DNA of 64,000 nucleotides from Roseiflexus sp. RS-1 (GTDB lineage Bacteria; Chloroflexota; Chloroflexia; Chloroflexales; Roseiflexaceae). The stretch is from NCBI RefSeq assembly GCF_000016665.1, contig NC_009523.1, positions 310,001-374,000 on the forward strand, written 5' to 3'. Each line of letters opens with the position of its first letter. Position 1 is the first letter of the stretch. The notes under the pieces were generated by a model, which saw nothing but the letters and a program-made list of their open reading frames with translations, was not told the origin of the DNA and did not search any database. Made by a program: the position numbers and the translations under genes. Positions 1 through 64,000 of the stretch are shown here, piece by piece.

Positions 1-218
1 CCAGCGCCGGTGTAGAACTTCCAGCTCATCCAGGCGTGGATCGACTCGTCATGGTGGAGCGCCATACGTCCAAGCCCGTACAGGTGCGCAATGATGCTCG
101 CCACAATGAGCAGTGCGAACAGCAGCACATCAACCGAAAGCCATGCCAGGCTCAACGGGCGATCCAGCCCGCCGGGAGCAGCTGCGACGCTGCGCGGATC
201 TCGTGAAAGAATCGCCAT
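1..218 (-). CDS. Agl23-like membrane glycosyltransferase, N-terminal part (runs off the window)
   Basis: The first 72 codons of a leftward gene are visible; its 3' end lies outside the window. The start is the ATG at 216-218. The peptide has a short polar N-terminus, a membrane segment (VDVLLFALLIVASIIAHLYG) and then ALHHDESIHAWMSW. The last motif is nearly the same as ALHHDETLHAFFSW in the next gene upstream, so this is very likely a tandem paralogue of the TIGR03663 (Agl23) family. These are GT-C-like multi-spanning proteins, and the acidic residue in the first outer loop is typical of lipid-phosphate-sugar-dependent transferases. It lies 57 nt after its paralogue and is probably co-transcribed. 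Family placement rests on the shared motif only. Confidence 0.7.
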   Translation of the reverse strand, partial: MAILSRDPRSVAAAPGGLDRPLSLAWLSVDVLLFALLIVASIIAHLYGLGRMALHHDESIHAWMSWKFYTGA

Positions 219-275
219 TGTTTCGCCTCGATACTGTTGAAACCCAAACGACGCCACCGCGCGATTGCGGACGTC

Positions 276-2792
276 TCACCGCTCGCCGCCGAGACCCAGC
301 CCGATCTCAGGCGCCGCTTCGGGGCGCACCGCGATGACAAAATCGGTCGAACCGAGCGGATGCGGCGGGATGCGGTACAGGATATAGTTCCAGAACTGCC
401 GCGACACGACCGGATCGAACGGCTGGCGCAGGAGACGCATCAGGAGTGACGAACGTTCGGTCACCTTGGCCGTCCTCCAGTCGCGCGGCAGGCGATACGT
501 TTCCTCTTCCGGGAACCACCAGCGCAACGGATAGCGTTGCACCACGAACCCTTCCAGAAAACGGCGATTCTGCTCATTCTCGTAGTTTTCGAGCAGCATA
601 AGCACGGCGATCACATCGTCGCCCGGAGCGCGCCGGAGTTGCGGCGGTTGCTCCTCGGTGCGGGCAAAACGGATGCGGTACCAGTCCCACACGGTCTCGT
701 TATCGTACCAGACCGTCGCGGTCGTTGCGTTGCTGCGCCGGCGCAGCGCCTCGTCGAGCCGGTCGATCACCCGCTTCACATCAGGCGACGTCTGGGTGTA
801 GATCATCATCTCCCGCGGCACATCGCCGTAGCGGAAACTGAGTTGATACGCGCTGCGCAGCGTGTAAACCGCTACAATCAGCGTGACCCCCGCCATGAGC
901 GCCCCCAGCGCCCAGCGTCGCCCGCGTAGCATCCACGCACCGGCGGTGAGCAGCGCGGTCAGCATCATCCAGAGTGGCGCGATCCATGGCGTGAGTGCTG
1001 CAAGTTGCGGATTGCTGTTGATCGTTGCGTCGTTGATCGTCACGCTCAGCAGGATCAGACAATAAGCGCTGATGACCGTCAGCACCCCCAGGAAGATCGG
1101 GAATGGACGTGCGATCTGGCTCAATACCGATCCATCCCGTGCTTCATCATCATCGACCGCGCGGCGCCACCATTCCAGCGTGCGCCCCGCAGCCCACGCC
1201 CCCAGCAATGTGAGTGGCAGGGCGACGTGCACTGTCAACCATGGCATCTTTTCGCCCGCCCACGAGTAGAGTGCAAATGTAGCTACACTCCACCACGCCA
1301 GGACAAACGGCAGCACTGTGGCGCCGCCAGGAGCGGTGGCGGTGTCAAGGGTTGCGCGCCCAGGCGCGGCATCTCCATCGGCGTCGGGATCGGCGCGGTT
1401 GCGTGTGTGGCGTCGCCGTTGCCATCCCAGCGCTCCCACCATTATCAGACCCGCCAGACCCCACAGGATCAGCAGCGGCTCGTAGATCGCCAGCAGCACC
1501 GCGTAGTAGTGCGGCGGTTGACCGCCACGTTCAACCTCGTGCTGCGCCAGCCAGTAGAGGAGCGAACCGGTCGTACCGGTGATGACGCCAGCGGTATTGG
1601 TCAGAAATGCGGTGAAGAACAGGGTATAAATCAGAAAAAAAAGCCCGCCCGCGATCAACAGACGCCGGTCCTGCGCCAGACTTGCAAAAACCGCGACCGT
1701 CGGATCGCCGCTCGCGCGCGCACGTTCCCAACGGGTCATGCCGGTCGTGTCGCGCCGTCGCCAGACGATCCACCAGAGCGCCGCCAGCGTTGTCGGGACC
1801 AGCACAAGCCCGGTCAGGATCGCCGGATGCCCGAAGAACTCGCCAAGTTTGATGAAGTAGAGACCGAAATTATCGTCCGGTTGATGACGGACGCACAGCG
1901 CATAATTGTTGTCAAACGTCGCCAGCGGGGGCCAGCCAAAGATCGGACCGGGGCGAGCGACGCGCATCGGGTTGGGGGGGGGGAAGGGTTGCAGTTCACT
2001 TGGGCAGATGTACGGTCCGGCAACCCGATTGACCGTATCGCTGGTCGGGAACGGGCGTTCCGGGTATCCTGGCAGCCAGAACACCAGCGCCACGACCGCG
2101 ATCCCCAGCGCCGCCAGAACTGCCACACCTGGCTTCCACACCTTCCAGAACAACGCCAGCGCAACCGGCGGGACAAAGATCGCAAGATAGAGAAAGAAGG
2201 TCTCCATCGTCACAAACATCAACGCCAGTGCGAGGGCCATCACATACAGCCACAGCGGGCGTCTGGTCGTCGCATAGCGCACCGCGCCGATAAGCGCCAG
2301 CAACTCGAACAGAATCGTGTACGGATCGTGACGGATGAAGCGCGCGATATACATGAAGGCGGGGGAGATCAGGAGATAGAGCGATGCCAGCAGTGCCGCG
2401 CTACGTCCCAACTCACGCCGCAGCAGATAGGGCATCATCACCAGCGCCACGCCGAACAGCGCCGGACCCAGGCGCGCCGTGGCATCGCTGACGCTGAAGA
2501 GGAAATAGATCAATGCCCCAAAGAAATAGAGGAAAGGACCGTGGAGCAACGGATCGTGCACATACCCTTCGCCACGAAAGATCAGCCACGAAAAGAAGGC
2601 GTGCAGCGTCTCATCGTGATGCAGTGCGCGGTCGCCCAACCCCCACAATCGCGAAACCAGCGCCAGGAGGAGGATAACAAGATACGCAGCCTGTTCGAGC
2701 GTGAGCGTCGCTGCACGCGGGCGCGCCATTGCGGGGATTGTGCTCTCGTCAGGCGTTACGGTGACCCGTGACGGAAGTTCGGCAATCGACAT
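276..2792 (-). CDS. Agl23-like (TIGR03663 type) multi-spanning glycosyltransferase
   Basis: An 838-residue integral membrane protein with about a dozen hydrophobic segments. The N-terminal part (around residues 30-150) carries LHHDETLHAFFSW followed by HDPLLHGPFLYF, a pattern I recognise from the TIGR03663 family, named for its association with archaeal flippase or N-glycosylation genes (Agl23). These are GT-C-fold relatives of GT39/PMT enzymes and are expected to move sugars from lipid carriers on the outer face of the membrane. The C-terminal 200 residues look soluble. The ATG at 2790-2792 gives a 26-residue tail before the first membrane segment; the Met at residue 22 is an alternative start. 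A paralogue follows directly downstream. The sugar donor and acceptor cannot be read from the sequence. Confidence 0.75.
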   Translation of the reverse strand: MSIAELPSRVTVTPDESTIPAMARPRAATLTLEQAAYLVILLLALVSRLWGLGDRALHHDETLHAFFSWLIFRGEGYVHDPLLHGPFLYFFGALIYFLFSVSDATARLGPALFGVALVMMPYLLRRELGRSAALLASLYLLISPAFMYIARFIRHDPYTILFELLALIGAVRYATTRRPLWLYVMALALALMFVTMETFFLYLAIFVPPVALALFWKVWKPGVAVLAALGIAVVALVFWLPGYPERPFPTSDTVNRVAGPYICPSELQPFPPPNPMRVARPGPIFGWPPLATFDNNYALCVRHQPDDNFGLYFIKLGEFFGHPAILTGLVLVPTTLAALWWIVWRRRDTTGMTRWERARASGDPTVAVFASLAQDRRLLIAGGLFFLIYTLFFTAFLTNTAGVITGTTGSLLYWLAQHEVERGGQPPHYYAVLLAIYEPLLILWGLAGLIMVGALGWQRRRHTRNRADPDADGDAAPGRATLDTATAPGGATVLPFVLAWWSVATFALYSWAGEKMPWLTVHVALPLTLLGAWAAGRTLEWWRRAVDDDEARDGSVLSQIARPFPIFLGVLTVISAYCLILLSVTINDATINSNPQLAALTPWIAPLWMMLTALLTAGAWMLRGRRWALGALMAGVTLIVAVYTLRSAYQLSFRYGDVPREMMIYTQTSPDVKRVIDRLDEALRRRSNATTATVWYDNETVWDWYRIRFARTEEQPPQLRRAPGDDVIAVLMLLENYENEQNRRFLEGFVVQRYPLRWWFPEEETYRLPRDWRTAKVTERSSLLMRLLRQPFDPVVSRQFWNYILYRIPPHPLGSTDFVIAVRPEAAPEIGLGLGGER

Positions 2793-2868
2793 GGTTCAGC
2801 TCAACGACCTCCGGATTCGCCCCCGGCGAGATTGTACACGATCCACGAGCGCTATCGCAAATCCGGGG

Positions 2869-3555
2869 TCACGAATACGCCAGATCGCCGAGTCGCACCA
2901 GATCGACCAGATGAATCGCATCGTCATCGACCCGGATCAACCCGGCGGCGCGAAAATCGCCAATCGCTTTTGTGACCGTTTCGCGGTGCGACCCGATCAG
3001 TTCGGCGAGTTGCTGATGGGTCGAACGCACAGTAGGGGGCATGTCGCGCCGTTCGGCCCACAACCCCAGCAGCGCAGCCGCCAGGCGTTGCGGCACGCTC
3101 TTGAAGGCAATATCGGACAGTTTACGCTCGATAGCGCGCAGGCGGCGACTCATCACCGTCATGAAGCGCAGGGCGAGCGACGGTTGCGCCTGCAACGCCC
3201 GACGGAGCGCGTCGCGTCGCACCACCCCGACCGTGCAGGGAGTGACGCTGACCGCATAACTATCGTAATGCGCACCCTCCGCCAGCGTCACCTCGCCGAA
3301 CACTGCTGGCGCATCGAGCAGCAGAACGGTGAGTGCGCGTCCCTCTGGCGAAATTGTGTAGAGACGAACGCGCCCGCGGTACAACAGGTACATCTCCGCG
3401 CCCGGGTCTTCCAGACCATAGAATATATAACCGGCGGGTCGCTGAACTGCCGCGATCTCGCCGTGCATATCACGCAGCGCCGCCATCAACTGCGGGAAGA
3501 GATCGGCGTCGCTAATGATGTCAACCGGAGGAAGTGGATCGTGCGCATCAGGCAT
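2869..3555 (-). CDS. Crp/Fnr-family transcriptional regulator
   Basis: A 228-residue protein with a cyclic-nucleotide-binding-like beta-barrel (about residues 25-140, including YLLYRGRVRLYTISPEGR and FGEVTLAEG), a dimer helix (FMTVMSRRLRAIERKL) and a C-terminal winged helix with recognition helix THQQLAELIGSHRETVTKAI. It has no Fe-S cysteine cluster of the Fnr kind, and the barrel lacks an obvious cAMP-binding Arg-Ser pair, so the ligand is unknown. Its ATG overlaps the stop codon of the histidine phosphatase gene by 8 nt, which points to translational coupling and a shared transcript. Confidence 0.85.
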   Translation of the reverse strand: MPDAHDPLPPVDIISDADLFPQLMAALRDMHGEIAAVQRPAGYIFYGLEDPGAEMYLLYRGRVRLYTISPEGRALTVLLLDAPAVFGEVTLAEGAHYDSYAVSVTPCTVGVVRRDALRRALQAQPSLALRFMTVMSRRLRAIERKLSDIAFKSVPQRLAAALLGLWAERRDMPPTVRSTHQQLAELIGSHRETVTKAIGDFRAAGLIRVDDDAIHLVDLVRLGDLAYS

Positions 3556-4210
3556 GGCTCTGTTCAGGCTCCAGGTTGCGTAGATGCCAGCAGTCGTTAT
3601 GCGCGATTAACTGCCATTCCAGCCGTCCATCGCGGCTTGTGACCTGGCGCCAGTGCGTGATTGCGGTATTGCGTATGTGGAAGGCATTGCGTCCGCGCAC
3701 CTGAGGACCAAGCCCAAGCATGAAGAGAAACGACACTTCGACAATGCCGCCGTGACAGACGGCGACGATGGTTTCACCGTGATGGCGCGTCACCAGACGT
3801 TCGAGCGCTGCCGACGCGCGAAACTGAAAACTGGCCCAACTTTCACCGCCAGGAGCGATGGGCGTAAAATACTCTTTGAAGAAGAGGCTCATCTGCGGGA
3901 AGCGCGCGCGCGCTTCATCGATATGCAGCCCGTCCGCCTCACCAGGACGCAGTTCCTGCAGATCGTCGTCCCAGTGGATCGGAAGATTGAGCGCCTCCGC
4001 CACCGGTTCGGCGGTCATTCGAGCGCGTGGCAGGGTGCTGGCATACAGGACATCAGCGGCGATCTCCCCCTTCGCCAGCCGGCGCGCCAGTGCCTCAACC
4101 TGCGCGATGCCCCGCTCCGTCAATCCGCGGTCGCCCTGCATCCCGCCCATGATTGGCTCCACGTTCGAGTACGCTTCGCCATGACGGATCAGATAGAGAT
4201 TGGTAATCAT
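3548..4210 (-). CDS. Histidine phosphatase family protein
   Basis: A member of the phosphoglycerate-mutase-like (histidine phosphatase) superfamily. The catalytic LIRHGEA motif lies at residues 6-12, and the second catalytic histidine is in VAVCHGGIVE. The TLPRARMTAEPVAE and LQELRPGEADG blocks complete the active site. I start at the ATG at 4208-4210 because GAGAGG sits 4 nt upstream and the RHG motif then falls at the usual distance from the N-terminus. A longer reading to 4282 would overlap the upstream gene. The substrate is not identifiable. It is followed by the overlapping Crp/Fnr gene. Confidence 0.85.
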   Translation of the reverse strand: MITNLYLIRHGEAYSNVEPIMGGMQGDRGLTERGIAQVEALARRLAKGEIAADVLYASTLPRARMTAEPVAEALNLPIHWDDDLQELRPGEADGLHIDEARARFPQMSLFFKEYFTPIAPGGESWASFQFRASAALERLVTRHHGETIVAVCHGGIVEVSFLFMLGLGPQVRGRNAFHIRNTAITHWRQVTSRDGRLEWQLIAHNDCWHLRNLEPEQSHA

Positions 4211-4265
4211 GATGCCTCTCGAAAGGACCGTTTCGATGCGATCCTCTGCTTTCTGCAACGCGCTT

Positions 4266-4688
4266 TCATCGACGGGCGGCAATCAGCGCAAACGCGCCGC
4301 GCCAGAGAGACATGATCGCCAGCACGGTTACAAACGTCACCAGGGCGAACGAGACCGGAATGGTCGTCTGCCGGATCAGGGCGCGCAACCCAAGCCCGAT
4401 GGGCCAGGCGATGAGCCAGGTCAGCGCCGTGCGCGCCAGCATCGGTTGCAGTGCGCCGGTCACCTGAGTGCGATACGTGCCGAACAACGGAGCGACGGCA
4501 AACCACCCGACAATGAAGGGCGCCGCCGTTTCCGCAACCTGCGCCAGCGCCGTCAACCCCGCATCCTCGCCGTGACTGGCGCGACCGAGGGCGGCAAAGA
4601 TCAGCAGCGCCAGCGCGTCACCGACCACGAGCAGCACTGTTCGACGCGCGACAACCGGTGAGGGATGAGACTGTTCGTGAAATGCCAC
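4266..4688 (-). CDS. DUF3054 domain membrane protein
   Basis: A small, 140-residue membrane protein with four hydrophobic segments. The conserved blocks GDALALLIFAALGRASHGED and AAPFIVGWFAVAPLFGTYR are those of DUF3054, whose function is unknown. I choose the GTG at 4686-4688 because a strong GGAGG lies 8 nt upstream. The open frame continues to 4874, but that stretch translates a GGTTCTCAGTTCC-type low-complexity repeat and is not protein-like. The gene precedes the histidine phosphatase by 55 nt on the same strand. Confidence 0.75.
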   Translation of the reverse strand: MAFHEQSHPSPVVARRTVLLVVGDALALLIFAALGRASHGEDAGLTALAQVAETAAPFIVGWFAVAPLFGTYRTQVTGALQPMLARTALTWLIAWPIGLGLRALIRQTTIPVSFALVTFVTVLAIMSLWRGAFALIAARR

Positions 4689-4707
4689 CGCTCGTTCCTC
4701 CGTTTTG

Positions 4708-4745
4708 AGAACCAGGAACTGAGAACCAGGAACCGGGAACTGGAA
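4708..4745. repeat. Low-complexity GAACCAGGAACTGA-type tandem repeat
   Basis: A short run of 7-8 bp units (GAGAACCAGGAACTGAGAACC) just upstream of the DUF3054 start codon. The same degenerate unit forms longer arrays at 21512-21590 and 52768-52995, so it is a dispersed simple repeat of this genome. Confidence 0.7.
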
Positions 4746-4865
4746 ATCGCAGCGCCTTGCAAAAACTGCGCCTTGCCCTGCAATGCCAGAATGCCTCCTG
4801 TGCGCCCTCCATGCTGGCGACGGTCGCAAAAACAAGCCAGGCGGGGCGGGTAGATGCCTGTAAAC

Positions 4866-5230
4866 TCTAAGCAATTATAGCAGTTCTCAGATACGTTGAT
4901 CCTTGTCTGCGTCTGCCGTGTCGCGCCAGACGCCCGTTTCTGGCGGAGTGTAGACCGAAATTATGGAGATTGAAAATTAAATCCGCTATACTGCGCTAGC
5001 CGTGGGGCTGATGGAGATTGAAAATTAAATCCGCTATACTGCGCTAGCCGTGGGGCTGAAGCCCTCGGCTAGCCAGGGCGAAGCCCGCCTGCGCGGGCTA
5101 TACCGGATTATTTATTCAAAGACCATCAGCCCTCGGCTAACCAGGGCAAAGCCCGCCTGCGCGGGCTATACCGGATTATTTATTCAAAGACCATTATTTC
5201 GGTCGCCGCAGGGGAAGCGCGATGTTCATT
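4866..5230. repeat. Composite hairpin repeat element, left part (split by an IS)
   Basis: This gene-free stretch starts with a block (AGCAGTTCTCAGATACGTTGA, about 4880-4900, running to GTAGACCGAAATTATGG at about 4966) that is the reverse complement of the block at about 10200-10300. It continues with two copies of TGGAGATTGAAAATTAA and two copies of an approximately 80-bp unit (5056-5205). Each unit can form two hairpins: GCCCT...AGGGC and AGCCCGC-CTGC-GCGGGCT. The matching right border (GAGAACTGCTATAAATGCTCAATCTTCATC, 6404-6438) lies beyond the IS5-type element, so the IS appears to have inserted into this element. Confidence 0.75.
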
Positions 5231-5238
5231 AGACTTCA

Positions 5239-6296
5239 TCAAGATTCGTTTTGATTTTTGGACTGCTTTTTGCGTTTCAGCCAAATTCGGAAGTTATGCA
5301 GCCCGCAACATGTTTCCATGACCATATCCCGAAATTCGGAACAACTGAAGCGGATAATGTCGTGAATGATTCGATACCGCTTGATATCGCCGATAACATG
5401 TTCAATACGAACGCGAACGGATGAGATACGCCGGTTTTCCTCCTTTTCCTGCGGCGTGAGGGTTCCATTGCGCGGCTTCTTCTTTGGCTGCATAATCTGG
5501 ACGCCAGGCAGGGTAAATCCTTGAAATCCGGCGTCTTGATAGAGAATGCTCGCGTTTGGAAGGGTGTATCCCGCTTCATCCGCAATACATTTATCGTGGA
5601 CCCTTCCTTCGTAGGTGTCACTCAAAAAGTGAATAGAGCCAAACTCATCAATGATGAGAACGTTCTTAAGCGTATGTCGTTTCTTCTTACCGCTGTAATA
5701 CAACTCCCGGTCGACTTTGTCGCTTGGACGGCGAATGGGACGTTCTACGCCGTCATGGATAAAAAGGGGGGCGCTTTTGTCGCATGCGACGGTTCTTCAC
5801 ACGACGGTTCTTCACACGACGGTTCTTCACACGACGGTTCTTCACACGACGGTTCTTCACACGACGGTTCTTCACACGACGGTTCTTCACACGACGGTTC
5901 TTCCTGCAATCGCCTCGCCAGGTCGTCGGCAGTGCGCGCAGGCAGGAGATTTTGCTGTGAAAGCGCATAGTTCAGCGCTCCGTGCAAAAGATGCACCCAT
6001 TTGCTTACGTTTGATTGGCTCATTTGAAAGAGGTGTCCGTGCATCACTTGCGTTGGGTTTTGTTTTAAGTAGGTCAAAATAAAGAGCAATTTATCTTCTG
6101 TTGTCGGAAGCGGCGAGTTTGCATACGAGACGTAGCGACGACAATATCGGACGCGGCCATCAATCGTGCGACGTTTCATATACGCTTCAAATGCGGCGTG
6201 GAAGATCGGAACCAGCGCGTGGAACTCTTCAACGGTCAGTCCGGTCATAGAGCGTAATTTCTCCGGATTTTCGATAATGGATCGATACTTACACAT
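5239..6296 (-). pseudogene. IS5-type DDE transposase in two frames
   Basis: The upstream frame (6296 to 5745) encodes the N-terminal helix-turn-helix domain (TGLTVEEFHALVPIF, PTTEDKLLFILTYLKQNPT, MSQSNVSKWV). The downstream frame (about 5764 to 5239) encodes the DDE catalytic domain. The three acidic residues are all present: HDGVERPI, YQDAGFQG and RIEHVIG. The frames meet at a C6-T5 run (5761-5771), where a -1 shift joins them. This is either a programmed frameshift, as in some IS5-family groups, or a damaged gene. An in-frame 15-bp tandem expansion (EEPSC repeats) lies between the two domains, which argues for decay. GGAG precedes the ATG. Confidence 0.8.
5791..5903. repeat. 15-bp tandem repeat inside the transposase
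   Basis: Seven exact copies of GGTTCTTCACACGAC (5791-5895) plus a partial eighth copy. On the coding strand each unit adds Glu-Glu-Pro-Ser-Cys, so the reading frame is kept whatever the copy number. Confidence 0.95.
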
Positions 6297-6356
6297 CGTT
6301 TTTCTCCATTTTCAGATTGTACAAAAATAGTATATCACTAAATCTTGATGATGTCT

Positions 6357-6486
6357 ATTGCGGTCGTCCGAGGAGTGTTCAACCTTGCCCAACAGGTTCA
6401 ACCTCTGTGAGAACTGCTATAAATGCTCAATCTTCATCAGCCCGATGGCTCATTCGGCATACCGGATTCAATGCTCAATCTCCATG
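6357..6486. repeat. Right border of the composite repeat beyond the IS
   Basis: This contains TGAGAACTGCTATAAATG followed by CTCAATCTTCATC at about 6406-6438. It matches the right border at 10281-10313 of the second composite element, and there is a further CTCAATCTCCAT copy at about 6475. No gene is visible. Confidence 0.6.
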
Positions 6487-7518
6487 TCAGCAGCATCGCA
6501 GGGTGATGATCGTCGCTTCGGGAGGGCAGAGCAGGCGGAGCGGCGCCCCCCCCAGACCGCGCGAGACGTAGAGGGTCAGTCCATCCACCTGGTACTCGCC
6601 AATGACGTAGCGTTTGCCATACCGCGGCAGGGTGAACGGACCGAGCAGCGGCAGCCGCAGATGCCCGCCGTGGGTATGCCCCGACAGTTGCACGTGAATG
6701 CCGGCATGTGCTGCGCTTTCGGCAATATCGGGCGCATGCGACAGGAGCAGTTTGAACCCGTGAGCGGGGACGCCGCGCAACGCCTGACGCAACGATGGAC
6801 GACCGTCCCACACATCATCGATGCCGATCAACCAGAGATCGCCGCCGTTCCACGACAGATGGCGATGCTCATTCAGCAGCAGTGGAATATTTGCCAGTGT
6901 TAGCGCAGCGTGCAGGTCTGCCAGTCCTTCCCAGTGGTCGTGATTGCCTGGCACGGCATAGACGCCGAGCGGCGCTTCCAACCCGCGCAGCAGGCGCGGA
7001 ACATCAGGAATTGCCCAGTGATGGGTGACGATGTCGCCGGTGAACACGATCAGGTCGGGGCGCTCGCGTTGCATCTGTGCGATGCCCCATGCCAGGTTCG
7101 CTTCACTGTAGCGAAAACCGAGGTGGCTATCGGTCAGATGTCCGATGCGCAATCCGTCGAGTTCGGGCGGCAGCGCCGGGACGCGCAGGGTCACACGCTC
7201 CAGGATCGGGCGCGCCGGTTCTCCCAGCAGCATATGCCCGAGCGCAGCCGCGCCGAAAGCACCGCCTGCCGCAGCGATGGGCCAGCCAAACAGATTGATC
7301 CCTGCCATCCCTGCGGCGGCCACGACCGCGCCAAGCCCAATCCATCCCCGGTTAACGTGCAGTTTGGTCGCTTCGATCGTCTGGCGCCCACGCAACGGTC
7401 GACGCTTGCGCGGACGAACCCCGATCGGGTGCGGTTCGTGCGGGTGTGTTTCGATTGGCACGTGGTATTCCTTTGCTGCGATGAATGAAGGTTTCGATGC
7501 AGTGCGCAGTGTGATCAT
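6487..7518 (-). CDS. Membrane-anchored metallophosphoesterase
   Basis: A calcineurin-like phosphoesterase of 343 residues. The metal-binding blocks occur in the usual order: HLTDSHLG, FTGDIVTHH, VPGNHDHWEG, LLLSHAPD and LSGHTHGGHLRLP. This is the arrangement of the YkuE/YaeI-like group. A hydrophobic segment (WIGLGAVVAAAGMAGINLFGW) precedes the catalytic domain and should anchor it to the membrane. The start is the ATG at 7516-7518, with GAGG 6 nt upstream. The open frame extends to 9057, but that part is antisense to the LCP gene. The natural substrate is unknown; some relatives act on lipid-linked phosphates. It is divergent from the LCP gene. Confidence 0.85.
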   Translation of the reverse strand: MITLRTASKPSFIAAKEYHVPIETHPHEPHPIGVRPRKRRPLRGRQTIEATKLHVNRGWIGLGAVVAAAGMAGINLFGWPIAAAGGAFGAAALGHMLLGEPARPILERVTLRVPALPPELDGLRIGHLTDSHLGFRYSEANLAWGIAQMQRERPDLIVFTGDIVTHHWAIPDVPRLLRGLEAPLGVYAVPGNHDHWEGLADLHAALTLANIPLLLNEHRHLSWNGGDLWLIGIDDVWDGRPSLRQALRGVPAHGFKLLLSHAPDIAESAAHAGIHVQLSGHTHGGHLRLPLLGPFTLPRYGKRYVIGEYQVDGLTLYVSRGLGGAPLRLLCPPEATIITLRCC

Positions 7519-7674
7519 GGCAACCTCGAAAAGTTTCTCCAGGCGACAGGTGCAGAATGATGCCTGACGCGCGGTCAGCATCCAACGTTCAACCTTCTCA
7601 CTCCCGCAGGATACCACAACAAGTTTACAAATCGATGAGCGCTTTCTGATATGCGGTAGCAGGCGCCTGTCAGG

Positions 7675-7701
7675 TTGATTCTCGCCGCCATGCGCTATAC
7701 T
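7675..7701 (+). promoter_or_regulatory. Possible sigma-70-type promoter of the LCP gene
   Basis: TTGATT (7675-7680) and TATACT (7696-7701) are separated by 15 bp. Transcription would start near 7708, which would exclude the most upstream possible ATG/ATT-type starts of the LCP frame. The spacing is short, so this is tentative. Confidence 0.35.
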
Positions 7702-7726
7702 TTTGTGCAGTCCTGGAGGAGAATTG

Positions 7727-7756
7727 ATGAAGATGGAGGATGGGTCTTCTGCGTAA
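7727..7756 (+). other. Possible 9-codon leader ORF coupled to the LCP gene
   Basis: GGAGGAG (7715-7721) is followed 5 nt later by ATG at 7727. It opens a nine-codon frame (MKMEDGSSA) whose TAA stop overlaps the ATG of the LCP gene by one base (TAATG). The best ribosome site here serves this mini-ORF, which may bring ribosomes to the LCP start. Confidence 0.35.
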
Positions 7757-9141
7757 TGAACGAACCATACGAAAACGAGCCACGGGATCGGCGCTCCCGC
7801 AATCGCGCTTACACTGGCGACACGATCGTCATGCGCCGCCACGCGCCGGTCACTGCGCCGCCCTCCCGGCGAAGCATCTGGCGACGCATTCGTCGCGCGC
7901 TGCTGGCAGGCGTCGTGCTGCTGGCGCTCCTTATCGCACTGGCGTACTGGCAGTTCGCTGCTGCCGTCGCGCCGCTGATCGTCGCCGACTCCCGTCCGTT
8001 TCCTCCGCTCAATCCGCCGGGGACAGGAGTCAACATCCTGTTGATCGGCGTCGATGAACGCCCCGATCACCCGGAAGAGGGGGTGCGCAGCGATACGCTG
8101 ATTGTCGTCCATCTCGATACAATCGGTCGGCGCGTCAGTCTGCTCTCCATCCCGCGCGATACGCGCGTCGAACTGCGGGATATCGGTCCCGCCAAGATCA
8201 ATGTTGCGTATGGCTACGGCTATGCGGCGGCCGGAAAACTCTACGGCGAAGGGGTGACTCCTGCGCAGGGAGGGATGGCGCTGACCGCCGAGACGGTCGG
8301 GCAGTTTCTTGATCTTCCCATCCATTACACGGCGCAGATCAATTTTGACGGTTTTGCGCGGGTGATCGATGCGCTTGGCGGCGTGACCATCGATGTACCG
8401 CGGCGGATTGTCGATGATGCCTATCCGACCCCCGATTTCGGTACAGTTCGCGTCGAGTTTGAACCCGGACCGCAGCGGATGGATGGAGCGCGAGCACTGA
8501 TCTATGCGCGCACCCGCCACGCCGACAGTGATTTTGAGCGCGCCGGGCGTCAGCAGCAGGTCATTCGCGCCGTTGTCGATGAACTGCGCGCGCGGGGTCC
8601 ACTCGGCGCAGCATTGCTTGTTCCCGCGCTCGGTCGCGCGCTCGACGGCGCCTTTACCACCACGCTGCCGCTGTCGCGCCTCGATATGATCCTGGGGATC
8701 GGGTGGATCACAACCGGTCTGGATCCTGCGGCGATCGGGCAGTACCGGCTCGCGCCCGATACCGCGCCCAACTTCCGCGAGATCGGCTCGGACATTCTCT
8801 GGGATCCTGCGGAGGTGCGCGCGGTTGTGCGTGATTTTCTGGCGGCGCCGGGGGTCGAAACCGAACAGGCGCGCATCCAGGTGTTGAACGGCGCCGGCGT
8901 CGCCGGATTGGCGCGGCGCGTCAGCGGTGAACTGGAAGCGGCAGGGTTCACAGTTGTGCCAGCAGCCGATGCGCCACGCAGCGATATGCCCGACACCATC
9001 GTGTATGATGTTACCGGCAAGCCTGCTACTGCACGTCGCCTGGCGACGCTGCTGCATGCCGGGATTCGTCGCGGCGTGCCCGACGGCGTGAACCCGACGG
9101 TTGACATTATTGTCGTGCTGGGACGGGATCAGGTGAAGTAA
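7756..9141 (+). CDS. LytR-CpsA-Psr (LCP) family cell-wall ligase
   Basis: A 461-residue protein of the LCP phosphotransferase family, which attach undecaprenyl-linked glycopolymers to the cell envelope. A basic cytoplasmic N-terminus is followed by one membrane segment (AGVVLLALLIALAYWQF). The LCP domain has NILLIGVDERPD, SDTLIVVHLD, SIPRDTRVEL and KINVAYGYG, and later the YARTRHADSDFERAGRQQQVI block, whose Arg and Asp residues bind the pyrophosphate. A LytR_C domain (QVLNGAGVAGLARRVSGELEAAGFTV) ends the protein. I start at 7756 because of the TAATG coupling and the promoter position; the open frame reaches back to 7675. It is divergent from the metallophosphoesterase. Confidence 0.88.
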   Translation: MNEPYENEPRDRRSRNRAYTGDTIVMRRHAPVTAPPSRRSIWRRIRRALLAGVVLLALLIALAYWQFAAAVAPLIVADSRPFPPLNPPGTGVNILLIGVDERPDHPEEGVRSDTLIVVHLDTIGRRVSLLSIPRDTRVELRDIGPAKINVAYGYGYAAAGKLYGEGVTPAQGGMALTAETVGQFLDLPIHYTAQINFDGFARVIDALGGVTIDVPRRIVDDAYPTPDFGTVRVEFEPGPQRMDGARALIYARTRHADSDFERAGRQQQVIRAVVDELRARGPLGAALLVPALGRALDGAFTTTLPLSRLDMILGIGWITTGLDPAAIGQYRLAPDTAPNFREIGSDILWDPAEVRAVVRDFLAAPGVETEQARIQVLNGAGVAGLARRVSGELEAAGFTVVPAADAPRSDMPDTIVYDVTGKPATARRLATLLHAGIRRGVPDGVNPTVDIIVVLGRDQVK

Positions 9142-9196
9142 CGTTTATCACAGTTTCCGCGCAGAAGTTTCGCCAGACATCTCCAGGAGCACAACA

Positions 9197-9868
9197 ATGA
9201 CCCGTGAGTACGATGTTATCACGTTCGACTGTTATGGCACGTTGATCGACTGGGATCGCGGCATTCAAGAAGGGTTCGCCGCCGCCGCCAGGCGCGTCGG
9301 TGTTGAGGTTGATCTCAATGCGGCGCTCACTGCCTATCATGCGATCGAGCCGCAGGTCCAATCCGCTGAATATCGCCCGTATCGCCAGGTGCTGGCGGAA
9401 ACAGCACAACGCGCTGCCGCAACCCTTGGCTGGCCCATGGACGATGATACCGCCAGGTTTTTCGCGTCGAGGTTACCAGAGTGGCCCCCATTCGCCGACA
9501 CGAACCCGGCGCTGGAGCGGTTGTACGCCGCCGGGTATCGGCTGGGGATCCTGTCGAATGTGGATGACGATCTGCTCGAAGCGACAATCCGGCATTTCAC
9601 CGCGCCGATCGATCTGATCGTCACGGCGCAGCAGGTTGGTTCGTACAAACCTGCGACCGGTCATTTCATCGCTGCACGTGAACGGATCGGCGGGTTGCGC
9701 TGGTTGCACGCTGCGCAGAGTCATTTCCACGATGTCGTTCCAGCAGTGCAGATGGGATTGCCGGTCGCGTGGATCAACCGCAAACACGAACCGTTGCCGC
9801 CGGATGGTCCGGCGCCGCTGGTCGATGTGCCGGATCTGCTGGCATTTGCGGCATGGCTGGAGGGATAG
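9197..9868 (+). CDS. HAD-superfamily hydrolase (haloacid dehalogenase type II-like)
   Basis: A 223-residue HAD hydrolase. Motif I is FDCYGTLIDW (the first Asp is the nucleophile), motif II is ILSNVDDD, and the motif III lysine is in VGSYKPATGHF. The motif IV region is the HFHDVVPAVQMGLPVAWINR block. This is the layout of the type II haloacid dehalogenase subgroup, whose members act on 2-haloacids or, more often, small phosphate esters. AGGAG lies 7 nt before the ATG. It is followed by a repeat cluster, so it is probably the last gene of a unit starting at the LCP gene (56-nt gap). Confidence 0.82.
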   Translation: MTREYDVITFDCYGTLIDWDRGIQEGFAAAARRVGVEVDLNAALTAYHAIEPQVQSAEYRPYRQVLAETAQRAAATLGWPMDDDTARFFASRLPEWPPFADTNPALERLYAAGYRLGILSNVDDDLLEATIRHFTAPIDLIVTAQQVGSYKPATGHFIAARERIGGLRWLHAAQSHFHDVVPAVQMGLPVAWINRKHEPLPPDGPAPLVDVPDLLAFAAWLEG

Positions 9869-9904
9869 TGCACCGCGAGGGGATGATACCAAATCTCGAT
9901 CGAC

Positions 9905-10315
9905 AGGATGATGAAGATTGAGATTTATTCCGGTAAGCACCTCTTGCCGTCGGACTCATGGAGATTGAGAATTAATCCGCTATACCGAACGAGCCGTGGG
10001 GCTGAAGCCCCCGGCTAGACAAGGCAAAGCCCGCCTGCGCGGGCTGGAGCGGAATAATTACTCAAAAACCATAAGCCCCCGGCTAGACAAGGCAAAGCCC
10101 GCCTGCGCGGGCTGGAGCGGAATAATTACTCAAAAACCATAAGCCCCCGGCTAGACAAGGCAAAGCCCGCCTGCGCGGGCTGGAGCGGAATAATTACTTA
10201 AAGACCATAATTTCGGTCTACACTCTGCCGGAAGCGGGCGCCTCGCGCGACACGGCGGGCCAGACAGGGGTCAACGTATCTGAGAACTGCTGTAAATTCT
10301 CAATCTTCATCAACT
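9905..10315. repeat. Composite hairpin repeat element with inverted ends
   Basis: This roughly 400-bp gene-free element begins with GATGAAGATTGAGA (9912-9925) and ends with the inverse, TTCTCAATCTTCATC (10299-10313). Inside are three near-identical approximately 80-bp units (about 10004-10205), each with GGGGCTGAAGCCC- and AGCCCGCCTGCGCGGGCT-type hairpins and ending in CTCAAAAACCATAAG. The block at about 10205-10300 is the inverse of 4880-4966. It is a member of the same family as 4866-5230 and 25470-26290. Confidence 0.8.
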
Positions 10316-10507
10316 CGCAGTCTCCTCGTGCGGGCGTGGACGCCCGCGCACCCAGGATGTACGTGGTTCAATCATTCTGCACATCGCTATAATTCTCAAT
10401 CTTCTTCATCTCCACAGCAATTTTCACAGGAGCGAAGGCATCGCGCCCCCGGCTGTCCCACGAGGGCAAAACGCCCTTGATCCGTGGCAAACAGCGCAGC
10501 TTGTGTT
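10316..10507. other. Intergenic tail after the composite repeat
   Basis: A short half-site resembling the repeat border (TCGCTATAATTCTCAATCTTC) lies at about 10383-10403. Nothing coding is supported. A small AAGGGCGTTTTGCCCT-type hairpin downstream of rsmA could end its transcript, but there is no T-run. Confidence 0.4.
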
Positions 10508-11401
10508 CTACCAGATGTGATGTAATGCGCGATACACCGCGCCCCACTCTTCGAGTGTGACTGTCTCAGCGCGTCGGGTCGGATCGATTCCGGCAGCGGC
10601 AAGCGCATCCAGCACCCGCTGCCTGTCGATCTTCATGCCCATCGCTGCCATGCCTCCCGGCAGTGCATTGCCCAACTGCTTGCGCGGATGGAGGAAACCG
10701 GCTTTGATCAGGCGCAGGAGCGCTTCCGGCTGGTCGGAAACGACTGCGGGCTGGGGATGGATCCGCAGGCGCAGCACGCTCGAATCAACTTCTGGTGCAG
10801 GGAAGAAACTCGACGCCGGAACGCGCGCGACGATCTCCGGCTCGGCGTAGATCTGAACCGCATGCGCCAGCACACTCAGATCACCTGCGCGTGCGCAGAT
10901 GCGCGCGGCAACTTCCTGCTGCACCAGCACAACCATCAGCGTTGGACGGAGCGGGGTGCTGAGGAAGTGCCGGAGCGCTGCCGAGGTAATCGCATACGGC
11001 AGATTCGCAACCACCTTGTACGGTCGTGCGCCGGATGCCGCATCAGGATCGTGTTCTGCCAGGATCGTTGCTGGCGGCAGGCGCAAGACATCACCCTGGA
11101 TGATTGCCAGATTCGGGAAGGTGCGAAACTCGGTGCGCAACCGTTCCGCCAGACGACGGTCGAGTTCGACAGCGACGACGGTGCGGGCGCGCTGCACCAG
11201 TTCCCACGTCAGCACGCCGAGACCGGGACCAACTTCGACAACGGTGTCGTCGGCGGTCAACGCTGCAGCAGTGACAATCGTCGCCAGCGCTGCACCATCG
11301 ATCAGGAAGTTTTGTCCCATGCTGCGGGAGGGGCGAAGTCCCAGGGCGTGCAGTGCAGCACGCACCCGTGCGCGTGAGAGGTATGGATTGCTGACCGTCA
11401 T
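10508..11401 (-). CDS. rsmA: 16S rRNA (adenine1518/1519-N6)-dimethyltransferase
   Basis: RsmA (KsgA) dimethylates two adjacent adenines in the 3' hairpin loop of 16S rRNA during 30S assembly. Visible motifs are GQNFLID near residue 28, the SAM-binding VVEVGPGLGVLTW, VVAVELDRRLAERL, and the catalytic NLPYAITSAAL. The C-terminal helical domain follows (FLHPRKQLGNAL, AETVTLEEWGAVY). The start is the ATG at 11399-11401, which overlaps the stop of the histidine kinase gene as ATGA, so the two genes are probably translationally coupled. This gives 297 residues, the usual length. The longer frame to 11425 would run into the kinase gene. Confidence 0.93.
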   Translation of the reverse strand: MTVSNPYLSRARVRAALHALGLRPSRSMGQNFLIDGAALATIVTAAALTADDTVVEVGPGLGVLTWELVQRARTVVAVELDRRLAERLRTEFRTFPNLAIIQGDVLRLPPATILAEHDPDAASGARPYKVVANLPYAITSAALRHFLSTPLRPTLMVVLVQQEVAARICARAGDLSVLAHAVQIYAEPEIVARVPASSFFPAPEVDSSVLRLRIHPQPAVVSDQPEALLRLIKAGFLHPRKQLGNALPGGMAAMGMKIDRQRVLDALAAAGIDPTRRAETVTLEEWGAVYRALHHIW

Positions 11402-13173
11402 CGGAGCGGCACGATCACCTTCCACCTGGTGCCTTTGCCCGGCGTGGAAGTCACCTCGGCGACGCCGCCCATCAGCGACGCGCGTTCCTCGATATTCAAC
11501 AGACCAAATGAACCGCGCTGATCGTAACTGGCGCGCACCTTCTCAACATCGAAGCCGCGTCCGTCATCCTCGATGATGGTTTCGAGGGTGGTGGGCGTCT
11601 GGATCAGGCGCACCCGGATATGTTGCGCTTTTGCGTGCTTCAGCGCGTTATTGACCGCCTCCTGAATAATGTTGAATAGCGTGCCTTCGACTTTGGTGTC
11701 GAGGTGCGCATCGATCTTATCCGCTTCGAGGATGATTTTGGTCGGATTATCGCGGAACCGCTCGAAGTACTGCTGCAATGTCACGTCGAGACCCTGGGTT
11801 TCGAGCGCCAGTGGGCGCAGTTCGAACAGCATGGTACGCACCTCGTGCGTGGTGCGCTTGGCGAGTTGCCCCAGTTTGTCGAGTTCGGGCAGCACGCGCT
11901 GCGGATCGCGGTCGAGGAGGCGTTTGATAAACTCGACATTCATCGTGATCGCCGCCAGCGCCTGCGCCGGTCCATCGTGCAGGTCACGCGCCAGCTGGTG
12001 GCGCACCTCTTCTTCCTTCGAAAGAAGTTTGGTGCGTTCCTGCTGGAGGTCGTAGATCAGTTGCGCATTCTGGAGCGCGACCAGCGCATATGACGCCAGC
12101 GCCGCCAGTTTTTCGACTTCTTCGTCGGTAAATGCGCCGTCGCGCTCACGTGCAAAGACCATTGTGCCGTAGATGTTCAACCCGAAGCGCAATGGGATCA
12201 GGCAGGCGGTATGACAGCGTTGCAACGACGTGAACAGCATCAATTCAGGGTCGTGCTGAATATCGTCGAACGTCAGCGGGTTCGATTCCCGCAGCGCCTG
12301 ACCGAGTGCACCGCCTGCAACCGTGATGGAACGTTCCCGGTCGTCGGCGTCCAGCCCGCGTGATGCTGCCACGAACAACTGATTGGGCTGTCCGGTGGAG
12401 AGGAGCACGATCCCGCAGGTATACGGCGCCAGTTTCTGGCTTTCATCGAGCGCCACTTCGAGGACGTTCTGGTAATCATTGGTGGTTGCGAGCGTATAGG
12501 CTGCTTCATACAGGGCGCGCGTCTGATCGCGGTAGGCATTCGCCTCGCGCAGCGCCTGCGCCGCTTTTTCTTCCGCCAGCGCCACGCTCAACCGGTTGCT
12601 GGCGCTCCAGCGCTCCGCCAGCCCGCCGGTGATCCAGGGAATAAAGACAAGCGCCAGCGCCCGCAGCGCCAGCCCGACGTATCCCAGAGGATCACCCGGA
12701 ATCGAACCATTGCCCGGACCGATCCGTGCAATCAGGTATGCACCGATATAGGCAAACGCTGTGATCAACCCCGTCAGCAAACTCGCCGATGAATTCAGGC
12801 GAAACGCTGCGTTGACCAGCGGCAGGAGGAAGAGCGGATACAGCACCTCACGCGGATCGGGGTTGAACAGGGTTAGCAGAAGCAGCGTCAGGATATCGAG
12901 GGCAAAACTGAACCGCAACAGCGACGCAACCGACGGAATGAACACCAGGATCGTCATGAGCGCCGTAAAAAGCACATACCCCCACATCACGACGATCATC
13001 GGGCTTTGCGCCGCAGAAGGGGGCCAGAGCGGCTCACCGGAGATCAGGCGCACGATCCCGATGAGCAGCGCCGTGACGCCCCACCGCGACAGGTTGTAGA
13101 AGCGATCGCCGCCAAGCATCTGGCGTTGCAGCGAGATCTTCGACGAGAATGGGATGTGCTCTGCTGCGTCCAT
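11398..13173 (-). CDS. GAF-domain sensor histidine kinase (NarL-partner type)
   Basis: A 591-residue kinase. Residues about 30-190 contain several membrane segments. A GAF domain follows (about 225-375; TLATTNDYQNVLEVALDESQ, ACLIPLRFGLNIYGTMVFAR). The HisKA_3 dimerisation domain has the phospho-acceptor histidine in QLARDLHDGPAQAL, and the HATPase_c domain has NIIQEAVNNALKHAK, EDDGRGFD and GSFGLLNIEERASLMGG. Kinases of this class usually signal to NarL/FixJ response regulators, but none is adjacent, so the partner lies elsewhere. The ATG at 13173 lacks a clear ribosome site; Met19 is an alternative. The gene overlaps rsmA by 4 nt, an unusual pairing with a housekeeping gene. Confidence 0.85.
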   Translation of the reverse strand: MDAAEHIPFSSKISLQRQMLGGDRFYNLSRWGVTALLIGIVRLISGEPLWPPSAAQSPMIVVMWGYVLFTALMTILVFIPSVASLLRFSFALDILTLLLLTLFNPDPREVLYPLFLLPLVNAAFRLNSSASLLTGLITAFAYIGAYLIARIGPGNGSIPGDPLGYVGLALRALALVFIPWITGGLAERWSASNRLSVALAEEKAAQALREANAYRDQTRALYEAAYTLATTNDYQNVLEVALDESQKLAPYTCGIVLLSTGQPNQLFVAASRGLDADDRERSITVAGGALGQALRESNPLTFDDIQHDPELMLFTSLQRCHTACLIPLRFGLNIYGTMVFARERDGAFTDEEVEKLAALASYALVALQNAQLIYDLQQERTKLLSKEEEVRHQLARDLHDGPAQALAAITMNVEFIKRLLDRDPQRVLPELDKLGQLAKRTTHEVRTMLFELRPLALETQGLDVTLQQYFERFRDNPTKIILEADKIDAHLDTKVEGTLFNIIQEAVNNALKHAKAQHIRVRLIQTPTTLETIIEDDGRGFDVEKVRASYDQRGSFGLLNIEERASLMGGVAEVTSTPGKGTRWKVIVPLR

Positions 13174-13204
13174 GGGCGCTACTCTGGCATTACATACGCA
13201 ACTT

Positions 13205-13352
13205 CACTGCAAAAACGCACCGCTGAGACGCCGAGCGCGCAGAGAACTTCACAAACGAAATGTATGTGCGGTGAAGCATGCGTTTGAGCGACTCGTTATA
13301 GCATTTTCCTCTGCGGACGCTGCGCCTCTGCGGTGACATAGCCTTTTTGCAG
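13205..13352. repeat. Inverted repeat of the 'CTCTGCGGTGACAT...TTTTTGCAGTG' family
   Basis: CACTGCAAAAACGCACCGC (13207 onward) and the inverted GCGGTGACATAGCCTTTTTGCAGTG (ending about 13352) are arms of an imperfect inverted repeat that fills the gap between the kinase and mdh. A single arm of the same family occurs at 49674-49730. Confidence 0.65.
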
Positions 13353-13407
13353 TGGACTCATACGCGCAATCAGTTCGTGTGCATCAACCACACCGGCGAA
13401 CGGTGCA

Positions 13408-13432
13408 GGCGCGCCTCACGTGAGACGCGCCC
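13408..13432 (-). terminator. Possible transcription terminator hairpin after mdh
   Basis: GGCGCGCCTCA and TGAGACGCGCC form an 11-bp stem with one mismatch, 10 nt beyond the mdh stop codon. No T-run follows on the minus strand, so termination is only suggested. Confidence 0.35.
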
Positions 13433-13442
13433 GCCGATCCTG

Positions 13443-14435
<993 letters not shown>

Positions 14436-14479
14436 TTATGGAGCGATCGCGACCTTTCGGCTTTCATTTGATCCTGCGC

Positions 14480-15430
14480 TCATGACGACACGCGCCTGAC
14501 CGCAGCGCGCGCGCTCTGGCGGAGCCTGGCAAGCGCCGCTTCCAGATCGGCAGGCAGGGGCGACGTAAACTCGACCCACTCGCCGCCGGATGGCAATTTG
14601 AAACCAAGGCGATGCGCATGGAGAAACTGGCGCGTCAATCCGAACGTCGCCCGCGGGCGCTTCGGACCGTACAGCGGATCGCCGAGGATGGGCCGGTTGC
14701 GTGATGCACAGTGCACCCGGATCTGATGGGTGCGTCCGGTCTCCAATCGCGCTTCGATCAGTGTGTACTCTCCCAGGTCTTCGAGGACGCGCCAGTGAGT
14801 TCGCGCCGGTCTGCCGCCGGCAACCACCGCCATGCGCACCCGGTCGGTCGGATGGCGCGCGATTGGTGCATCGATCACCCCTTCGAGTTCGGGCATCCGC
14901 CCCTCGACGACCGCGAGATAGATTTTCAGCATGGTGCGCGCCTGCTGTTGCGCCTGCAACGACCGCAGCGCGCGCTCATTGCGCGCTGCCACCAGCAACC
15001 CCGACGTATCGCGATCCAGGCGATGCACAATGCCGGGGCGCATATCGCCATTGATCGCCATCTCCGGGTAGCGCGCAATGAGCGCATTGACCAGTGTGCC
15101 ACGGTCGTGACCGGGCGCAGGATGCACAACCATGCTTGCTGGCTTATCGATCACGACGACGTCCCGATCCTCGTACACAATCTGGAGTGGGAGCGGTTCG
15201 GCGACGAGACCGACCGGTTGCGGCGCAGGCAGGTGCACCGTGACCGTATCGCCGGCATGAACGGGAGTGCTGGGGCGCGCCTGGCGATTGTTCAGAAGCA
15301 CCTGGGCGGCTTCGATCAGGCGCTGAGCGTAGGTGCGCGAGAGATCGGGCACATGATCGGCGACATACCGGTCTAGCCGATCCCCTTCATTGGCAGCTTC
15401 AACCACCAGATGCAGCACTTCAGCGCTCAC
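14480..15430 (-). CDS. RluA-family pseudouridine synthase (RluD-like)
   Basis: A 316-residue protein with an N-terminal S4 RNA-binding domain (GDRLDRYVADHVPDLSRTYAQRLIEAAQVLLNN) and an RluA catalytic domain. The catalytic aspartate is in GIVHRLDRDTSGLL. The substrate-binding blocks VIDKPASMVVHPAPGH and ETGRTHQIRVHC are also present. Presence of the S4 domain and the length fit RluD, which modifies 23S rRNA helix 69, better than RluA. It follows lspA by 36 nt on the same strand; the rluD-lspA pair is common in many bacteria. Confidence 0.9.
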   Translation of the reverse strand: MSAEVLHLVVEAANEGDRLDRYVADHVPDLSRTYAQRLIEAAQVLLNNRQARPSTPVHAGDTVTVHLPAPQPVGLVAEPLPLQIVYEDRDVVVIDKPASMVVHPAPGHDRGTLVNALIARYPEMAINGDMRPGIVHRLDRDTSGLLVAARNERALRSLQAQQQARTMLKIYLAVVEGRMPELEGVIDAPIARHPTDRVRMAVVAGGRPARTHWRVLEDLGEYTLIEARLETGRTHQIRVHCASRNRPILGDPLYGPKRPRATFGLTRQFLHAHRLGFKLPSGGEWVEFTSPLPADLEAALARLRQSARAAVRRVSS

Positions 15431-15466
15431 AGAACCCTCGCCTGAACAGAACCGACCGTGTTGCCT

Positions 15467-16060
15467 TCATCCATCGGAGCGCACCGACGATCCAGATCCA
15501 TGCGGTTCCCGACTGAGCAGATCGTTCAGCAACGCATCGTCAGCGGCTGCGCGGCGTTGTTCCCCATCGCCGATCAGCGCCAGAAACAACGCCAGTATCG
15601 CAACCCCGACCGTAATTGAGCTATCAGCGACATTGAAAATACCGGGGAACCAGTGAACATGGATGAAGTCGATCACATACCCGAAGCGCAGGCGGTCGAT
15701 GATATTCCCGATCGCACCACCGACGATCAGACCGAGGCACACCTGCGGCAAGAGGTGCGGACCGGGCAGATGATAGCGATAGAAATACATCGCACCCAGG
15801 CTGATGATGATCGACGTAACCGTAAAGAAATGCGGAAAACCGACATCGAACATCCCGAATGCAATGCCAGTATTATGGATCAGAGTCAGGCTCAACCAGT
15901 CACCGAGCAGCGGTCGAGTCGTTCCTTCGACCGTGCCCAGTGTTTCCAGAACCCACGCTTTTGTGACCTGATCGAGTGCAAGGATAGTAGCGGCAATCGC
16001 AGCCGGACCCAGCCAGTAGCGCCGCAATTCACGCCCGATTGTCGAACCTGTTCGTGCCAA
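15467..16060 (-). CDS. lspA: Lipoprotein signal peptidase II
   Basis: An integral membrane aspartic protease that cleaves the signal peptide of prolipoproteins after lipidation. The conserved blocks are LDQVTKAWV near residue 30, HNTGIAFGMF, GGAIGNIIDRLRFGYVIDF and FNVADSSITVG; the aspartates of NIIDR and NVADS form the catalytic pair. Four membrane segments are visible. The 197-residue length is slightly long because of a polar C-terminal tail. Several genes in this window encode lipobox-bearing proteins that would need it. Confidence 0.93.
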   Translation of the reverse strand: MARTGSTIGRELRRYWLGPAAIAATILALDQVTKAWVLETLGTVEGTTRPLLGDWLSLTLIHNTGIAFGMFDVGFPHFFTVTSIIISLGAMYFYRYHLPGPHLLPQVCLGLIVGGAIGNIIDRLRFGYVIDFIHVHWFPGIFNVADSSITVGVAILALFLALIGDGEQRRAAADDALLNDLLSREPHGSGSSVRSDG

Positions 16061-16307
16061 TGCTCTCGCTTTCTACGCTTTCGGAGAAACTGGTTGCGCC
16101 GGTCACACAGGCATGTTCTGCATCAGGTTCCAAAGAACTGCAGGCGGCGTTTTGCATGCCGCAGCGCCCGGCGCACACTGAACCCGCATAGGAGAGCGTT
16201 TCACTCGTCTGTTCAGAAGCGCACGACGCTCAGTTTCCCGGTTCTCTCTGCCCTCCTGCATTGCGAACCCATACCCTACCCATGACAACCCATCCGTCGT
16301 GTGAGCA

Positions 16308-16673
16308 TCACCAGCGTCGGGCGCGTTCACGCGTCGACTGGCAACGCACACACAGTGTCGCATACGGAAGCGCTTCCAGACGCTCGATCGGAATCGGTTC
16401 ACCGCAATCGGCGCAGATGCCGTAGGTGCCTTCATCAAGACGGCGCAGCGCAGCATTGACCTGTTCCAGCAACTCGCGCGCATTGCTGCGCAGCGCCAAG
16501 TCGCGCTCGCGCACCAATGTTTCCATCATTTCTTCGGCAACGACATTCCCGATACCGGCGCTTTCCTCTCGACTGGCGCGCTCGCGCTCTAGCGCGGCGA
16601 TCTCGGCGAGCAACGCATCGCGCTCCGCTTCGAGCCGCTCTCGTTGTGCTGCGAAGATAGTCGTCGATGGCAT
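16308..16673 (-). CDS. DksA/TraR-family C4 zinc-finger protein
   Basis: A 121-residue protein with an N-terminal alpha-helical coiled coil (RERLEAERDALLAEIAALERERAS) and a C-terminal zinc finger with four cysteines (GICADCGEPIP and ATLCVRCQS). This is the DksA/TraR/YteA layout. DksA binds the RNA polymerase secondary channel, but the usual Asp-Asp pair at the coiled-coil tip is not obvious here, so the role could differ. I start at the ATG at 16671-16673, preceded by an AGGAG box; the longer frame to 16790 adds an unlikely Cys-rich leader. Confidence 0.85.
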   Translation of the reverse strand: MPSTTIFAAQRERLEAERDALLAEIAALERERASREESAGIGNVVAEEMMETLVRERDLALRSNARELLEQVNAALRRLDEGTYGICADCGEPIPIERLEALPYATLCVRCQSTRERARRW

Positions 16674-16825
16674 CTTCGCCGCTCCTTTCTCGCCAACAAC
16701 AAGACAGGCTCGGCAGCCCCTCCCTGCCGCACCTGCAACAGACATACAAACACTACCCACAAACCAGGAGCGCGGACGCTCCTTTTGCATACCGTTATTA
16801 TACCACGTGAGAGCGTAAAAGCCGG

Positions 16826-17473
16826 TTATGCTGTGTCCACCGAGCGATAACCTCCAACCCCGCCAGGAGTGAACGTTTCCCCCAGACTGTGGAGCAGCGT
16901 CGCCACGATGCGCAACTCATCACGCAGCACTGCGCGCAGCGCTTCGGGACTACGTTCCCCCCACAGGTCGCTCAGATCGGTGACATTCGTGCCGACGATC
17001 TGAAGATAAACCAGAGAAGGCTTATCGTCGATGCGGTAGCCGCGACGAATCTCAACTGCAATATAGTCGGCCGGCGGGGGAAAGTCGGGCATCACCCGTC
17101 GCAGCGCTGCACGCACCGCACCGTTGAACGCGCGCAGCAGTTCAACATCGCTCCGGTCAAACGAGCGCACATCGACCGTATAGGTCCACGCCAGCTCGAG
17201 CGGTCCTGGCGTAATGTCGCGCCCTTCTGAAAACAACTGGTGCGCAGCCGTCCAGACCAGGTTGAGTTCGACCCATGGCGGCGACCACCCCTCGCCGATC
17301 GGTTCGGGATGCTCCGGGAAGAGTTCTGCGCGGTAGACACGATCGAGCGTTCCCGGTTGAATGCTTTCGACAATCGCATGCTCGTGCAAGCCGGCAAGCA
17401 ACCATGCTTCTTCGAGACCGACCGCAAGTTCTTCGTAACTGATCAACGACGTCCCCCCTCGTGTCAGAGCCAT
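16826..17473 (-). CDS. Hypothetical protein, 215 residues
   Basis: I do not recognise this family. It is a soluble, acidic protein without a signal peptide or membrane segment. Distinct stretches include ISYEELAVGLEEAWLLAGLHEHAIVES, an aromatic central part and a Gly-rich C-terminus (FTPGGVGGYRSVDTA). The start is the ATG at 17471-17473; the open frame continues upstream to 17962, but that part is antisense to the XRE regulator. It is divergently arranged with that XRE regulator, which may control it (inference). Confidence 0.7.
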   Translation of the reverse strand: MALTRGGTSLISYEELAVGLEEAWLLAGLHEHAIVESIQPGTLDRVYRAELFPEHPEPIGEGWSPPWVELNLVWTAAHQLFSEGRDITPGPLELAWTYTVDVRSFDRSDVELLRAFNGAVRAALRRVMPDFPPPADYIAVEIRRGYRIDDKPSLVYLQIVGTNVTDLSDLWGERSPEALRAVLRDELRIVATLLHSLGETFTPGGVGGYRSVDTA

Positions 17474-17629
17474 TATTCGATATTGTACCGCCGGGTGTCG
17501 TGTCCGACAAGCAGCCTCATTTGACCGCAAATGTTGGTGTTTACGTCTTTTCAAGCAATCCGCTGGCGTGTTACAATATCGATACAAAGTGGTTATTAAG
17601 TGACAGTGCGACCTGGAGGGGAGATGCGT

Positions 17630-17959
17630 ATGAGCAACGAGCAAAACAAGCGTCGTCGGAAGGCGGCATACATCTGGAAGCCAGAGATGATCCGCGCCTT
17701 GCGAGAACATATGGATCTGACCCAGCGCGAACTGGCCGATCTGCTGGAGGTGCGGCAGCAGACCATCAGTGAATGGGAGACAGGACTGCATACGCCGCAT
17801 CGCTCGACTCAGAAAACGCTGAGTATGGTCGCCGAGCGCGCTGGCTTCTCCTATAACGCTCAGGAATCCGTTCCTGCCGATGAGGATGGTGCGCAGCAGA
17901 ATGGCGACGAGACCGCTGAGCGCGCCAACGCTGACCGGCAGACTGCCGGCGACGCTTGA
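17630..17959 (+). CDS. XRE-family helix-turn-helix regulator
   Basis: A 109-residue protein with a Cro/CI-type helix-turn-helix: MIRALREHMDLTQRELADLLEVRQQTISEWETG. A basic N-terminus precedes it and a disordered, acidic tail (ADEDGAQQNGDETAERANAD) follows. GGAGG (17615-17619) serves either the ATG at 17624 or the one at 17630; the second has the better spacing. An extended -10-like TGTTACAAT lies at 17569-17577. It is divergent from the hypothetical gene at 16826-17473. Its stop codon overlaps the -35 box of the next promoter. Confidence 0.82.
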   Translation: MSNEQNKRRRKAAYIWKPEMIRALREHMDLTQRELADLLEVRQQTISEWETGLHTPHRSTQKTLSMVAERAGFSYNAQESVPADEDGAQQNGDETAERANADRQTAGDA

Positions 17960-17984
17960 CATCTACACGTTTTCGTGTTAGACT
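17956..17984 (+). promoter_or_regulatory. Strong sigma-70-type promoter with an operator in its spacer
   Basis: A consensus -35 TTGACA (17956-17961) and a -10 TAGACT (17979-17984) are spaced by exactly 17 bp. The spacer holds a palindrome-like site, ACACGTTTTCGTGT (17965-17978), with 5-bp arms (ACACG/CGTGT). A repressor bound there would block RNA polymerase. Confidence 0.8.
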
Positions 17985-17995
17985 GATACCAGAAC

Positions 17996-18025
17996 GAAGG
18001 ACGCGCACAGGCGTCCTTCTTCTTC
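17996..18025 (+). terminator. Hairpin in the leader: terminator or attenuator
   Basis: GAAGGACGC (17996-18004) and GCGTCCTTC (18011-18019) form a perfect 9-bp stem with a 6-nt loop, followed by TTCTTC. It lies between the promoter and the next gene, so it could end the XRE transcript or attenuate the downstream one. Confidence 0.5.
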
Positions 18026-18034
18026 ACCGGAATT

Positions 18035-18048
18035 ACACGAAAACGTGT
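18035..18048 (+). promoter_or_regulatory. Second operator-like site, inverse of the first
   Basis: ACACGAAAACGTGT is the exact reverse complement of the spacer site at 17965-17978. It lies just before the GGAG ribosome site of the gene at 18060, with 70 bp centre-to-centre between the two sites (seven helical turns at 10 bp per turn, about 6.7 at 10.5). Confidence 0.7.
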
Positions 18049-18059
18049 GGAGTTGTCTC

Positions 18060-18368
18060 ATGCCGCGCCGTTTCACGCTTCCCTGCGACCATCTCCGTGC
18101 CCTGTACGAAGCGGGTGCAACGACCATCACTCTGGCGAACCTGTACCACTGCAATCCGGCCACGATCGCGCGGCATCTGCGGCGCTGCGGCGTTGTGCTC
18201 CGCACCGGGCGCTTCACCGCGAAACCGTGTGATGAAGCGCTGCTCCGTCGGATGTACCTGGACGAGCGGCAACCGTTGACCCAGATCGCAGCCGCGCTCA
18301 ACGTTTCGGTCAGCACCGTCGGGAACTGGCGACGGCGGCTCGGCATCCCGCCGCGCAGGGGGCGGTAG
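18060..18368 (+). CDS. Small double helix-turn-helix protein
   Basis: A 102-residue basic protein. The first half (LRALYEAGATTITLANLYHCNPATIARHLRRCGVVL) and the second half (LRRMYLDERQPLTQIAAALNVSVSTVGNWRRRLGI) each look like a resolvase/MerR-like helix-turn-helix that reads DNA. No catalytic domain follows. GGAG lies 7 nt before the ATG. Its promoter contains an operator repeated inversely next to the ribosome site, which suggests autoregulation (inference); the XRE protein encoded just upstream is the other candidate repressor. Confidence 0.72.
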   Translation: MPRRFTLPCDHLRALYEAGATTITLANLYHCNPATIARHLRRCGVVLRTGRFTAKPCDEALLRRMYLDERQPLTQIAAALNVSVSTVGNWRRRLGIPPRRGR

Positions 18369-18545
18369 GGGCGGTGGCGGGGGGCGCAGTAGGGGCGCAG
18401 CACTGCTGCGACCAGACGGGCAGCAGCGGCGGCGGCGGGGCGCAGCGGCGCTGCACCCGTACAGGGAGGCGGGGCAGCGGCGGCGGGGGGCGCAGCAGCG
18501 CTGCGCCCGCACAGGGAGGCGGGGCGGCTGCAGCAGGGCTGTGAT
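18366..18545. repeat. G-rich palindromic repeat cluster (GGGCGCAGCAGCGCTGCGCCC family)
   Basis: Degenerate copies of GGCGCAGCAGCGCTGCGCCC with GTACAGGGAGGCGGGG linkers. Related copies occur at 25680-25727, 25990-26030, 31283-31345, 50423-50535 and around 61680-61725, so it is a dispersed palindromic family. Confidence 0.7.
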
Positions 18546-18628
18546 AATTCCCCGTCTGTTTTTGAACGCACTACGTGGGTGTGGTATCATCCCTGCAGGA
18601 ACGATCACCGGTGAAGGGAGCAACCTGT

Positions 18629-19420
18629 ATGCCAGGACCGTTTCCCGGAATGGATCCCTACCTGGAACGCCGCGACCTCTGGCCCGACGTCCATCAGCGG
18701 TTGATTACGTATAGCGCAGATACGCTCCAGCCGCAGATTCGTCCCCGTTATCACGCGCGCATCGGGGAGCGCCTCTATGTCATCCCGCCCCACCGGTCCA
18801 TCTATCCGGACGTGACCGTCACGCAGCGCCAGCCAGCGACGACGGCGGAGGGGCGTGGCGTAGCGGCGCTGATGGCCGACGCGCCTATGGTCATCGCCGT
18901 CGCGCCGGAAGAGGTGCGCGAGCCGTTCATCGAGATTCTCGACCTTGCCCATGGCGGGCGCGTCGTCACGGTGATCGAGGTGCTCAGTCCTGCCAACAAA
19001 ACGCCTGGAGAAGGGCACGAAGCGTATCGCCGCAAGCAGGAAGAGACGCTGGCCAGCGACACCCATCTGGTGGAAATCGACCTGTTGCGCCAGGGCGTGC
19101 CCACAGTGGCGATCCCGCCGCACTATCTGACCCCCTATCAGCCCTGGCACTCCGTGATCTGCGTCAGCCGGGCGGGGCGCCGCGAGCGGTTCGAGGTGTA
19201 TGTGCGCACAATCCGACAACGCCTGCCGCGCATTGCCATTCCACTGCACCCGCCGGACCCGGATGCCGTCTTAGACCTGCAGGCGGTGCTGGAGCGCTGC
19301 TACGAGCACGGCGCCTACAGCGACCTGATCGACTATCGCCTCGATCCTGAAGTCGCGCTGCCCGCCGACGACGTCGCCTGGGTGGATGACCATCTGCGTC
19401 AGCAGGGGCTTCGCCCGTAG
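18629..19420 (+). CDS. DUF4058 family protein
   Basis: A 263-residue protein starting MPGPFPGMDPYLERRDLWPDVHQRL, the hallmark N-terminus of DUF4058. Other family blocks are TVIEVLSPANKTPGEGHEAYRRKQEE and VEIDLLRQGVP; their E...S and D.L pattern resembles PD-(D/E)XK nuclease-like folds such as Uma2, but this is only suggestive. The function is unknown. The family is common in Chloroflexi and cyanobacteria. I start at the ATG at 18629, after a GGGAG box. The 3' end overlaps the convergent membrane glycosyltransferase-like frame by 150 bp. Confidence 0.82.
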   Translation: MPGPFPGMDPYLERRDLWPDVHQRLITYSADTLQPQIRPRYHARIGERLYVIPPHRSIYPDVTVTQRQPATTAEGRGVAALMADAPMVIAVAPEEVREPFIEILDLAHGGRVVTVIEVLSPANKTPGEGHEAYRRKQEETLASDTHLVEIDLLRQGVPTVAIPPHYLTPYQPWHSVICVSRAGRRERFEVYVRTIRQRLPRIAIPLHPPDPDAVLDLQAVLERCYEHGAYSDLIDYRLDPEVALPADDVAWVDDHLRQQGLRP

Positions 19421-20908
19421 CACGTGACCGGCGACAATCGACAGAGATGTTGGAGTACTGGCAGCGATGAGGGCATCGGCAGGTACGGGTCGAACCGTTC
19501 CTCGACCTGCCTGACCGGACCCTCTGAGGTCTATGAGGTCTCCGCATCGTTCGTCCTGAAGCGCGGCGTCGCTCTCACTGTCGAGGAACGCATGAACAAC
19601 GTGATCGGGAAAGCGCTCCTGGTTCAGCGCAGGAAACGCATTCCTGAATACATAGGCGTGATGCAGGTGATCCGGCAGCCCAACCACGCATACGGCAGCG
19701 CCCGGCGGAATATCTGCCAGACTGGCATCGATCCGGGCAATGGCGCGTTCCATTTCGTTCCCCGCCTGTTGCCACCAGCAGGCGCGGTACGATGCTACTC
19801 CTGCGTGTGTGCCGACCAGTAGAATCAGCGCCACAGCACACCAGGTTCGCCGCCGGTCGGCAACCTGCCAGATCGCCGCCCAACCAATCGCCAGCATCCA
19901 GGCAATCCCTATCGACGACATGAACGCTGTGCGACCGGTGGCGGTCAGAATAACCGGGTAGAGTGCGATGAGACCCCACCATGCAGCAAACCACAGCGCC
20001 TGCTGCAGGTATTCAGGCATCTTCTGACGCGCTGCGACAAACAGCCATCCTGCCACCCCGAGTGCGCACGCTGTCATCGCCACGGCGACAATCGGCAGAA
20101 GAGGCTGTGCGCGCCACAGTGGGAGGGAGGTCGCATAGCCATAGTTGTCCGGCAGGGCAAATACTCCCACTGCCAGATAGTAAGCGAGATTGATCACTAT
20201 CCTGAACGGGTCGATCTCAACCGGGTAGGGGGAACCAGTCCAGAAGCGAAACGTGACGAACACCGCCTGAATCGCCATGAGCGGCATGATCGGCGTAAGG
20301 CGGCGAAGCCGATCGTTCCATGTGACGGACTGCATGGTCAGCAGTTCGTAGACGCCGAGCGCAACCGGCAGGAAGATTGCGGTTTCTTTCGCACCGATGG
20401 CAAGCACGTAGCATCCCATGGTCAGTGCGTACTGTGCGCGCCGTGGAGACGCGCGAAATGCCAGATAACTCCGCAGGCTGAGCAGTGTGAACAATCCCGC
20501 GAGCAGTTCATTCGAGGCGGATACCCACAGCACCGGTTCGGCGTGTGCGCTGTGAACGCCAAAGAGAAGGGCTGCCACAACGCCGATGCCGGGGCGTCCC
20601 GTCAGGGTAGCGGCAATATCCGCGACCAGCACGGCAACAATGATGTAGATGACGAACGCAGCGGCGTGGTACCCGGACGCATCGAAACCGGAGAACCGGG
20701 TGCACGCTCCGATGAACAGGTCGAACACCGGACGATACCAGCCGCCGTGAGTGGTGGAGAGGAGACGGGGAACATCCTGGAGCGACAGATCCAGATTGCG
20801 CTGAACCACTGCCCAATCGTCTGCCAGAAGAGCGCGGGAAAAACCAGGAACATAGACCGATGCCGCTGCGAGGGACGCCAGGAGGTAGCGTGGATACGAG
20901 TGGATCAT
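19271..20908 (-). CDS. GT-C-like multi-spanning membrane protein
   Basis: A 545-residue protein with about ten membrane segments. Near the N-terminus LLADDWAVVQRN carries an acidic pair in the first outer loop, and GVHSAHAEPVLWVSASNELLAGLFTLLS matches the pattern (HP..TE.V.W...R.E) seen in TMTC-type and related GT-C O-mannosyltransferase-like proteins. The soluble C-terminal part holds VCVVGLPDHLHHAYVFRNAF. The last 50 codons are antisense to the end of the DUF4058 gene; the original stop may have been lost or the overlap may be genuine. The start is the ATG at 20906-20908, without a clear ribosome site; it lies 16 nt after the DUF6069 gene. The substrate is unknown. Confidence 0.65.
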   Translation of the reverse strand: MIHSYPRYLLASLAAASVYVPGFSRALLADDWAVVQRNLDLSLQDVPRLLSTTHGGWYRPVFDLFIGACTRFSGFDASGYHAAAFVIYIIVAVLVADIAATLTGRPGIGVVAALLFGVHSAHAEPVLWVSASNELLAGLFTLLSLRSYLAFRASPRRAQYALTMGCYVLAIGAKETAIFLPVALGVYELLTMQSVTWNDRLRRLTPIMPLMAIQAVFVTFRFWTGSPYPVEIDPFRIVINLAYYLAVGVFALPDNYGYATSLPLWRAQPLLPIVAVAMTACALGVAGWLFVAARQKMPEYLQQALWFAAWWGLIALYPVILTATGRTAFMSSIGIAWMLAIGWAAIWQVADRRRTWCAVALILLVGTHAGVASYRACWWQQAGNEMERAIARIDASLADIPPGAAVCVVGLPDHLHHAYVFRNAFPALNQERFPDHVVHAFLDSESDAALQDERCGDLIDLRGSGQAGRGTVRPVPADALIAASTPTSLSIVAGHVLRAKPLLTQMVIHPGDVVGGQRDFRIEAIVDQVAVGAVLVAALQHRLQV

Positions 20909-20924
20909 GCCACATCCCGCGCAG

Positions 20925-21353
20925 TTATACTCTGCGCGCCAGGATATTGAGCACGCCAAGGAACGCAACCGCTGCCACGATGTGGAAGATGATCAGAACA
21001 AGGTAATCGCTTCCTGTTCCACCCATAGGCATTGATGACGGATTGGCAGCGCCAGCCAGGTTCGGAATGAGCGACACAAAGAAGGCGATCACACCAATAA
21101 TATTGTAGGTTCGGAGCGGATTGGCAGCGACGCGGTTGACGATTGCCAGCACAGCAACACCGATCAGCGTAAAGAGCAGAGTGAAGGCGATGATCGGTCC
21201 GAGCGTAAACGGCATAAAATCGGGCGACAGCGGCACAACGGCGCCGAGGATGAGACGAACGACGACATTTGCCGCGACCGCTGCCAATACTCCTGCGCCG
21301 CCAGCTCTGAGCAGCGTCGCATTGGAGAGACGTGTCTGCGCGATAGTGGACAT
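20925..21353 (-). CDS. DUF6069-type small membrane protein
   Basis: A 142-residue protein with four membrane segments (LRAGGAGVLAAVAANVVVRLIL, LGPIIAFTLLFTLIGVAVLAIV, YNIIGVIAFFVSLIPNLAG, LIIFHIVAAVAFLGVLNILA). The arrangement and the TR...LRAG start resemble DUF6069 membrane proteins of unknown function. GGGAG lies 9 nt before the ATG at 21351-21353. It probably forms one transcript with the following GT-C-like gene. Confidence 0.7.
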   Translation of the reverse strand: MSTIAQTRLSNATLLRAGGAGVLAAVAANVVVRLILGAVVPLSPDFMPFTLGPIIAFTLLFTLIGVAVLAIVNRVAANPLRTYNIIGVIAFFVSLIPNLAGAANPSSMPMGGTGSDYLVLIIFHIVAAVAFLGVLNILARRV

Positions 21354-21511
21354 GCCGCAGGCTCCCTGGTGATCACGATACACGAACAGCATGCAAACGT
21401 GTGATTGCTCACCCGATCATTATATCAGACGTCGAACAAGGCACGACTCCTGACCCCACTACCCTTCCGATCTCACACAAAGGCGCAAAGACACAAAGGG
21501 GAAAGGAGGGT

Positions 21512-21590
21512 CAGTTCCAGGTTCCAGGTTCCAGGTTCCAGGTTCCAGGTTCCAGGTTCTCAGTTCTCGGTTCTCAGTTCTCAGTTCTCA
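21512..21590. repeat. GGTTCCA / GGTTCTCA low-complexity tandem repeat
   Basis: About six copies of CAGGTTC-type 7-mers followed by TCAGTTCTCGGTTC-type units. The array abuts the stop codon of the binding-protein gene at 21594. It is the same simple repeat as at 4708-4745 and 52768-52995. Confidence 0.9.
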
Positions 21591-21593
21591 TCC

Positions 21594-22913
21594 CTACCGA
21601 TTCGCGTCCAGACAGGTCTGTATCTTGCGATCAGCAATAGTAAATGCGCCCTCCACCGACACTGTTTCGCGTAGTGCAGCATTGAGTGCATCGGCGATAG
21701 CAGCGGAAACCGGACCGTTGTAGACGCTGCCGCAGGCGGTCGGGTAGCGCGGCGGCGTAATGCCTGCCTCGCGCCCGACAACGAAGGCGCGCATATTCGC
21801 CAGCGGCGGCGGCAACTGCACCACCGCCGGATCGTTGCTCAGCGACAGGAGCGCCGGCGTGCCCAGATAGGCGGCAGCGATGGCGCGCTGCGCTTCCGGC
21901 GTGATGATATATTTCACAAAGTCCCATGCCAGTTGCGGCTCGCGAGAAGCGCGGGTCACGGCAAAGCCGTATGAGCCGATACCGGTGAAACGTCCTGCCC
22001 GATGCGCTGGCACAATCTGTACGTCCCACGCGAAGCGGTCGCCGATTTGCTCACGGTAGATCCGTGCGGCGCCGGCAAATGAGAAGAATGCCGCACACGT
22101 TTGCGCAACAAAACAATCGTCCTGGCTGGCGCCCGGTTGTGCCGCGATCTTGTGCCGGATCCAGAGGTCGAGGTACCCCTGCAACCCTTCGAGCGACTGC
22201 GGCGCACTCAGCGTTGATTGCGCACCGTCGGCGCTGAGGGCATCGCCGCCAGCGCCGCGCACCCATGGCAGCCAGTACACCCATGCGGTGTGGTCGAACA
22301 ATCCGCTATTCGTGAAACTCAGACAATCGACGCCCGGCGTGGATTCTTGCACCCGTTTACATGCCGCAATCAGATCGTCCCACGTCCAATCGTCGCGCGG
22401 CAACGGCGCGCCGGAGCGTTCCCACAAGGAACTATTGTAGTACATCTGGATGGTTTCGAGGGATGCGGGAATCAGGTAGAGACCGGGACGAACGCGCGAC
22501 CGTCCAGGTTCAAGCGCTACTGGATGCACGTCTTCCAGATTGACGCTTCCGTCGCCCCTGGCGAACTCTTCCAGGTCGAGCAGCAGTTCCGCCTCGATGA
22601 GCGCTGGCGTTATCACGTCCGGCGCCCAGACGACATCGGGGATGTTGCCGGTGGCTGCGCTGCCCTGCAATTCGCTATAACTCCCATCGCCATAGATGAA
22701 TTCGATGGTTACATCGGGATGTCGGGTACGGAATCCCTGGCTGATAATCTCAACGACCCCTTCGATCGTCGGGTCACGCACCGTGTATACCCGCAGCACC
22801 CGCGGTTCGGGCGTCGGCGTCGGCGTTGGCGGCGCAAACCAGCCACATGCGGCAAGCAATGGAGACAGCGTCAGCAGACAGAGCGCGGAGCGCAGCGAGA
22901 GGCGGTGTTTCAT
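21594..22913 (-). CDS. Extracellular solute-binding lipoprotein (ABC, family 1)
   Basis: A 439-residue binding protein. The N-terminus is a lipoprotein signal (LLTLSPLLAACGW) with the lipidated Cys, then a Thr-Pro linker. The mature part has the family-1 layout: VLRVYTVRD, HPDVTIEFIYGDG, NIPDVVWAPDVITPALIEA, GLYLIPASLETIQMYYN, and EPQLAWDFVKYIITPEAQRAIAA. Such proteins capture sugars or similar solutes for ABC importers, but no permease or ATPase gene is next to it, so it is an orphan in this window. The start is the ATG at 22911-22913, preceded by AAGGA. Confidence 0.87.
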   Translation of the reverse strand: MKHRLSLRSALCLLTLSPLLAACGWFAPPTPTPTPEPRVLRVYTVRDPTIEGVVEIISQGFRTRHPDVTIEFIYGDGSYSELQGSAATGNIPDVVWAPDVITPALIEAELLLDLEEFARGDGSVNLEDVHPVALEPGRSRVRPGLYLIPASLETIQMYYNSSLWERSGAPLPRDDWTWDDLIAACKRVQESTPGVDCLSFTNSGLFDHTAWVYWLPWVRGAGGDALSADGAQSTLSAPQSLEGLQGYLDLWIRHKIAAQPGASQDDCFVAQTCAAFFSFAGAARIYREQIGDRFAWDVQIVPAHRAGRFTGIGSYGFAVTRASREPQLAWDFVKYIITPEAQRAIAAAYLGTPALLSLSNDPAVVQLPPPLANMRAFVVGREAGITPPRYPTACGSVYNGPVSAAIADALNAALRETVSVEGAFTIADRKIQTCLDANR

Positions 22914-23004
22914 GCGATCATCCTTATGATGCACTTGATCTGATTGCTTCGATCGGCTATTGTACCAGCAGAGAACGACGCGCAACAGGAAAGGCAGGAA
23001 AGCA

Positions 23005-23532
23005 ATGACAACTGCCGCGCACCGGATCGAAGAACTGATCCTGCAAACCGATGCCAGCGGCGCGCCAGTACGTCTGGAATATGTCCGAGGACATACGCGC
23101 TGGGAAGCCTCGCCTTCCAGTCGACACCAGAAGATGCTGCAACGGATCGAGCGTTCTGTGCGTCCGTCGTTTGATGGTGAGACCGGTTGCTCCTGTTCCA
23201 CACTTGTCGATGTGCTCATCCGTTTTCCCGATCCCGATGGCTCGTTCAAACGACCCGATCTCTCCATCTTTTGCACGGAGCCGCCAGACAGTGACGAAGC
23301 TCTGGAGGTTCTTCCGGTTGCAGTGGTTGAGATTCTCAGCCCTGGATACGAGGACAAAGACCTGGGACTGGATGGAGCGCCGTTCTATCTGGCGCACGGC
23401 GTTGTTGATGTTGTCGTAGTCGATCCGCGCACCGGCGTCGTGTTCCATTTTCAGCGCGACCGCTCGCCGGTGACGCTTCAGGCGCCCGTAACGTTGGATC
23501 TGACCTGTGGATGTAGCCTCGATGTTCCCTGA
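23005..23532 (+). CDS. Uma2-family putative restriction-endonuclease-fold protein
   Basis: A 175-residue protein of the Uma2 family (PD-(D/E)XK nuclease fold, function largely unknown; abundant in cyanobacteria and Chloroflexi). The active-site pattern is FKRPDLSIF, then VAVVEILSPGYEDKD, then YLAHGVVDVVVVDPRTGVV; the Asp, the Glu and a Lys two positions beyond the usual place are visible. The start at 23005 follows GGAAA. It is divergent from the binding-lipoprotein gene and stands alone. Confidence 0.82.
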   Translation: MTTAAHRIEELILQTDASGAPVRLEYVRGHTRWEASPSSRHQKMLQRIERSVRPSFDGETGCSCSTLVDVLIRFPDPDGSFKRPDLSIFCTEPPDSDEALEVLPVAVVEILSPGYEDKDLGLDGAPFYLAHGVVDVVVVDPRTGVVFHFQRDRSPVTLQAPVTLDLTCGCSLDVP

Positions 23533-23604
23533 CCCCGATCACACCTTCTCTCAAGGGGAGAGTTTTTGGGAGAGATGAGCGATGTTCTTCATTCCCGTGC
23601 GCCT

Positions 23605-23655
23605 TTGCCCCTCATCCCCCCAACCCCCTTCTCCCACACGGGGAGAAGGGGGAGT
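23605..23655. repeat. CCCCCTTCTCCC hairpin repeat
   Basis: CCCCCTTCTCCC (23624-23635) pairs perfectly with GGGAGAAGGGGG (23641-23652) across a 5-nt loop. It is part of the CTCATCCCCCCAACCCCC-type repeat found dispersed in Chloroflexi and cyanobacterial genomes. A second hairpin-like piece (CTCAAGGGGAGAG) lies at about 23553. Confidence 0.7.
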
Positions 23656-23805
23656 TTGGGCATCCTGATGGCTGAAACGGGAGATGGCACGCAGGGGCTT
23701 GCCAAAAAATCCACCCCTGTGAGGATCATACCTTCCCCCTTCGTATCTTTCATGGTATGATGACGCAAAGCGGCATGAAACGCACACACTTCCAGGAGGA
23801 AGGTC

Positions 23806-25344
23806 ATGGACGATCACATCAACGAGGATCTCCCATGCTATGGGTTGTATATCGATGGATCCTGGGTCGATGCCGAAGGGGGCACGATGCCGGTCAACGA
23901 GCCGGCGCTGGGGCGACCGATGGCGCGGGTCGCGCGCGGCTCCGCCGCCGATGTTGACCGTGCGGTCGCCGCTGCGCGCGAAGCCTTCGACCGTGGACCG
24001 TGGCCCCACACGCCGGGACACGAACGCGCCCGCGTCCTGAACGCAATCGCCGACCTGATCGAAGAACACACCGCCGAATTCGCAGAACTCGAAACGCGCA
24101 ACCTGGGTGCGCCGCTGCGCAAGACAACATTCGTCGATATTCCCTGGTCAGTCGAGCATCTGCGCGTCTTTGCCGAACTGGCGACCATCCACCCCTATGA
24201 GCCGCTGCCATGGACCGATGTCCCTTCTGTGAGCTGGAACTTTGTCTGGCGCGAGCCGATCGGTGTGTGCGGTCAGATTGTTCCGTGGAACTACCCGCTC
24301 CTGATGACGATCTGGAAAATCGCTCCGGCGCTGGCTGCTGGAAATACGATCGTGCTCAAACCTGCGTCCTACACCCCGCTGACGGCGCTGAGGCTGACGC
24401 AGTTGATCCATGAGGCAGGACTGTTGCCGCGCGGTGTGTTGAATGTCGTAACCGGTCCCGGAGCGGAGGTCGGCGATGCGCTGGCGCGTCACCCTGGTGT
24501 AGACAAAGTATCGTTTACCGGATCGACTGAAACCGGACGACATATCATGCGCCTGGCGAGCGACACGATCAAACGTCTGACGCTCGAACTCGGCGGCAAG
24601 TCACCCAGTCTGGTGATGCCGGACGCCGATCTCGAACTGGCGACCGATGGCGTTCTGTTTGGCGTCTTCTTCAATGGCGGGCAGAGTTGCGAAGCCGGAA
24701 CCCGCTGCCTGGTGCCGGAAAGCCTGCACGATGAGTTTCTTGAACGCCTGGTGACGCGCGCCCGCTCATTGCGGATCGGTGATCCCCTCGACCTGGAAAC
24801 CGACCTGGGTCCGCTCGTCTCCGAAGCGCAGTGTCGGATCGTCGAAGAGTATATCGAGGTCGGCAAGAACGAGGGCGCCCGACTGGTGACGGGCGGACGC
24901 AGAGTGCGCGTACCGGGATTCGAGCGCGGTCCTTTCGTTGAACCGACGATCTTCACCAATGTGCTGAACGGAACGCGCCTGGCGCAGGAAGAGATCTTTG
25001 GTCCGGTGCTTTCGGTCATTCCGTATCGCACCGTCACGGAAGCCATCGAACTGGCGAATGCCAGTCGCTACGGTCTTGGCGCTGCCGTCTGGTCACGCGA
25101 TTTGCAGGGCGCTATCGAGGTGGCCAAACGCATCCGCACCGGCACCGTCTGGATCAACGATCACCATATTATTCTGCCACGTGCGCCATTCGGCGGCTAC
25201 AAGCAGAGCGGCATCGGGCGCGAGCATGGCATTTACGGGTTGATGGCGTACACCGAATTGAAGCATATCCACGTCGATCTGATGCAAAAACGCACCGGTC
25301 GCGTCTGGTGGGATGTCCTTATTCCTCAGAGCGAAAGCGAGTAA
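23806..25344 (+). CDS. NAD(P)-dependent aldehyde dehydrogenase
   Basis: A 512-residue aldehyde dehydrogenase that oxidises an aldehyde to its acid. Visible landmarks are IVPWNYPLLMTIWKIAPALAAGNTIVLKPA (the catalytic Asn and the cofactor-binding Lys), FTGSTETGRHI, the general-base Glu in LELGGKSPSLV, and the nucleophilic Cys in FNGGQSCEAGTR. The end is FGGYKQSGIGREHG followed by YTELKHIHVDL. This resembles betaine-aldehyde/vanillin-type ALDHs; the exact substrate is unknown. GGAGG lies about 8 nt before the ATG. A strong intrinsic terminator follows, so the gene is likely monocistronic. Confidence 0.9.
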   Translation: MDDHINEDLPCYGLYIDGSWVDAEGGTMPVNEPALGRPMARVARGSAADVDRAVAAAREAFDRGPWPHTPGHERARVLNAIADLIEEHTAEFAELETRNLGAPLRKTTFVDIPWSVEHLRVFAELATIHPYEPLPWTDVPSVSWNFVWREPIGVCGQIVPWNYPLLMTIWKIAPALAAGNTIVLKPASYTPLTALRLTQLIHEAGLLPRGVLNVVTGPGAEVGDALARHPGVDKVSFTGSTETGRHIMRLASDTIKRLTLELGGKSPSLVMPDADLELATDGVLFGVFFNGGQSCEAGTRCLVPESLHDEFLERLVTRARSLRIGDPLDLETDLGPLVSEAQCRIVEEYIEVGKNEGARLVTGGRRVRVPGFERGPFVEPTIFTNVLNGTRLAQEEIFGPVLSVIPYRTVTEAIELANASRYGLGAAVWSRDLQGAIEVAKRIRTGTVWINDHHIILPRAPFGGYKQSGIGREHGIYGLMAYTELKHIHVDLMQKRTGRVWWDVLIPQSESE

Positions 25345-25368
25345 GATGCCGGTTGTTCCTGGTGCGTC

Positions 25369-25410
25369 AACAGCGGCGATCGCCTGGATCGCCGCTGTTT
25401 CTTATTCTCA
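25369..25410 (+). terminator. Intrinsic terminator of the aldehyde dehydrogenase gene
   Basis: AACAGCGGCGATC (25369-25381) and GATCGCCGCTGTT (25387-25399) form a perfect 13-bp stem with a 5-nt loop, followed by TCTTATTCT. Confidence 0.9.
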
Positions 25411-25481
25411 AGGCGAGTGTTGCGGCGACACGTGCTGATAATTGAGCATAGAAACCGGCATGCGCCGCGTGCCGTGGGGCT

Positions 25482-26102
25482 GATGGAGATTGAAAATTAA
25501 ATCCGCTATACTGCGCTAGCCGTGGGGCTGAAGCCCTCGGCTAACCAGGGCAAAGCCCGCCTGCGCGGGCTATACCGGATTATTTATTCAAAGACCATAG
25601 CCCTCGGCTATCCAGGGCAAAGCCCGCCTGCGCGGGCTATGGCGGATTATTTCTTCAAAGACCATGAGGTGCGCAACGCCCCCGCGCCCCTGTACGGGCG
25701 CAGCGCTGCTGCGCCCCCCGTATGCGCCCCTTGCCGTCGGGCTGATGGAGATTGAGAAATAAATCCGCTATACGCCCTGTGCCGTGGGGCTGATGGAGAT
25801 TGAAAATTAAATCCGCTCTACCGCGCTAGCCGTGGGGCTGAAGCCCTCGGCTAACCAGGGCAAAGCCCGCCTGCGCGGGCTATACCGGATTATTTATTCA
25901 AAGACCATAAGCCCTCGGCTATCCAGGGCAAAGCCCGCCTGCGCGGGCTGTGGCGGATTATTTCTTCAAAGACCATGAGGTGCGCAACGCCCCCGCGCCC
26001 CTGTACGGGCGCAGCGCTGCTGCGCCCCCCGTATGCGCCCCTTGCCGTCGGGCTGATGGAGATTGAGAAATAAATCCGCTATACGCCCTGTGCCGTGGGG
26101 CT
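25482..26102. repeat. 310-bp tandem duplication built from hairpin repeats
   Basis: Unit A (25482-25791) and unit B (25792-26102) are nearly identical. Each starts GATGGAGATTGAAAATTAA, contains two copies of the approximately 80-bp hairpin unit (GAAGCCCTCGGCTAACC, AGCCCGCCTGCGCGGGCT, ending CAAAGACCAT), one GTACGGGCGCAGCGCTGCTG palindrome, and ends with GCCGTCGGGCTGATGGAG... and TACGCCCTGTGCCGTGGGGC. Differences are a few substitutions and one inserted A. No gene is present. Confidence 0.9.
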
Positions 26103-26526
26103 GATGAAGATTGAGAAATAAATCCGGTATGCGCCTCTTGCCGTGGGGCTGAAGCCCTCGGCTATGGAATGCGAAGCCCGCCTGCGCGGGCTGTAGCGGA
26201 ATAATTACTCAAAGACCATAAGCCCTCGGCTATCCAGGGCAAAGCCCGCCTGCGCGGGCTATGGCGGATTTGATCTCAAAACCATCACCATCCGCGCCGC
26301 TCCGCGTGCTCTTTATGGAGAAACCACGGATTACCACAGATGTAACTGACTGCCACGGATGTTTGTATTTCTCAATCCGTGCCGATCCGTCACATCCGTG
26401 CCCATCCGTGTTCCATTCATCAAGCAATCTCTGTGCCGATCCGTGTCCTATTTCGGCTCTCCAAGACGAAACCCGCCTGCGCGGGCACAACCGGCTCACA
26501 GCTTTTTGCAAAATCGTTGCAGATCA
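26103..26526. repeat. Further hairpin repeats and an ATCCGTG-rich repeat
   Basis: Two more approximately 80-bp hairpin units lie at about 26140-26280. They are followed by a stretch with ATCCGTG/CCATCCGTG units (26378-26450), a degenerate repeat of the 'CACGGATT..CCATCCGTG' kind. No coding sequence is supported up to the TetR promoter. Confidence 0.65.
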
Positions 26527-26555
26527 TTGACAAAGGCTGTACGCCATGGTAGACT
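26527..26555 (+). promoter_or_regulatory. Strong promoter of the TetR/efflux genes
   Basis: TTGACA (26527-26532), a 17-bp spacer, TAGACT (26550-26555). Both hexamers and the spacing are identical to the promoter at 17956-17984. A short ACCG-TT-CGGT inverted repeat (26562-26571) sits at the expected transcription start and could be an operator. A second -10-like TACAAT lies at 26580-26585. Confidence 0.7.
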
Positions 26556-26649
26556 ATTCCTGACCGTTCGGTAAAGTGGTACAATGAAGCGTGGAAAGGA
26601 GTGCGCCAATACGGGCAGTGATCTGTTTTGAACGCGCAATTGGTTTCAG

Positions 26650-27273
26650 ATGCAAGACATTAACAACGAACCGACGTATGGTCCTACTGCGGCCCGCATC
26701 CTGATGACGGCGACGCGGCTTTTCATGCAGCGCGGCTACAGCGCCGTGTCGATCAACGATATTGTGCAGGCTGCCGATGTAACCAAGCCGACGCTGTACT
26801 ATCACTTTTCCGACAAGGAAGAGTTGTTCGTCCTGGTCGCCATTCACATGCTGGCGGATATGCACGGGACTATGCGGCGTGTCATTGCTGAACAATCAGA
26901 TACACGCGGGCGCCTGATTGCACTGGCGAAGGTATTGCTGAACGAACCGAACGGCGACACGCGTATGATGCGTCATCAGGCGCGTGAACATCTCAGCCCG
27001 GAACGTCAGCGGCGCCTGGCGGATGCATTCAGGCGGTACATGGTCGAACCGCTGCGCCAGGTGATGCAGCAGGGTCTCGACAATGGCGAACTGACAAGGC
27101 ACAGCGCCTATGATCTGGCAATGCTGTTCCTTGGTTTGATGGAGGGGTTCCAGCGCCAGATGGCGCCGCCGGTCGCTCCTGAGCACGGCGAGATGTATCA
27201 GGCGATCTCAACCGACCGTTTTTCTGCCGAAACGCTGGTCGATCTGTTCCTCTACGGCACGGCGGTGCGTTAG
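26650..27273 (+). CDS. TetR/AcrR-family regulator
   Basis: A 207-residue repressor-type protein. The N-terminal TetR helix-turn-helix reads ILMTATRLFMQRGYSAVSINDIVQAADVTKPTLYYHFSDKEELF. The C-terminal helical domain should bind a ligand. It lies directly upstream of a three-gene MacAB-like efflux operon on the same strand (88-nt gap), so it most likely controls that operon and itself through the promoter at 26527. The ATG has no recognisable ribosome site; translation may use another signal. Confidence 0.87.
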   Translation: MQDINNEPTYGPTAARILMTATRLFMQRGYSAVSINDIVQAADVTKPTLYYHFSDKEELFVLVAIHMLADMHGTMRRVIAEQSDTRGRLIALAKVLLNEPNGDTRMMRHQAREHLSPERQRRLADAFRRYMVEPLRQVMQQGLDNGELTRHSAYDLAMLFLGLMEGFQRQMAPPVAPEHGEMYQAISTDRFSAETLVDLFLYGTAVR

Positions 27274-27361
27274 ACGAACGTACCAGACTCGTCATTCTGT
27301 GAACCTTCCCGCATTCGTGCAGGGGGGATGGGATCGTATTTTCTCAAGGAGAAAGAGCACT

Positions 27362-29122
27362 ATGACGTCTGTTCCACAGACACAACGAAAACTACGCCTT
27401 CCCCGGTTGCCGGTTCCGGTGATTATTGCAGCGGTGTTGATCATTGCCGTGATGGTGACGCTTGCTGTGCCGCGATTGACCGGCAGCGCCGATCCGCTTC
27501 AGGGCGGTACGCCGATCACCGTCACCCGTGAGACGCTCATCGCCGGCATTAATGCCACCGGACGCATTGAGCCGCGTCAGGAAGCGGCGCTGAGTTTCAC
27601 CATTCCCGGTCGCGTCGCCGAAGTGCTGGTCGCCGAAGGGGACCGCGTTGCGGCTGGAACACCGTTGATCCGGCTCGACAATCGTGAAGCGATGGCGCAG
27701 GTAGCGTCTGCGCGCGCTGCCCTGGCGCAGGCGGAAGCCGATCTGAAACAACTTCAGGAGGGCGCCACCCCAGAGGAGATCGCGCAGGCGCGCGCTCAGG
27801 TTGAGGCGGCGCGCGGGGCGCTGGTGCAGATCAGCGGGAGTGTGACTGAGGCGGATATTGCCGCCGCCCGCGCCCGTGTTGATGAAGCGCGCGCCCGACT
27901 CAATGCGTTGCAGGGCGCACCCAACAATGATCAGTTGACCGCTGCACGCTCCGCGCTCACCGAAGCGCAGGCAGCCCTCGAACGGCAGCGCAGCGCTCTC
28001 TCTGCCGCCAAACTCGATGCTGAACGTCAGGTCTTCGAGCGCGCCAATCGGCTGCGTGATGCACAAACGGCGTTTGCAGCCGCGCGCGACAATCTGGCGC
28101 GGGTCGAGGCGGACGGTAAAGATCCATTGACCGGCGCGCCACTTTCCGACGCTGGCAAGCGCACCTATGCCGATGCGTTTGCTCAGGCGGAGCGCGCGCT
28201 GGCGGATGCAGAACTGGCGCTCAATCAGGCGCGGATCGCCTATGAGACGGCGCGCCAGAACGAGATCACCGGTCTGGCGGAAGCCGAAGCGCGGGTTGCT
28301 ACCGCCCAGGCGAACCTTGATGCTCTGCTCAATCCCAACCCCGACCGTATTGCTGCGGCGCGTGCTGCCCTGGCGCAGGCGGAAGCCGACCTTGCCCGCC
28401 TGCTCGGTGAGCAGCGTCAGGGCGCTCTGGCAGCGCAGCGGGCGAACCTGGCTGCCGCTGAAGCCAACCTTGCACGTCTCACTGCCGACCCGCGTGCAAC
28501 CGATCTGGCACGCGCCCAGGCGCGGGTGGCACAGGCGCAGGCGCAACTCGATCTGGCGCAGATCCGGCTCGATGATACAACCCTGACGGCGCCGTTCGAT
28601 GGTGTTGTGGCGCGTATCAATGTTGCACCGGGCGAACAGGTCGCCCAGGGTCCGGTTCTGACGCTGATCGACGTGAGTCGTTTCAAGGTGACGGTCACCG
28701 TTGATGAGGTGGACGTCGTGCGGGTTGCGCCTGGTCAGGACGTCGAGGTGTTGATCGACGCGCTTGGTCCGCCGCCGCAGATCGGTCGCGTGCAGCGCAT
28801 CGCGCCACAGGCAACCAATGAGCGCAATGTGACCGCATACGAAGTCGAACTTGAAGTTGCGCCGGGTGATCGTCCGTTGCGTTCGGGAATGACCGCCAGC
28901 GCGACCATTATCACTGCGAAGCGCGAAAATGCGCTCAGTGTGCCGGTTCAGGCGGTTCGTGAGGAAAACGGGATGACCGTGGTCGATGTCGTGGTCAACA
29001 ACAACGGACGCACCACACTGGTGACGCAACCGGTCGAAACCGGCATTCGCACCGGTGATCGGATCGAAATTATCAATGGATTGAACGAAGGTCAGCAGGT
29101 GTTGCTGCCGGGTGCGCAATAG
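27362..29122 (+). CDS. HlyD/MacA-type membrane fusion protein
   Basis: A 586-residue periplasmic adaptor. One N-terminal membrane segment (VIIAAVLIIAVMVTLAVP) is followed by a first lipoyl half (GRIEPRQEAALSFTIPGRVAEVLVAEGDRVAAGTPL). An exceptionally long Ala/Glu/Gln-rich coiled coil spans about residues 90-370. The second lipoyl half (LTAPFDGVVARINVAPGEQV), a beta-barrel (VDEVDVVRVAPGQDVEV) and the C-terminal domain complete it. The coiled coil is longer than in MacA. AGGAG lies 10 nt before the ATG at 27362. With the following ATPase and permease genes it forms a MacAB-type exporter; the substrate is unknown. Confidence 0.87.
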   Translation: MTSVPQTQRKLRLPRLPVPVIIAAVLIIAVMVTLAVPRLTGSADPLQGGTPITVTRETLIAGINATGRIEPRQEAALSFTIPGRVAEVLVAEGDRVAAGTPLIRLDNREAMAQVASARAALAQAEADLKQLQEGATPEEIAQARAQVEAARGALVQISGSVTEADIAAARARVDEARARLNALQGAPNNDQLTAARSALTEAQAALERQRSALSAAKLDAERQVFERANRLRDAQTAFAAARDNLARVEADGKDPLTGAPLSDAGKRTYADAFAQAERALADAELALNQARIAYETARQNEITGLAEAEARVATAQANLDALLNPNPDRIAAARAALAQAEADLARLLGEQRQGALAAQRANLAAAEANLARLTADPRATDLARAQARVAQAQAQLDLAQIRLDDTTLTAPFDGVVARINVAPGEQVAQGPVLTLIDVSRFKVTVTVDEVDVVRVAPGQDVEVLIDALGPPPQIGRVQRIAPQATNERNVTAYEVELEVAPGDRPLRSGMTASATIITAKRENALSVPVQAVREENGMTVVDVVVNNNGRTTLVTQPVETGIRTGDRIEIINGLNEGQQVLLPGAQ

Positions 29123-29192
29123 CGCCTTTCGACAGCGCAGATGCCCGCACAGGTTGCGCAACCTGTGCGGGATTTTCAGGAGGAGAATTGCA

Positions 29193-30026
29193 GTGAATAC
29201 TGAAACTGAGTACATAACGCCGGTCGAAGTGATTGACTACGTGACCGAACCGGTGGTACGGGTTGAACATGTGACGAAGGAGTTCGTCACCGGCGGCAGT
29301 CGCTTCCGCGCTCTCGATGACGTGTCGCTCGAAATCCATCGCGGCGAAATGGTCGCTATTATGGGACCGTCCGGGAGTGGCAAGAGCACCCTGATGACGA
29401 TCCTGGGGCTGCTCGATGTGCCAACGTCCGGTTCCTACTGGCTCGACGGGCAGGATGTCAGCAAACTGGACCGAGTGCAGCAGGCGCGGGTGCGCAATCA
29501 GAAACTGGGGTTCGTGTTCCAGAACTTCAACCTGTTGCCACGGCTTACGGCGTTGAAGAACGTAGAACTGCCGCTGGTCTACGGGCGTGTCGGTGCGCGT
29601 GAGCGCGAAGAGCGCGCGCGTCGGGCGCTGGAAGCGGTTGGTTTAGAGACGAAACTCCACAACCGTCCAAACGAGTTGTCGGGCGGACAGAAGCAGCGTG
29701 TCGCCATCGCCCGTGCGCTGGTGGGCAACCCGGCGATGGTGCTTGCCGACGAACCGACCGGCGCGCTCGACACCCGCACCGGCGCAGAGATTATGGCGCT
29801 CTTCCGCGAGTTGAACCGCGAGCAGGGCATTACGATTGTGATCGTGACGCACGATCCGGAAATTGGCAAACAGATGGACCGGGTGATCGGGCTGCGCGAC
29901 GGACGGATTGCCGACAATATCTTGCAGGAGTACTACCACGTCAATCTCGCGCCAGAGGAACTCGAACTGCCGGTGCGCGAGATGGCGCCGGTGCCGGTGA
30001 CGGTTCTCAAACCAGAACAGGAGTAG
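29193..30026 (+). CDS. MacB-type ABC transporter ATP-binding protein
   Basis: A 277-residue ATPase of the LolD/MacB group. Walker A is GPSGSGKST, the Q-loop lies in GFVFQNFNLLPRLTALKNVELPL, the signature is LSGGQKQRVAIARAL, Walker B is MVLADEPTGALD, and the H-loop is IVTHDPEIG. The start is the GTG at 29193-29195 with GGAGGAG 8 nt upstream; the open frame back to 29112 overlaps the adaptor gene and is not needed. It powers the permease that follows with no intergenic gap. Confidence 0.9.
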   Translation: MNTETEYITPVEVIDYVTEPVVRVEHVTKEFVTGGSRFRALDDVSLEIHRGEMVAIMGPSGSGKSTLMTILGLLDVPTSGSYWLDGQDVSKLDRVQQARVRNQKLGFVFQNFNLLPRLTALKNVELPLVYGRVGAREREERARRALEAVGLETKLHNRPNELSGGQKQRVAIARALVGNPAMVLADEPTGALDTRTGAEIMALFRELNREQGITIVIVTHDPEIGKQMDRVIGLRDGRIADNILQEYYHVNLAPEELELPVREMAPVPVTVLKPEQE

Positions 30027-31277
<1,251 letters not shown>

Positions 31278-31282
31278 TAGGG

Positions 31283-31345
31283 ACGCTGCGCCGCAGCGCC
31301 CCGGTGCTGTGGTGCAGCGCCTGTGGGGCGCAGCGGCGCGGCGCC
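31283..31345. repeat. GC-rich palindromic repeat between convergent genes
   Basis: GCTGCGCCGCAGCGCC and GGGGCGCAGCGGCGCGGCGCCCC lie between the permease and the convergent hydrolase. They belong to the dispersed GGGCGCAGCGCTGC palindrome family and may act as a bidirectional terminator. Confidence 0.55.
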
Positions 31346-31346
31346 C

Positions 31347-33359
31347 CTACGGTGTCCTGATCACACGCAAGGCATCAAGCGAGGGTATGAATACCTTATC
31401 GTACAACTCGTCGCGGTTACCTTTGTCGCTGATCAACATCACCAGCAAGGATCGTCCCCCATCTTCCGCAAGCGCAATGTCGGTCGGCTGTCCGCGAATG
31501 GTGGTTGTGTAGAGTTGCCAGGTGTAACGCTCACTTACGTGTTCACCTGCCGCCTCCGGTTCACGATCCAGATTGAAGCGACTGCTCAGCCTTACAAGCG
31601 TTTCGAGCGCGGATCCTGGCATCAGTATCTGAACGATAGCCGCATCACCCGACGGACGACCATAAATCCCCGGACCGAAGTTCGTCCATCCCTGGGGCCA
31701 CACTCCGGTGATCCCCAGTTCACTATCACGGAACGGGATGAGTTGCACGGCTGCGCCTTCGACATCGAATGCAGGACCCTCCAGTTGCGTCGTGCACGTC
31801 GCATCCGGCTTGCGTTGCGGGTTATCGAGGAACGCAAACGCAATGCTGAGCGGGCAGCCGCCGTCGAGAACGACGCCGTGCCCCGTTGCGGGAAACTCGA
31901 AGAAGAAACTGTTTTGCAGCGTAGCAGCCGCTGCTCTGCCATCGTTCGGCGGCGTCGCCGGATCGTAGGCGCCGGCAAGGACAAGTGCGGGAATAGCGCT
32001 GCGCACCGGCTGATTCTCAACCGGCGGCGCCGACCCCACACCCCAGGCGTCGCAGATGTCCCAGAACGACGCCATATCAAACACATCCTGCTGATGCGGA
32101 AACGCTTCGTCCGCGCGCACCATATCCTCGCGCGTCTCGAAGAGAATTTCATCGTAGCAGCGCGCCGAATACATCACCCCGTAACTGAAATAGTCACTCT
32201 GGGAGACATTGTTCATAATCAGACGCACCCATAGATCGAACTCCCCCTTGCGCGCTGCATCGTAGATCGCGCGCGGCAGCAGCGGAATGATCTCGGTCGA
32301 ATACATCGCCTGGAACAGGGTGCTGATCATCGTATCGCCGTTGATCAGCACGTCATAGGTGCGCCCGGTGAACGGATCGATGCCGGGAAGCGTCACCGGC
32401 TTTGTGTTGAGTTGTTCGACCAGATCATAGAATACTCGTTCCAGATCAGGATACGCCGCATTGCAGGTCGGGTCGGCAGCGCACCCGCGGAACAGCGTCT
32501 GAAACGCGCGCTCGGCGTCGGCAGGCGTTTGCGACTCATTAATCTGCAGCGGGCGGGTTGAGTCGAGCACCACGCTGCGAATACCCTGCGGATACTCGCG
32601 CATCGCCGTCAATGCCAGACGTGTGCCATACGAACTGCCGAGCAGATTCCACTGCTCATAGCCAAGCGCCAGCCGCAAGTCTTCCAGATCGGCGGCGTTG
32701 GTGAGGGTATTGTACTGTTTCAGGTCGATGCCTTCGGCAACCAGGCGCGCGTGGCACTTGAGCGCCGCCTCCTTCCAGAGACGTGAACTTTCACCGGCGC
32801 GGATATCCATCGGCAGCATATCGAAACTAAGTTTCGTCAACTCAGGGCACGCCAGCGACGGCGTCGAATAGCCGGTGCCGCGCTGATCGTACAGAATAAA
32901 GTCGCGGTTTGCCAGGAACGGTCGAAACCAGAGATCGAACACCAGCGGCAGGCGTTCCAGCGCATCGACGCCAGGACCGCCTTCCAGGTAGACGATCGGA
33001 TCAGGGGGCGGATTGGGGCGCGTGCTGCGGAAGATAGCGACGTGGAGCCGCACTTCTCTGCCGTTATCGGGTTTCGCGCGATTCTCCGGGACGGTCAACC
33101 AGCCGCATTCGACTGAAACTCCGGCAGGCACAGGAAACTCGCAGGGAGCAGTCTCGTAGCGCGCAGCAGACCGGGCAGGCGATGGGGCAGGCGCAGCGGT
33201 AGAGGCTGGCGCTGCTGTCGGCGGAACGGAAGTTGCTGTCGGAGCGCCGAGCAACTCTTCGGCGCCAGGCGCCAGCGTTGGCGTCGGGTTCGATGACGAT
33301 GGTACAGCACAGGCGCTCACAAGCAACGCAAGTATCAGCAGGATAAATCGCATGCGCAT
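31347..33359 (-). CDS. Exported alpha/beta-hydrolase lipoprotein (TAP-like)
   Basis: A 670-residue alpha/beta hydrolase. The lipoprotein signal LLILALLVSACAVP is followed by a long Thr/Pro/Ala linker. The hydrolase core has YLEGGPGVDALE, YDQRGTGYSTPSLAC, the nucleophile elbow GSSYGTRLAL, then LVLAGAYDPATPP (acid) and FPATGHGVV (histidine), the order of proline-iminopeptidase-like and tripeptidyl (TAP) hydrolases. A C-terminal domain of about 130 residues (ITGVWPQGWTNFGPGIYG...) is additional. The start is the ATG at 33357-33359 with AAGGGA upstream. Likely an envelope-attached peptidase or esterase; the substrate is not known. Confidence 0.83.
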   Translation of the reverse strand: MRMRFILLILALLVSACAVPSSSNPTPTLAPGAEELLGAPTATSVPPTAAPASTAAPAPSPARSAARYETAPCEFPVPAGVSVECGWLTVPENRAKPDNGREVRLHVAIFRSTRPNPPPDPIVYLEGGPGVDALERLPLVFDLWFRPFLANRDFILYDQRGTGYSTPSLACPELTKLSFDMLPMDIRAGESSRLWKEAALKCHARLVAEGIDLKQYNTLTNAADLEDLRLALGYEQWNLLGSSYGTRLALTAMREYPQGIRSVVLDSTRPLQINESQTPADAERAFQTLFRGCAADPTCNAAYPDLERVFYDLVEQLNTKPVTLPGIDPFTGRTYDVLINGDTMISTLFQAMYSTEIIPLLPRAIYDAARKGEFDLWVRLIMNNVSQSDYFSYGVMYSARCYDEILFETREDMVRADEAFPHQQDVFDMASFWDICDAWGVGSAPPVENQPVRSAIPALVLAGAYDPATPPNDGRAAAATLQNSFFFEFPATGHGVVLDGGCPLSIAFAFLDNPQRKPDATCTTQLEGPAFDVEGAAVQLIPFRDSELGITGVWPQGWTNFGPGIYGRPSGDAAIVQILMPGSALETLVRLSSRFNLDREPEAAGEHVSERYTWQLYTTTIRGQPTDIALAEDGGRSLLVMLISDKGNRDELYDKVFIPSLDALRVIRTP

Positions 33360-33610
33360 GAGTGGATCCCTTCTCCAGCACACAACTCCAACCGGCGTGA
33401 ACAATCATGTTTCTACCATTGTACTGTAATCAGGCGTTACATGGTGGATGCGGGAGCGTTGAACCGCGAATTCCGATCAGCGCCTCTGACCGGCGCTGGC
33501 TGCTGAAGCGTTCTGGACGGAGCGACCGCGCCACGCAACAACGGACGTTGGCGGTGCTGGCTGAAATGTTTGCCGGGCAACGAAAAGGGCATAATGCAAC
33601 GCGGCATGTG

Positions 33611-33619
33611 TGTTATAAT
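33611..33619 (+). promoter_or_regulatory. Extended -10 promoter element upstream of serA
   Basis: TGTTATAAT at 33611-33619 is a perfect TATAAT with a TGn extension; no good -35 is visible. Transcription would start near 33626, 77 nt before serA. GTCGCACTG...CAGTGTGGCGAC (about 33620-33643) can fold at the 5' end of the transcript. The remainder of the gap from 33360 shows nothing else. Confidence 0.55.
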
Positions 33620-33702
33620 GTCGCACTGTCGCAGTGTGGCGACTGTCTCGCCGTTGAGGTGGTCGTGGTTTTGCATACCTCCAGGAAGCAAAGACAGCGC
33701 CA

Positions 33703-35277
33703 ATGGACCGCATTCTTGTGACTGAGCCGATTGCCGAGGAAGGGCTTGCCCGTCTCCGTGCCGCAGCACACGTCGATGTGCGCACCGACCTGGACAAAGC
33801 AGGTCTGATCGCCATTCTTCCCGAATACGACGCACTCATCGTCCGCAGCGCCACCAGAGTCACCGCCGAGGTGCTGGCGGCAGGAACCCGTCTGCGCGTC
33901 GTCGGGCGCGCTGGAACCGGGGTCGATAATATCGATCTCGAAGCCGCCACCCGCCAGGGTATTATGGTTGTTAACGCGCCCGCCTCGAACAGCGTCGCCG
34001 TGGCGGAACTGACGATTGCGCTCATCCTGAGTCTGGCGCGTCATATCCCGCAGGCGCACAGTTCAGTCGTGGCGGGAAAGTGGGAGCGCAACCGCTTCAT
34101 GGGTTTCGAGGTGCGCAACAAGACGCTGGGGTTAGTTGGGTTGGGTCGGATCGGCGCCGAAGTTGCACGTCGCGCGCGTGGGCTGGAAATGCACGTCGTC
34201 GCCTACGATCCGGTCGTCTCCACCGAACGCGCCGCCCAACTCGGCGCGACCCTCGCGCCGCTCGAAGAAGTCCTGGCACAGGCGGATATTGTCTCGCTGC
34301 ACGTGCCGCTGATCGATGCCACGCGCAACATGATCGATGCAGCGCGTCTGGCGCAGATGAAACGCGGTGCGTACCTGATCAACGCCGCGCGCGGCGGCGT
34401 CGTGGACGAGGCGGCGCTGCTCGAAGCCATCGAAAGCGGTCATCTCGCCGGAGCTGCGCTCGATACTTACTCGACCGAGCCGCCGGTCGGCAATCCGCTG
34501 GTCGGTCATCCGCGCGTGATCACCCTCCCCCATCTCGGCGCATCCACCGTCGAAGCGCAGGCATTGACCGGCGTCGATGTCGCTGAGGGGGTTCTGGTGG
34601 CGCTGGCGGGCGGGTCGCCGCACTACGCCGTGAATGCCCCCTACATTCCGCCTGAGCATCGCGGTCTGGTTGCGCCCTATGTCGATCTGGGGCGACGCCT
34701 GGGAATGCTCTGCGCCGGTCTGGTGCGCGATCCGGTGCGCAACTTCGAGATCGAGTATCGCGGTGAACTGGCAACCGTCGATACCACGCCGGTGCGCCTG
34801 GCAGTCCTGCAAGGGCTGCTTGCCACAACCCGCGAAGAGCGCGTCACGCCGGTCAACGCGCCGTTGCTGGCGCGCGAACTGGGGTTGAAATTGACCGAGT
34901 TCTCAACCGACGAGGCAGGAAACTTTTCCGGGCTGCTGGTGCTGCGCGCCCAGACGAGCGACGGCGCGCGCGAGTTTGCCGGGACAATTCTGCGCGGTGA
35001 ACCGCACGTCGTCGAAGCGGACGGTTTTTGGGTCACGTTTGTGCCTGAAGGTCCGATGCTCTTTACCTACCATCGTGACCGCCCCGGTATGATCGGCAAG
35101 GTCGGCACCCTCCTGGGCGAAGCCGATGTCAACATCGCCAGCATGGATGTGGGGCGCCTGGCGCCGCGCGAGCAGGCGATGATGGTGTTGCGCCTGGACG
35201 ACCCGGTGCCGCCGCATGTCATCGCGCGTCTGCGTGAAGAACCGGATATCCAGCACGCGACGACGTTGATCATTTAG
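33703..35277 (+). CDS. serA: D-3-phosphoglycerate dehydrogenase
   Basis: The first enzyme of serine synthesis, oxidising 3-phosphoglycerate with NAD. At 524 residues it is the long (type 1) form. The NAD-binding domain shows LGLVGLGRIGAEVARRA, and the catalytic residues occur in INAARGGVVDEAAL and LPHLGASTVEAQ. An intervening domain (about 320-450) and a C-terminal ACT domain (FTYHRDRPGMIGKVGTLLGEADVNIASM) follow; ACT domains usually bind serine for feedback control. It is a single gene, with its own promoter and a possible terminator hairpin downstream. Confidence 0.93.
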   Translation: MDRILVTEPIAEEGLARLRAAAHVDVRTDLDKAGLIAILPEYDALIVRSATRVTAEVLAAGTRLRVVGRAGTGVDNIDLEAATRQGIMVVNAPASNSVAVAELTIALILSLARHIPQAHSSVVAGKWERNRFMGFEVRNKTLGLVGLGRIGAEVARRARGLEMHVVAYDPVVSTERAAQLGATLAPLEEVLAQADIVSLHVPLIDATRNMIDAARLAQMKRGAYLINAARGGVVDEAALLEAIESGHLAGAALDTYSTEPPVGNPLVGHPRVITLPHLGASTVEAQALTGVDVAEGVLVALAGGSPHYAVNAPYIPPEHRGLVAPYVDLGRRLGMLCAGLVRDPVRNFEIEYRGELATVDTTPVRLAVLQGLLATTREERVTPVNAPLLARELGLKLTEFSTDEAGNFSGLLVLRAQTSDGAREFAGTILRGEPHVVEADGFWVTFVPEGPMLFTYHRDRPGMIGKVGTLLGEADVNIASMDVGRLAPREQAMMVLRLDDPVPPHVIARLREEPDIQHATTLII

Positions 35278-35288
35278 GTTTGACCGTT

Positions 35289-35350
35289 GCGCAGCGCTCC
35301 GCCTCCTTGTCGCTCTGACGGGTGGAGCGCTGCTATTCTGGCTGCGTGTG
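35289..35350 (+). terminator. Possible serA terminator
   Basis: GCAGCGCTCC (35291-35300) and GGAGCGCTGC (35334-35343) form a perfect 10-bp stem followed by TATTCT, but with a 33-nt loop, so it is only plausible. Confidence 0.4.
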
Positions 35351-35844
35351 CGGTTCGGTCCGCCCATGGTCGTTCTGACAGGCGATTTTCCTCCTGCCAA
35401 ACCCCTTGATAGCCGAAATGGAACGTCTGCGTGTATCGCGGTTTTTGCCGTTCTTGGGAGACGATAGGGATGACGCAGGCGCTTCGGCAGCGCGACAGGC
35501 GAGCGTCACTGATCGTGAGCGGGTCTCGTGCGGCGTCTCAACGACGAGACGCCGCACACACCGTCATTGCCCGCAGGGGGCGCGGCATGCCGCGCCCCGA
35601 CGGCTCTGCCTCAGCGTGGCATCGCCGCAATCTCCCCATCCGGGTGCGCCAGCGCGCCTCCGCGTCGGCACAACGAGCGGGAGTGATGACGGCGCTGCAT
35701 CAGGTTGCATGCTTCGTCTCAATGACTATATATCGGAGCGCGCGCATGCGGGTGGGACGCCTGCGCACCCGGTATGCACATGGTTCACGCACCTGATCAG
35801 GACGTTGTGGCGATTAACCAGAAGTGAACATATACGGACATCTC
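35351..35844. other. Gene-free stretch with two strong palindromes
   Basis: No convincing gene is present; open frames here lack protein-like composition. GTGCGGCGTCTC and GAGACGCCGCAC (35528-35539 and 35546-35557) form a 12-bp stem. GGGGCGCGGCATGCCGCGCCCC (35577-35598) is a 22-bp palindrome closely related to the GGGGCACGGCATGCCGTGCCCC that begins the tandem repeat at 59843. Confidence 0.6.
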
Positions 35845-35872
35845 TTGACATGGGATCATGCGTTGATATATG
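35845..35872 (+). promoter_or_regulatory. Possible promoter of the defence operon
   Basis: A consensus TTGACA (35845-35850) is followed after 16 bp by TATATG (35867-35872). It lies directly before the truncated hsdM reading frame and could drive the DUF1016 and MNT genes. Confidence 0.45.
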
Positions 35873-35903
35873 ATTTTGACCACGTCCTGCACAGCAGGCG
35901 CAG

Positions 35904-36263
35904 GTGTTGTTCATCGATGCCCGCAAGATGGGCCAGATGGTGGATCGCACTCACCGCGAGTTGACCGACGAGGAGATTGCCCGTATCGCCGACACCTACC
36001 ACGCCTGGCGAGGCGAAAAGGAGGCAGGCGAATACAAGGACGTTCCCGGTTTCTGCAAGAGCGCCACGCTGGACGACATCCGCAGGCACGGCTATGTGCT
36101 GACACCGGGGCGCTACGTGGGCGCAGAGGCAGCGGAGGACGACGATGAGCCGTTCGAGGAGAAGATGAAGCGGTTGGTGGTGCAGCTGCGCGAGCAGCAG
36201 GCTGAAGCGCGGCGACTGGATGAGGCGATCTGGAGGAACATAAAGGAGCTGGGCTATGGCTAA
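35904..36263 (+). pseudogene. hsdM: hsdM remnant: C-terminal 119 residues of a type I methyltransferase
   Basis: The sequence [24 protein letters not shown]...[26 protein letters not shown] is the conserved end of HsdM (N6-adenine methyltransferase of type I restriction systems). The SAM-binding and NPPY-containing domains, some 400 residues, are absent. An in-frame TGA lies 24 nt upstream of the GTG at 35904, and the similarity stops there. The last 50 residues ([22 protein letters not shown]) recur in a second partial copy at about 37790-37942. The remnant overlaps the next gene by 8 nt. It cannot methylate DNA. Confidence 0.85.
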
Positions 36264-37299
36264 ACAAAACGTGCAGCAGCCCGCCACACCATTGCCTACC
36301 GGCTATGCAGAACTGCTAGATAGCCTCAAATCACGCATTCGCCAGGCCCAGGTGCGCGCCGCCCTCTCGGTTAATCGCGAGTTGGTGTTACTCTACTGGC
36401 ATATTGGCCGAGATATTCTTCAGCGGCAAATACAGGAAGGCTGGGGCGCCAGAGTGATCGACCGCCTGGCGCAAGACCTTGGACGTGAATTTCCAGAAAT
36501 GAAGGGCGTTTCGCCGCGCAATCTCAAATACATGCGGGCGTTTGCCGAAGCCTGGACCGATGAGCACATTGTGCAAGAGGTGCTTGCACAAATTACCTGG
36601 TATCACAACATCACACTGCTGGAGAAAGTCAAAGACCCCGCCGATCGGCTTTGGTACGTCCAGCAGACCATCGAGCACGGCTGGAGCCGAAACGTGCTGG
36701 TGCACCAAATCGAGAGCGGACTCTACCAGCGGCAGGGAAAAGCAATCACCAATTTTGATCGCACCTTGACTTCACCCCAGTCAGACCTGGCGCGCTCGCT
36801 CCTCAAAGACCCCTACGTCTTCGACTTTCTCTCGCTTAGACCCGAAGCGCAAGAGCACGACCTGGAGCGCGCCCTTTTGCACCACCTGCGCGAATTCTTG
36901 CTGGAGCTGGGCAAGGGGTTTGCTTTCGTTGGCGAACAGTATCGCCTGGAAGTCGGTGGTGAAGAGTTCTATATCGACCTGTTGTTCTACCATTTGCGCC
37001 TTCGTTGCTATGTGGTCATCGAACTCAAGATCGGTGAATTCAAGCCAGAATATGCTGGCAAGGTGAATTTCTACCTCTCTGCAGTGGACGACCTATTGCG
37101 CCATCCTGAAGACCGCCCCAGCATCGGACTCATTCTGTGCAAGAGTCAGAACCGATTGGTGGTGGAGTATGCCTTGAGGGATATGAACAAGCCAATGGGT
37201 GTTGCGACCTACCGCCTCACTGGCGCCTTGCCTGCCGACATGCAAGCGAGCCTGCCGAGCATCGAGGAACTGGAAAAGGAGTTGGGCTATGACGCTTGA
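36256..37299 (+). CDS. DUF1016 / YhcG-type PD-(D/E)XK nuclease-domain protein
   Basis: A 347-residue protein of the YhcG (PDDEXK_nuclease DUF1016) family, typically found beside restriction-modification genes. The N-terminal DUF1016_N domain shows [16 protein letters not shown] and [22 protein letters not shown]. The central [15 protein letters not shown] and the C-terminal nuclease core [39 protein letters not shown] (D...ELK) are intact. The biochemical role is not settled in the family; a defence or recombination function is usually inferred. It overlaps the hsdM remnant by 8 nt and the MNT gene by 11 nt, so the three are co-translated. Confidence 0.9.
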
Positions 37300-37575
37300 G
37301 GATCTTTTGCAAGCGAAGCGGGAGGACATCCTGAAGGTGTGCGCCAGGTACGGCGTGCATAACGTGCATGTCTTCGGTTCCGTCGTCCGTGGGGAAGCCG
37401 ATGAACAGAGCGACATTGACCTGATGGTTGACTTCGAGCCGGGACGCAGTCTGCTCGACCATGCCGGACTGTGGCTTGAGCTTCAGGATCTGCTGGGGGT
37501 CAAGGTGGACGTGGTGAGCAGTCGCGGTATCAAGGCGCGTATCCGTGAGCGAGTGTTACAAGAGGCAGTCTCCTT

Positions 37576-37579
<4 letters not shown>
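37289..37579 (+). CDS. MNT-family nucleotidyltransferase antitoxin
   Basis: A 96-residue minimal nucleotidyltransferase. The active site FGSVVRGEADEQSDIDLMVDF has the GS...DxD arrangement. C-terminal VDVVSSRGIKARIRERVLQEAV is typical of MntA-type antitoxins, which inactivate a HEPN RNase partner (HepT) by adding nucleotides to it. The start ATG lies inside the end of the DUF1016 gene (11-nt overlap). The partner gene that should follow is destroyed, so this antitoxin is orphaned. Confidence 0.85.
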
Positions 37580-37942
<363 letters not shown>

Positions 37943-37950
37943 GCAGGGTA

Positions 37951-38006
37951 TATTAAACGGAAATAGGACACCGCTTAATAACGATCAGTCCTATTAAACG
38001 ATCGTT
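37951..38006 (+). promoter_or_regulatory. A+T-rich inverted repeats upstream of the fic gene
   Basis: AATAGGAC (37962-37969) and GTCCTATT (37988-37995) form an inverted repeat; TATTAAACG occurs twice (37951, 37993); AACGATCGTT (37997-38006) is a palindrome. The arrangement suggests a promoter with operator sites for the Fic protein. Confidence 0.45.
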
Positions 38007-38027
38007 GAATAACAAGGGCGCGGGACG

Positions 38028-39191
38028 ATGAAGCGAGGCTTGACTGGAGAATACCACATCACCCGCACAGGGGCCGAGGAGGTTCGTGCTTTCATTCCCT
38101 TCCCGCTTCCACCGAACCCTCCACTGGATCTTACGGGCCGCCGGGGTCGCTTGCTGGAGCAGGCGACGCTCGCTCTCGGTCGACTCGACAGCGTCACGCT
38201 TCTCCTGCCCGATCCCGGCATTTTCCTTTACGCCTACGTGCGGCGCGAGGCCTTGCTTTCCTCCCAAATTGAGGGCACGCAGTCCTCTCTCTCTGATTTG
38301 CTGCTCTTCGAGATGGAAGAAGCCCCCGGTGCGCCTGTCGAAGACGTTGTGGAGGTCTCTAACTACGTGGCCGCTTTGGAACACGGCTTAGAGCGCCTGC
38401 GCGATAGCTTCCCCTTTTCTAACCGTCTGATTCGAGAAATGCACGCAGTGCTGCTGTCGAGGGGCAGGGGGAGCGAGAAATTGCCCGGAGAGTTCCGGCG
38501 CACCCAGAATTGGATTGGAGGTACGCGTCCTGGTAACGCACACTTTGTCCCGCCACCGCCAGATAGGGTGGAAGACTGTATGGCAGATTTGGAGCGTTTT
38601 CTTCACGACCAGCACCTGCCCTACCCGACCATTGTTCGAGCGGCTCTGGCGCACGTGCAGTTTGAAACTATCCACCCGTTTTTGGATGGCAACGGGCGCA
38701 TCGGACGTCTGCTCATCGCTTTTATCCTGCATCACGAGGGTGTTTTGCAAAAGCCTTTGCTCTATCTGAGTCTCTATTTCAAGCAGCATCGCAGCGAGTA
38801 CTACCGACTGCTAGACCTGGTGCGAGCCGAGGGGGACTGGGAAGCCTGGCTTGATTTCTTCCTTGAAGGCGTCGTGCACACCGCACAAAATGCTGTTGAG
38901 ACCGCGCAGCGCCTGGTGGCTTTGTTCAAAGAAGACACACAAAAGATTCAGGCAGCGGGTCGGATGTCCAATACCGCATTGCGCGTGTTCAACGTGCTGT
39001 GCCAGCGACCGCTTCTGACCGTGAACGAAACCTGCAAGCGCGTAGGGCTGACATTCCCTGCGGTGGCCAAAGGCCTGGAAACGCTTGCCAGGCTCGGTAT
39101 CGCGCGAGAGCTCACTGGCCAAAAGCGCAATCGCATCTTTGCCTACGACCGCTACCTGGCAATTCTCAACGAGGGCACGGAACCGTTATGA
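38028..39191 (+). CDS. Fic family protein (AMP-transferase)
   Basis: A 387-residue Fic protein. The catalytic motif is TIHPFLDGNGRIGRLLIAF, the complete HPFxxGNGR. The self-inhibitory helix motif SSQIEGTQSSL (about residues 78-88) is present in the N-terminal domain, so activity is probably autoinhibited. A C-terminal winged-helix domain (FNVLCQRPLLTVNETCKRVGLTFPAVAKGLETLARLGIARELTG) may bind DNA. Fic enzymes transfer AMP to Tyr, Ser or Thr of target proteins. It has its own possible promoter. Its TGA overlaps an ATG in the hsdS frame. It is intact. Confidence 0.9.
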   Translation: MKRGLTGEYHITRTGAEEVRAFIPFPLPPNPPLDLTGRRGRLLEQATLALGRLDSVTLLLPDPGIFLYAYVRREALLSSQIEGTQSSLSDLLLFEMEEAPGAPVEDVVEVSNYVAALEHGLERLRDSFPFSNRLIREMHAVLLSRGRGSEKLPGEFRRTQNWIGGTRPGNAHFVPPPPDRVEDCMADLERFLHDQHLPYPTIVRAALAHVQFETIHPFLDGNGRIGRLLIAFILHHEGVLQKPLLYLSLYFKQHRSEYYRLLDLVRAEGDWEAWLDFFLEGVVHTAQNAVETAQRLVALFKEDTQKIQAAGRMSNTALRVFNVLCQRPLLTVNETCKRVGLTFPAVAKGLETLARLGIARELTGQKRNRIFAYDRYLAILNEGTEPL

Positions 39192-39229
39192 AGCCCGATA
39201 CTCGACAAAGGCAGGTGAGGAGTTGGGGT

Positions 39230-40192
39230 ATGACGGGTAAGTGGCGGCGGCATTCAGTAAGCACCCTGATTGAGCGAGGTGCGCTCATTGTAGGTGATGG
39301 CTACCGCGCAAAGAATGATGAACTGGCATCGTCTGGCTTGCCTTTTGCACGCGCAGGTAACATCAACAACGGCTTTCAGTTCGACGACGCAGACCACTTC
39401 CCAGAATGCAGCCTCTCACGAGTTGGGAACAAGATCAGCCAGCCCGGTGACGTCGTATTCACGTCAAAGGGTACCGTGGGGCGCGTTGCATTCGTCCGAC
39501 CGGATACACCCCGGTTCGTATACTCCCCTCAGCTCTGTTTCTGGCGGTCGGTTGACAAAGATTTGATCGATCCGCGCTTCCTATACTTCTGGATGTACAG
39601 CCACGAGTTCTTTGTCCAGTACAAGGGCGTAGCCGGGCAGACCGACATGGCGGAGTATGTCAGCCTCTCAGATCAGCGGCGAATGCATATCACGCTGCCA
39701 CCCCTCCCCGAACAACGCGCCATTGCCCACATCCTCGGCACGCTGGACGACAAGATCGAACTGAACCGGCGCATGAGCGAGACGCTGGAGCAAATGGCGC
39801 GGGCGCTGTTCAAGGCGTGGTTCGTGGATTTCGAGCCGGTGCGCGCGAAGATGGAGGGTCGCTGGCGGCGCGGCGAGTCGTTGCCGGGTCTCCCTGCCCA
39901 TCTCTACGACCTGTTCCCCGACCGCCTGGTGGATTCGGAGCTGGGGGAGATACCGGAGGGGTGGAGAGTTGGAACCGTAGACGAGGAATTTGATTTGACC
40001 ATGGGCCAATCACCGCCTGGTGACACCTACAATGAGATAGGAGATGGAGTGCCTTTCTACCAGGGAAGCTCAGATTTTGGCTTTCGTTTTCCAACGCGTC
40101 GCATGTACTGTACCGTGCCAACTCGACTTGCAAAGGCTGGAGATACATTGGTTAGCGTGCGTGCTCCTGTGGGCGATATCAACATACCTTGA
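39230..40192 (+). pseudogene. hsdS: hsdS, 5' part, interrupted by an insertion sequence
   Basis: The specificity subunit of a type I restriction-modification system. The first target-recognition domain (RHSVSTLIERGALIVGDGYRAKN...NKISQPGDVVFTSKGTVGRV) ends with [51 protein letters not shown], the conserved spacer. The second recognition domain begins at ELGEIPEGWRVGTVDEEFDLTMGQSPPGD and is cut after SVRAPVGDIN by the IS982-type element; true hsdS sequence stops at 40185. GAGGAG precedes the ATG at 39230; an earlier in-frame ATG at 39188 overlaps the fic stop. The reading continues in the fragment at 41099-41467. Confidence 0.88.
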
Positions 40193-41095
40193 TTGCTAGT
40201 TGACGACCACCGACACCTCTGGCACGATCGCGGTTGCCCAACCAACATCATCGCCAGGAGGAGCCGATGGACGCCTATTGGATTATAACTGCTTTTGTCG
40301 TGATCGACACGCTGATGGAACACCTGGGGCATCGCAGTGATGTGCGGGCGCAGGTCCCCGACTCCGAGATTCTGACGATTGCGGTCGTCGCCGCCAAGTA
40401 TGTTGGCAGTCATCACGAACGGGCGGCGCCGATGATGCGCGCGTTGGGCTATCTGTCGGGGCGGATCAGCGTCTCGCGCTTCAATCGTCGTCTGCATCAG
40501 CTCGCCGATTGGATGGCCTGGATTCCGGACGTGTTGGGGGAGGTGTTCACCACGGGCGACGTGTTCATTATCGATAGCCTCCCCCTGCCAGTCTGCCGTC
40601 GTGTGCGCGCCCGGCGCTGTCGGAAGGCGCGCGGGCGCGAATTCTGCGGGTAGTGCGCGGCGAAACGGGAGAAGGTCTTTGGATGGCGTGTGCATCTGGT
40701 CTGCCGCCCGGATGGCGTGCCCGTACGCGTGCAGATGCTGCCCGCAGGGGTGCACGACCTGACCCCAGTCCATGAACTGGCGTATGGCCTGCCCGCCGGG
40801 GCGCGGCGGTTGGGCGATAAAGCCTACAATAGCGCCGCTGATGAGGCCAGCATCCTGGCGGAGACGGGGGTGCGCCTGGTCCCGGTGCGCCGGGCGAACA
40901 TGCGTCCGCACGCCTGGTTTATGGACGCCATCGAATTGCGCGCGTATCGTCATACGATTGAGACGGTCAACAGTCAACCGGAGAAGATGGGCATTGAGCG
41001 GCTTTACGCACGTACCAATGCCGGGTTTGAACTGAAGGCGCCTTGATACGCGCTCATTGCACTCATCTGTACGAACATGAACTAGCAATCAAGGT
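40186..41095 (+). mobile_element. IS982-family insertion sequence (910 bp) inside hsdS
   Basis: Perfect 16-bp terminal inverted repeats: ACCTTGATTGCTAGTT (40186-40201) and its inverse (41080-41095). A 5-bp target duplication AACAT flanks them (40181-40185 and 41096-41100). Removing the element and one duplication restores the hsdS reading frame (…GDIN-MSLEE…). The transposase is of the IS982 type but carries two in-frame stop codons. Confidence 0.95.
40267..41046 (+). pseudogene. IS982-type transposase with two nonsense codons
   Basis: The frame starts MDAYWIITAFVVIDTLMEHLG, with DSEILTIAVVAAKYVG and ISVSRFNRRLHQLADW typical of IS982 transposases. The catalytic residues lie in VFIIDSLPLPV, RRLGDKAYNS and HTIETVNSQ. 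A TAG at 40651-40653 interrupts the conserved FCG-CAAKREKVFGWRVHL block. A TGA at 41044-41046 stops the frame just before the usual hydrophobic end (YALIALICTNMN). Both lie in the same frame without indels, so the protein is not produced in full. GGAGG-like AGGAGGAG lies just upstream of the ATG. Confidence 0.88.
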
Positions 41096-41098
41096 AAC

Positions 41099-41467
41099 AT
41101 GTCTCTGGAAGAATGCGCCATTGGGCGTGGCGTTGCTGCCGTGCGGCACAAGACAGGGAGCCGCTCGCATTCCTATCACTTTATGTGGTCTATCAGATCA
41201 GTGTTAGCGCGGTTCGAAGCGGAGGGGACGGTCTTCGGCTCGATTGGGAAAAAGGATTTCCACGCTATCACCTGTGTGAAGCCGTCTCGGGATCTTGTGT
41301 TAGCTTATGAAGCGTGCGTGTCGTCCCTTGATAATCGCATTGAAGTCAACGAACGCAAATCCCGCACCCTCGCCGCCCTGCGCGACACGCTGTTGCCAAA
41401 GCTCATCTCCGGCGCGCTGCGGGTGAAGGATGCGGAACGGTTTTTGGAGGAGCGGGGGGTATGCTAA
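41099..41467 (+). pseudogene. hsdS: hsdS, 3' part, after the insertion sequence
   Basis: Continuation of the second target-recognition domain (SLEECAIGRGVAAVRHKTGSRSHSYHFMW, GTVFGSIGKKDFHAI) and the C-terminal conserved region (LDNRIEVNERKSRTLAALRDTLLPKLISGALRV). Frame and content join exactly to the 5' part once the element and one AACAT copy are removed. Its stop overlaps the start of the next gene by 7 nt (ATGCTAA). Confidence 0.88.
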
Positions 41468-44400
41468 TTATCAATGAAAATCAGATTGACGAGTGGGTGC
41501 GTGCTAACGCACGGAATGCCCAGGGATTGATTGTCGAGCTTGTCTGGCGTCTTGTTGCTGCATCATGCCCTAAGCCACAAGAGCGTCGCTTTCCGTTAGC
41601 AGATAGCATTGGGCAACATGGCCCTGACGGCATATTGGATACCGTCCTTGGCTTCGATCCGTTCGTTCCCGATGGACGATCGCTCTGGGAAATTGGTACA
41701 GGTTTGAACGCCCGTGATAAAGCTATTGAGGACTATAACGGTCTCACAGCCGCGATACCAGAACATATCAGGAAAGACTCTACGTTTGTATTTGTGACCC
41801 CACTCTCTGCACGACGGAATTGGGAGTACACATGGAAGGAAAATGCCCAGGCTCGCTGGATTGAAGAACGTCGCGGTAGAGGTGAGTGGAAAGATATTCG
41901 AGTCATTGATGGAACCAAACTGATCGACTGGATTCATCATTTCCCAGCCATTGAATTGTGGCTTGCGGAGAAGATCATCCCTGGTTTACCTGCAAACCAG
42001 ATCGAAACGCTGGAACAACGTTGGGAGATCTTGAAATCTACAGGCGAGCCACCCTCACTAACTCCGGATGTATTTTTGGCTAATCGGGCCGAAGCCTGTG
42101 AAAAACTAAAGGAATTATTGGACGGAACGATTACTCAGCTCAAACTGACCACACACTTTCCTGACCAGATTGTTAATTTTGTCTCTGCTTATGTAGCATC
42201 GCTCGATGTTGAGGCTCAAAAGGAAGCTGTGACTCATTGTCTCGTCGTCAAAGGGGTCGAAGCCTGGGATACACTTTGTCACCAAAGAAACAAGCTCATT
42301 CTGATTGCGGACGCGTCTCTGGATTTGGTCGGTGAAACTGGGACAAGACTCATCCAGAAGGCACTTGGAGCAGGTCATGCTGTGGTGTTTGGTGGACCAC
42401 AGGGTGGGATCCCGACTCCAACGAGTGTGCCGCTGCCTAATCCGAGCGTATATCAGGTTCAGAAGGCTTTACAAAAAGCCGGGTACAATGAGGAACGAGC
42501 GCGAACGTTGGTACAAAGAAGTGGTGGAAATCTCGGTTCGTTGCTTCGATGTATGCAGAATCTCTCCCTATTGCCAGAATGGGCGAAGATATCAGATGCG
42601 GCAGATTTAGCTATTGCTCTGCTTTTGGGGTCCTGGCGTGACTCTTCAGAAGCAGACTGTAAGGTTGCGGAGGATCTGTCCGGGAAACCATACGAGGAAT
42701 GGATTGGAAAGATGCGTGAAATTGCCCTTCGCCCAGATACACCCCTGATCCACCAAGACGGAAACTGGAAGTTCATATCACGCTATGAAGGCTGGTACGC
42801 GCTGGGACTAAGGCTTTTTGATGAGCATTTGAACCGGTTCAAGGCAATCGCCGTTTCAGTGCTGCGGGAGCCGGATCCGCAATTTGAGCTGGAACCTGAA
42901 AAACGGTACCTGGCCAGTATCTACGGAAAAGTGCTGAAACACTCTCACCTTCTCCGTAATGGCATTGCGGAATCGTTGGCGCTACTCGGCAGTCATCCTC
43001 AAGCTCTGAAATTCTGCAGATCGGAGAAGGCCGAAGCGACGGCAATTCTGGCAGTACGTGAAATTCTGGCAGACGCTGACTGGGTGCGCTGGGCCAGTTT
43101 GAACGATCGAATGCCCTTGCTCGCGGAAGCAGCTCCGAGCGAATTTCTGGATGCGATTGAGGAAGCATTGCGGAAAGACCCTTGTCCGTTTGATGAGTTG
43201 TTTGCACAGGAAAGGGGCGGTTTTACCGGTCGTACTTATATTCCTGTCCTTTTGTGGGCGTTGGAGACGCTGGCGTGGGATGAACAATATCTGGTTCGGT
43301 CCTGTGTCGCCTTAGCTGAACTTGCCAGCCGTGATCCCGGAGGTCAGAGGGCTAATCGCCCGGCAAATTCACTTGCAACCATTTTACTGCCCTGGTTGCC
43401 ACAGACGCTTGCGTCTATTGAAAAACGCAAGGTAGCAGTAAAGACAATCCTCCTTAATGAACAGCCTGATATTGGCTGGAATCTGATCATTCAGCTTCTT
43501 CCCCATCAACATCAAATCTCTTCTAGGGCGCACAAACCAATCTGGCGCAAGACAATCCCAGATGATTGGAAAGAAGGTGTTACGAATCAGGAATACTGGC
43601 AGCAGGTGTCTTTTTATGCAGATCTTGCCGTGACTGCCGCAGGCCAGGATGCTGCTCGGCTTTCAACATTGATAGACCACTTCGATAAGTTGCCCCAAGC
43701 CGCTTTTGATCAACTTCTCCAGACTCTAGCCTCCGAACCCATTGCAGAACTCCCCAAAGAGCAACGACTTTTGATATGGAACCATCTCACCAGATTCACA
43801 AACAAACACCGACGGTTTTCCCTCGCGAAATGGGCATTGCCCGACGAACTGATTACCCACATTGAACAAGTTGCCCAGCAGCTTGCACCCGAAGATTCGT
43901 TCAATTTGTATCAGCACCTCTTTACTGATCGTGATTTCGATCTCTACGAAAAGAGTGGAGATTGGGAAGAGCAGCAAAAGAAACTCAACGAACGACGCGG
44001 CACAGCCATTTCAGAAATCTTCCAGCAAAATGGTATTGAAGGCGTCATCCGATTTGCCGAATCCGTTTCCTCACCTCGTAAGGTAGGGTTCGCACTTGGT
44101 GCTATTCCTGATCCGGTCATCGAGAAAACGCTTTTACCTCGCTTTCTGGACTCCGCAGACGACAAGCACAAGACGCTGGTGAGTAGTTTTATCTGGCGGC
44201 GTTGCCATCTCAAAGGTTGGGAGTGGTGCGATAGAATCGATACATCTGATTGGACACCAGCGCAAGTAGGGCAATTTCTGGCATGTTTGCCCTTTACCAA
44301 GGAAGCGTGGGATCGAGCTTCTACATGGCTTCAGATACACGAAAGTGAATATTGGACCCGCACTAGCGCCAATGCTTATCAGACCGATAACGATCTTACT

Positions 44401-45276
44401 ATTGCTGTTGAGAAACTCATTGAACATGGCAGGCCATGCGCGGCGATCGGTTGCCTGGACAGAATGCTTCACGACAAACAACAAATCGATACTAATCAAT
44501 GTGTTCGAGCGTTGCTCGCAGCGCTTTCCTCTAGTGAGTCCAAATACACCATAGACGGGTATCACATCGTCGAACTGATTAAGTTTCTTCAATCAGAGCC
44601 TACGGTTAACCAGGACGATCTTTTTAGAGTGGAGTGGGCATATCTCCCCTTGTTAGACTGGCATAGCGGAGCTGCACCCAAACTCCTTGAAAGTCGACTG
44701 GCCAATGTCCCCGAGTTTTTTTGTGAGGTCATTCGACTGATCTACCGTTCCAAGAAGGAAGATCAGCCGCCGAGAGAAACCACCGAGGAGTCAAGGGCAA
44801 TCGCAACAAATGCCTGGCGGCTACTGTATAAGTGGAGGACACCGCCGGGAACACAAGAAGATGGAACCTTCAGCGAAGAGCGCTTCACCGAATGGCTCCA
44901 AAGGGTAAAGGAAATCTGTACAGAATCTGGTCACCTTGAAGTTGCACTCGTCAATATTGGCAAGGTATTGATCTACACCCCACCCGATCCAGACGGCTTA
45001 TGGATACGCCGCGCTGTCGCTGCCGCATTGAATGACCGTGAAGTTGATGACATGCGTGCCGGTTTCAGCACAGGGACATACAACTCACGCGGTGTTCATT
45101 GGGTTGATCCAACCGGAAAGCCGGAGAGAGAGTTGGCTGAACAGTTCCGGAGAAAAGCCGAGGAAATAGAGAATGCCGGGTTTCATCGGTTTGCGGTTAC
45201 CTTGAGAGAGTTGGCAGGCGTCTACGACCGCGAAGCTGAACGCATCGTTGCTGAGCACCGGGAAGAGGAGAGTTGA
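41461..45276 (+). CDS. Unknown 1271-residue protein within the type I RM operon
   Basis: I cannot name the family. Residues 1-200 show a pattern that may be a PD-(D/E)XK-like nuclease domain: Glu26 in a first helix (QGLIVELVWRLV), GPDGILD around Asp56, and SLWEIGTGLNARDKA around Glu77-Lys87, followed by DSTFVFVTP and IRVIDGTKLIDWI. From about residue 200 (PSLTPDVFLANRAEACEKL) to about 350 the layout recalls a P-loop NTPase region, but no Walker A is visible. The remaining 900 residues look alpha-helical and repeat-rich. There is no signal peptide or membrane segment. The DNA is visibly richer in A+T than its neighbours. The start overlaps hsdS by 7 nt, so it was co-translated with the specificity subunit. 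Confidence 0.75.
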   Translation: MLIINENQIDEWVRANARNAQGLIVELVWRLVAASCPKPQERRFPLADSIGQHGPDGILDTVLGFDPFVPDGRSLWEIGTGLNARDKAIEDYNGLTAAIPEHIRKDSTFVFVTPLSARRNWEYTWKENAQARWIEERRGRGEWKDIRVIDGTKLIDWIHHFPAIELWLAEKIIPGLPANQIETLEQRWEILKSTGEPPSLTPDVFLANRAEACEKLKELLDGTITQLKLTTHFPDQIVNFVSAYVASLDVEAQKEAVTHCLVVKGVEAWDTLCHQRNKLILIADASLDLVGETGTRLIQKALGAGHAVVFGGPQGGIPTPTSVPLPNPSVYQVQKALQKAGYNEERARTLVQRSGGNLGSLLRCMQNLSLLPEWAKISDAADLAIALLLGSWRDSSEADCKVAEDLSGKPYEEWIGKMREIALRPDTPLIHQDGNWKFISRYEGWYALGLRLFDEHLNRFKAIAVSVLREPDPQFELEPEKRYLASIYGKVLKHSHLLRNGIAESLALLGSHPQALKFCRSEKAEATAILAVREILADADWVRWASLNDRMPLLAEAAPSEFLDAIEEALRKDPCPFDELFAQERGGFTGRTYIPVLLWALETLAWDEQYLVRSCVALAELASRDPGGQRANRPANSLATILLPWLPQTLASIEKRKVAVKTILLNEQPDIGWNLIIQLLPHQHQISSRAHKPIWRKTIPDDWKEGVTNQEYWQQVSFYADLAVTAAGQDAARLSTLIDHFDKLPQAAFDQLLQTLASEPIAELPKEQRLLIWNHLTRFTNKHRRFSLAKWALPDELITHIEQVAQQLAPEDSFNLYQHLFTDRDFDLYEKSGDWEEQQKKLNERRGTAISEIFQQNGIEGVIRFAESVSSPRKVGFALGAIPDPVIEKTLLPRFLDSADDKHKTLVSSFIWRRCHLKGWEWCDRIDTSDWTPAQVGQFLACLPFTKEAWDRASTWLQIHESEYWTRTSANAYQTDNDLTIAVEKLIEHGRPCAAIGCLDRMLHDKQQIDTNQCVRALLAALSSSESKYTIDGYHIVELIKFLQSEPTVNQDDLFRVEWAYLPLLDWHSGAAPKLLESRLANVPEFFCEVIRLIYRSKKEDQPPRETTEESRAIATNAWRLLYKWRTPPGTQEDGTFSEERFTEWLQRVKEICTESGHLEVALVNIGKVLIYTPPDPDGLWIRRAVAAALNDREVDDMRAGFSTGTYNSRGVHWVDPTGKPERELAEQFRRKAEEIENAGFHRFAVTLRELAGVYDREAERIVAEHREEES

Positions 45277-45434
45277 TCTTGTTCTCCGAATCCACCATCG
45301 AAGTCCGCCGCCCTCGCCTGGCTAGAAGCTTCTGGCTGGCAGGTTGCGCACACACTGACAGCCGGGCAGTGTTACTATGGCGTCGCGGCGCTGACGGGGC
45401 GGCTTCGCGACGCGCTGCTGCTCCAGATCATTCC
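45277..45434 (+). pseudogene. Fragment of an hsdR 5' end
   Basis: This stretch matches the start of the intact hsdR gene: CGAATCCACCATCGAA, then 31 identical bases from GCTAGAAGCTTCTGGCTGGC (45321-45351, versus 46527-46557), then weaker similarity to the GACGGGGCGGCTTCGCGACG part. It contains frameshifts and no useful frame. Together with hsdR it brackets the RhuM-Fic gene as a direct repeat. Confidence 0.85.
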
Positions 45435-45484
45435 CATTGAGTTGTGATGCCAGGCGTCGGAATTTTCTTTCAGGAGCGCGCCTG

Positions 45485-46470
45485 ATGAACGGGACGCCCG
45501 AAATTGTCATCTACGAAGGCGGCGAGGCGCGCGTCGAAGTGCGCGTCGAACGTGAAAACGTCTGGCTCAGCCTGCAGCAACTGGCTGATTTGTTTGGACG
45601 CGACAAGTCGGTGATTTCGCGCCATTTGAGGAATATCTTCGCCACGGGGGAGCTGGAGCGCGACTCAGTTGTTGCAAAAAATGCAACAACTGCCGCTGAT
45701 GGGAAAACCTACCTTGTCGAATACTATAGCCTCGACGCTATTATCTCCGTGGGCTACCGGGTAAACTCGACGCGCGCCACGCGCTTTCGCCAGTGGGCTA
45801 CACGCATCCTGCGCGACCATCTCCTGATTGGCTACACGCTGAACGAACGCCGACTGGCAGAGCGTGGTCTGGCAGAAGCGCAACAGGCAATCGCGCTGCT
45901 GGCGCGCACCCTTATGACCCACGCGCTCGTCACGAACGAAGGTCAGGCTGTGCTCGACGTGGTGCAGCGCTACACCCGCTCCTGGCAGTTGCTGCTGGCA
46001 TACGACGAACAGCGGTTGTCCGACCAGCCGCGACATGCCATCGCGCCACGTGCAGCACTGCCAGTAGAGGATGCCCGTGCTGCAGTGGCAAGCCTGCGCA
46101 ATGACCTCGTGGCGCGTGGCGAAGCCGGACCGCTTTTTGGCCAGGAACGGGGCGAGACCCTGGCTGGCATCCTGGGCGCGATTGAGCAGACCTTTGACGG
46201 TAAGCCCCTCTATCCAAGCGTCCAGATACGGGCAGCGCATCTGCTCTATTTCGTCATCAAGGATCATCCCTTCGCCGACGGCAACAAGCGCATCGACTCA
46301 CTGCTCTTTCTCGAATACCTGCGCCGAAATGGGTTACTGCTACGCGCTGATGGCGCGCCGCGTCTTGCCGCCAACGCTATGGTGGCGCTGGCTTTGCTCA
46401 TCGCCGAAAGCGACCGCACGCAGAAGGATCTGATGATCCGCCTGACCCTTAACCTTCTGGAGGACGACGA

Positions 46471-46474
<4 letters not shown>
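45485..46474 (+). CDS. RhuM-type DNA-binding protein fused to a Fic/Doc domain
   Basis: A 329-residue two-domain protein. The N-terminal part is of the virulence RhuM type ([32 protein letters not shown], then [32 protein letters not shown]). The C-terminal part has [24 protein letters not shown], the HPFxDGNKR motif of Doc-like Fic toxins, which modify proteins with phosphate or AMP. GGAG precedes the ATG at 45485. Its stop overlaps the hsdR start as ATGATGA. It sits between a duplicated hsdR end and hsdR, which implies insertion. A regulatory or toxin role is inferred. Confidence 0.85.
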
Positions 46475-49557
<3,083 letters not shown>

Positions 49558-49746
49558 AAAGCGACGCAAACCGTGCTGGAGCAGGCTGAGCTTCTGTCGG
49601 CAGAATGGGCGGCGGCATGAGGGCGCGTCTGACATTTTGATGCACGGCAACGCATACGTCTGAGCGAGAAAAATCTTCCTCCGTGAACTTTGCGCCTCTG
49701 CGGTGACATGACCTTTTTGCTGTAGAATTCATAGTGTGCATTCCGC
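49558..49746. repeat. Intergenic with a CTCTGCGGTGACATGACCTT repeat arm
   Basis: At about 49674-49735 lies CTCCGTGAACTTTGCGCC, then TCTGCGGTGACATGACC, then TTTTTGCTG. This is one arm of the repeat family seen as an inverted pair at 13205-13352. No gene is visible. Confidence 0.6.
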
Positions 49747-50679
49747 TCAGACCACCAATCGCTCCCGCAACGCCAGCAACCCCGCCGCCAGCAGCGCCAG
49801 CGTCAGCAGAACATCGAGAATCAGGTAGACGTGCGCCCATCGTTGAGCGGAGTGATGGCGTGTGCTGCGATGAACGAGCCAGATCGCGCCGGTGAGCGCC
49901 AGAGGCGGCAGCGCGATGCGCCACCAGTCATTGTCGCCGCCGCGTGTCAGCAGCGCGATGCCCGGCAGCGCTGTGATCAGAACGATCCCCAGTGCGCGCA
50001 ACCGCATGCCGAAGCGAAGGTCATCAGGCGCATCGAGCGCGAACGGTCCTGCTTCGATCAGGGGCGGCAACGTCAGGATCAACGCTCCGACGCCGATCCA
50101 GAACCACCAGAGTGCGGGTGTACCTTCGGGTATGCGCAGCAACCCCATGCTCTCTAGCGTTCCGGTTCCTTCTGCGGTCAGGATCAGCGCCAGCGCCAGC
50201 GGGGGGTAGCCGTTCAGCGCCGCAGCCAGGCGCTGCATACCCCGCAAGCGTTCGCCGGTATGCAGATCGACCGTGATAGCCAGCAGGCGCGGCCATTCCA
50301 GCAGCGCTATGATGACGACCAGATCGATCGGGCGCGAGAGCGGCGCGGCAAGCGGCAGCGGCAGGAGCGCCACGCCAAGCCACGGGAGTACAACGGCGCT
50401 CGCAGCAAGCGGCGAAGGACCCGGTAGGGAGCGCAGCGCTGCTGCGCCCATACCCGGCAGGGCGCGCAGCGCTGCTGCGCCCGTACCGCGTAGCGATGCA
50501 ATTGAGAAGGCGCGCAGCGCGGCGGCGCCCGTACAGCCTGGCGGTGCAATTGGGGAGATGCGTCGCTGCTCAAGGAAACCGACCAACCATACAATAACAA
50601 ATGCGCACAAACCGCCGGGGAAGATCAGCAACCGCGACCAGGCCAGCCCCAAAAACGAGAGGAGTTCAGCGAGTGTCAT
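49747..50679 (-). CDS. Complex-I subunit H-like (HyfC/EchB-like) membrane protein, divergent
   Basis: A 310-residue membrane protein with about eight hydrophobic segments. LIFPGGLCAFVIVWLVGFLEQRR matches the first helix of NuoH-like subunits of complex I and membrane-bound hydrogenases. DLVVIIALLEWPRLLAITVD and LNGYPPLALALILTAEGTGTLESMG fit the later helices. The cytoplasmic loop that normally carries conserved Arg/Gly/Pro residues is instead encoded by three copies of a palindromic repeat (GAAALRA-type). It is strongly diverged, so function in a complex is inferred. The start at 50679 overlaps the preceding gene by 14 nt; the order mobA - L-like - H-like suggests one operon. Confidence 0.55.
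   Translation of the reverse strand: MTLAELLSFLGLAWSRLLIFPGGLCAFVIVWLVGFLEQRRISPIAPPGCTGAAALRAFSIASLRGTGAAALRALPGMGAAALRSLPGPSPLAASAVVLPWLGVALLPLPLAAPLSRPIDLVVIIALLEWPRLLAITVDLHTGERLRGMQRLAAALNGYPPLALALILTAEGTGTLESMGLLRIPEGTPALWWFWIGVGALILTLPPLIEAGPFALDAPDDLRFGMRLRALGIVLITALPGIALLTRGGDNDWWRIALPPLALTGAIWLVHRSTRHHSAQRWAHVYLILDVLLTLALLAAGLLALRERLVV
50423..50535. repeat. Three palindromic repeats inside a coding sequence
   Basis: GCGCAGCGCTGCTGCGCCC-type palindromes at about 50431-50450, 50463-50483 and 50511-50530 belong to the dispersed family found in intergenic DNA elsewhere in the window. Here they are translated in one frame as TGAAALRA/TGAAALRAL/MGAAALRSL. Confidence 0.85.
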
Positions 50680-52132
50680 GGTCGGACGCCTTCGCTGCCG
50701 GTTCGCCCAGCCAGGGAACGGCGCGGCGAAGATAGTGCACCACGTCATCGTATGATGGGCTGTCGACGCTGACAGCGGTTGCCGGCAGTGTTACTCCGAG
50801 CAACCGCGCCAGCAGATAGACGAGTGCGCTCAGCACGATCATCAGCCCGGCGGCGCCAATCGTCGGCAGCGCCGTGATGCCCGTGCGCGCTGAGTTGACC
50901 ATCGCCAGTCCCACCCACGTCCAGACGTTGATATCGCCGTAGACGCTCAGCCCGCCCTGCAACTGCTCGATGATCGGTTGAATGAACAGGTGCACAACCA
51001 GCGGCGATGCAACGCCGAGCGCCAGACTGATCCCGCCGCCGATCCAGAGACGACGGGACGCAACGGCAGGCGCGTCGATCACGACCGGCAGTGCGCCGAT
51101 CAGCGCCGTGAACCAGGCAACCGCAGCCAGGATCGTCACCCCGCCCGCCGCGCCAGCCCCGATGAGCATCCAGGTGGCGATGAACGGCGCGGTCAGCGGA
51201 ATGGCACCGGAGATGAGCCACACCGGTGCTGATGGCGGGATGCCGGGTGCAGAAAGGGGGGAGTGTTCAGGGAGCGTTGGCGTATCATCGTCCTCGACAA
51301 CGGCGAGCAGCGTGTAGACCAGCACGGCGTAGCATCCGGCAGCCAGCCCCGCGCCGCTGCTCAAACCGATGCCGGTCAGCGCCACGGCGATCAACCGGCG
51401 GTGGTTGCGTTCGATGCGGATCCGACGGGTATCCCCCGTCAGTGCGCCGGACGACAGCCAGAGCAGCGCTCCGCCGCCAGCGATCAATGTCGCAAACGAC
51501 CACCCTTCGTTCCAGGGGCTAAGGGTGTAGAGGCGCGCCAGCGGATAGAGCCAGGCGAAGGCGAACAACCGCAGCGACCGTTCTCGTGCGTCGTCGGTGT
51601 CGGTCGGATGGAGATCAAACGGCAGGATCGGGAGCGTTGCCGCCAGCAGCACAAACCAGAAAACGAACGAGTCGAGCGCAGCGCCGGCAAGCGGCGCATC
51701 GAATCGCAACCCGCCGCGTAGCGCCAGTGCGCCGTACCCCACAGCCAGCGCCGCAACCGCCAGCAACGGATATGCAGCAGCGCGGCGAGTGACGGCGGTG
51801 CGCCGGACAGGAAGCACAGTCAGCAGTCCAACCAGCGCATACACTGCAATCACCAGCGGCGTCAGCGACGTCAGAAAGGCAACGGTCAACAGCAACGCTG
51901 TCAGCCAGAAGCGCCACGTCTGCGCCGTCGCGCGCAGCAACGACCAGAGCAGCGCCCCGCTCCAGGTTGCCAGAGCAAAGAACGCGCCCAGTGCATCGAG
52001 GTATGCCAGCGGCGGCAGCGCGAGCGGTTCACGCCGAACGGCCCATACCAGCGCCAGCGTCCCGATCACACCGATCAACGCTGCGGCGACCGACGCAACC
52101 GGTTGCACCCGTACTGTTCTCGATATCAGCAT
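50666..52132 (-). CDS. Complex-I L/N-like proton-translocating membrane subunit, divergent
   Basis: A 488-residue protein with about 13-14 membrane segments. The central part (IERNHRRLIAVALTGIGLSSGAGLAAGCYAVLVYTLLAVVED) recalls the KRLLAYSS...H block of NuoL/NuoN/MrpD antiporter-like subunits; the preceding LPFDLHPTDTDD replaces the usual LPDAHAAAP block. The key lysines and glutamate of the proton path are not clearly retained. With the H-like gene that overlaps it, it may form the membrane part of an ion-translocating complex, but neither gene has close standard motifs. It overlaps mobA by 7 nt (ATGCTGA). Confidence 0.5.
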   Translation of the reverse strand: MLISRTVRVQPVASVAAALIGVIGTLALVWAVRREPLALPPLAYLDALGAFFALATWSGALLWSLLRATAQTWRFWLTALLLTVAFLTSLTPLVIAVYALVGLLTVLPVRRTAVTRRAAAYPLLAVAALAVGYGALALRGGLRFDAPLAGAALDSFVFWFVLLAATLPILPFDLHPTDTDDARERSLRLFAFAWLYPLARLYTLSPWNEGWSFATLIAGGGALLWLSSGALTGDTRRIRIERNHRRLIAVALTGIGLSSGAGLAAGCYAVLVYTLLAVVEDDDTPTLPEHSPLSAPGIPPSAPVWLISGAIPLTAPFIATWMLIGAGAAGGVTILAAVAWFTALIGALPVVIDAPAVASRRLWIGGGISLALGVASPLVVHLFIQPIIEQLQGGLSVYGDINVWTWVGLAMVNSARTGITALPTIGAAGLMIVLSALVYLLARLLGVTLPATAVSVDSPSYDDVVHYLRRAVPWLGEPAAKASDHDTR

Positions 52133-52764
52133 TTCGGACTGTTGGCGATGATCATCTTCACCCGTTCGACATCTTCCGGGTTGTTGACATTGATGAATGA
52201 TACCCCATGCGGATCATACTGGCGCCAGATGTCTGGCGCCAGGTAACGGGCATCGACCATCTCCAGCGGTTCAACCAGCGCGCGCGCGCCGCGCTGGAGG
52301 CAGTCGCGGATTGCGGCGAGGCACGTGCGCCGGTAGATCGCCAGGAGCGGTTCCGCCGCCTGTGGATTGCGCGGCGCGCGCGCGCCCTCGTCGGGGCGGA
52401 TCGGCGCCAGTGCATCGTAGGGACGCGGGTGCGCCAGAAGTGCGTCGATCAATGCATCCTGCACCAGCGGCAGATCGCACGCCAGCGCCAGCGCGTATTC
52501 ATGGCGACACACTGCCAGACCGGCGGCCAGCCCGGCGAGCGGTCCGCTCCGCGCTACTTCATCGCGCACCAGACGCGCGGGCAGTCCGCTCCAGGCTTCC
52601 GGGTCGTTCAACGCAACGACAATGTCGTCGCTGAAGCGCGCCGCGCGTGTGACCATATATTCCAGCAGCATCGGACCGCGCTCGCCCCACAACCGCAGGC
52701 GTCGCTTGTCGGTTCCCATCCGCCGGCTCGCTCCGCCGGCAACGATAATGCAGGATATGGACAT
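52126..52764 (-). CDS. mobA: Molybdenum cofactor guanylyltransferase (MobA-like)
   Basis: A 212-residue nucleotidyltransferase. The N-terminal signature CIIVAGGASRRMGTDKRRL is that of MobA, which links GMP to molybdopterin for enzymes of the DMSO-reductase family. DLPLVQDALIDALL gives the metal-binding aspartate, and the C-terminal FINVNNPEDVERV is also typical. The start at 52764 is chosen because upstream sequence is low-complexity repeat; the longer frame to 52803 would translate that repeat. There is no good ribosome site. It heads an operon with the two complex-I-like genes, which hints that those serve a molybdoenzyme (inference). Confidence 0.85.
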   Translation of the reverse strand: MSISCIIVAGGASRRMGTDKRRLRLWGERGPMLLEYMVTRAARFSDDIVVALNDPEAWSGLPARLVRDEVARSGPLAGLAAGLAVCRHEYALALACDLPLVQDALIDALLAHPRPYDALAPIRPDEGARAPRNPQAAEPLLAIYRRTCLAAIRDCLQRGARALVEPLEMVDARYLAPDIWRQYDPHGVSFINVNNPEDVERVKMIIANSPKC

Positions 52765-52767
52765 GGG

Positions 52768-52995
52768 AGAACCAATAACCAAGAACCGAGAACTGAGAAC
52801 CAAGAACCAAGAACCAGGAACCAGGAACCAAGAACCAAGAACTGAGAACCAGGAACCGATAGCCGATAGCCGATAGCCGATAGCCGAGAACCGAGCGCCA
52901 GGAACTGAGAACCGAGAACCAGGAGCCGATAGCCGATAGCCGATAGCCGATAGCCGAGAACTGAGCGCCAGGAACTGAGAACCGAGAACCGAATC
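52768..52995. repeat. GAACCAAGAACC / AGCCGATAGCCGAT low-complexity arrays
   Basis: Long runs of GAGAACCAAGAACCA-type 7-mers mixed with two blocks of GATAGCC tandem 7-mers (AGCCGATAGCCGATAGCC). They abut the mobA start. Confidence 0.9.
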
Positions 52996-53039
52996 GTATC
53001 ATCCAAACCTGCCGACCGATCGGGCTTCCCACCTGCCTG

Positions 53040-53478
53040 ACGTTCAACGTTCAACCTTCAACGTTCAACCTTCAACCCTCAACCTTCAACGTTCAACCTT
53101 CAACGTTCAACCCTCAGTTCGCTTGTTTTCATGCAAGGCTTCCTGATGTCATAAAACGGGGGAGTCATCGCAGCCGGCTCGTTATTTGTCAAGTCGCGGA
53201 TCGCATCAGGAAGCCATTCGTCAGAAAAATGAGCGAACGGTAGGTTCAACGTTCGACGTTCCACCTTCAACCTTACAACCTTCAACCTTCAACCCTCAAC
53301 GTTCCACCTTCAACCCTCAGCGTTCCACCTTCAACCTTCAACCCTCAACGTTCCACCTTCAACCCTCAGCGTTCCACCTTCAACCTTCAACCTTCAACCT
53401 TCAACCCTCACCCCTCAACCTTCAACCCTCAACGTTCCACCTTCAACCTTCAACCTTCAACCCTCACCCCTCAACCTT
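53040..53478. repeat. TTCAACC / TTCCACC tandem arrays
   Basis: Degenerate 7-mers (TTCAACC, TTCAACG, TTCCACC, CTCAACC) fill 53040-53116 and 53226-53478, right up to the stop codon of the glycosidase gene. They are not CRISPR-like. Confidence 0.9.
53117..53235. repeat. 119-bp miniature inverted-repeat unit between tandem arrays
   Basis: Exact arms GGCTTCCTGATG (53137-53148) and CATCAGGAAGCC (53204-53215) extend imperfectly outward to TTCGCT...TTTTC (53118) and GAAAAATGAGCGAA (53221-53235). The unit separates two blocks of the TTCAACC repeat. Confidence 0.6.
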
Positions 53479-53479
53479 C

Positions 53480-54634
53480 TCACCTCACAAACAGGTCTCC
53501 GAGCAACTCCTCTGGCGACGATTGAAATGACCAGAGCACAACGCCAGCGCCGCGTGCGTCGCGGATGGTTCGCAGCGCGATCTGCTGGTCGCGCCGGAGA
53601 TCGTCGAGGGTGCGGGTTGTACCCGGACCGGTCGGGAAACCCAGTTCGGTGACGACGACCGGTTTCCGCAGCCCAAGCGCATGGAGTTCCTCGATGGCAC
53701 GCCGCAGGTCGGCGGGAAACCCTTCGCCATAGTACCAGTGCTGCCGGTAGCGTCCGCTGTTGTAGGGTTCGTTGTCGTAGTAGTGGAACGTGTAGAAATC
53801 AACCACGTCCGCCATGCGAATTGTCGCTTCAGCCGGCTCGAAGTAACTTTTCGCAAACGCCATGCCCACCGTCGTCAGGCGCTCCGGATCGAGACGCTTC
53901 ACTTCATCGTGAATGACGCGCACGAATCGCTGGCGCTCCTCGGCGAGCGGAAAGCAGAGCGGGAAATCGGCGTTGTCCCAGTCCCAGCATCGCTCATCGA
54001 TCGGGCTGCCAATATCCGGTTCGTTGAACAGATCCCACGCCAGAATGCCGGGTTTGCCAGCGAAGTGACGCACCAGCGGTCGAACATGCCACTCCAGCGC
54101 CCGCTCATAGTGCTCTGGTCCGAAGCGGTCCTGCGGGTATTCGACGAGAAGCACAGGCAGAACATACAGACCGCGCCGGTTCGCTGCTGCGATAAACTCG
54201 TCCAGGTGCCGGAGCGCGTCGCTCTTCTGATAGGAAGCATCGGCTTCGCGTTGCCCGCCAAAAACGTAGTAGTTGAGGAAGATGCGTACCGTATTGACTC
54301 CCCGCGCGCGCATGGCGTCGAAGTCGGCTTCGATGACCGATATGCGCCACGGGCAGTTGATGTCCGCGCCAAACTGGAGCGTCCAGCAGCGACGCTCATC
54401 GTCGCCGGTCGGACGGATGTAGTTGACGCCGCGCACCTCGAAGTCGCGCCCGCTGGCGCGCAGACGTTCACCATCGGACGTGACCGGCGGCAGCGCACCG
54501 CCAGACGGCTCACGCGCCTGTCCACACGCTCCGACGCATATCGCAGTGATGATGAGCAGAACCGGCAGACATCGGCTGAGACGCGGCGCATATCCAGAGT
54601 ATCTCGAACTGCGACGACGAAAACGCATCATCAC
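53480..54634 (-). CDS. Lipoprotein glycoside hydrolase (GH5-like, clan A)
   Basis: A 384-residue secreted glycosidase. A basic N-terminus and lipoprotein signal (VLLIITAICVGACGQ) anchor it outside the membrane. The TIM-barrel domain shows FEVRGVNYIRP, ARGVNTVRIFLNYYVFGG, LAWDLFNEPDIGS (acid/base Glu) and KPVVVTELGFPTG (nucleophile Glu), typical of cellulase-like GH5 and related families. The sugar specificity is not evident. It overlaps the end of the DnaJ-domain gene by 4 nt, so the two are co-translated; both are membrane-associated. Confidence 0.83.
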   Translation of the reverse strand: MMMRFRRRSSRYSGYAPRLSRCLPVLLIITAICVGACGQAREPSGGALPPVTSDGERLRASGRDFEVRGVNYIRPTGDDERRCWTLQFGADINCPWRISVIEADFDAMRARGVNTVRIFLNYYVFGGQREADASYQKSDALRHLDEFIAAANRRGLYVLPVLLVEYPQDRFGPEHYERALEWHVRPLVRHFAGKPGILAWDLFNEPDIGSPIDERCWDWDNADFPLCFPLAEERQRFVRVIHDEVKRLDPERLTTVGMAFAKSYFEPAEATIRMADVVDFYTFHYYDNEPYNSGRYRQHWYYGEGFPADLRRAIEELHALGLRKPVVVTELGFPTGPGTTRTLDDLRRDQQIALRTIRDARGAGVVLWSFQSSPEELLGDLFVR

Positions 54635-55956
54635 GGCAACGCCCGGATCTCCAGATTATCGAACCACGCCTCAGCGCGCGTATCACGCGCAACCACTGCC
54701 AGCCCATAGCGCGACGCGGATGGAAGAGAAGAAACATCGGTCTCGACCGCTGCCTGATCATTGACGACAATCCTGATCTGACTATCGCGGATACGGGCGT
54801 TGATCCGGAAGCGTCCATCGGCGGCGCGCAGGTCGTCGCGTGTGCCGACGGCGAGGGGTGTTGCCGTCCCGCCACGCACCTGTTCGAGGAGAAAGTTCCC
54901 GGTTTGCGGCGCAACGGTAAAGATCAGGTAATTCCGTTCGTCGCGGAAACGCAGGATGACGCCGCCTTCACCTTCGACAATCTCGACATCGACGGTCATA
55001 CTGACGTCGTCCGCCGGAACGCTGCGATAACTCCAGATGACCCCAACCTGCGCTTCAGCCGTGATGCGGTACCGTCCATCGCGTGGTCCGACGCTCCAGG
55101 AGGTGCGGCGCGCCGATGCCCATCCATCGATGAACGAGTCGTCGCGCAGCAGCAGCGTACCTTCTGCGGTTGGGGACGGAGGAACGTCGGTTGGCGCCGG
55201 TGTTGCCGACGGCTCACGCGGGGATTGTGTCGGGGCGATGGTCGGCGACGCCGGTGCTGGGGAGGGGAGTGGAAATTGGGTCGGCACGACCGGCACGGTT
55301 GCAACCGGCGCCGGCGAAGGGGCGCTGGTTGGCGCGACGGTCGCCATACCCTGACCGGCATCAGCGAATCGCAGCGCTTCCTGCCCGCCGGACCACCAGA
55401 GCGCGCCGCCAGCAATCACGAGCACTGCCACCGTACCGGCGACCAGGATCAAACGCCGTCGCGCCCCTGGTGGCGTACTGCGCTGCGGCGCAGACGTGCG
55501 AGTACGGAGATGCGCCTCGGCGCTCGCCAGCAGTTCAGCGCTGTCGCGGTAGAAAGGATTGATCTGGTGCAACTGGCGCAACACGGCAACTGCCTGAACA
55601 TAGCGCCCGGCATCGATATGATCGCGCGCCTGCTGGTAGAGTTCCGCCTGATGATCGCGTTGCATCGGCGGTGGCGGCGGCGTGGGGCGCGGCGATGGTG
55701 TGCGAGTTGAGCGGCGACGGTTGAGATTGTAGGCGCTGCGCGCCGCCGGATTGCTCAATGTGGCGTATGCCTCTGTCAGCAACTGGCTGCGACGACGCGC
55801 ATATTCGAGGTCGGCTGGATCGGCGTTGACGTAGCGATCAGGATGGTATCGAGCAATCTCGCGCCGATAAGCGCGTTTGATCTCGTCTGGTGACGCTGAG
55901 CGTGGAACGCCAAGCAACTCGTAGAAGTCGAGCTCCTCGAAATCGTACACAGACAC
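54631..55956 (-). CDS. DnaJ-domain membrane protein with an extracytoplasmic sugar-binding-like domain
   Basis: A 441-residue modular protein. Residues 8-75 are a J-domain (DFYELLGVPRSASPDEIKRAYRREIARYHPDRY, with the HPD motif). A TPR-like stretch (HIDAGRYVQAVAVLRQLHQINPFYRDSAELL) follows, then one membrane helix (LILVAGTVAVLVIAGGALWW), a long Pro/Thr/Ala linker, and a C-terminal beta-rich domain (SFIDGW...VILRFRDERNYLIFTV...AWFDNLEI) resembling LamG/DUF1080-type concanavalin-like modules. The J-domain should face the cytoplasm and the beta domain the outside. The combination is unusual. It overlaps the glycosidase gene and lies 51 nt downstream of rpoD on the same strand. Confidence 0.8.
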   Translation of the reverse strand: MSVYDFEELDFYELLGVPRSASPDEIKRAYRREIARYHPDRYVNADPADLEYARRRSQLLTEAYATLSNPAARSAYNLNRRRSTRTPSPRPTPPPPPMQRDHQAELYQQARDHIDAGRYVQAVAVLRQLHQINPFYRDSAELLASAEAHLRTRTSAPQRSTPPGARRRLILVAGTVAVLVIAGGALWWSGGQEALRFADAGQGMATVAPTSAPSPAPVATVPVVPTQFPLPSPAPASPTIAPTQSPREPSATPAPTDVPPSPTAEGTLLLRDDSFIDGWASARRTSWSVGPRDGRYRITAEAQVGVIWSYRSVPADDVSMTVDVEIVEGEGGVILRFRDERNYLIFTVAPQTGNFLLEQVRGGTATPLAVGTRDDLRAADGRFRINARIRDSQIRIVVNDQAAVETDVSSLPSASRYGLAVVARDTRAEAWFDNLEIRALP

Positions 55957-56007
55957 ACCACAGGCAATAGCAGGGAACGTTCGATACAGCAGATCGGCGG
56001 TTGCGCC

Positions 56008-57633
56008 CTACTCAAGATAATCGCGCAGTTTCTTGCCAAGCCGCGGATGACGCAGTTTCCGCAACGCCTTTACCTCGATCTGGCGAATGCGCTCGCGTGT
56101 AACGCCGAACTCCTTGCCAACTTCTTCAAGCGTGCGACTGTGACCATCTTCGAGACCGAAACGCAACTGGAGCACCCGTCGTTCACGCTCGGTGAGTTGA
56201 TTCAGCACCTGCTCGACCTGCTCGCGTAGCATCTGATGACTGGCGGCATCGGAAGGAGCGAGCACTTTCGAGTCTTCGATAAAATCGCCGAGCTGACTGT
56301 CTTCTTCCTGTCCGACCGGTGTTTCAAGCGAGACGGGTTCGAGCGATGTTTTGCGGATCGAACGCACCTTATCGACCGGAATGCCCAGCGCGCGTGACAA
56401 TTCCTCATCGGTCGGTTCGCGCCCCAACTCCTGCAACATCCGGCGACTTTCGCGCATCAGGCGGTTGATTGTCTCGACCATATGCACCGGGATGCGGATG
56501 GTGCGCGCCTGATCGGCAATCGCGCGGGTGATCGCCTGACGGATCCACCAGGTTGCATACGTCGAGAACTTGAACCCTTTACGATAGTCGAATTTTTCAA
56601 CCGCGCGGATCAGCCCGACGTTCCCCTCCTGAATCAGGTCGAGGAGTTGCAACCCGCGACCAATGTACTTCTTTGCCACTGATACGACCAGGCGCAGGTT
56701 TGCCTGAGTCAGATCCTCGCGTGCGGTTTTCCCCTGATCGATGGCGAGATTCCAGTCGCGCCAGAGCTGATCGCGCGCCGCAGCGCACGCCTGCTGCACG
56801 TCCTCGACCGTGGGCCAGTCGGTGAAGGCGATCAACCGTTGCTGCACCACATGGGGTAAGAGCGAGAAGATGATCGTCGCCTGCGCAAACGTCTGATCAA
56901 ACTGTTCCGCCGTCATGCGGTGCTGTTTGATCAATTCATTGCGCCGTTTTTCGAACGACTGGCGCTGCTCGAAGGTCATGCGCTCCTGGATGGCGGAAAC
57001 TTCGCGCAGGCATCCCGGAGTCAACGGATCGGGCAACGGTTGCTCGACAATCTCGTAGAGCAGCCGAACGGCATCCGCAACAACGGGCCATGTTTTTTGC
57101 AACCGCTGATACATTTGCGCGCCGATCACGTCGACCTGCTCCGGGCGCCAGTCAGCAGCCAGTTGCGTCCGGTACGACTCGAGGTATTCGCCGATCTCGA
57201 TCTTCTGTGCAAGCAGGATCTCCTGGCGCGCATTGAGCAGCGGCACCCGCCCGATCTCGCGCAGGTACATCCGCACCGTATCATTAACACTGATGCCTTC
57301 AACGTTCAGATCATCGAAATCACCCTCTTCCTCGAAGGGGATATCGATCTCCGCACCGCCGGTGATCATTTCGTCGCGGGTTGCAATGCCGGCTGCCTGG
57401 AGCGCCTGCTGAATCTCCGCCAGACGGTCGCTATCGGCGTCGCTATTTGCCAGGAGTTGCGCAATCTCGCCCTCGGTGACGAACCCGCGTTGCTTGCCTA
57501 TTGCCAGCAGATCGCTCAGGCTGGTGATGGTTTGCGGCTCTTCTTCGGGTTCCCGTGAAGCGCCAGCCAGCTCATCATCCAGATCGTCCAGCATCAGATC
57601 ATCGTCCAGAAGTGACTCGTTTGCGTTTTCCAT
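56008..57633 (-). CDS. rpoD: RNA polymerase primary sigma factor (sigma-70)
   Basis: A 541-residue group 1 sigma factor. An acidic N-terminal part with a region 1.1-like segment ([24 protein letters not shown]) is followed by region 1.2 ([16 protein letters not shown]), region 2 ([60 protein letters not shown]), region 3 ([14 protein letters not shown]) and region 4 with the -35 reading helix ([29 protein letters not shown]). The start is the ATG at 57633 with GGAGG 5 nt upstream; the open frame to 57804 is not protein-like. It lies downstream of dnaG, the conserved bacterial arrangement. Confidence 0.95.
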
Positions 57634-57804
57634 CGAAACCTCCGCAGGCAACCACTGCCAATCCCTGTCAGCGTAACCCGGATGTCCATGTGCATAGTGC
57701 TGAGAAGATCCGGCAGCAGAGATGTGCGGCTCTTGTTGCGTCTCACACATCTGCTTGTCACGTCTACACTTACCCGGCGGCGAATCGCGCTTCGATACGA
57801 ACAA

Positions 57805-59760
57805 CTACAGCGTATGCAGGGCGTGCAGGTCGGTATATGCTGCACTGCGACGCGGGATGCTCAGCATGTTGATGAACTGTTTGACCTGCACCAGTTGTTC
57901 GAGCAGCATCTCCTGATCTGTTTCTCCCGTCGCCTCAGCCTGCATGCGCGCAATCTGCGCAAGCCAGCGTTTTGCGACGTCGCGCTGAAGGATTGTAGCA
58001 CATTCCAGTGCGTCGTTAACAATCCGGTACTCCTGAGGTTGCGGTGCGTGCAATCCCAGCACCCGCTGCGCGACATCGTTCAACGGCGCGCTGAGCGTCT
58101 GCGCCCATGTCTCCGGGTCGCTTCCGCCAGGCGCTGCGATCCAGGCGCGCCACAACGCCCGGCACTCGTCGCGCGCGAACAACTCGTCAATCGTGCCGCT
58201 CAACAGCGATTGGAGCGCCGGATAGGGCGACAGGTCGCGGTGGAGTTTTTCTTCGACCGCTGCCCGCGCTGCCGGGAAGCGAATGACCCATCCCAACAGG
58301 TATTCTTCCTGGGTTGGGGTGGGTGCGGATGACCTGGCTCCGTCAGGCGGCGACTGCTCTGCTGTCCTGGTCGCACGCGGTTGATCCGCCGGACGATGAC
58401 GATCTTCCGGGTGCGCTTTTCCACCCAACGCTGCAAGTATATACCGCTCTTCGACATCGATCAGTCGCGCCAGCACCTGGACGTAGTGCGCCTGCTCGAC
58501 CGGACTGGCAATCTGGTTGAGCAGCGGAGCGACACGTTCGACCGCCTCAGCCTTGCCTCGTCCGCTCGACAGGTCGAGGTCGGACGTCAATGCTTCAATG
58601 TAGAAATCCATCGCCGGGCGCGCAGCTGCCAGCGCAGCACGCCACCGGTCCGGGTCTTCCTGAATGACTTCGTCCGGGTCTTTCCCTTCAGGAAGGGTCA
58701 GGATCCTGATCTCGACATCCTGCTGGCGTTGTAGCCCGATCACGCCGTGCGGCGAGGTGATAGCGATCAGTTCGCCTTCGGGCTGACTCTGCAATGTCTG
58801 AAGCCCTTTCAGCGTTGCGCGCACGCCAGCGGCGTCTGCATCGAGCGCCAGATACACCGTGCGCGCCAGTTTCTTCACCTGTGCCACATGATCAGCGGTT
58901 AGCGCCGTGCCAAGCGGTGCAACGACATTGCGAAAACCATGCTGGTGGGCAATGATGACATCAATGTACCCTTCGACGATCACGGTTGCATCGGCATGAC
59001 GGATCGCATCGCGCGCCAGGTCAAGCCCGTATAACACCTTTCCTTTATCGAACAGCGGCGTTTGTGGCGAGTTCATGTACTTTGGTTGGGCATCACCCAG
59101 CGCCCTGCCGCCGAACCCGACAATCTCGCCGCGCGCATTGCGGATCGGAAACATCAACCGGTTGCGAAACCGGTCGTAGTACCCGCGTGTTTCGTGATGG
59201 ATCGCCAGACCGGCCGCTTCGACTTCTTCCGGCGAAAAGCCGCGTCGCCCGGTCAGGTATCCGAGGAGCAACTCCCAGTCGTCGGGGGCGTACCCGAGCA
59301 GGAACGCTTCGCCGGTGGCATCGTCGATCCGTCGGCTGGCAACATAGGCGCGCGCGGCTTCACCACGCTGCGATTTCACCAGCATATGGCGGAAGAATGC
59401 AGCGGCAGCGGCATTCGCCTCGAGCAGGCGCGTGCGCAGCCGGTCCTGCTGCTCTTCATCTTCGGTGCGCGGCTGCAACTGCACCCCCGCCCGCTGCGCG
59501 AGACGCTCGAGCGCTTCACGGAACTCCACACCCTCACGACGCATCAGAAAGTCGAACACCGATCCCGACGCCTTGCATCCGAAACAGTGAAAACTCTGCG
59601 TATCAGGAAATACGTGGAATGCAGGCGTGCGCGTGTTCGGGTGGAAGGGACAAAAACCGACATAACTCCGCCCCATCTTCCGCAACGGCACATACGCCGA
59701 GATAAACTCGACAATATCGATCTTTTCTTTGATCTGATCGGTGATGCCAGACATACTCAT
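57805..59760 (-). CDS. dnaG: DNA primase
   Basis: A 651-residue primase that makes RNA primers at the replication fork. The N-terminal CHC2 zinc finger is FCPFHPNTRTPAFHVFPDTQSFHCFGC. The RNA-polymerase core has YYDRFRNRLMFPIRNARGEIVGFGGRAL, and the Toprim motifs are VIVEGYIDVIIAHQHG and VYLALDADAAGVRA. The C-terminal helicase-binding domain is diverged. The start is placed at the ATG at 59760 (MSMSGITDQIKEKIDIVEFI); no ribosome site is evident, and the open frame beyond translates a 22-bp tandem repeat. rpoD follows after 171 nt. Confidence 0.93.
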   Translation of the reverse strand: MSMSGITDQIKEKIDIVEFISAYVPLRKMGRSYVGFCPFHPNTRTPAFHVFPDTQSFHCFGCKASGSVFDFLMRREGVEFREALERLAQRAGVQLQPRTEDEEQQDRLRTRLLEANAAAAAFFRHMLVKSQRGEAARAYVASRRIDDATGEAFLLGYAPDDWELLLGYLTGRRGFSPEEVEAAGLAIHHETRGYYDRFRNRLMFPIRNARGEIVGFGGRALGDAQPKYMNSPQTPLFDKGKVLYGLDLARDAIRHADATVIVEGYIDVIIAHQHGFRNVVAPLGTALTADHVAQVKKLARTVYLALDADAAGVRATLKGLQTLQSQPEGELIAITSPHGVIGLQRQQDVEIRILTLPEGKDPDEVIQEDPDRWRAALAAARPAMDFYIEALTSDLDLSSGRGKAEAVERVAPLLNQIASPVEQAHYVQVLARLIDVEERYILAALGGKAHPEDRHRPADQPRATRTAEQSPPDGARSSAPTPTQEEYLLGWVIRFPAARAAVEEKLHRDLSPYPALQSLLSGTIDELFARDECRALWRAWIAAPGGSDPETWAQTLSAPLNDVAQRVLGLHAPQPQEYRIVNDALECATILQRDVAKRWLAQIARMQAEATGETDQEMLLEQLVQVKQFINMLSIPRRSAAYTDLHALHTL

Positions 59761-59846
59761 CGAATCGGTTCGGTCACAGCGGCTTTCCTTTAGCGAGAAA
59801 ACTGGAGCGCGCGCGTCGCGGGTCACCGTGTCACCGTGTTGGGGCA

Positions 59847-59992
59847 CGGCATGCCGTGCCCCAACACGGCAAGCCGCGCTCCAACACACGGCAAGCCGTG
59901 CCCCAACACACGGCAAGCCGCGCCCCAACACACGGCAAGCCGCGCCCCAACACACGGCAAGCCGTGCCCCAACACACGGCATGCCGTGCACC
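59847..59992. repeat. 22-bp tandem repeat between dnaG and dgt
   Basis: About seven units of CGGCAAGCCGTGCCCCAACACA (first and last incomplete) with small T/C variation. Each unit can form a GGC...GCC mini-palindrome. The array begins beside a GGGGCACGGCATGCCGTGCC palindrome and ends exactly at the dgt stop codon. Confidence 0.95.
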
Positions 59993-61065
59993 TATGCGCT
60001 CCATGTGCGCGGCACGTACAGGTCGTTGAACACCTTCAGCGCAAAACGATCGGTCATACCGGCAATGTAATCGACGACGGCACGCTCGATCGGTTCGCTG
60101 CGTTCCTGATTGATCCGCAGCAGGTCGGCGGGAAGTTGTTCGGGATGGTTCATAAAATGGCGGTACAGCAACTCGATCATCATATGAACCTTCCCATCGT
60201 CCGCCTTTGCCTTTGAACCGAAATAGACGCGTTCGTACAGAAACTCGCGCAGCGCGTTGGTGGCTTTCAGGACATCGGGACTCATCGACAGTTCTGGCGG
60301 ATCGGGGGGCGGCTCTGCTCCGGTTGCCCACCAGTTGTGATCGATCAGGTCGCAGACCATGGTATCCAGGCGTTGACCGTGGGTTTCGCCAAGCACCTCG
60401 ATTGCCTGGCGCGGCAGATCGTCGGGGCGCAGCAAGCCACCACGGATGGCGTCGTCGATATCGTGGTTGATATAGGCGATCGCATCGCATAATTTGACGA
60501 TCTGCCCTTCCAGCGTGCTGGCAGTGCCCCAGGCGCGCATTGTGATGTCACGCCGCGCTTTAGAGTGCATATAAATGCCCTCACGAACCTGATCGGTCAG
60601 GTTCAGTCCGGCGCCATTCCGTTCCAGCACATCGACAATGCGCAGGCTCTGTTCGTTATGGCGGAATGCGCGTCCCATCGCGTGCGAAAGCGCCGTTTCG
60701 CCGGCATGACCAAAAGGCGTATGACCGAGATCATGTCCCAGACCGATTGCCTCGACCAGGTCTTCGTTGAGACGCAGGGCGCGCGCCACCGTACGCGCGA
60801 TCTGGGTCACTTCCAGTGTATGCGTCAGGCGCGTGCGATAGTGATCGCCCTGTGGCGAGATGAATACCTGCGTTTTATGTTTCAACCGACGAAACGGTTT
60901 CGAGTGCAGAATGCGATCGCGGTCGCGCTGAAAACTGCTGCGCACCGGCGATGGCGGTTCAGGGCGCGCACGACGGGCGCTATCGCTAAACGCTGCCAGG
61001 GGCGAAAGACGTGCGCGTTCGTCTGCTTCGATCCGTTCGCGTACACCCGTATGTGGTCTGGTCAT
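59992..61065 (-). CDS. dgt: Deoxyguanosinetriphosphate triphosphohydrolase-like HD protein
   Basis: A 357-residue HD-domain dNTP triphosphohydrolase. FRRLKHKTQVFISPQGDHYRTRLTHTLEVTQIARTVARAL contains the first metal-binding His, and LGHDLGHTPFGHAGE the HD pair; later KLCDAIAYINHDIDDAIR carries the last Asp. This short form without the long insert is typical of non-enterobacterial homologues, which hydrolyse dNTPs to nucleoside and triphosphate. The initiation ATG at 61065 gives the normal N-terminus (RERIEADERARLSPLAAFSDSARR). It precedes dnaG on the same strand. Confidence 0.9.
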   Translation of the reverse strand: MTRPHTGVRERIEADERARLSPLAAFSDSARRARPEPPSPVRSSFQRDRDRILHSKPFRRLKHKTQVFISPQGDHYRTRLTHTLEVTQIARTVARALRLNEDLVEAIGLGHDLGHTPFGHAGETALSHAMGRAFRHNEQSLRIVDVLERNGAGLNLTDQVREGIYMHSKARRDITMRAWGTASTLEGQIVKLCDAIAYINHDIDDAIRGGLLRPDDLPRQAIEVLGETHGQRLDTMVCDLIDHNWWATGAEPPPDPPELSMSPDVLKATNALREFLYERVYFGSKAKADDGKVHMMIELLYRHFMNHPEQLPADLLRINQERSEPIERAVVDYIAGMTDRFALKVFNDLYVPRTWSA

Positions 61066-61148
61066 GCCGAACCTCCGGCGCCGACAAGATTTCGGATACC
61101 GCTGCTGCTGATGGATGGACTGAACAGCACACCGGACGGGAACGGGCG

Positions 61149-61631
61149 TTACGTCGCTTCGCCCGCCGGACGAAGCGATGCATCAGACATTGTACGTCGT
61201 TTCACCGAGCGCTGCAACGCAGTAACCAGCGCTGCAATCAGTTGCAGCACGACAATCGACTCGAAGTAGACTCGATGTCCGCTGGCGTCAGCCAGCGCCA
61301 GCGCCTGTGCGGTATCGGTAAAGCAACTGATCAGGTCGAACGACCCGTGAACAACAACGCACGTCTCATAGCGCGCCGCTACGAAGGCGGAAAGGAAGTA
61401 GATGCAAAAGCAAACGAACGCTGCCCACCAGCGTTCCGCACGCCGCGCCACGAACCATCCCCAGAACATCGCAAACGGTGTTGCAAAAACCGTCCAGATC
61501 AGAGCGGGAATCTGCGCTTCTCCGTAAGGGGGCGCCGTCGTGCTGCGCTGGTACGTTGCCCACACCGCGCCGACACATGCTGCCCCAAAAATGAGGAGGA
61601 ATGTGCGAACATCGAAACGCGCCATCGGCAT
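61149..61631 (-). CDS. Small hypothetical membrane protein
   Basis: A 160-residue protein with about four hydrophobic segments (TFLLIFGAACVGAVWATY, ALIWTVFATPFAMFWGWFV, WWAAFVCFCIYFLSAFVA, FESIVVLQLIAALVTALQ). I do not recognise the family. The start ATG at 61631 has GGAG 6 nt upstream; the open frame begins at 61658. It lies upstream of dgt on the same strand, 83 nt apart. Confidence 0.65.
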   Translation of the reverse strand: MPMARFDVRTFLLIFGAACVGAVWATYQRSTTAPPYGEAQIPALIWTVFATPFAMFWGWFVARRAERWWAAFVCFCIYFLSAFVAARYETCVVVHGSFDLISCFTDTAQALALADASGHRVYFESIVVLQLIAALVTALQRSVKRRTMSDASLRPAGEAT

Positions 61632-61740
61632 GCAGTTCTCCATGTGCCAGAATAGCACAGGAATTATAGCACACTGTCCGGGCGCCGCCCCCTGTCCGGG
61701 CGCTGCACGGCTGCGCCCCTACCGCGCATGCCGCATGCAA

Positions 61741-61766
61741 AGAGGCGCTCCGTGCGGAGCGCCTCT
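61741..61766 (-). terminator. Intrinsic terminator after the ferredoxin gene
   Basis: AGAGGCGCTCCG (61741-61752) and CGGAGCGCCTCT (61755-61766) form a near-perfect hairpin; on the minus strand it is followed by TTTGCATG. It lies 24 nt after the ferredoxin stop codon. Confidence 0.75.
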
Positions 61767-61790
61767 CGACAGACGATCAAAAGACCCCGG

Positions 61791-62027
61791 TCACAACCCA
61801 AAGAATGCGCGGTTCTTCTCGATGTAGCTATGCCACTGCTCTGGAACCGAGTCGTCGGCGAAAATTGCTTCCACTGGACACTCCGGCTCACAGGCGCCAC
61901 AGTCGATGCACTCTTCGGGGTTGATGTAGTACTGATCCTCGCCCTCGTAGATGCAGTCAACCGGACAGACCGCCACACACGACGCATCCTTCACACCAAT
62001 GCACGGCTCTGCGATAATGTACGCCAT
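61791..62027 (-). CDS. Two-cluster (4Fe-4S / 7Fe) bacterial ferredoxin
   Basis: A 78-residue electron carrier. Cysteines 9, 17, 21 and 25 form a first cluster site with the extra spacing (CIGVKDASCVAVCPVDC) of 7Fe-type ferredoxins, and CIDCGACEPECPVEAIF binds a [4Fe-4S] cluster. The C-terminal QWHSYIEKNRAFFGL extension is typical of the Azotobacter/Thermus 7Fe family. AAGGAG lies 7 nt before the ATG at 62027. It is a monocistronic gene with a terminator. Confidence 0.93.
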   Translation of the reverse strand: MAYIIAEPCIGVKDASCVAVCPVDCIYEGEDQYYINPEECIDCGACEPECPVEAIFADDSVPEQWHSYIEKNRAFFGL

Positions 62028-62139
62028 ATTCTGTCTCCTTATGGATAAGGAAAGATCTCCACGCCCGCCATCATAGCACGCACATCTCAACTTTTCTGTG
62101 ACTTTGGTACCACACGACAGGGCATCGTGGCAGGCAATG

Positions 62140-62796
62140 CTACTCGCCATTGCCGACGCGCGCCAGTCCATCGGGATCGAGCACCACGATGCGTCCCCGT
62201 TCCAGGCGCACAAGCCCTTCCTGCGCCAGCTGGCGCAGCGCTCTCCCGGCGATTTCGCGCACGGTGCCGGTTCGTTCCGCCAGTTCCTGGTGGGTCAGTT
62301 CCGCTGCACCCTCGCGCGCTTCACGCAACAGTTCGCGCGCCAGCCGCTCACGCACCGACCGGAATGCCAGATCTTCGACCAGCACCGCCAGACTGCGCAA
62401 TTGCCCCGCCATTTCGCGCAACATCGCCAGCGCCAGATCGGGATGCCGGCGAATAAGGGTGATCAGCGCGTCTCCCGGCAGAAGCAAACAGTGGACGGCG
62501 CTCATTGCGCGCGCGGTCGTCAGGTTGCCGTGATTGTCGAAAATTGCGACCGCATTAAAGTTCTCACCGGCGCCAACCATAGCAAGCACCTGCTCACGAC
62601 CATCGGGCGCGGTGCGTGACAGACGCACTCTGCCGCGCTGCACAAAGTAAACGCCAGCTGCACGTTCCCCTTCATAGGTGATATATTCACCCGGACGGTA
62701 GGTGCGCGCCTGCATATAACGCGCTGTATCGGTCAGGGTGCGATCGTCCAGCGCGGCAAAGAGTGGGATGCGCCTCAGTTCTTCCAACGTTGTCAT
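62140..62796 (-). CDS. Crp/Fnr-family transcriptional regulator
   Basis: A 218-residue regulator. The cyclic-nucleotide-binding-like barrel (LRRIPLFAALDDRTLTDTARYM, YRPGEYITYEGERAAGVYFVQRGRVRLSRTAPDGREQVL, GENFNAVAIFDNHGN) and the C-terminal winged helix (ELTHQELAERTGTVREIAGRALRQLAQEGLVRLERGRIVV) are clear. No cysteine cluster is present. GENFNAVAIF is close to the redox/NO-type FNR-like Dnr group; the ligand is unknown. The start at 62796 (MTTLEELRR) has only a weak CAGG site. Confidence 0.85.
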   Translation of the reverse strand: MTTLEELRRIPLFAALDDRTLTDTARYMQARTYRPGEYITYEGERAAGVYFVQRGRVRLSRTAPDGREQVLAMVGAGENFNAVAIFDNHGNLTTARAMSAVHCLLLPGDALITLIRRHPDLALAMLREMAGQLRSLAVLVEDLAFRSVRERLARELLREAREGAAELTHQELAERTGTVREIAGRALRQLAQEGLVRLERGRIVVLDPDGLARVGNGE

Positions 62797-62920
62797 AGCC
62801 TGGCAGTATAGCATGCTCCTGTTGCACCAACACTACTGCGACGGGTTTCGGCGCAGTTCAAAGCGCCATTGTCCAATAGATGCGGTCGAACGACGGCGCC
62901 GAACAGGATGGTGCGTCTGA

Positions 62921-62929
62921 TGGTATAAT
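62921..62929 (+). promoter_or_regulatory. Extended -10 promoter right before the M1 peptidase gene
   Basis: TGGTATAAT (62921-62929) is a perfect TATAAT with a TG extension. The gene's ATG is only 9 nt further, so the expected transcription start falls 2-3 nt before or at the ATG. Confidence 0.7.
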
Positions 62930-62938
62930 GTGCGCGTT

Positions 62939-64000
62939 ATGCAGCGATTGCTTACTGCGCATATGCGGAGCCTTGTATGGACGCTGGCAGGAGTGATGAT
63001 CTGGCTCAGCGCCGTTCCGCTGTATGCGACCCCCTCCAGCAGCGACCCGTTTGCAGCTCCGCTCGATGTTCAGCGTCAGGAAGCCGCGTTGTTGCCATCC
63101 TTCGCCGATGATCTCGCTACAGCGGAACAGTGGGATCGCTACACCGTCCAGGCGCGCATCGATCCTGAACAGCGCGTGCTGGCGGGTCTGTTGCGGCTGG
63201 AGTATACGAACCGCGCCCCGGAAGCGCTTGACCGCATCTACTTCTATCTCTTTCCGAACCTGCCGGAGTTTGGCGGTCGTCTTGAGGTGCGCAGGATCAC
63301 GGTTGACGGCGCTCCCGTGCAGGTGCGCTATGAGTCGAATCGCTTTCTGTTGCGGCTCAATCTTCCGACATCTCTGCCTGCTGGCGCTTCAGCAACGGTC
63401 ATGATCGATTTCAGCGCCGCCGCGCCGCTCAACGCCAGTCAACGCTCCTACGCAGCGTTCAACCGTGAGCACGGCGTTCTGGCGCTGGCTTCGGCGCTGC
63501 CGATGGCGGCGCGGCGGGTTGGCGGCGCCTGGCAACTGGCGACTCCGGTCTTCCGCGGCGATGTTGTGACCAGTGATACGGCGCTGTACGATGTGACACT
63601 AACCATTCCCGCCGCCTGGACTGCGGTGACGACCGGAGTGGCAATCGAGAGAAGCGCCAGCGGTGCAACTCAAACGGTACGCTTTGTCAGCGGTCCGCAG
63701 CGTGATTTCACGATTGTGTTGACCCGTTTCCCTTCGATCTCGACCGATGTTGATGGTACGCGCATCACGTCGTACTATCGCCCCGAACATGCCGAAGGCG
63801 GGCGTATGGCGCTCGATGCCGCAGCACGCGCCCTGCGTGTGTTCAACCGCCGGTTCGGTCCGTACCCGCTGGCGGAATTGGACATCGTGCAGATCGACGC
63901 ACGCAAATTCCTCGGCGTCGAGTATCCTGGCCTGATCATGATCGACCGTCTCCTGTATACCGGCGAGCGTGAGGGTCTGGAAATTATCGTCGCGCACGAA
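62939..64000 (+). CDS. M1-family metallopeptidase, N-terminal part (runs off the window)
   Basis: The first 354 codons of an exported gluzincin peptidase. A signal peptide (LVWTLAGVMIWLSAVPLYA) is followed by the M1 N-terminal beta domain (YTVQARIDPEQRVLAGLLRLEYTNRAP, IYFYLFPNLPEFGG) and the start of the catalytic domain. GVEYPGLIMID takes the place of the GAMEN block, and the window ends at IIVAHE, the first half of the HExxH zinc motif. The start ATG at 62939 has no ribosome site; an in-frame Met nine codons on is an alternative. The leaderless arrangement fits the -10 position. Confidence 0.83.
   Translation, partial: MQRLLTAHMRSLVWTLAGVMIWLSAVPLYATPSSSDPFAAPLDVQRQEAALLPSFADDLATAEQWDRYTVQARIDPEQRVLAGLLRLEYTNRAPEALDRIYFYLFPNLPEFGGRLEVRRITVDGAPVQVRYESNRFLLRLNLPTSLPAGASATVMIDFSAAAPLNASQRSYAAFNREHGVLALASALPMAARRVGGAWQLATPVFRGDVVTSDTALYDVTLTIPAAWTAVTTGVAIERSASGATQTVRFVSGPQRDFTIVLTRFPSISTDVDGTRITSYYRPEHAEGGRMALDAAARALRVFNRRFGPYPLAELDIVQIDARKFLGVEYPGLIMIDRLLYTGEREGLEIIVAHE

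Follow-up and report, generated by a model that had tools for sequence, protein, structure and literature searches.

A small XRE-family protein of Roseiflexus sp. RS-1 is probably an autoregulated repressor of a regulon of DNA-repair and DNA-modification genes, with an output switch made of two operators and an intervening hairpin immediately after its own gene. Judging from the placement of its operators, it appears to control its own gene, the adjacent one and various dispersed genes for DNA repair and DNA methylation across the phylum Chloroflexota. The sites, the promoters, the hairpin, their conservation and their association with the XRE gene are directly apparent in the sequence and its comparison with other genomes, and the position of the operators suggests that the regulator acts as a repressor. 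The locus lies in a window (the whole stretch of DNA that was analysed) of 64,000 nucleotides, to which the coordinates in Table 1 refer.

Operators and hairpin at the XRE locus

Table 1. Features of the XRE locus and their positions in the window
Feature	Position	Strand	Remarks
O0 operator ATCCGCTGGCGTGT	17558-17571	+	Adjoins the -10 box TACAAT (17572-17577) of the XRE gene promoter
XRE-family (HTH_3) regulator gene, 109 aa	17630-17959	+	Start ATGAGC
Promoter P1, TTGACA-17-TAGACT	17956-17984	+	-35 TTGACA, 17956-17961; -10 TAGACT, 17979-17984; 17-bp spacer; conserved in relatives
O1 operator ACACGTTTTCGTGT	17965-17978	+	Within the P1 spacer
Terminator-like hairpin, 9-bp GC stem, 6-nt loop, TTCTTC tail	17996-18025	+	
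O2 operator ACACGAAAACGTGT	18035-18048	-	Exact reverse complement of O1; beside the GGAG of the downstream gene
Gene for a 102-aa protein with two helix-turn-helix repeats	18060-18368	+	Presumed P1 target

The initial annotation had described an operator in the P1 spacer, its inverse 70 bp further on and next to the GGAG box, a hairpin with a 9-bp stem between them and genes for DNA-binding proteins on both sides. Re-reading of the sequence bore out the operators and the hairpin exactly, and the flanking genes code for an XRE/HTH_3 protein upstream and a two-HTH protein downstream. What had been overlooked are O0, at the promoter of the XRE gene, and the remote operator sites presented below. 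O0 and O1 have identical placements relative to their respective -10 boxes. The stop codon of the XRE gene falls within the -35 box of P1, and O2 is followed by the GGAG box and then by the ATG of the 102-residue gene. In other genomes, O1 and O2 also show the variant half-site ATCCG.

The operator is a rare sequence. The exact 14-mer of O1 occurs three times in the 5.8-Mb genome, where composition-free arithmetic predicts ~0.04 copies; two copies are at this locus and the third precedes a C5 DNA methyltransferase gene. The pattern A[CT][AC]CGN4CGTGTTA has only three exact matches in the genome, including O0 and O1. In the window, the only matches to ACACGN4CGTGT with up to one mismatch are O1 and O2, both perfect; the one-mismatch form is uninformative, since shuffled sequences yield 2.8 such matches. 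Looser patterns (one to three mismatches) match mostly inside genes, and among the single promoter-like matches are sites before genes for HypC-like, formate-tetrahydrofolate-ligase-like and DUF4058-like proteins. Frequent occurrence in unrelated places, which the initial annotation had named as counting against a switch, was not found: the motif has few occurrences, and these lie in promoters of functionally related genes.

The hairpin GAAGGACGC(GCACAG)GCGTCCTTC (17996-18019) has a predicted folding energy of -17.5 kcal/mol (z = -4.6) and probably begins a few nucleotides into the P1 transcript. Two of its properties fit a terminator poorly: a position so close to the expected start is unusual, and the T-run is weak in this genome (TTCTTC), such that a strict terminator scan did not call the hairpin. 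A search for an alternative antiterminator fold of the leader found none, and an Rfam search of the leader returned only unconvincing sub-threshold matches. In a read-through transcript of the XRE gene, O1 could form a 14-bp duplex with O2; their perfect complementarity is restricted to the genus (it is absent in genome G009). A GC-rich repetitive stretch of GGGGCGCAGC units (18370-18540) separates the 102-residue gene from a DUF4058 gene.

Conservation of the module and identity of the binding protein

The block composed of two sites and the intervening hairpin is retained in seven genomes, i.e. all six of the genus and one of a sister genus. Among 60 related genomes, which are not independent samples, the pattern TTGACN{2,4}WMYMCGN4CGTGTWA occurs once each in 12, always at this position; its reversed control has no match in the 60, and all of them that carry the strict promoter-operator pattern also have the XRE gene. 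In one Chloroflexales genus (three loci), the O1-O2 stretch is enlarged to several hundred bp and partly filled by GGGAGGGC..GCCCTCCC repeats. The initial annotation had proposed DNA looping between the sites, and the genus does have identical strong sites ~70 bp apart. However, the distance between them ranges from 69 to 72 bp in the genus and from 67 to >700 bp elsewhere, with no fixed helical phase, which makes a loop bridging O1 and O2 very unlikely.

The XRE protein belongs to the HTH_3 family (Pfam HTH_3, 8.5e-11, 42.2 bits for a cut-off of 23), and homologues are present across Chloroflexota. Its gene is flanked by that of the two-HTH protein and by a gene without a Pfam match. The protein is predicted to have a disordered tail; the AlphaFold models of the locus proteins are of modest quality (pLDDT of 73 and 79). 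As is typical of XRE/HTH_3 regulators, there is a palindromic operator at its own promoter (O0). At 80 homologous loci throughout the phylum, an operator was found at most 260 bp upstream of the XRE gene in 55 cases and at most 300 bp downstream in 54, for a background density of 0.012 per 260 bp elsewhere; the upstream site is missing at the matrix cut-off in the other 25. These associations, the invariance of the recognition region LEVRQQTISEWE among 21 homologues and the presence of the operator at XRE genes lacking the 102-residue neighbour led us to take the XRE protein as the very likely binder of the operators.

The other candidate is the 102-residue protein, which might bind O1 and O2 and repress its own gene, leaving the XRE protein a bystander. 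The two sites flank its leader, and some genomes of Oscillochloris and Chloroploca have lost both sites and the gene together. The protein was found in 15 of the 60 relatives, always alongside the XRE protein, which occurs without it in eight genomes; in the genomes searched, it is restricted to Chloroflexales, and no such gene adjoining the XRE gene was found outside that order. However, the same operator precedes the XRE gene in genomes devoid of the 102-residue gene, throughout Dehalococcoidia and also in G029 and G059, and a palindromic site fits a dimer of the XRE protein better than two tandem HTHs. In addition, the identity of the 102-residue protein drops to 33% among homologues, in contrast with the invariant recognition region of the XRE protein. 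We thus consider it very improbable that the 102-residue protein alone is the regulator, and it is probably not a binder. A bistable switch of the CI/Cro type, in which both proteins compete for or co-occupy the operators, is suggested by adjacent genes for DNA-binding proteins that share an operator-bearing spacer. It is nevertheless unlikely, given that nothing points to recognition of the site by the 102-residue protein and that the module exists in Dehalococcoidia without it.

The arrangement of operators around the hairpin is also widespread. In 31 of the 80 loci an operator lies 3' of a terminator-like hairpin with a GC stem and a U-run, for a background of 2.7% of random positions; the structure is retained with differing stem sequences in other genomes, as expected of an intrinsic terminator. 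Thirty of the 80 loci have the full set of O1 with a -35 box, hairpin and O2, and the sequences of their stems are unrelated. In Dehalococcoidia, the order is XRE stop codon, TTGACATTATACACGTAACCGTGTATAAT, hairpin with T-run, TACACGATATCGTGTTA and a DUF2851 gene, and three loci of that class have a macro-domain gene between the promoter and the terminator. A contig labelled Candidatus Gracilibacteria bears an XRE-O1-hairpin-O2-HTH module and is probably a misbinned Chloroflexota contig.

One may ask whether the hairpin is simply the terminator of the XRE gene, with P1 giving a short RNA or chance read-through and O2 belonging to a weak promoter of its own. The location of the hairpin between two genes and the macro-domain genes inserted before it would agree with that explanation. 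However, P1 keeps its -35 and -10 boxes even where only the hairpin comes after it, and inspection of the listed sequences revealed no -35 box before O2; this explanation is rather unlikely. O2 still follows the hairpin at loci with >200 bp between it and the start of the next gene, which indicates that it goes with the terminator and not with the ribosome site. For that reason, a roadblock is a plausible role for O2, in preference to a translational one.

In the preferred reading, the XRE protein bound to O0 would cover the spacer next to the -10 box and repress its own gene, and on O1 it would likewise shut P1 and keep the 102-residue gene off. The hairpin in the P1 leader would act as an intrinsic terminator or attenuator, also limiting read-through from the XRE gene; bound to O2, immediately past the hairpin, the XRE protein would block polymerases reading through from either P1 or the XRE gene. 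Promoter occlusion, terminator and roadblock would together make a tightly closed, autoregulated switch. For the compact switch put forward initially, conservation lends good support to the operator in the promoter, the second operator and the likely attenuator; looping did not hold up, and neither, probably, did binding by the 102-residue protein.

Remote operators at repair and methyltransferase genes

In this genome, an operator also lies within the promoter (TTGACA-17-TATACT) of a gene for a UvdE-domain protein (PF03851, 7.5e-30; below the stricter cut-off of the NCBIfam uvde equivalog), with a second site just downstream. With a matrix derived exclusively from XRE-type loci, UvsE sites being left out, we found an operator before the gene for the UV endonuclease UvsE in 16 of 18 genomes that have the XRE gene and in none of 12 that lack it (Fisher 1e-6, a value overstated because kinship is ignored). 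The two exceptions are G043 and G049, in which UvsE has no operator despite the presence of the XRE gene.

Methyltransferase genes form another group of putative targets, located megabases from the XRE locus. The operator precedes a C5 methyltransferase gene in this genome and one relative, and an N6/N4 methyltransferase gene is similarly preceded by it. At genome position 5094283 (L155:1500-2279), a TATATT box directly followed by the operator precedes a gene for an N6/N4 DNA methyltransferase; the convergent neighbouring gene, without a Pfam match, could code for a restriction enzyme. A covariance model built from sequence only performed weakly (best E 0.2) but gave one new methyltransferase candidate.

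The 14 Dehalococcoidia genomes contain 42 exact promoter-operators, in 13 of the 14, and no match to the reversed pattern. They are located at the XRE locus, at mutL in 10 of the 14 genomes (some mutL genes were identified by eye from the translation rather than by Pfam) and at eight DNA methyltransferase genes. The distant promoters that the XRE protein would repress are those of UvsE and DNA methyltransferase genes in the Roseiflexus genome, and those of mutL and methyltransferase genes in Dehalococcoidia. One and the same host operator is found at methyltransferase genes that differ from genome to genome, which suggests that such genes have repeatedly been placed under one host repressor; some of them probably belong to restriction-modification systems.

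Other sites were noted. At genome position 1657126, ATCCGATACCGTGTCA is directly upstream of a DUF4351/Transposase_31 gene, with a paralogue at 1532370 that has a similar site; these genes are possible further targets. In a Dehalococcoidia genome (L278:269-1086), an exact promoter-operator precedes a small gene and one coding for a 206-aa protein without a Pfam match.

Comparison with known regulators

The protein resembles XRE/Cro-family autorepressors such as 434 Cro, P22 c2, MqsA and HipB, i.e. small HTH_3 proteins with ~14-bp palindromic operators on their own promoters. Unlike them, it appears to control chromosomal repair and methylase genes, and no phage, toxin or lysogeny partner is present at the locus. 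The nearest named NCBIfam match is TIGR03830 (MqsA), at 43.2 bits, below the curated cut-off of 61.8. In contrast with the MqsA/YgiT antitoxin, the protein has no zinc domain and no adjacent MqsR toxin. The operator of MqsA and the motif of the DdrO regulon both differ from the operator described here.

A repressor of dispersed DNA-repair genes whose operators overlap promoters is reminiscent of the LexA SOS regulon. However, the XRE protein is not a LexA, as it has neither an S24 peptidase nor a LexA DNA-binding domain and its operator is different; LexA is encoded separately elsewhere in this genome. DdrO of Deinococcus is reported to be an XRE-type, LexA-independent repressor of dispersed DNA-repair genes in the radiation/desiccation regulon (PMC8072749). 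The XRE protein differs from DdrO, a repressor cleaved by a metallopeptidase partner of the IrrE type, by its predicted disordered tail in place of a known cleavable domain. It shares with the controller (C) proteins of restriction-modification systems its XRE family and operators near methyltransferase genes, and has a weak sequence match to 4yba (Regulatory protein C). In contrast to those proteins, it is not encoded within a restriction-modification system and has remote targets, UvsE and mutL among them, which sets it outside that class.

Full-text literature searches, whose coverage leaves out most subscription papers, returned no published description of this regulon. The inducing signal is perhaps DNA damage. 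As a speculative and rather unlikely extension, a phylum-wide, LexA-independent repressor might couple repair (UvsE, MutL and the macro-domain protein) to DNA methylation, perhaps by sensing damage or methylation of its own CpG-containing operators, with the promoter-terminator-operator cassette as a tight output switch. The regulon of DNA-repair and DNA-modification genes proposed here for Chloroflexota stands beside LexA and is testable, with its regulator, operator and targets specified. It comes with a recurrent cassette that stacks a repressed promoter, a terminator and a downstream operator.
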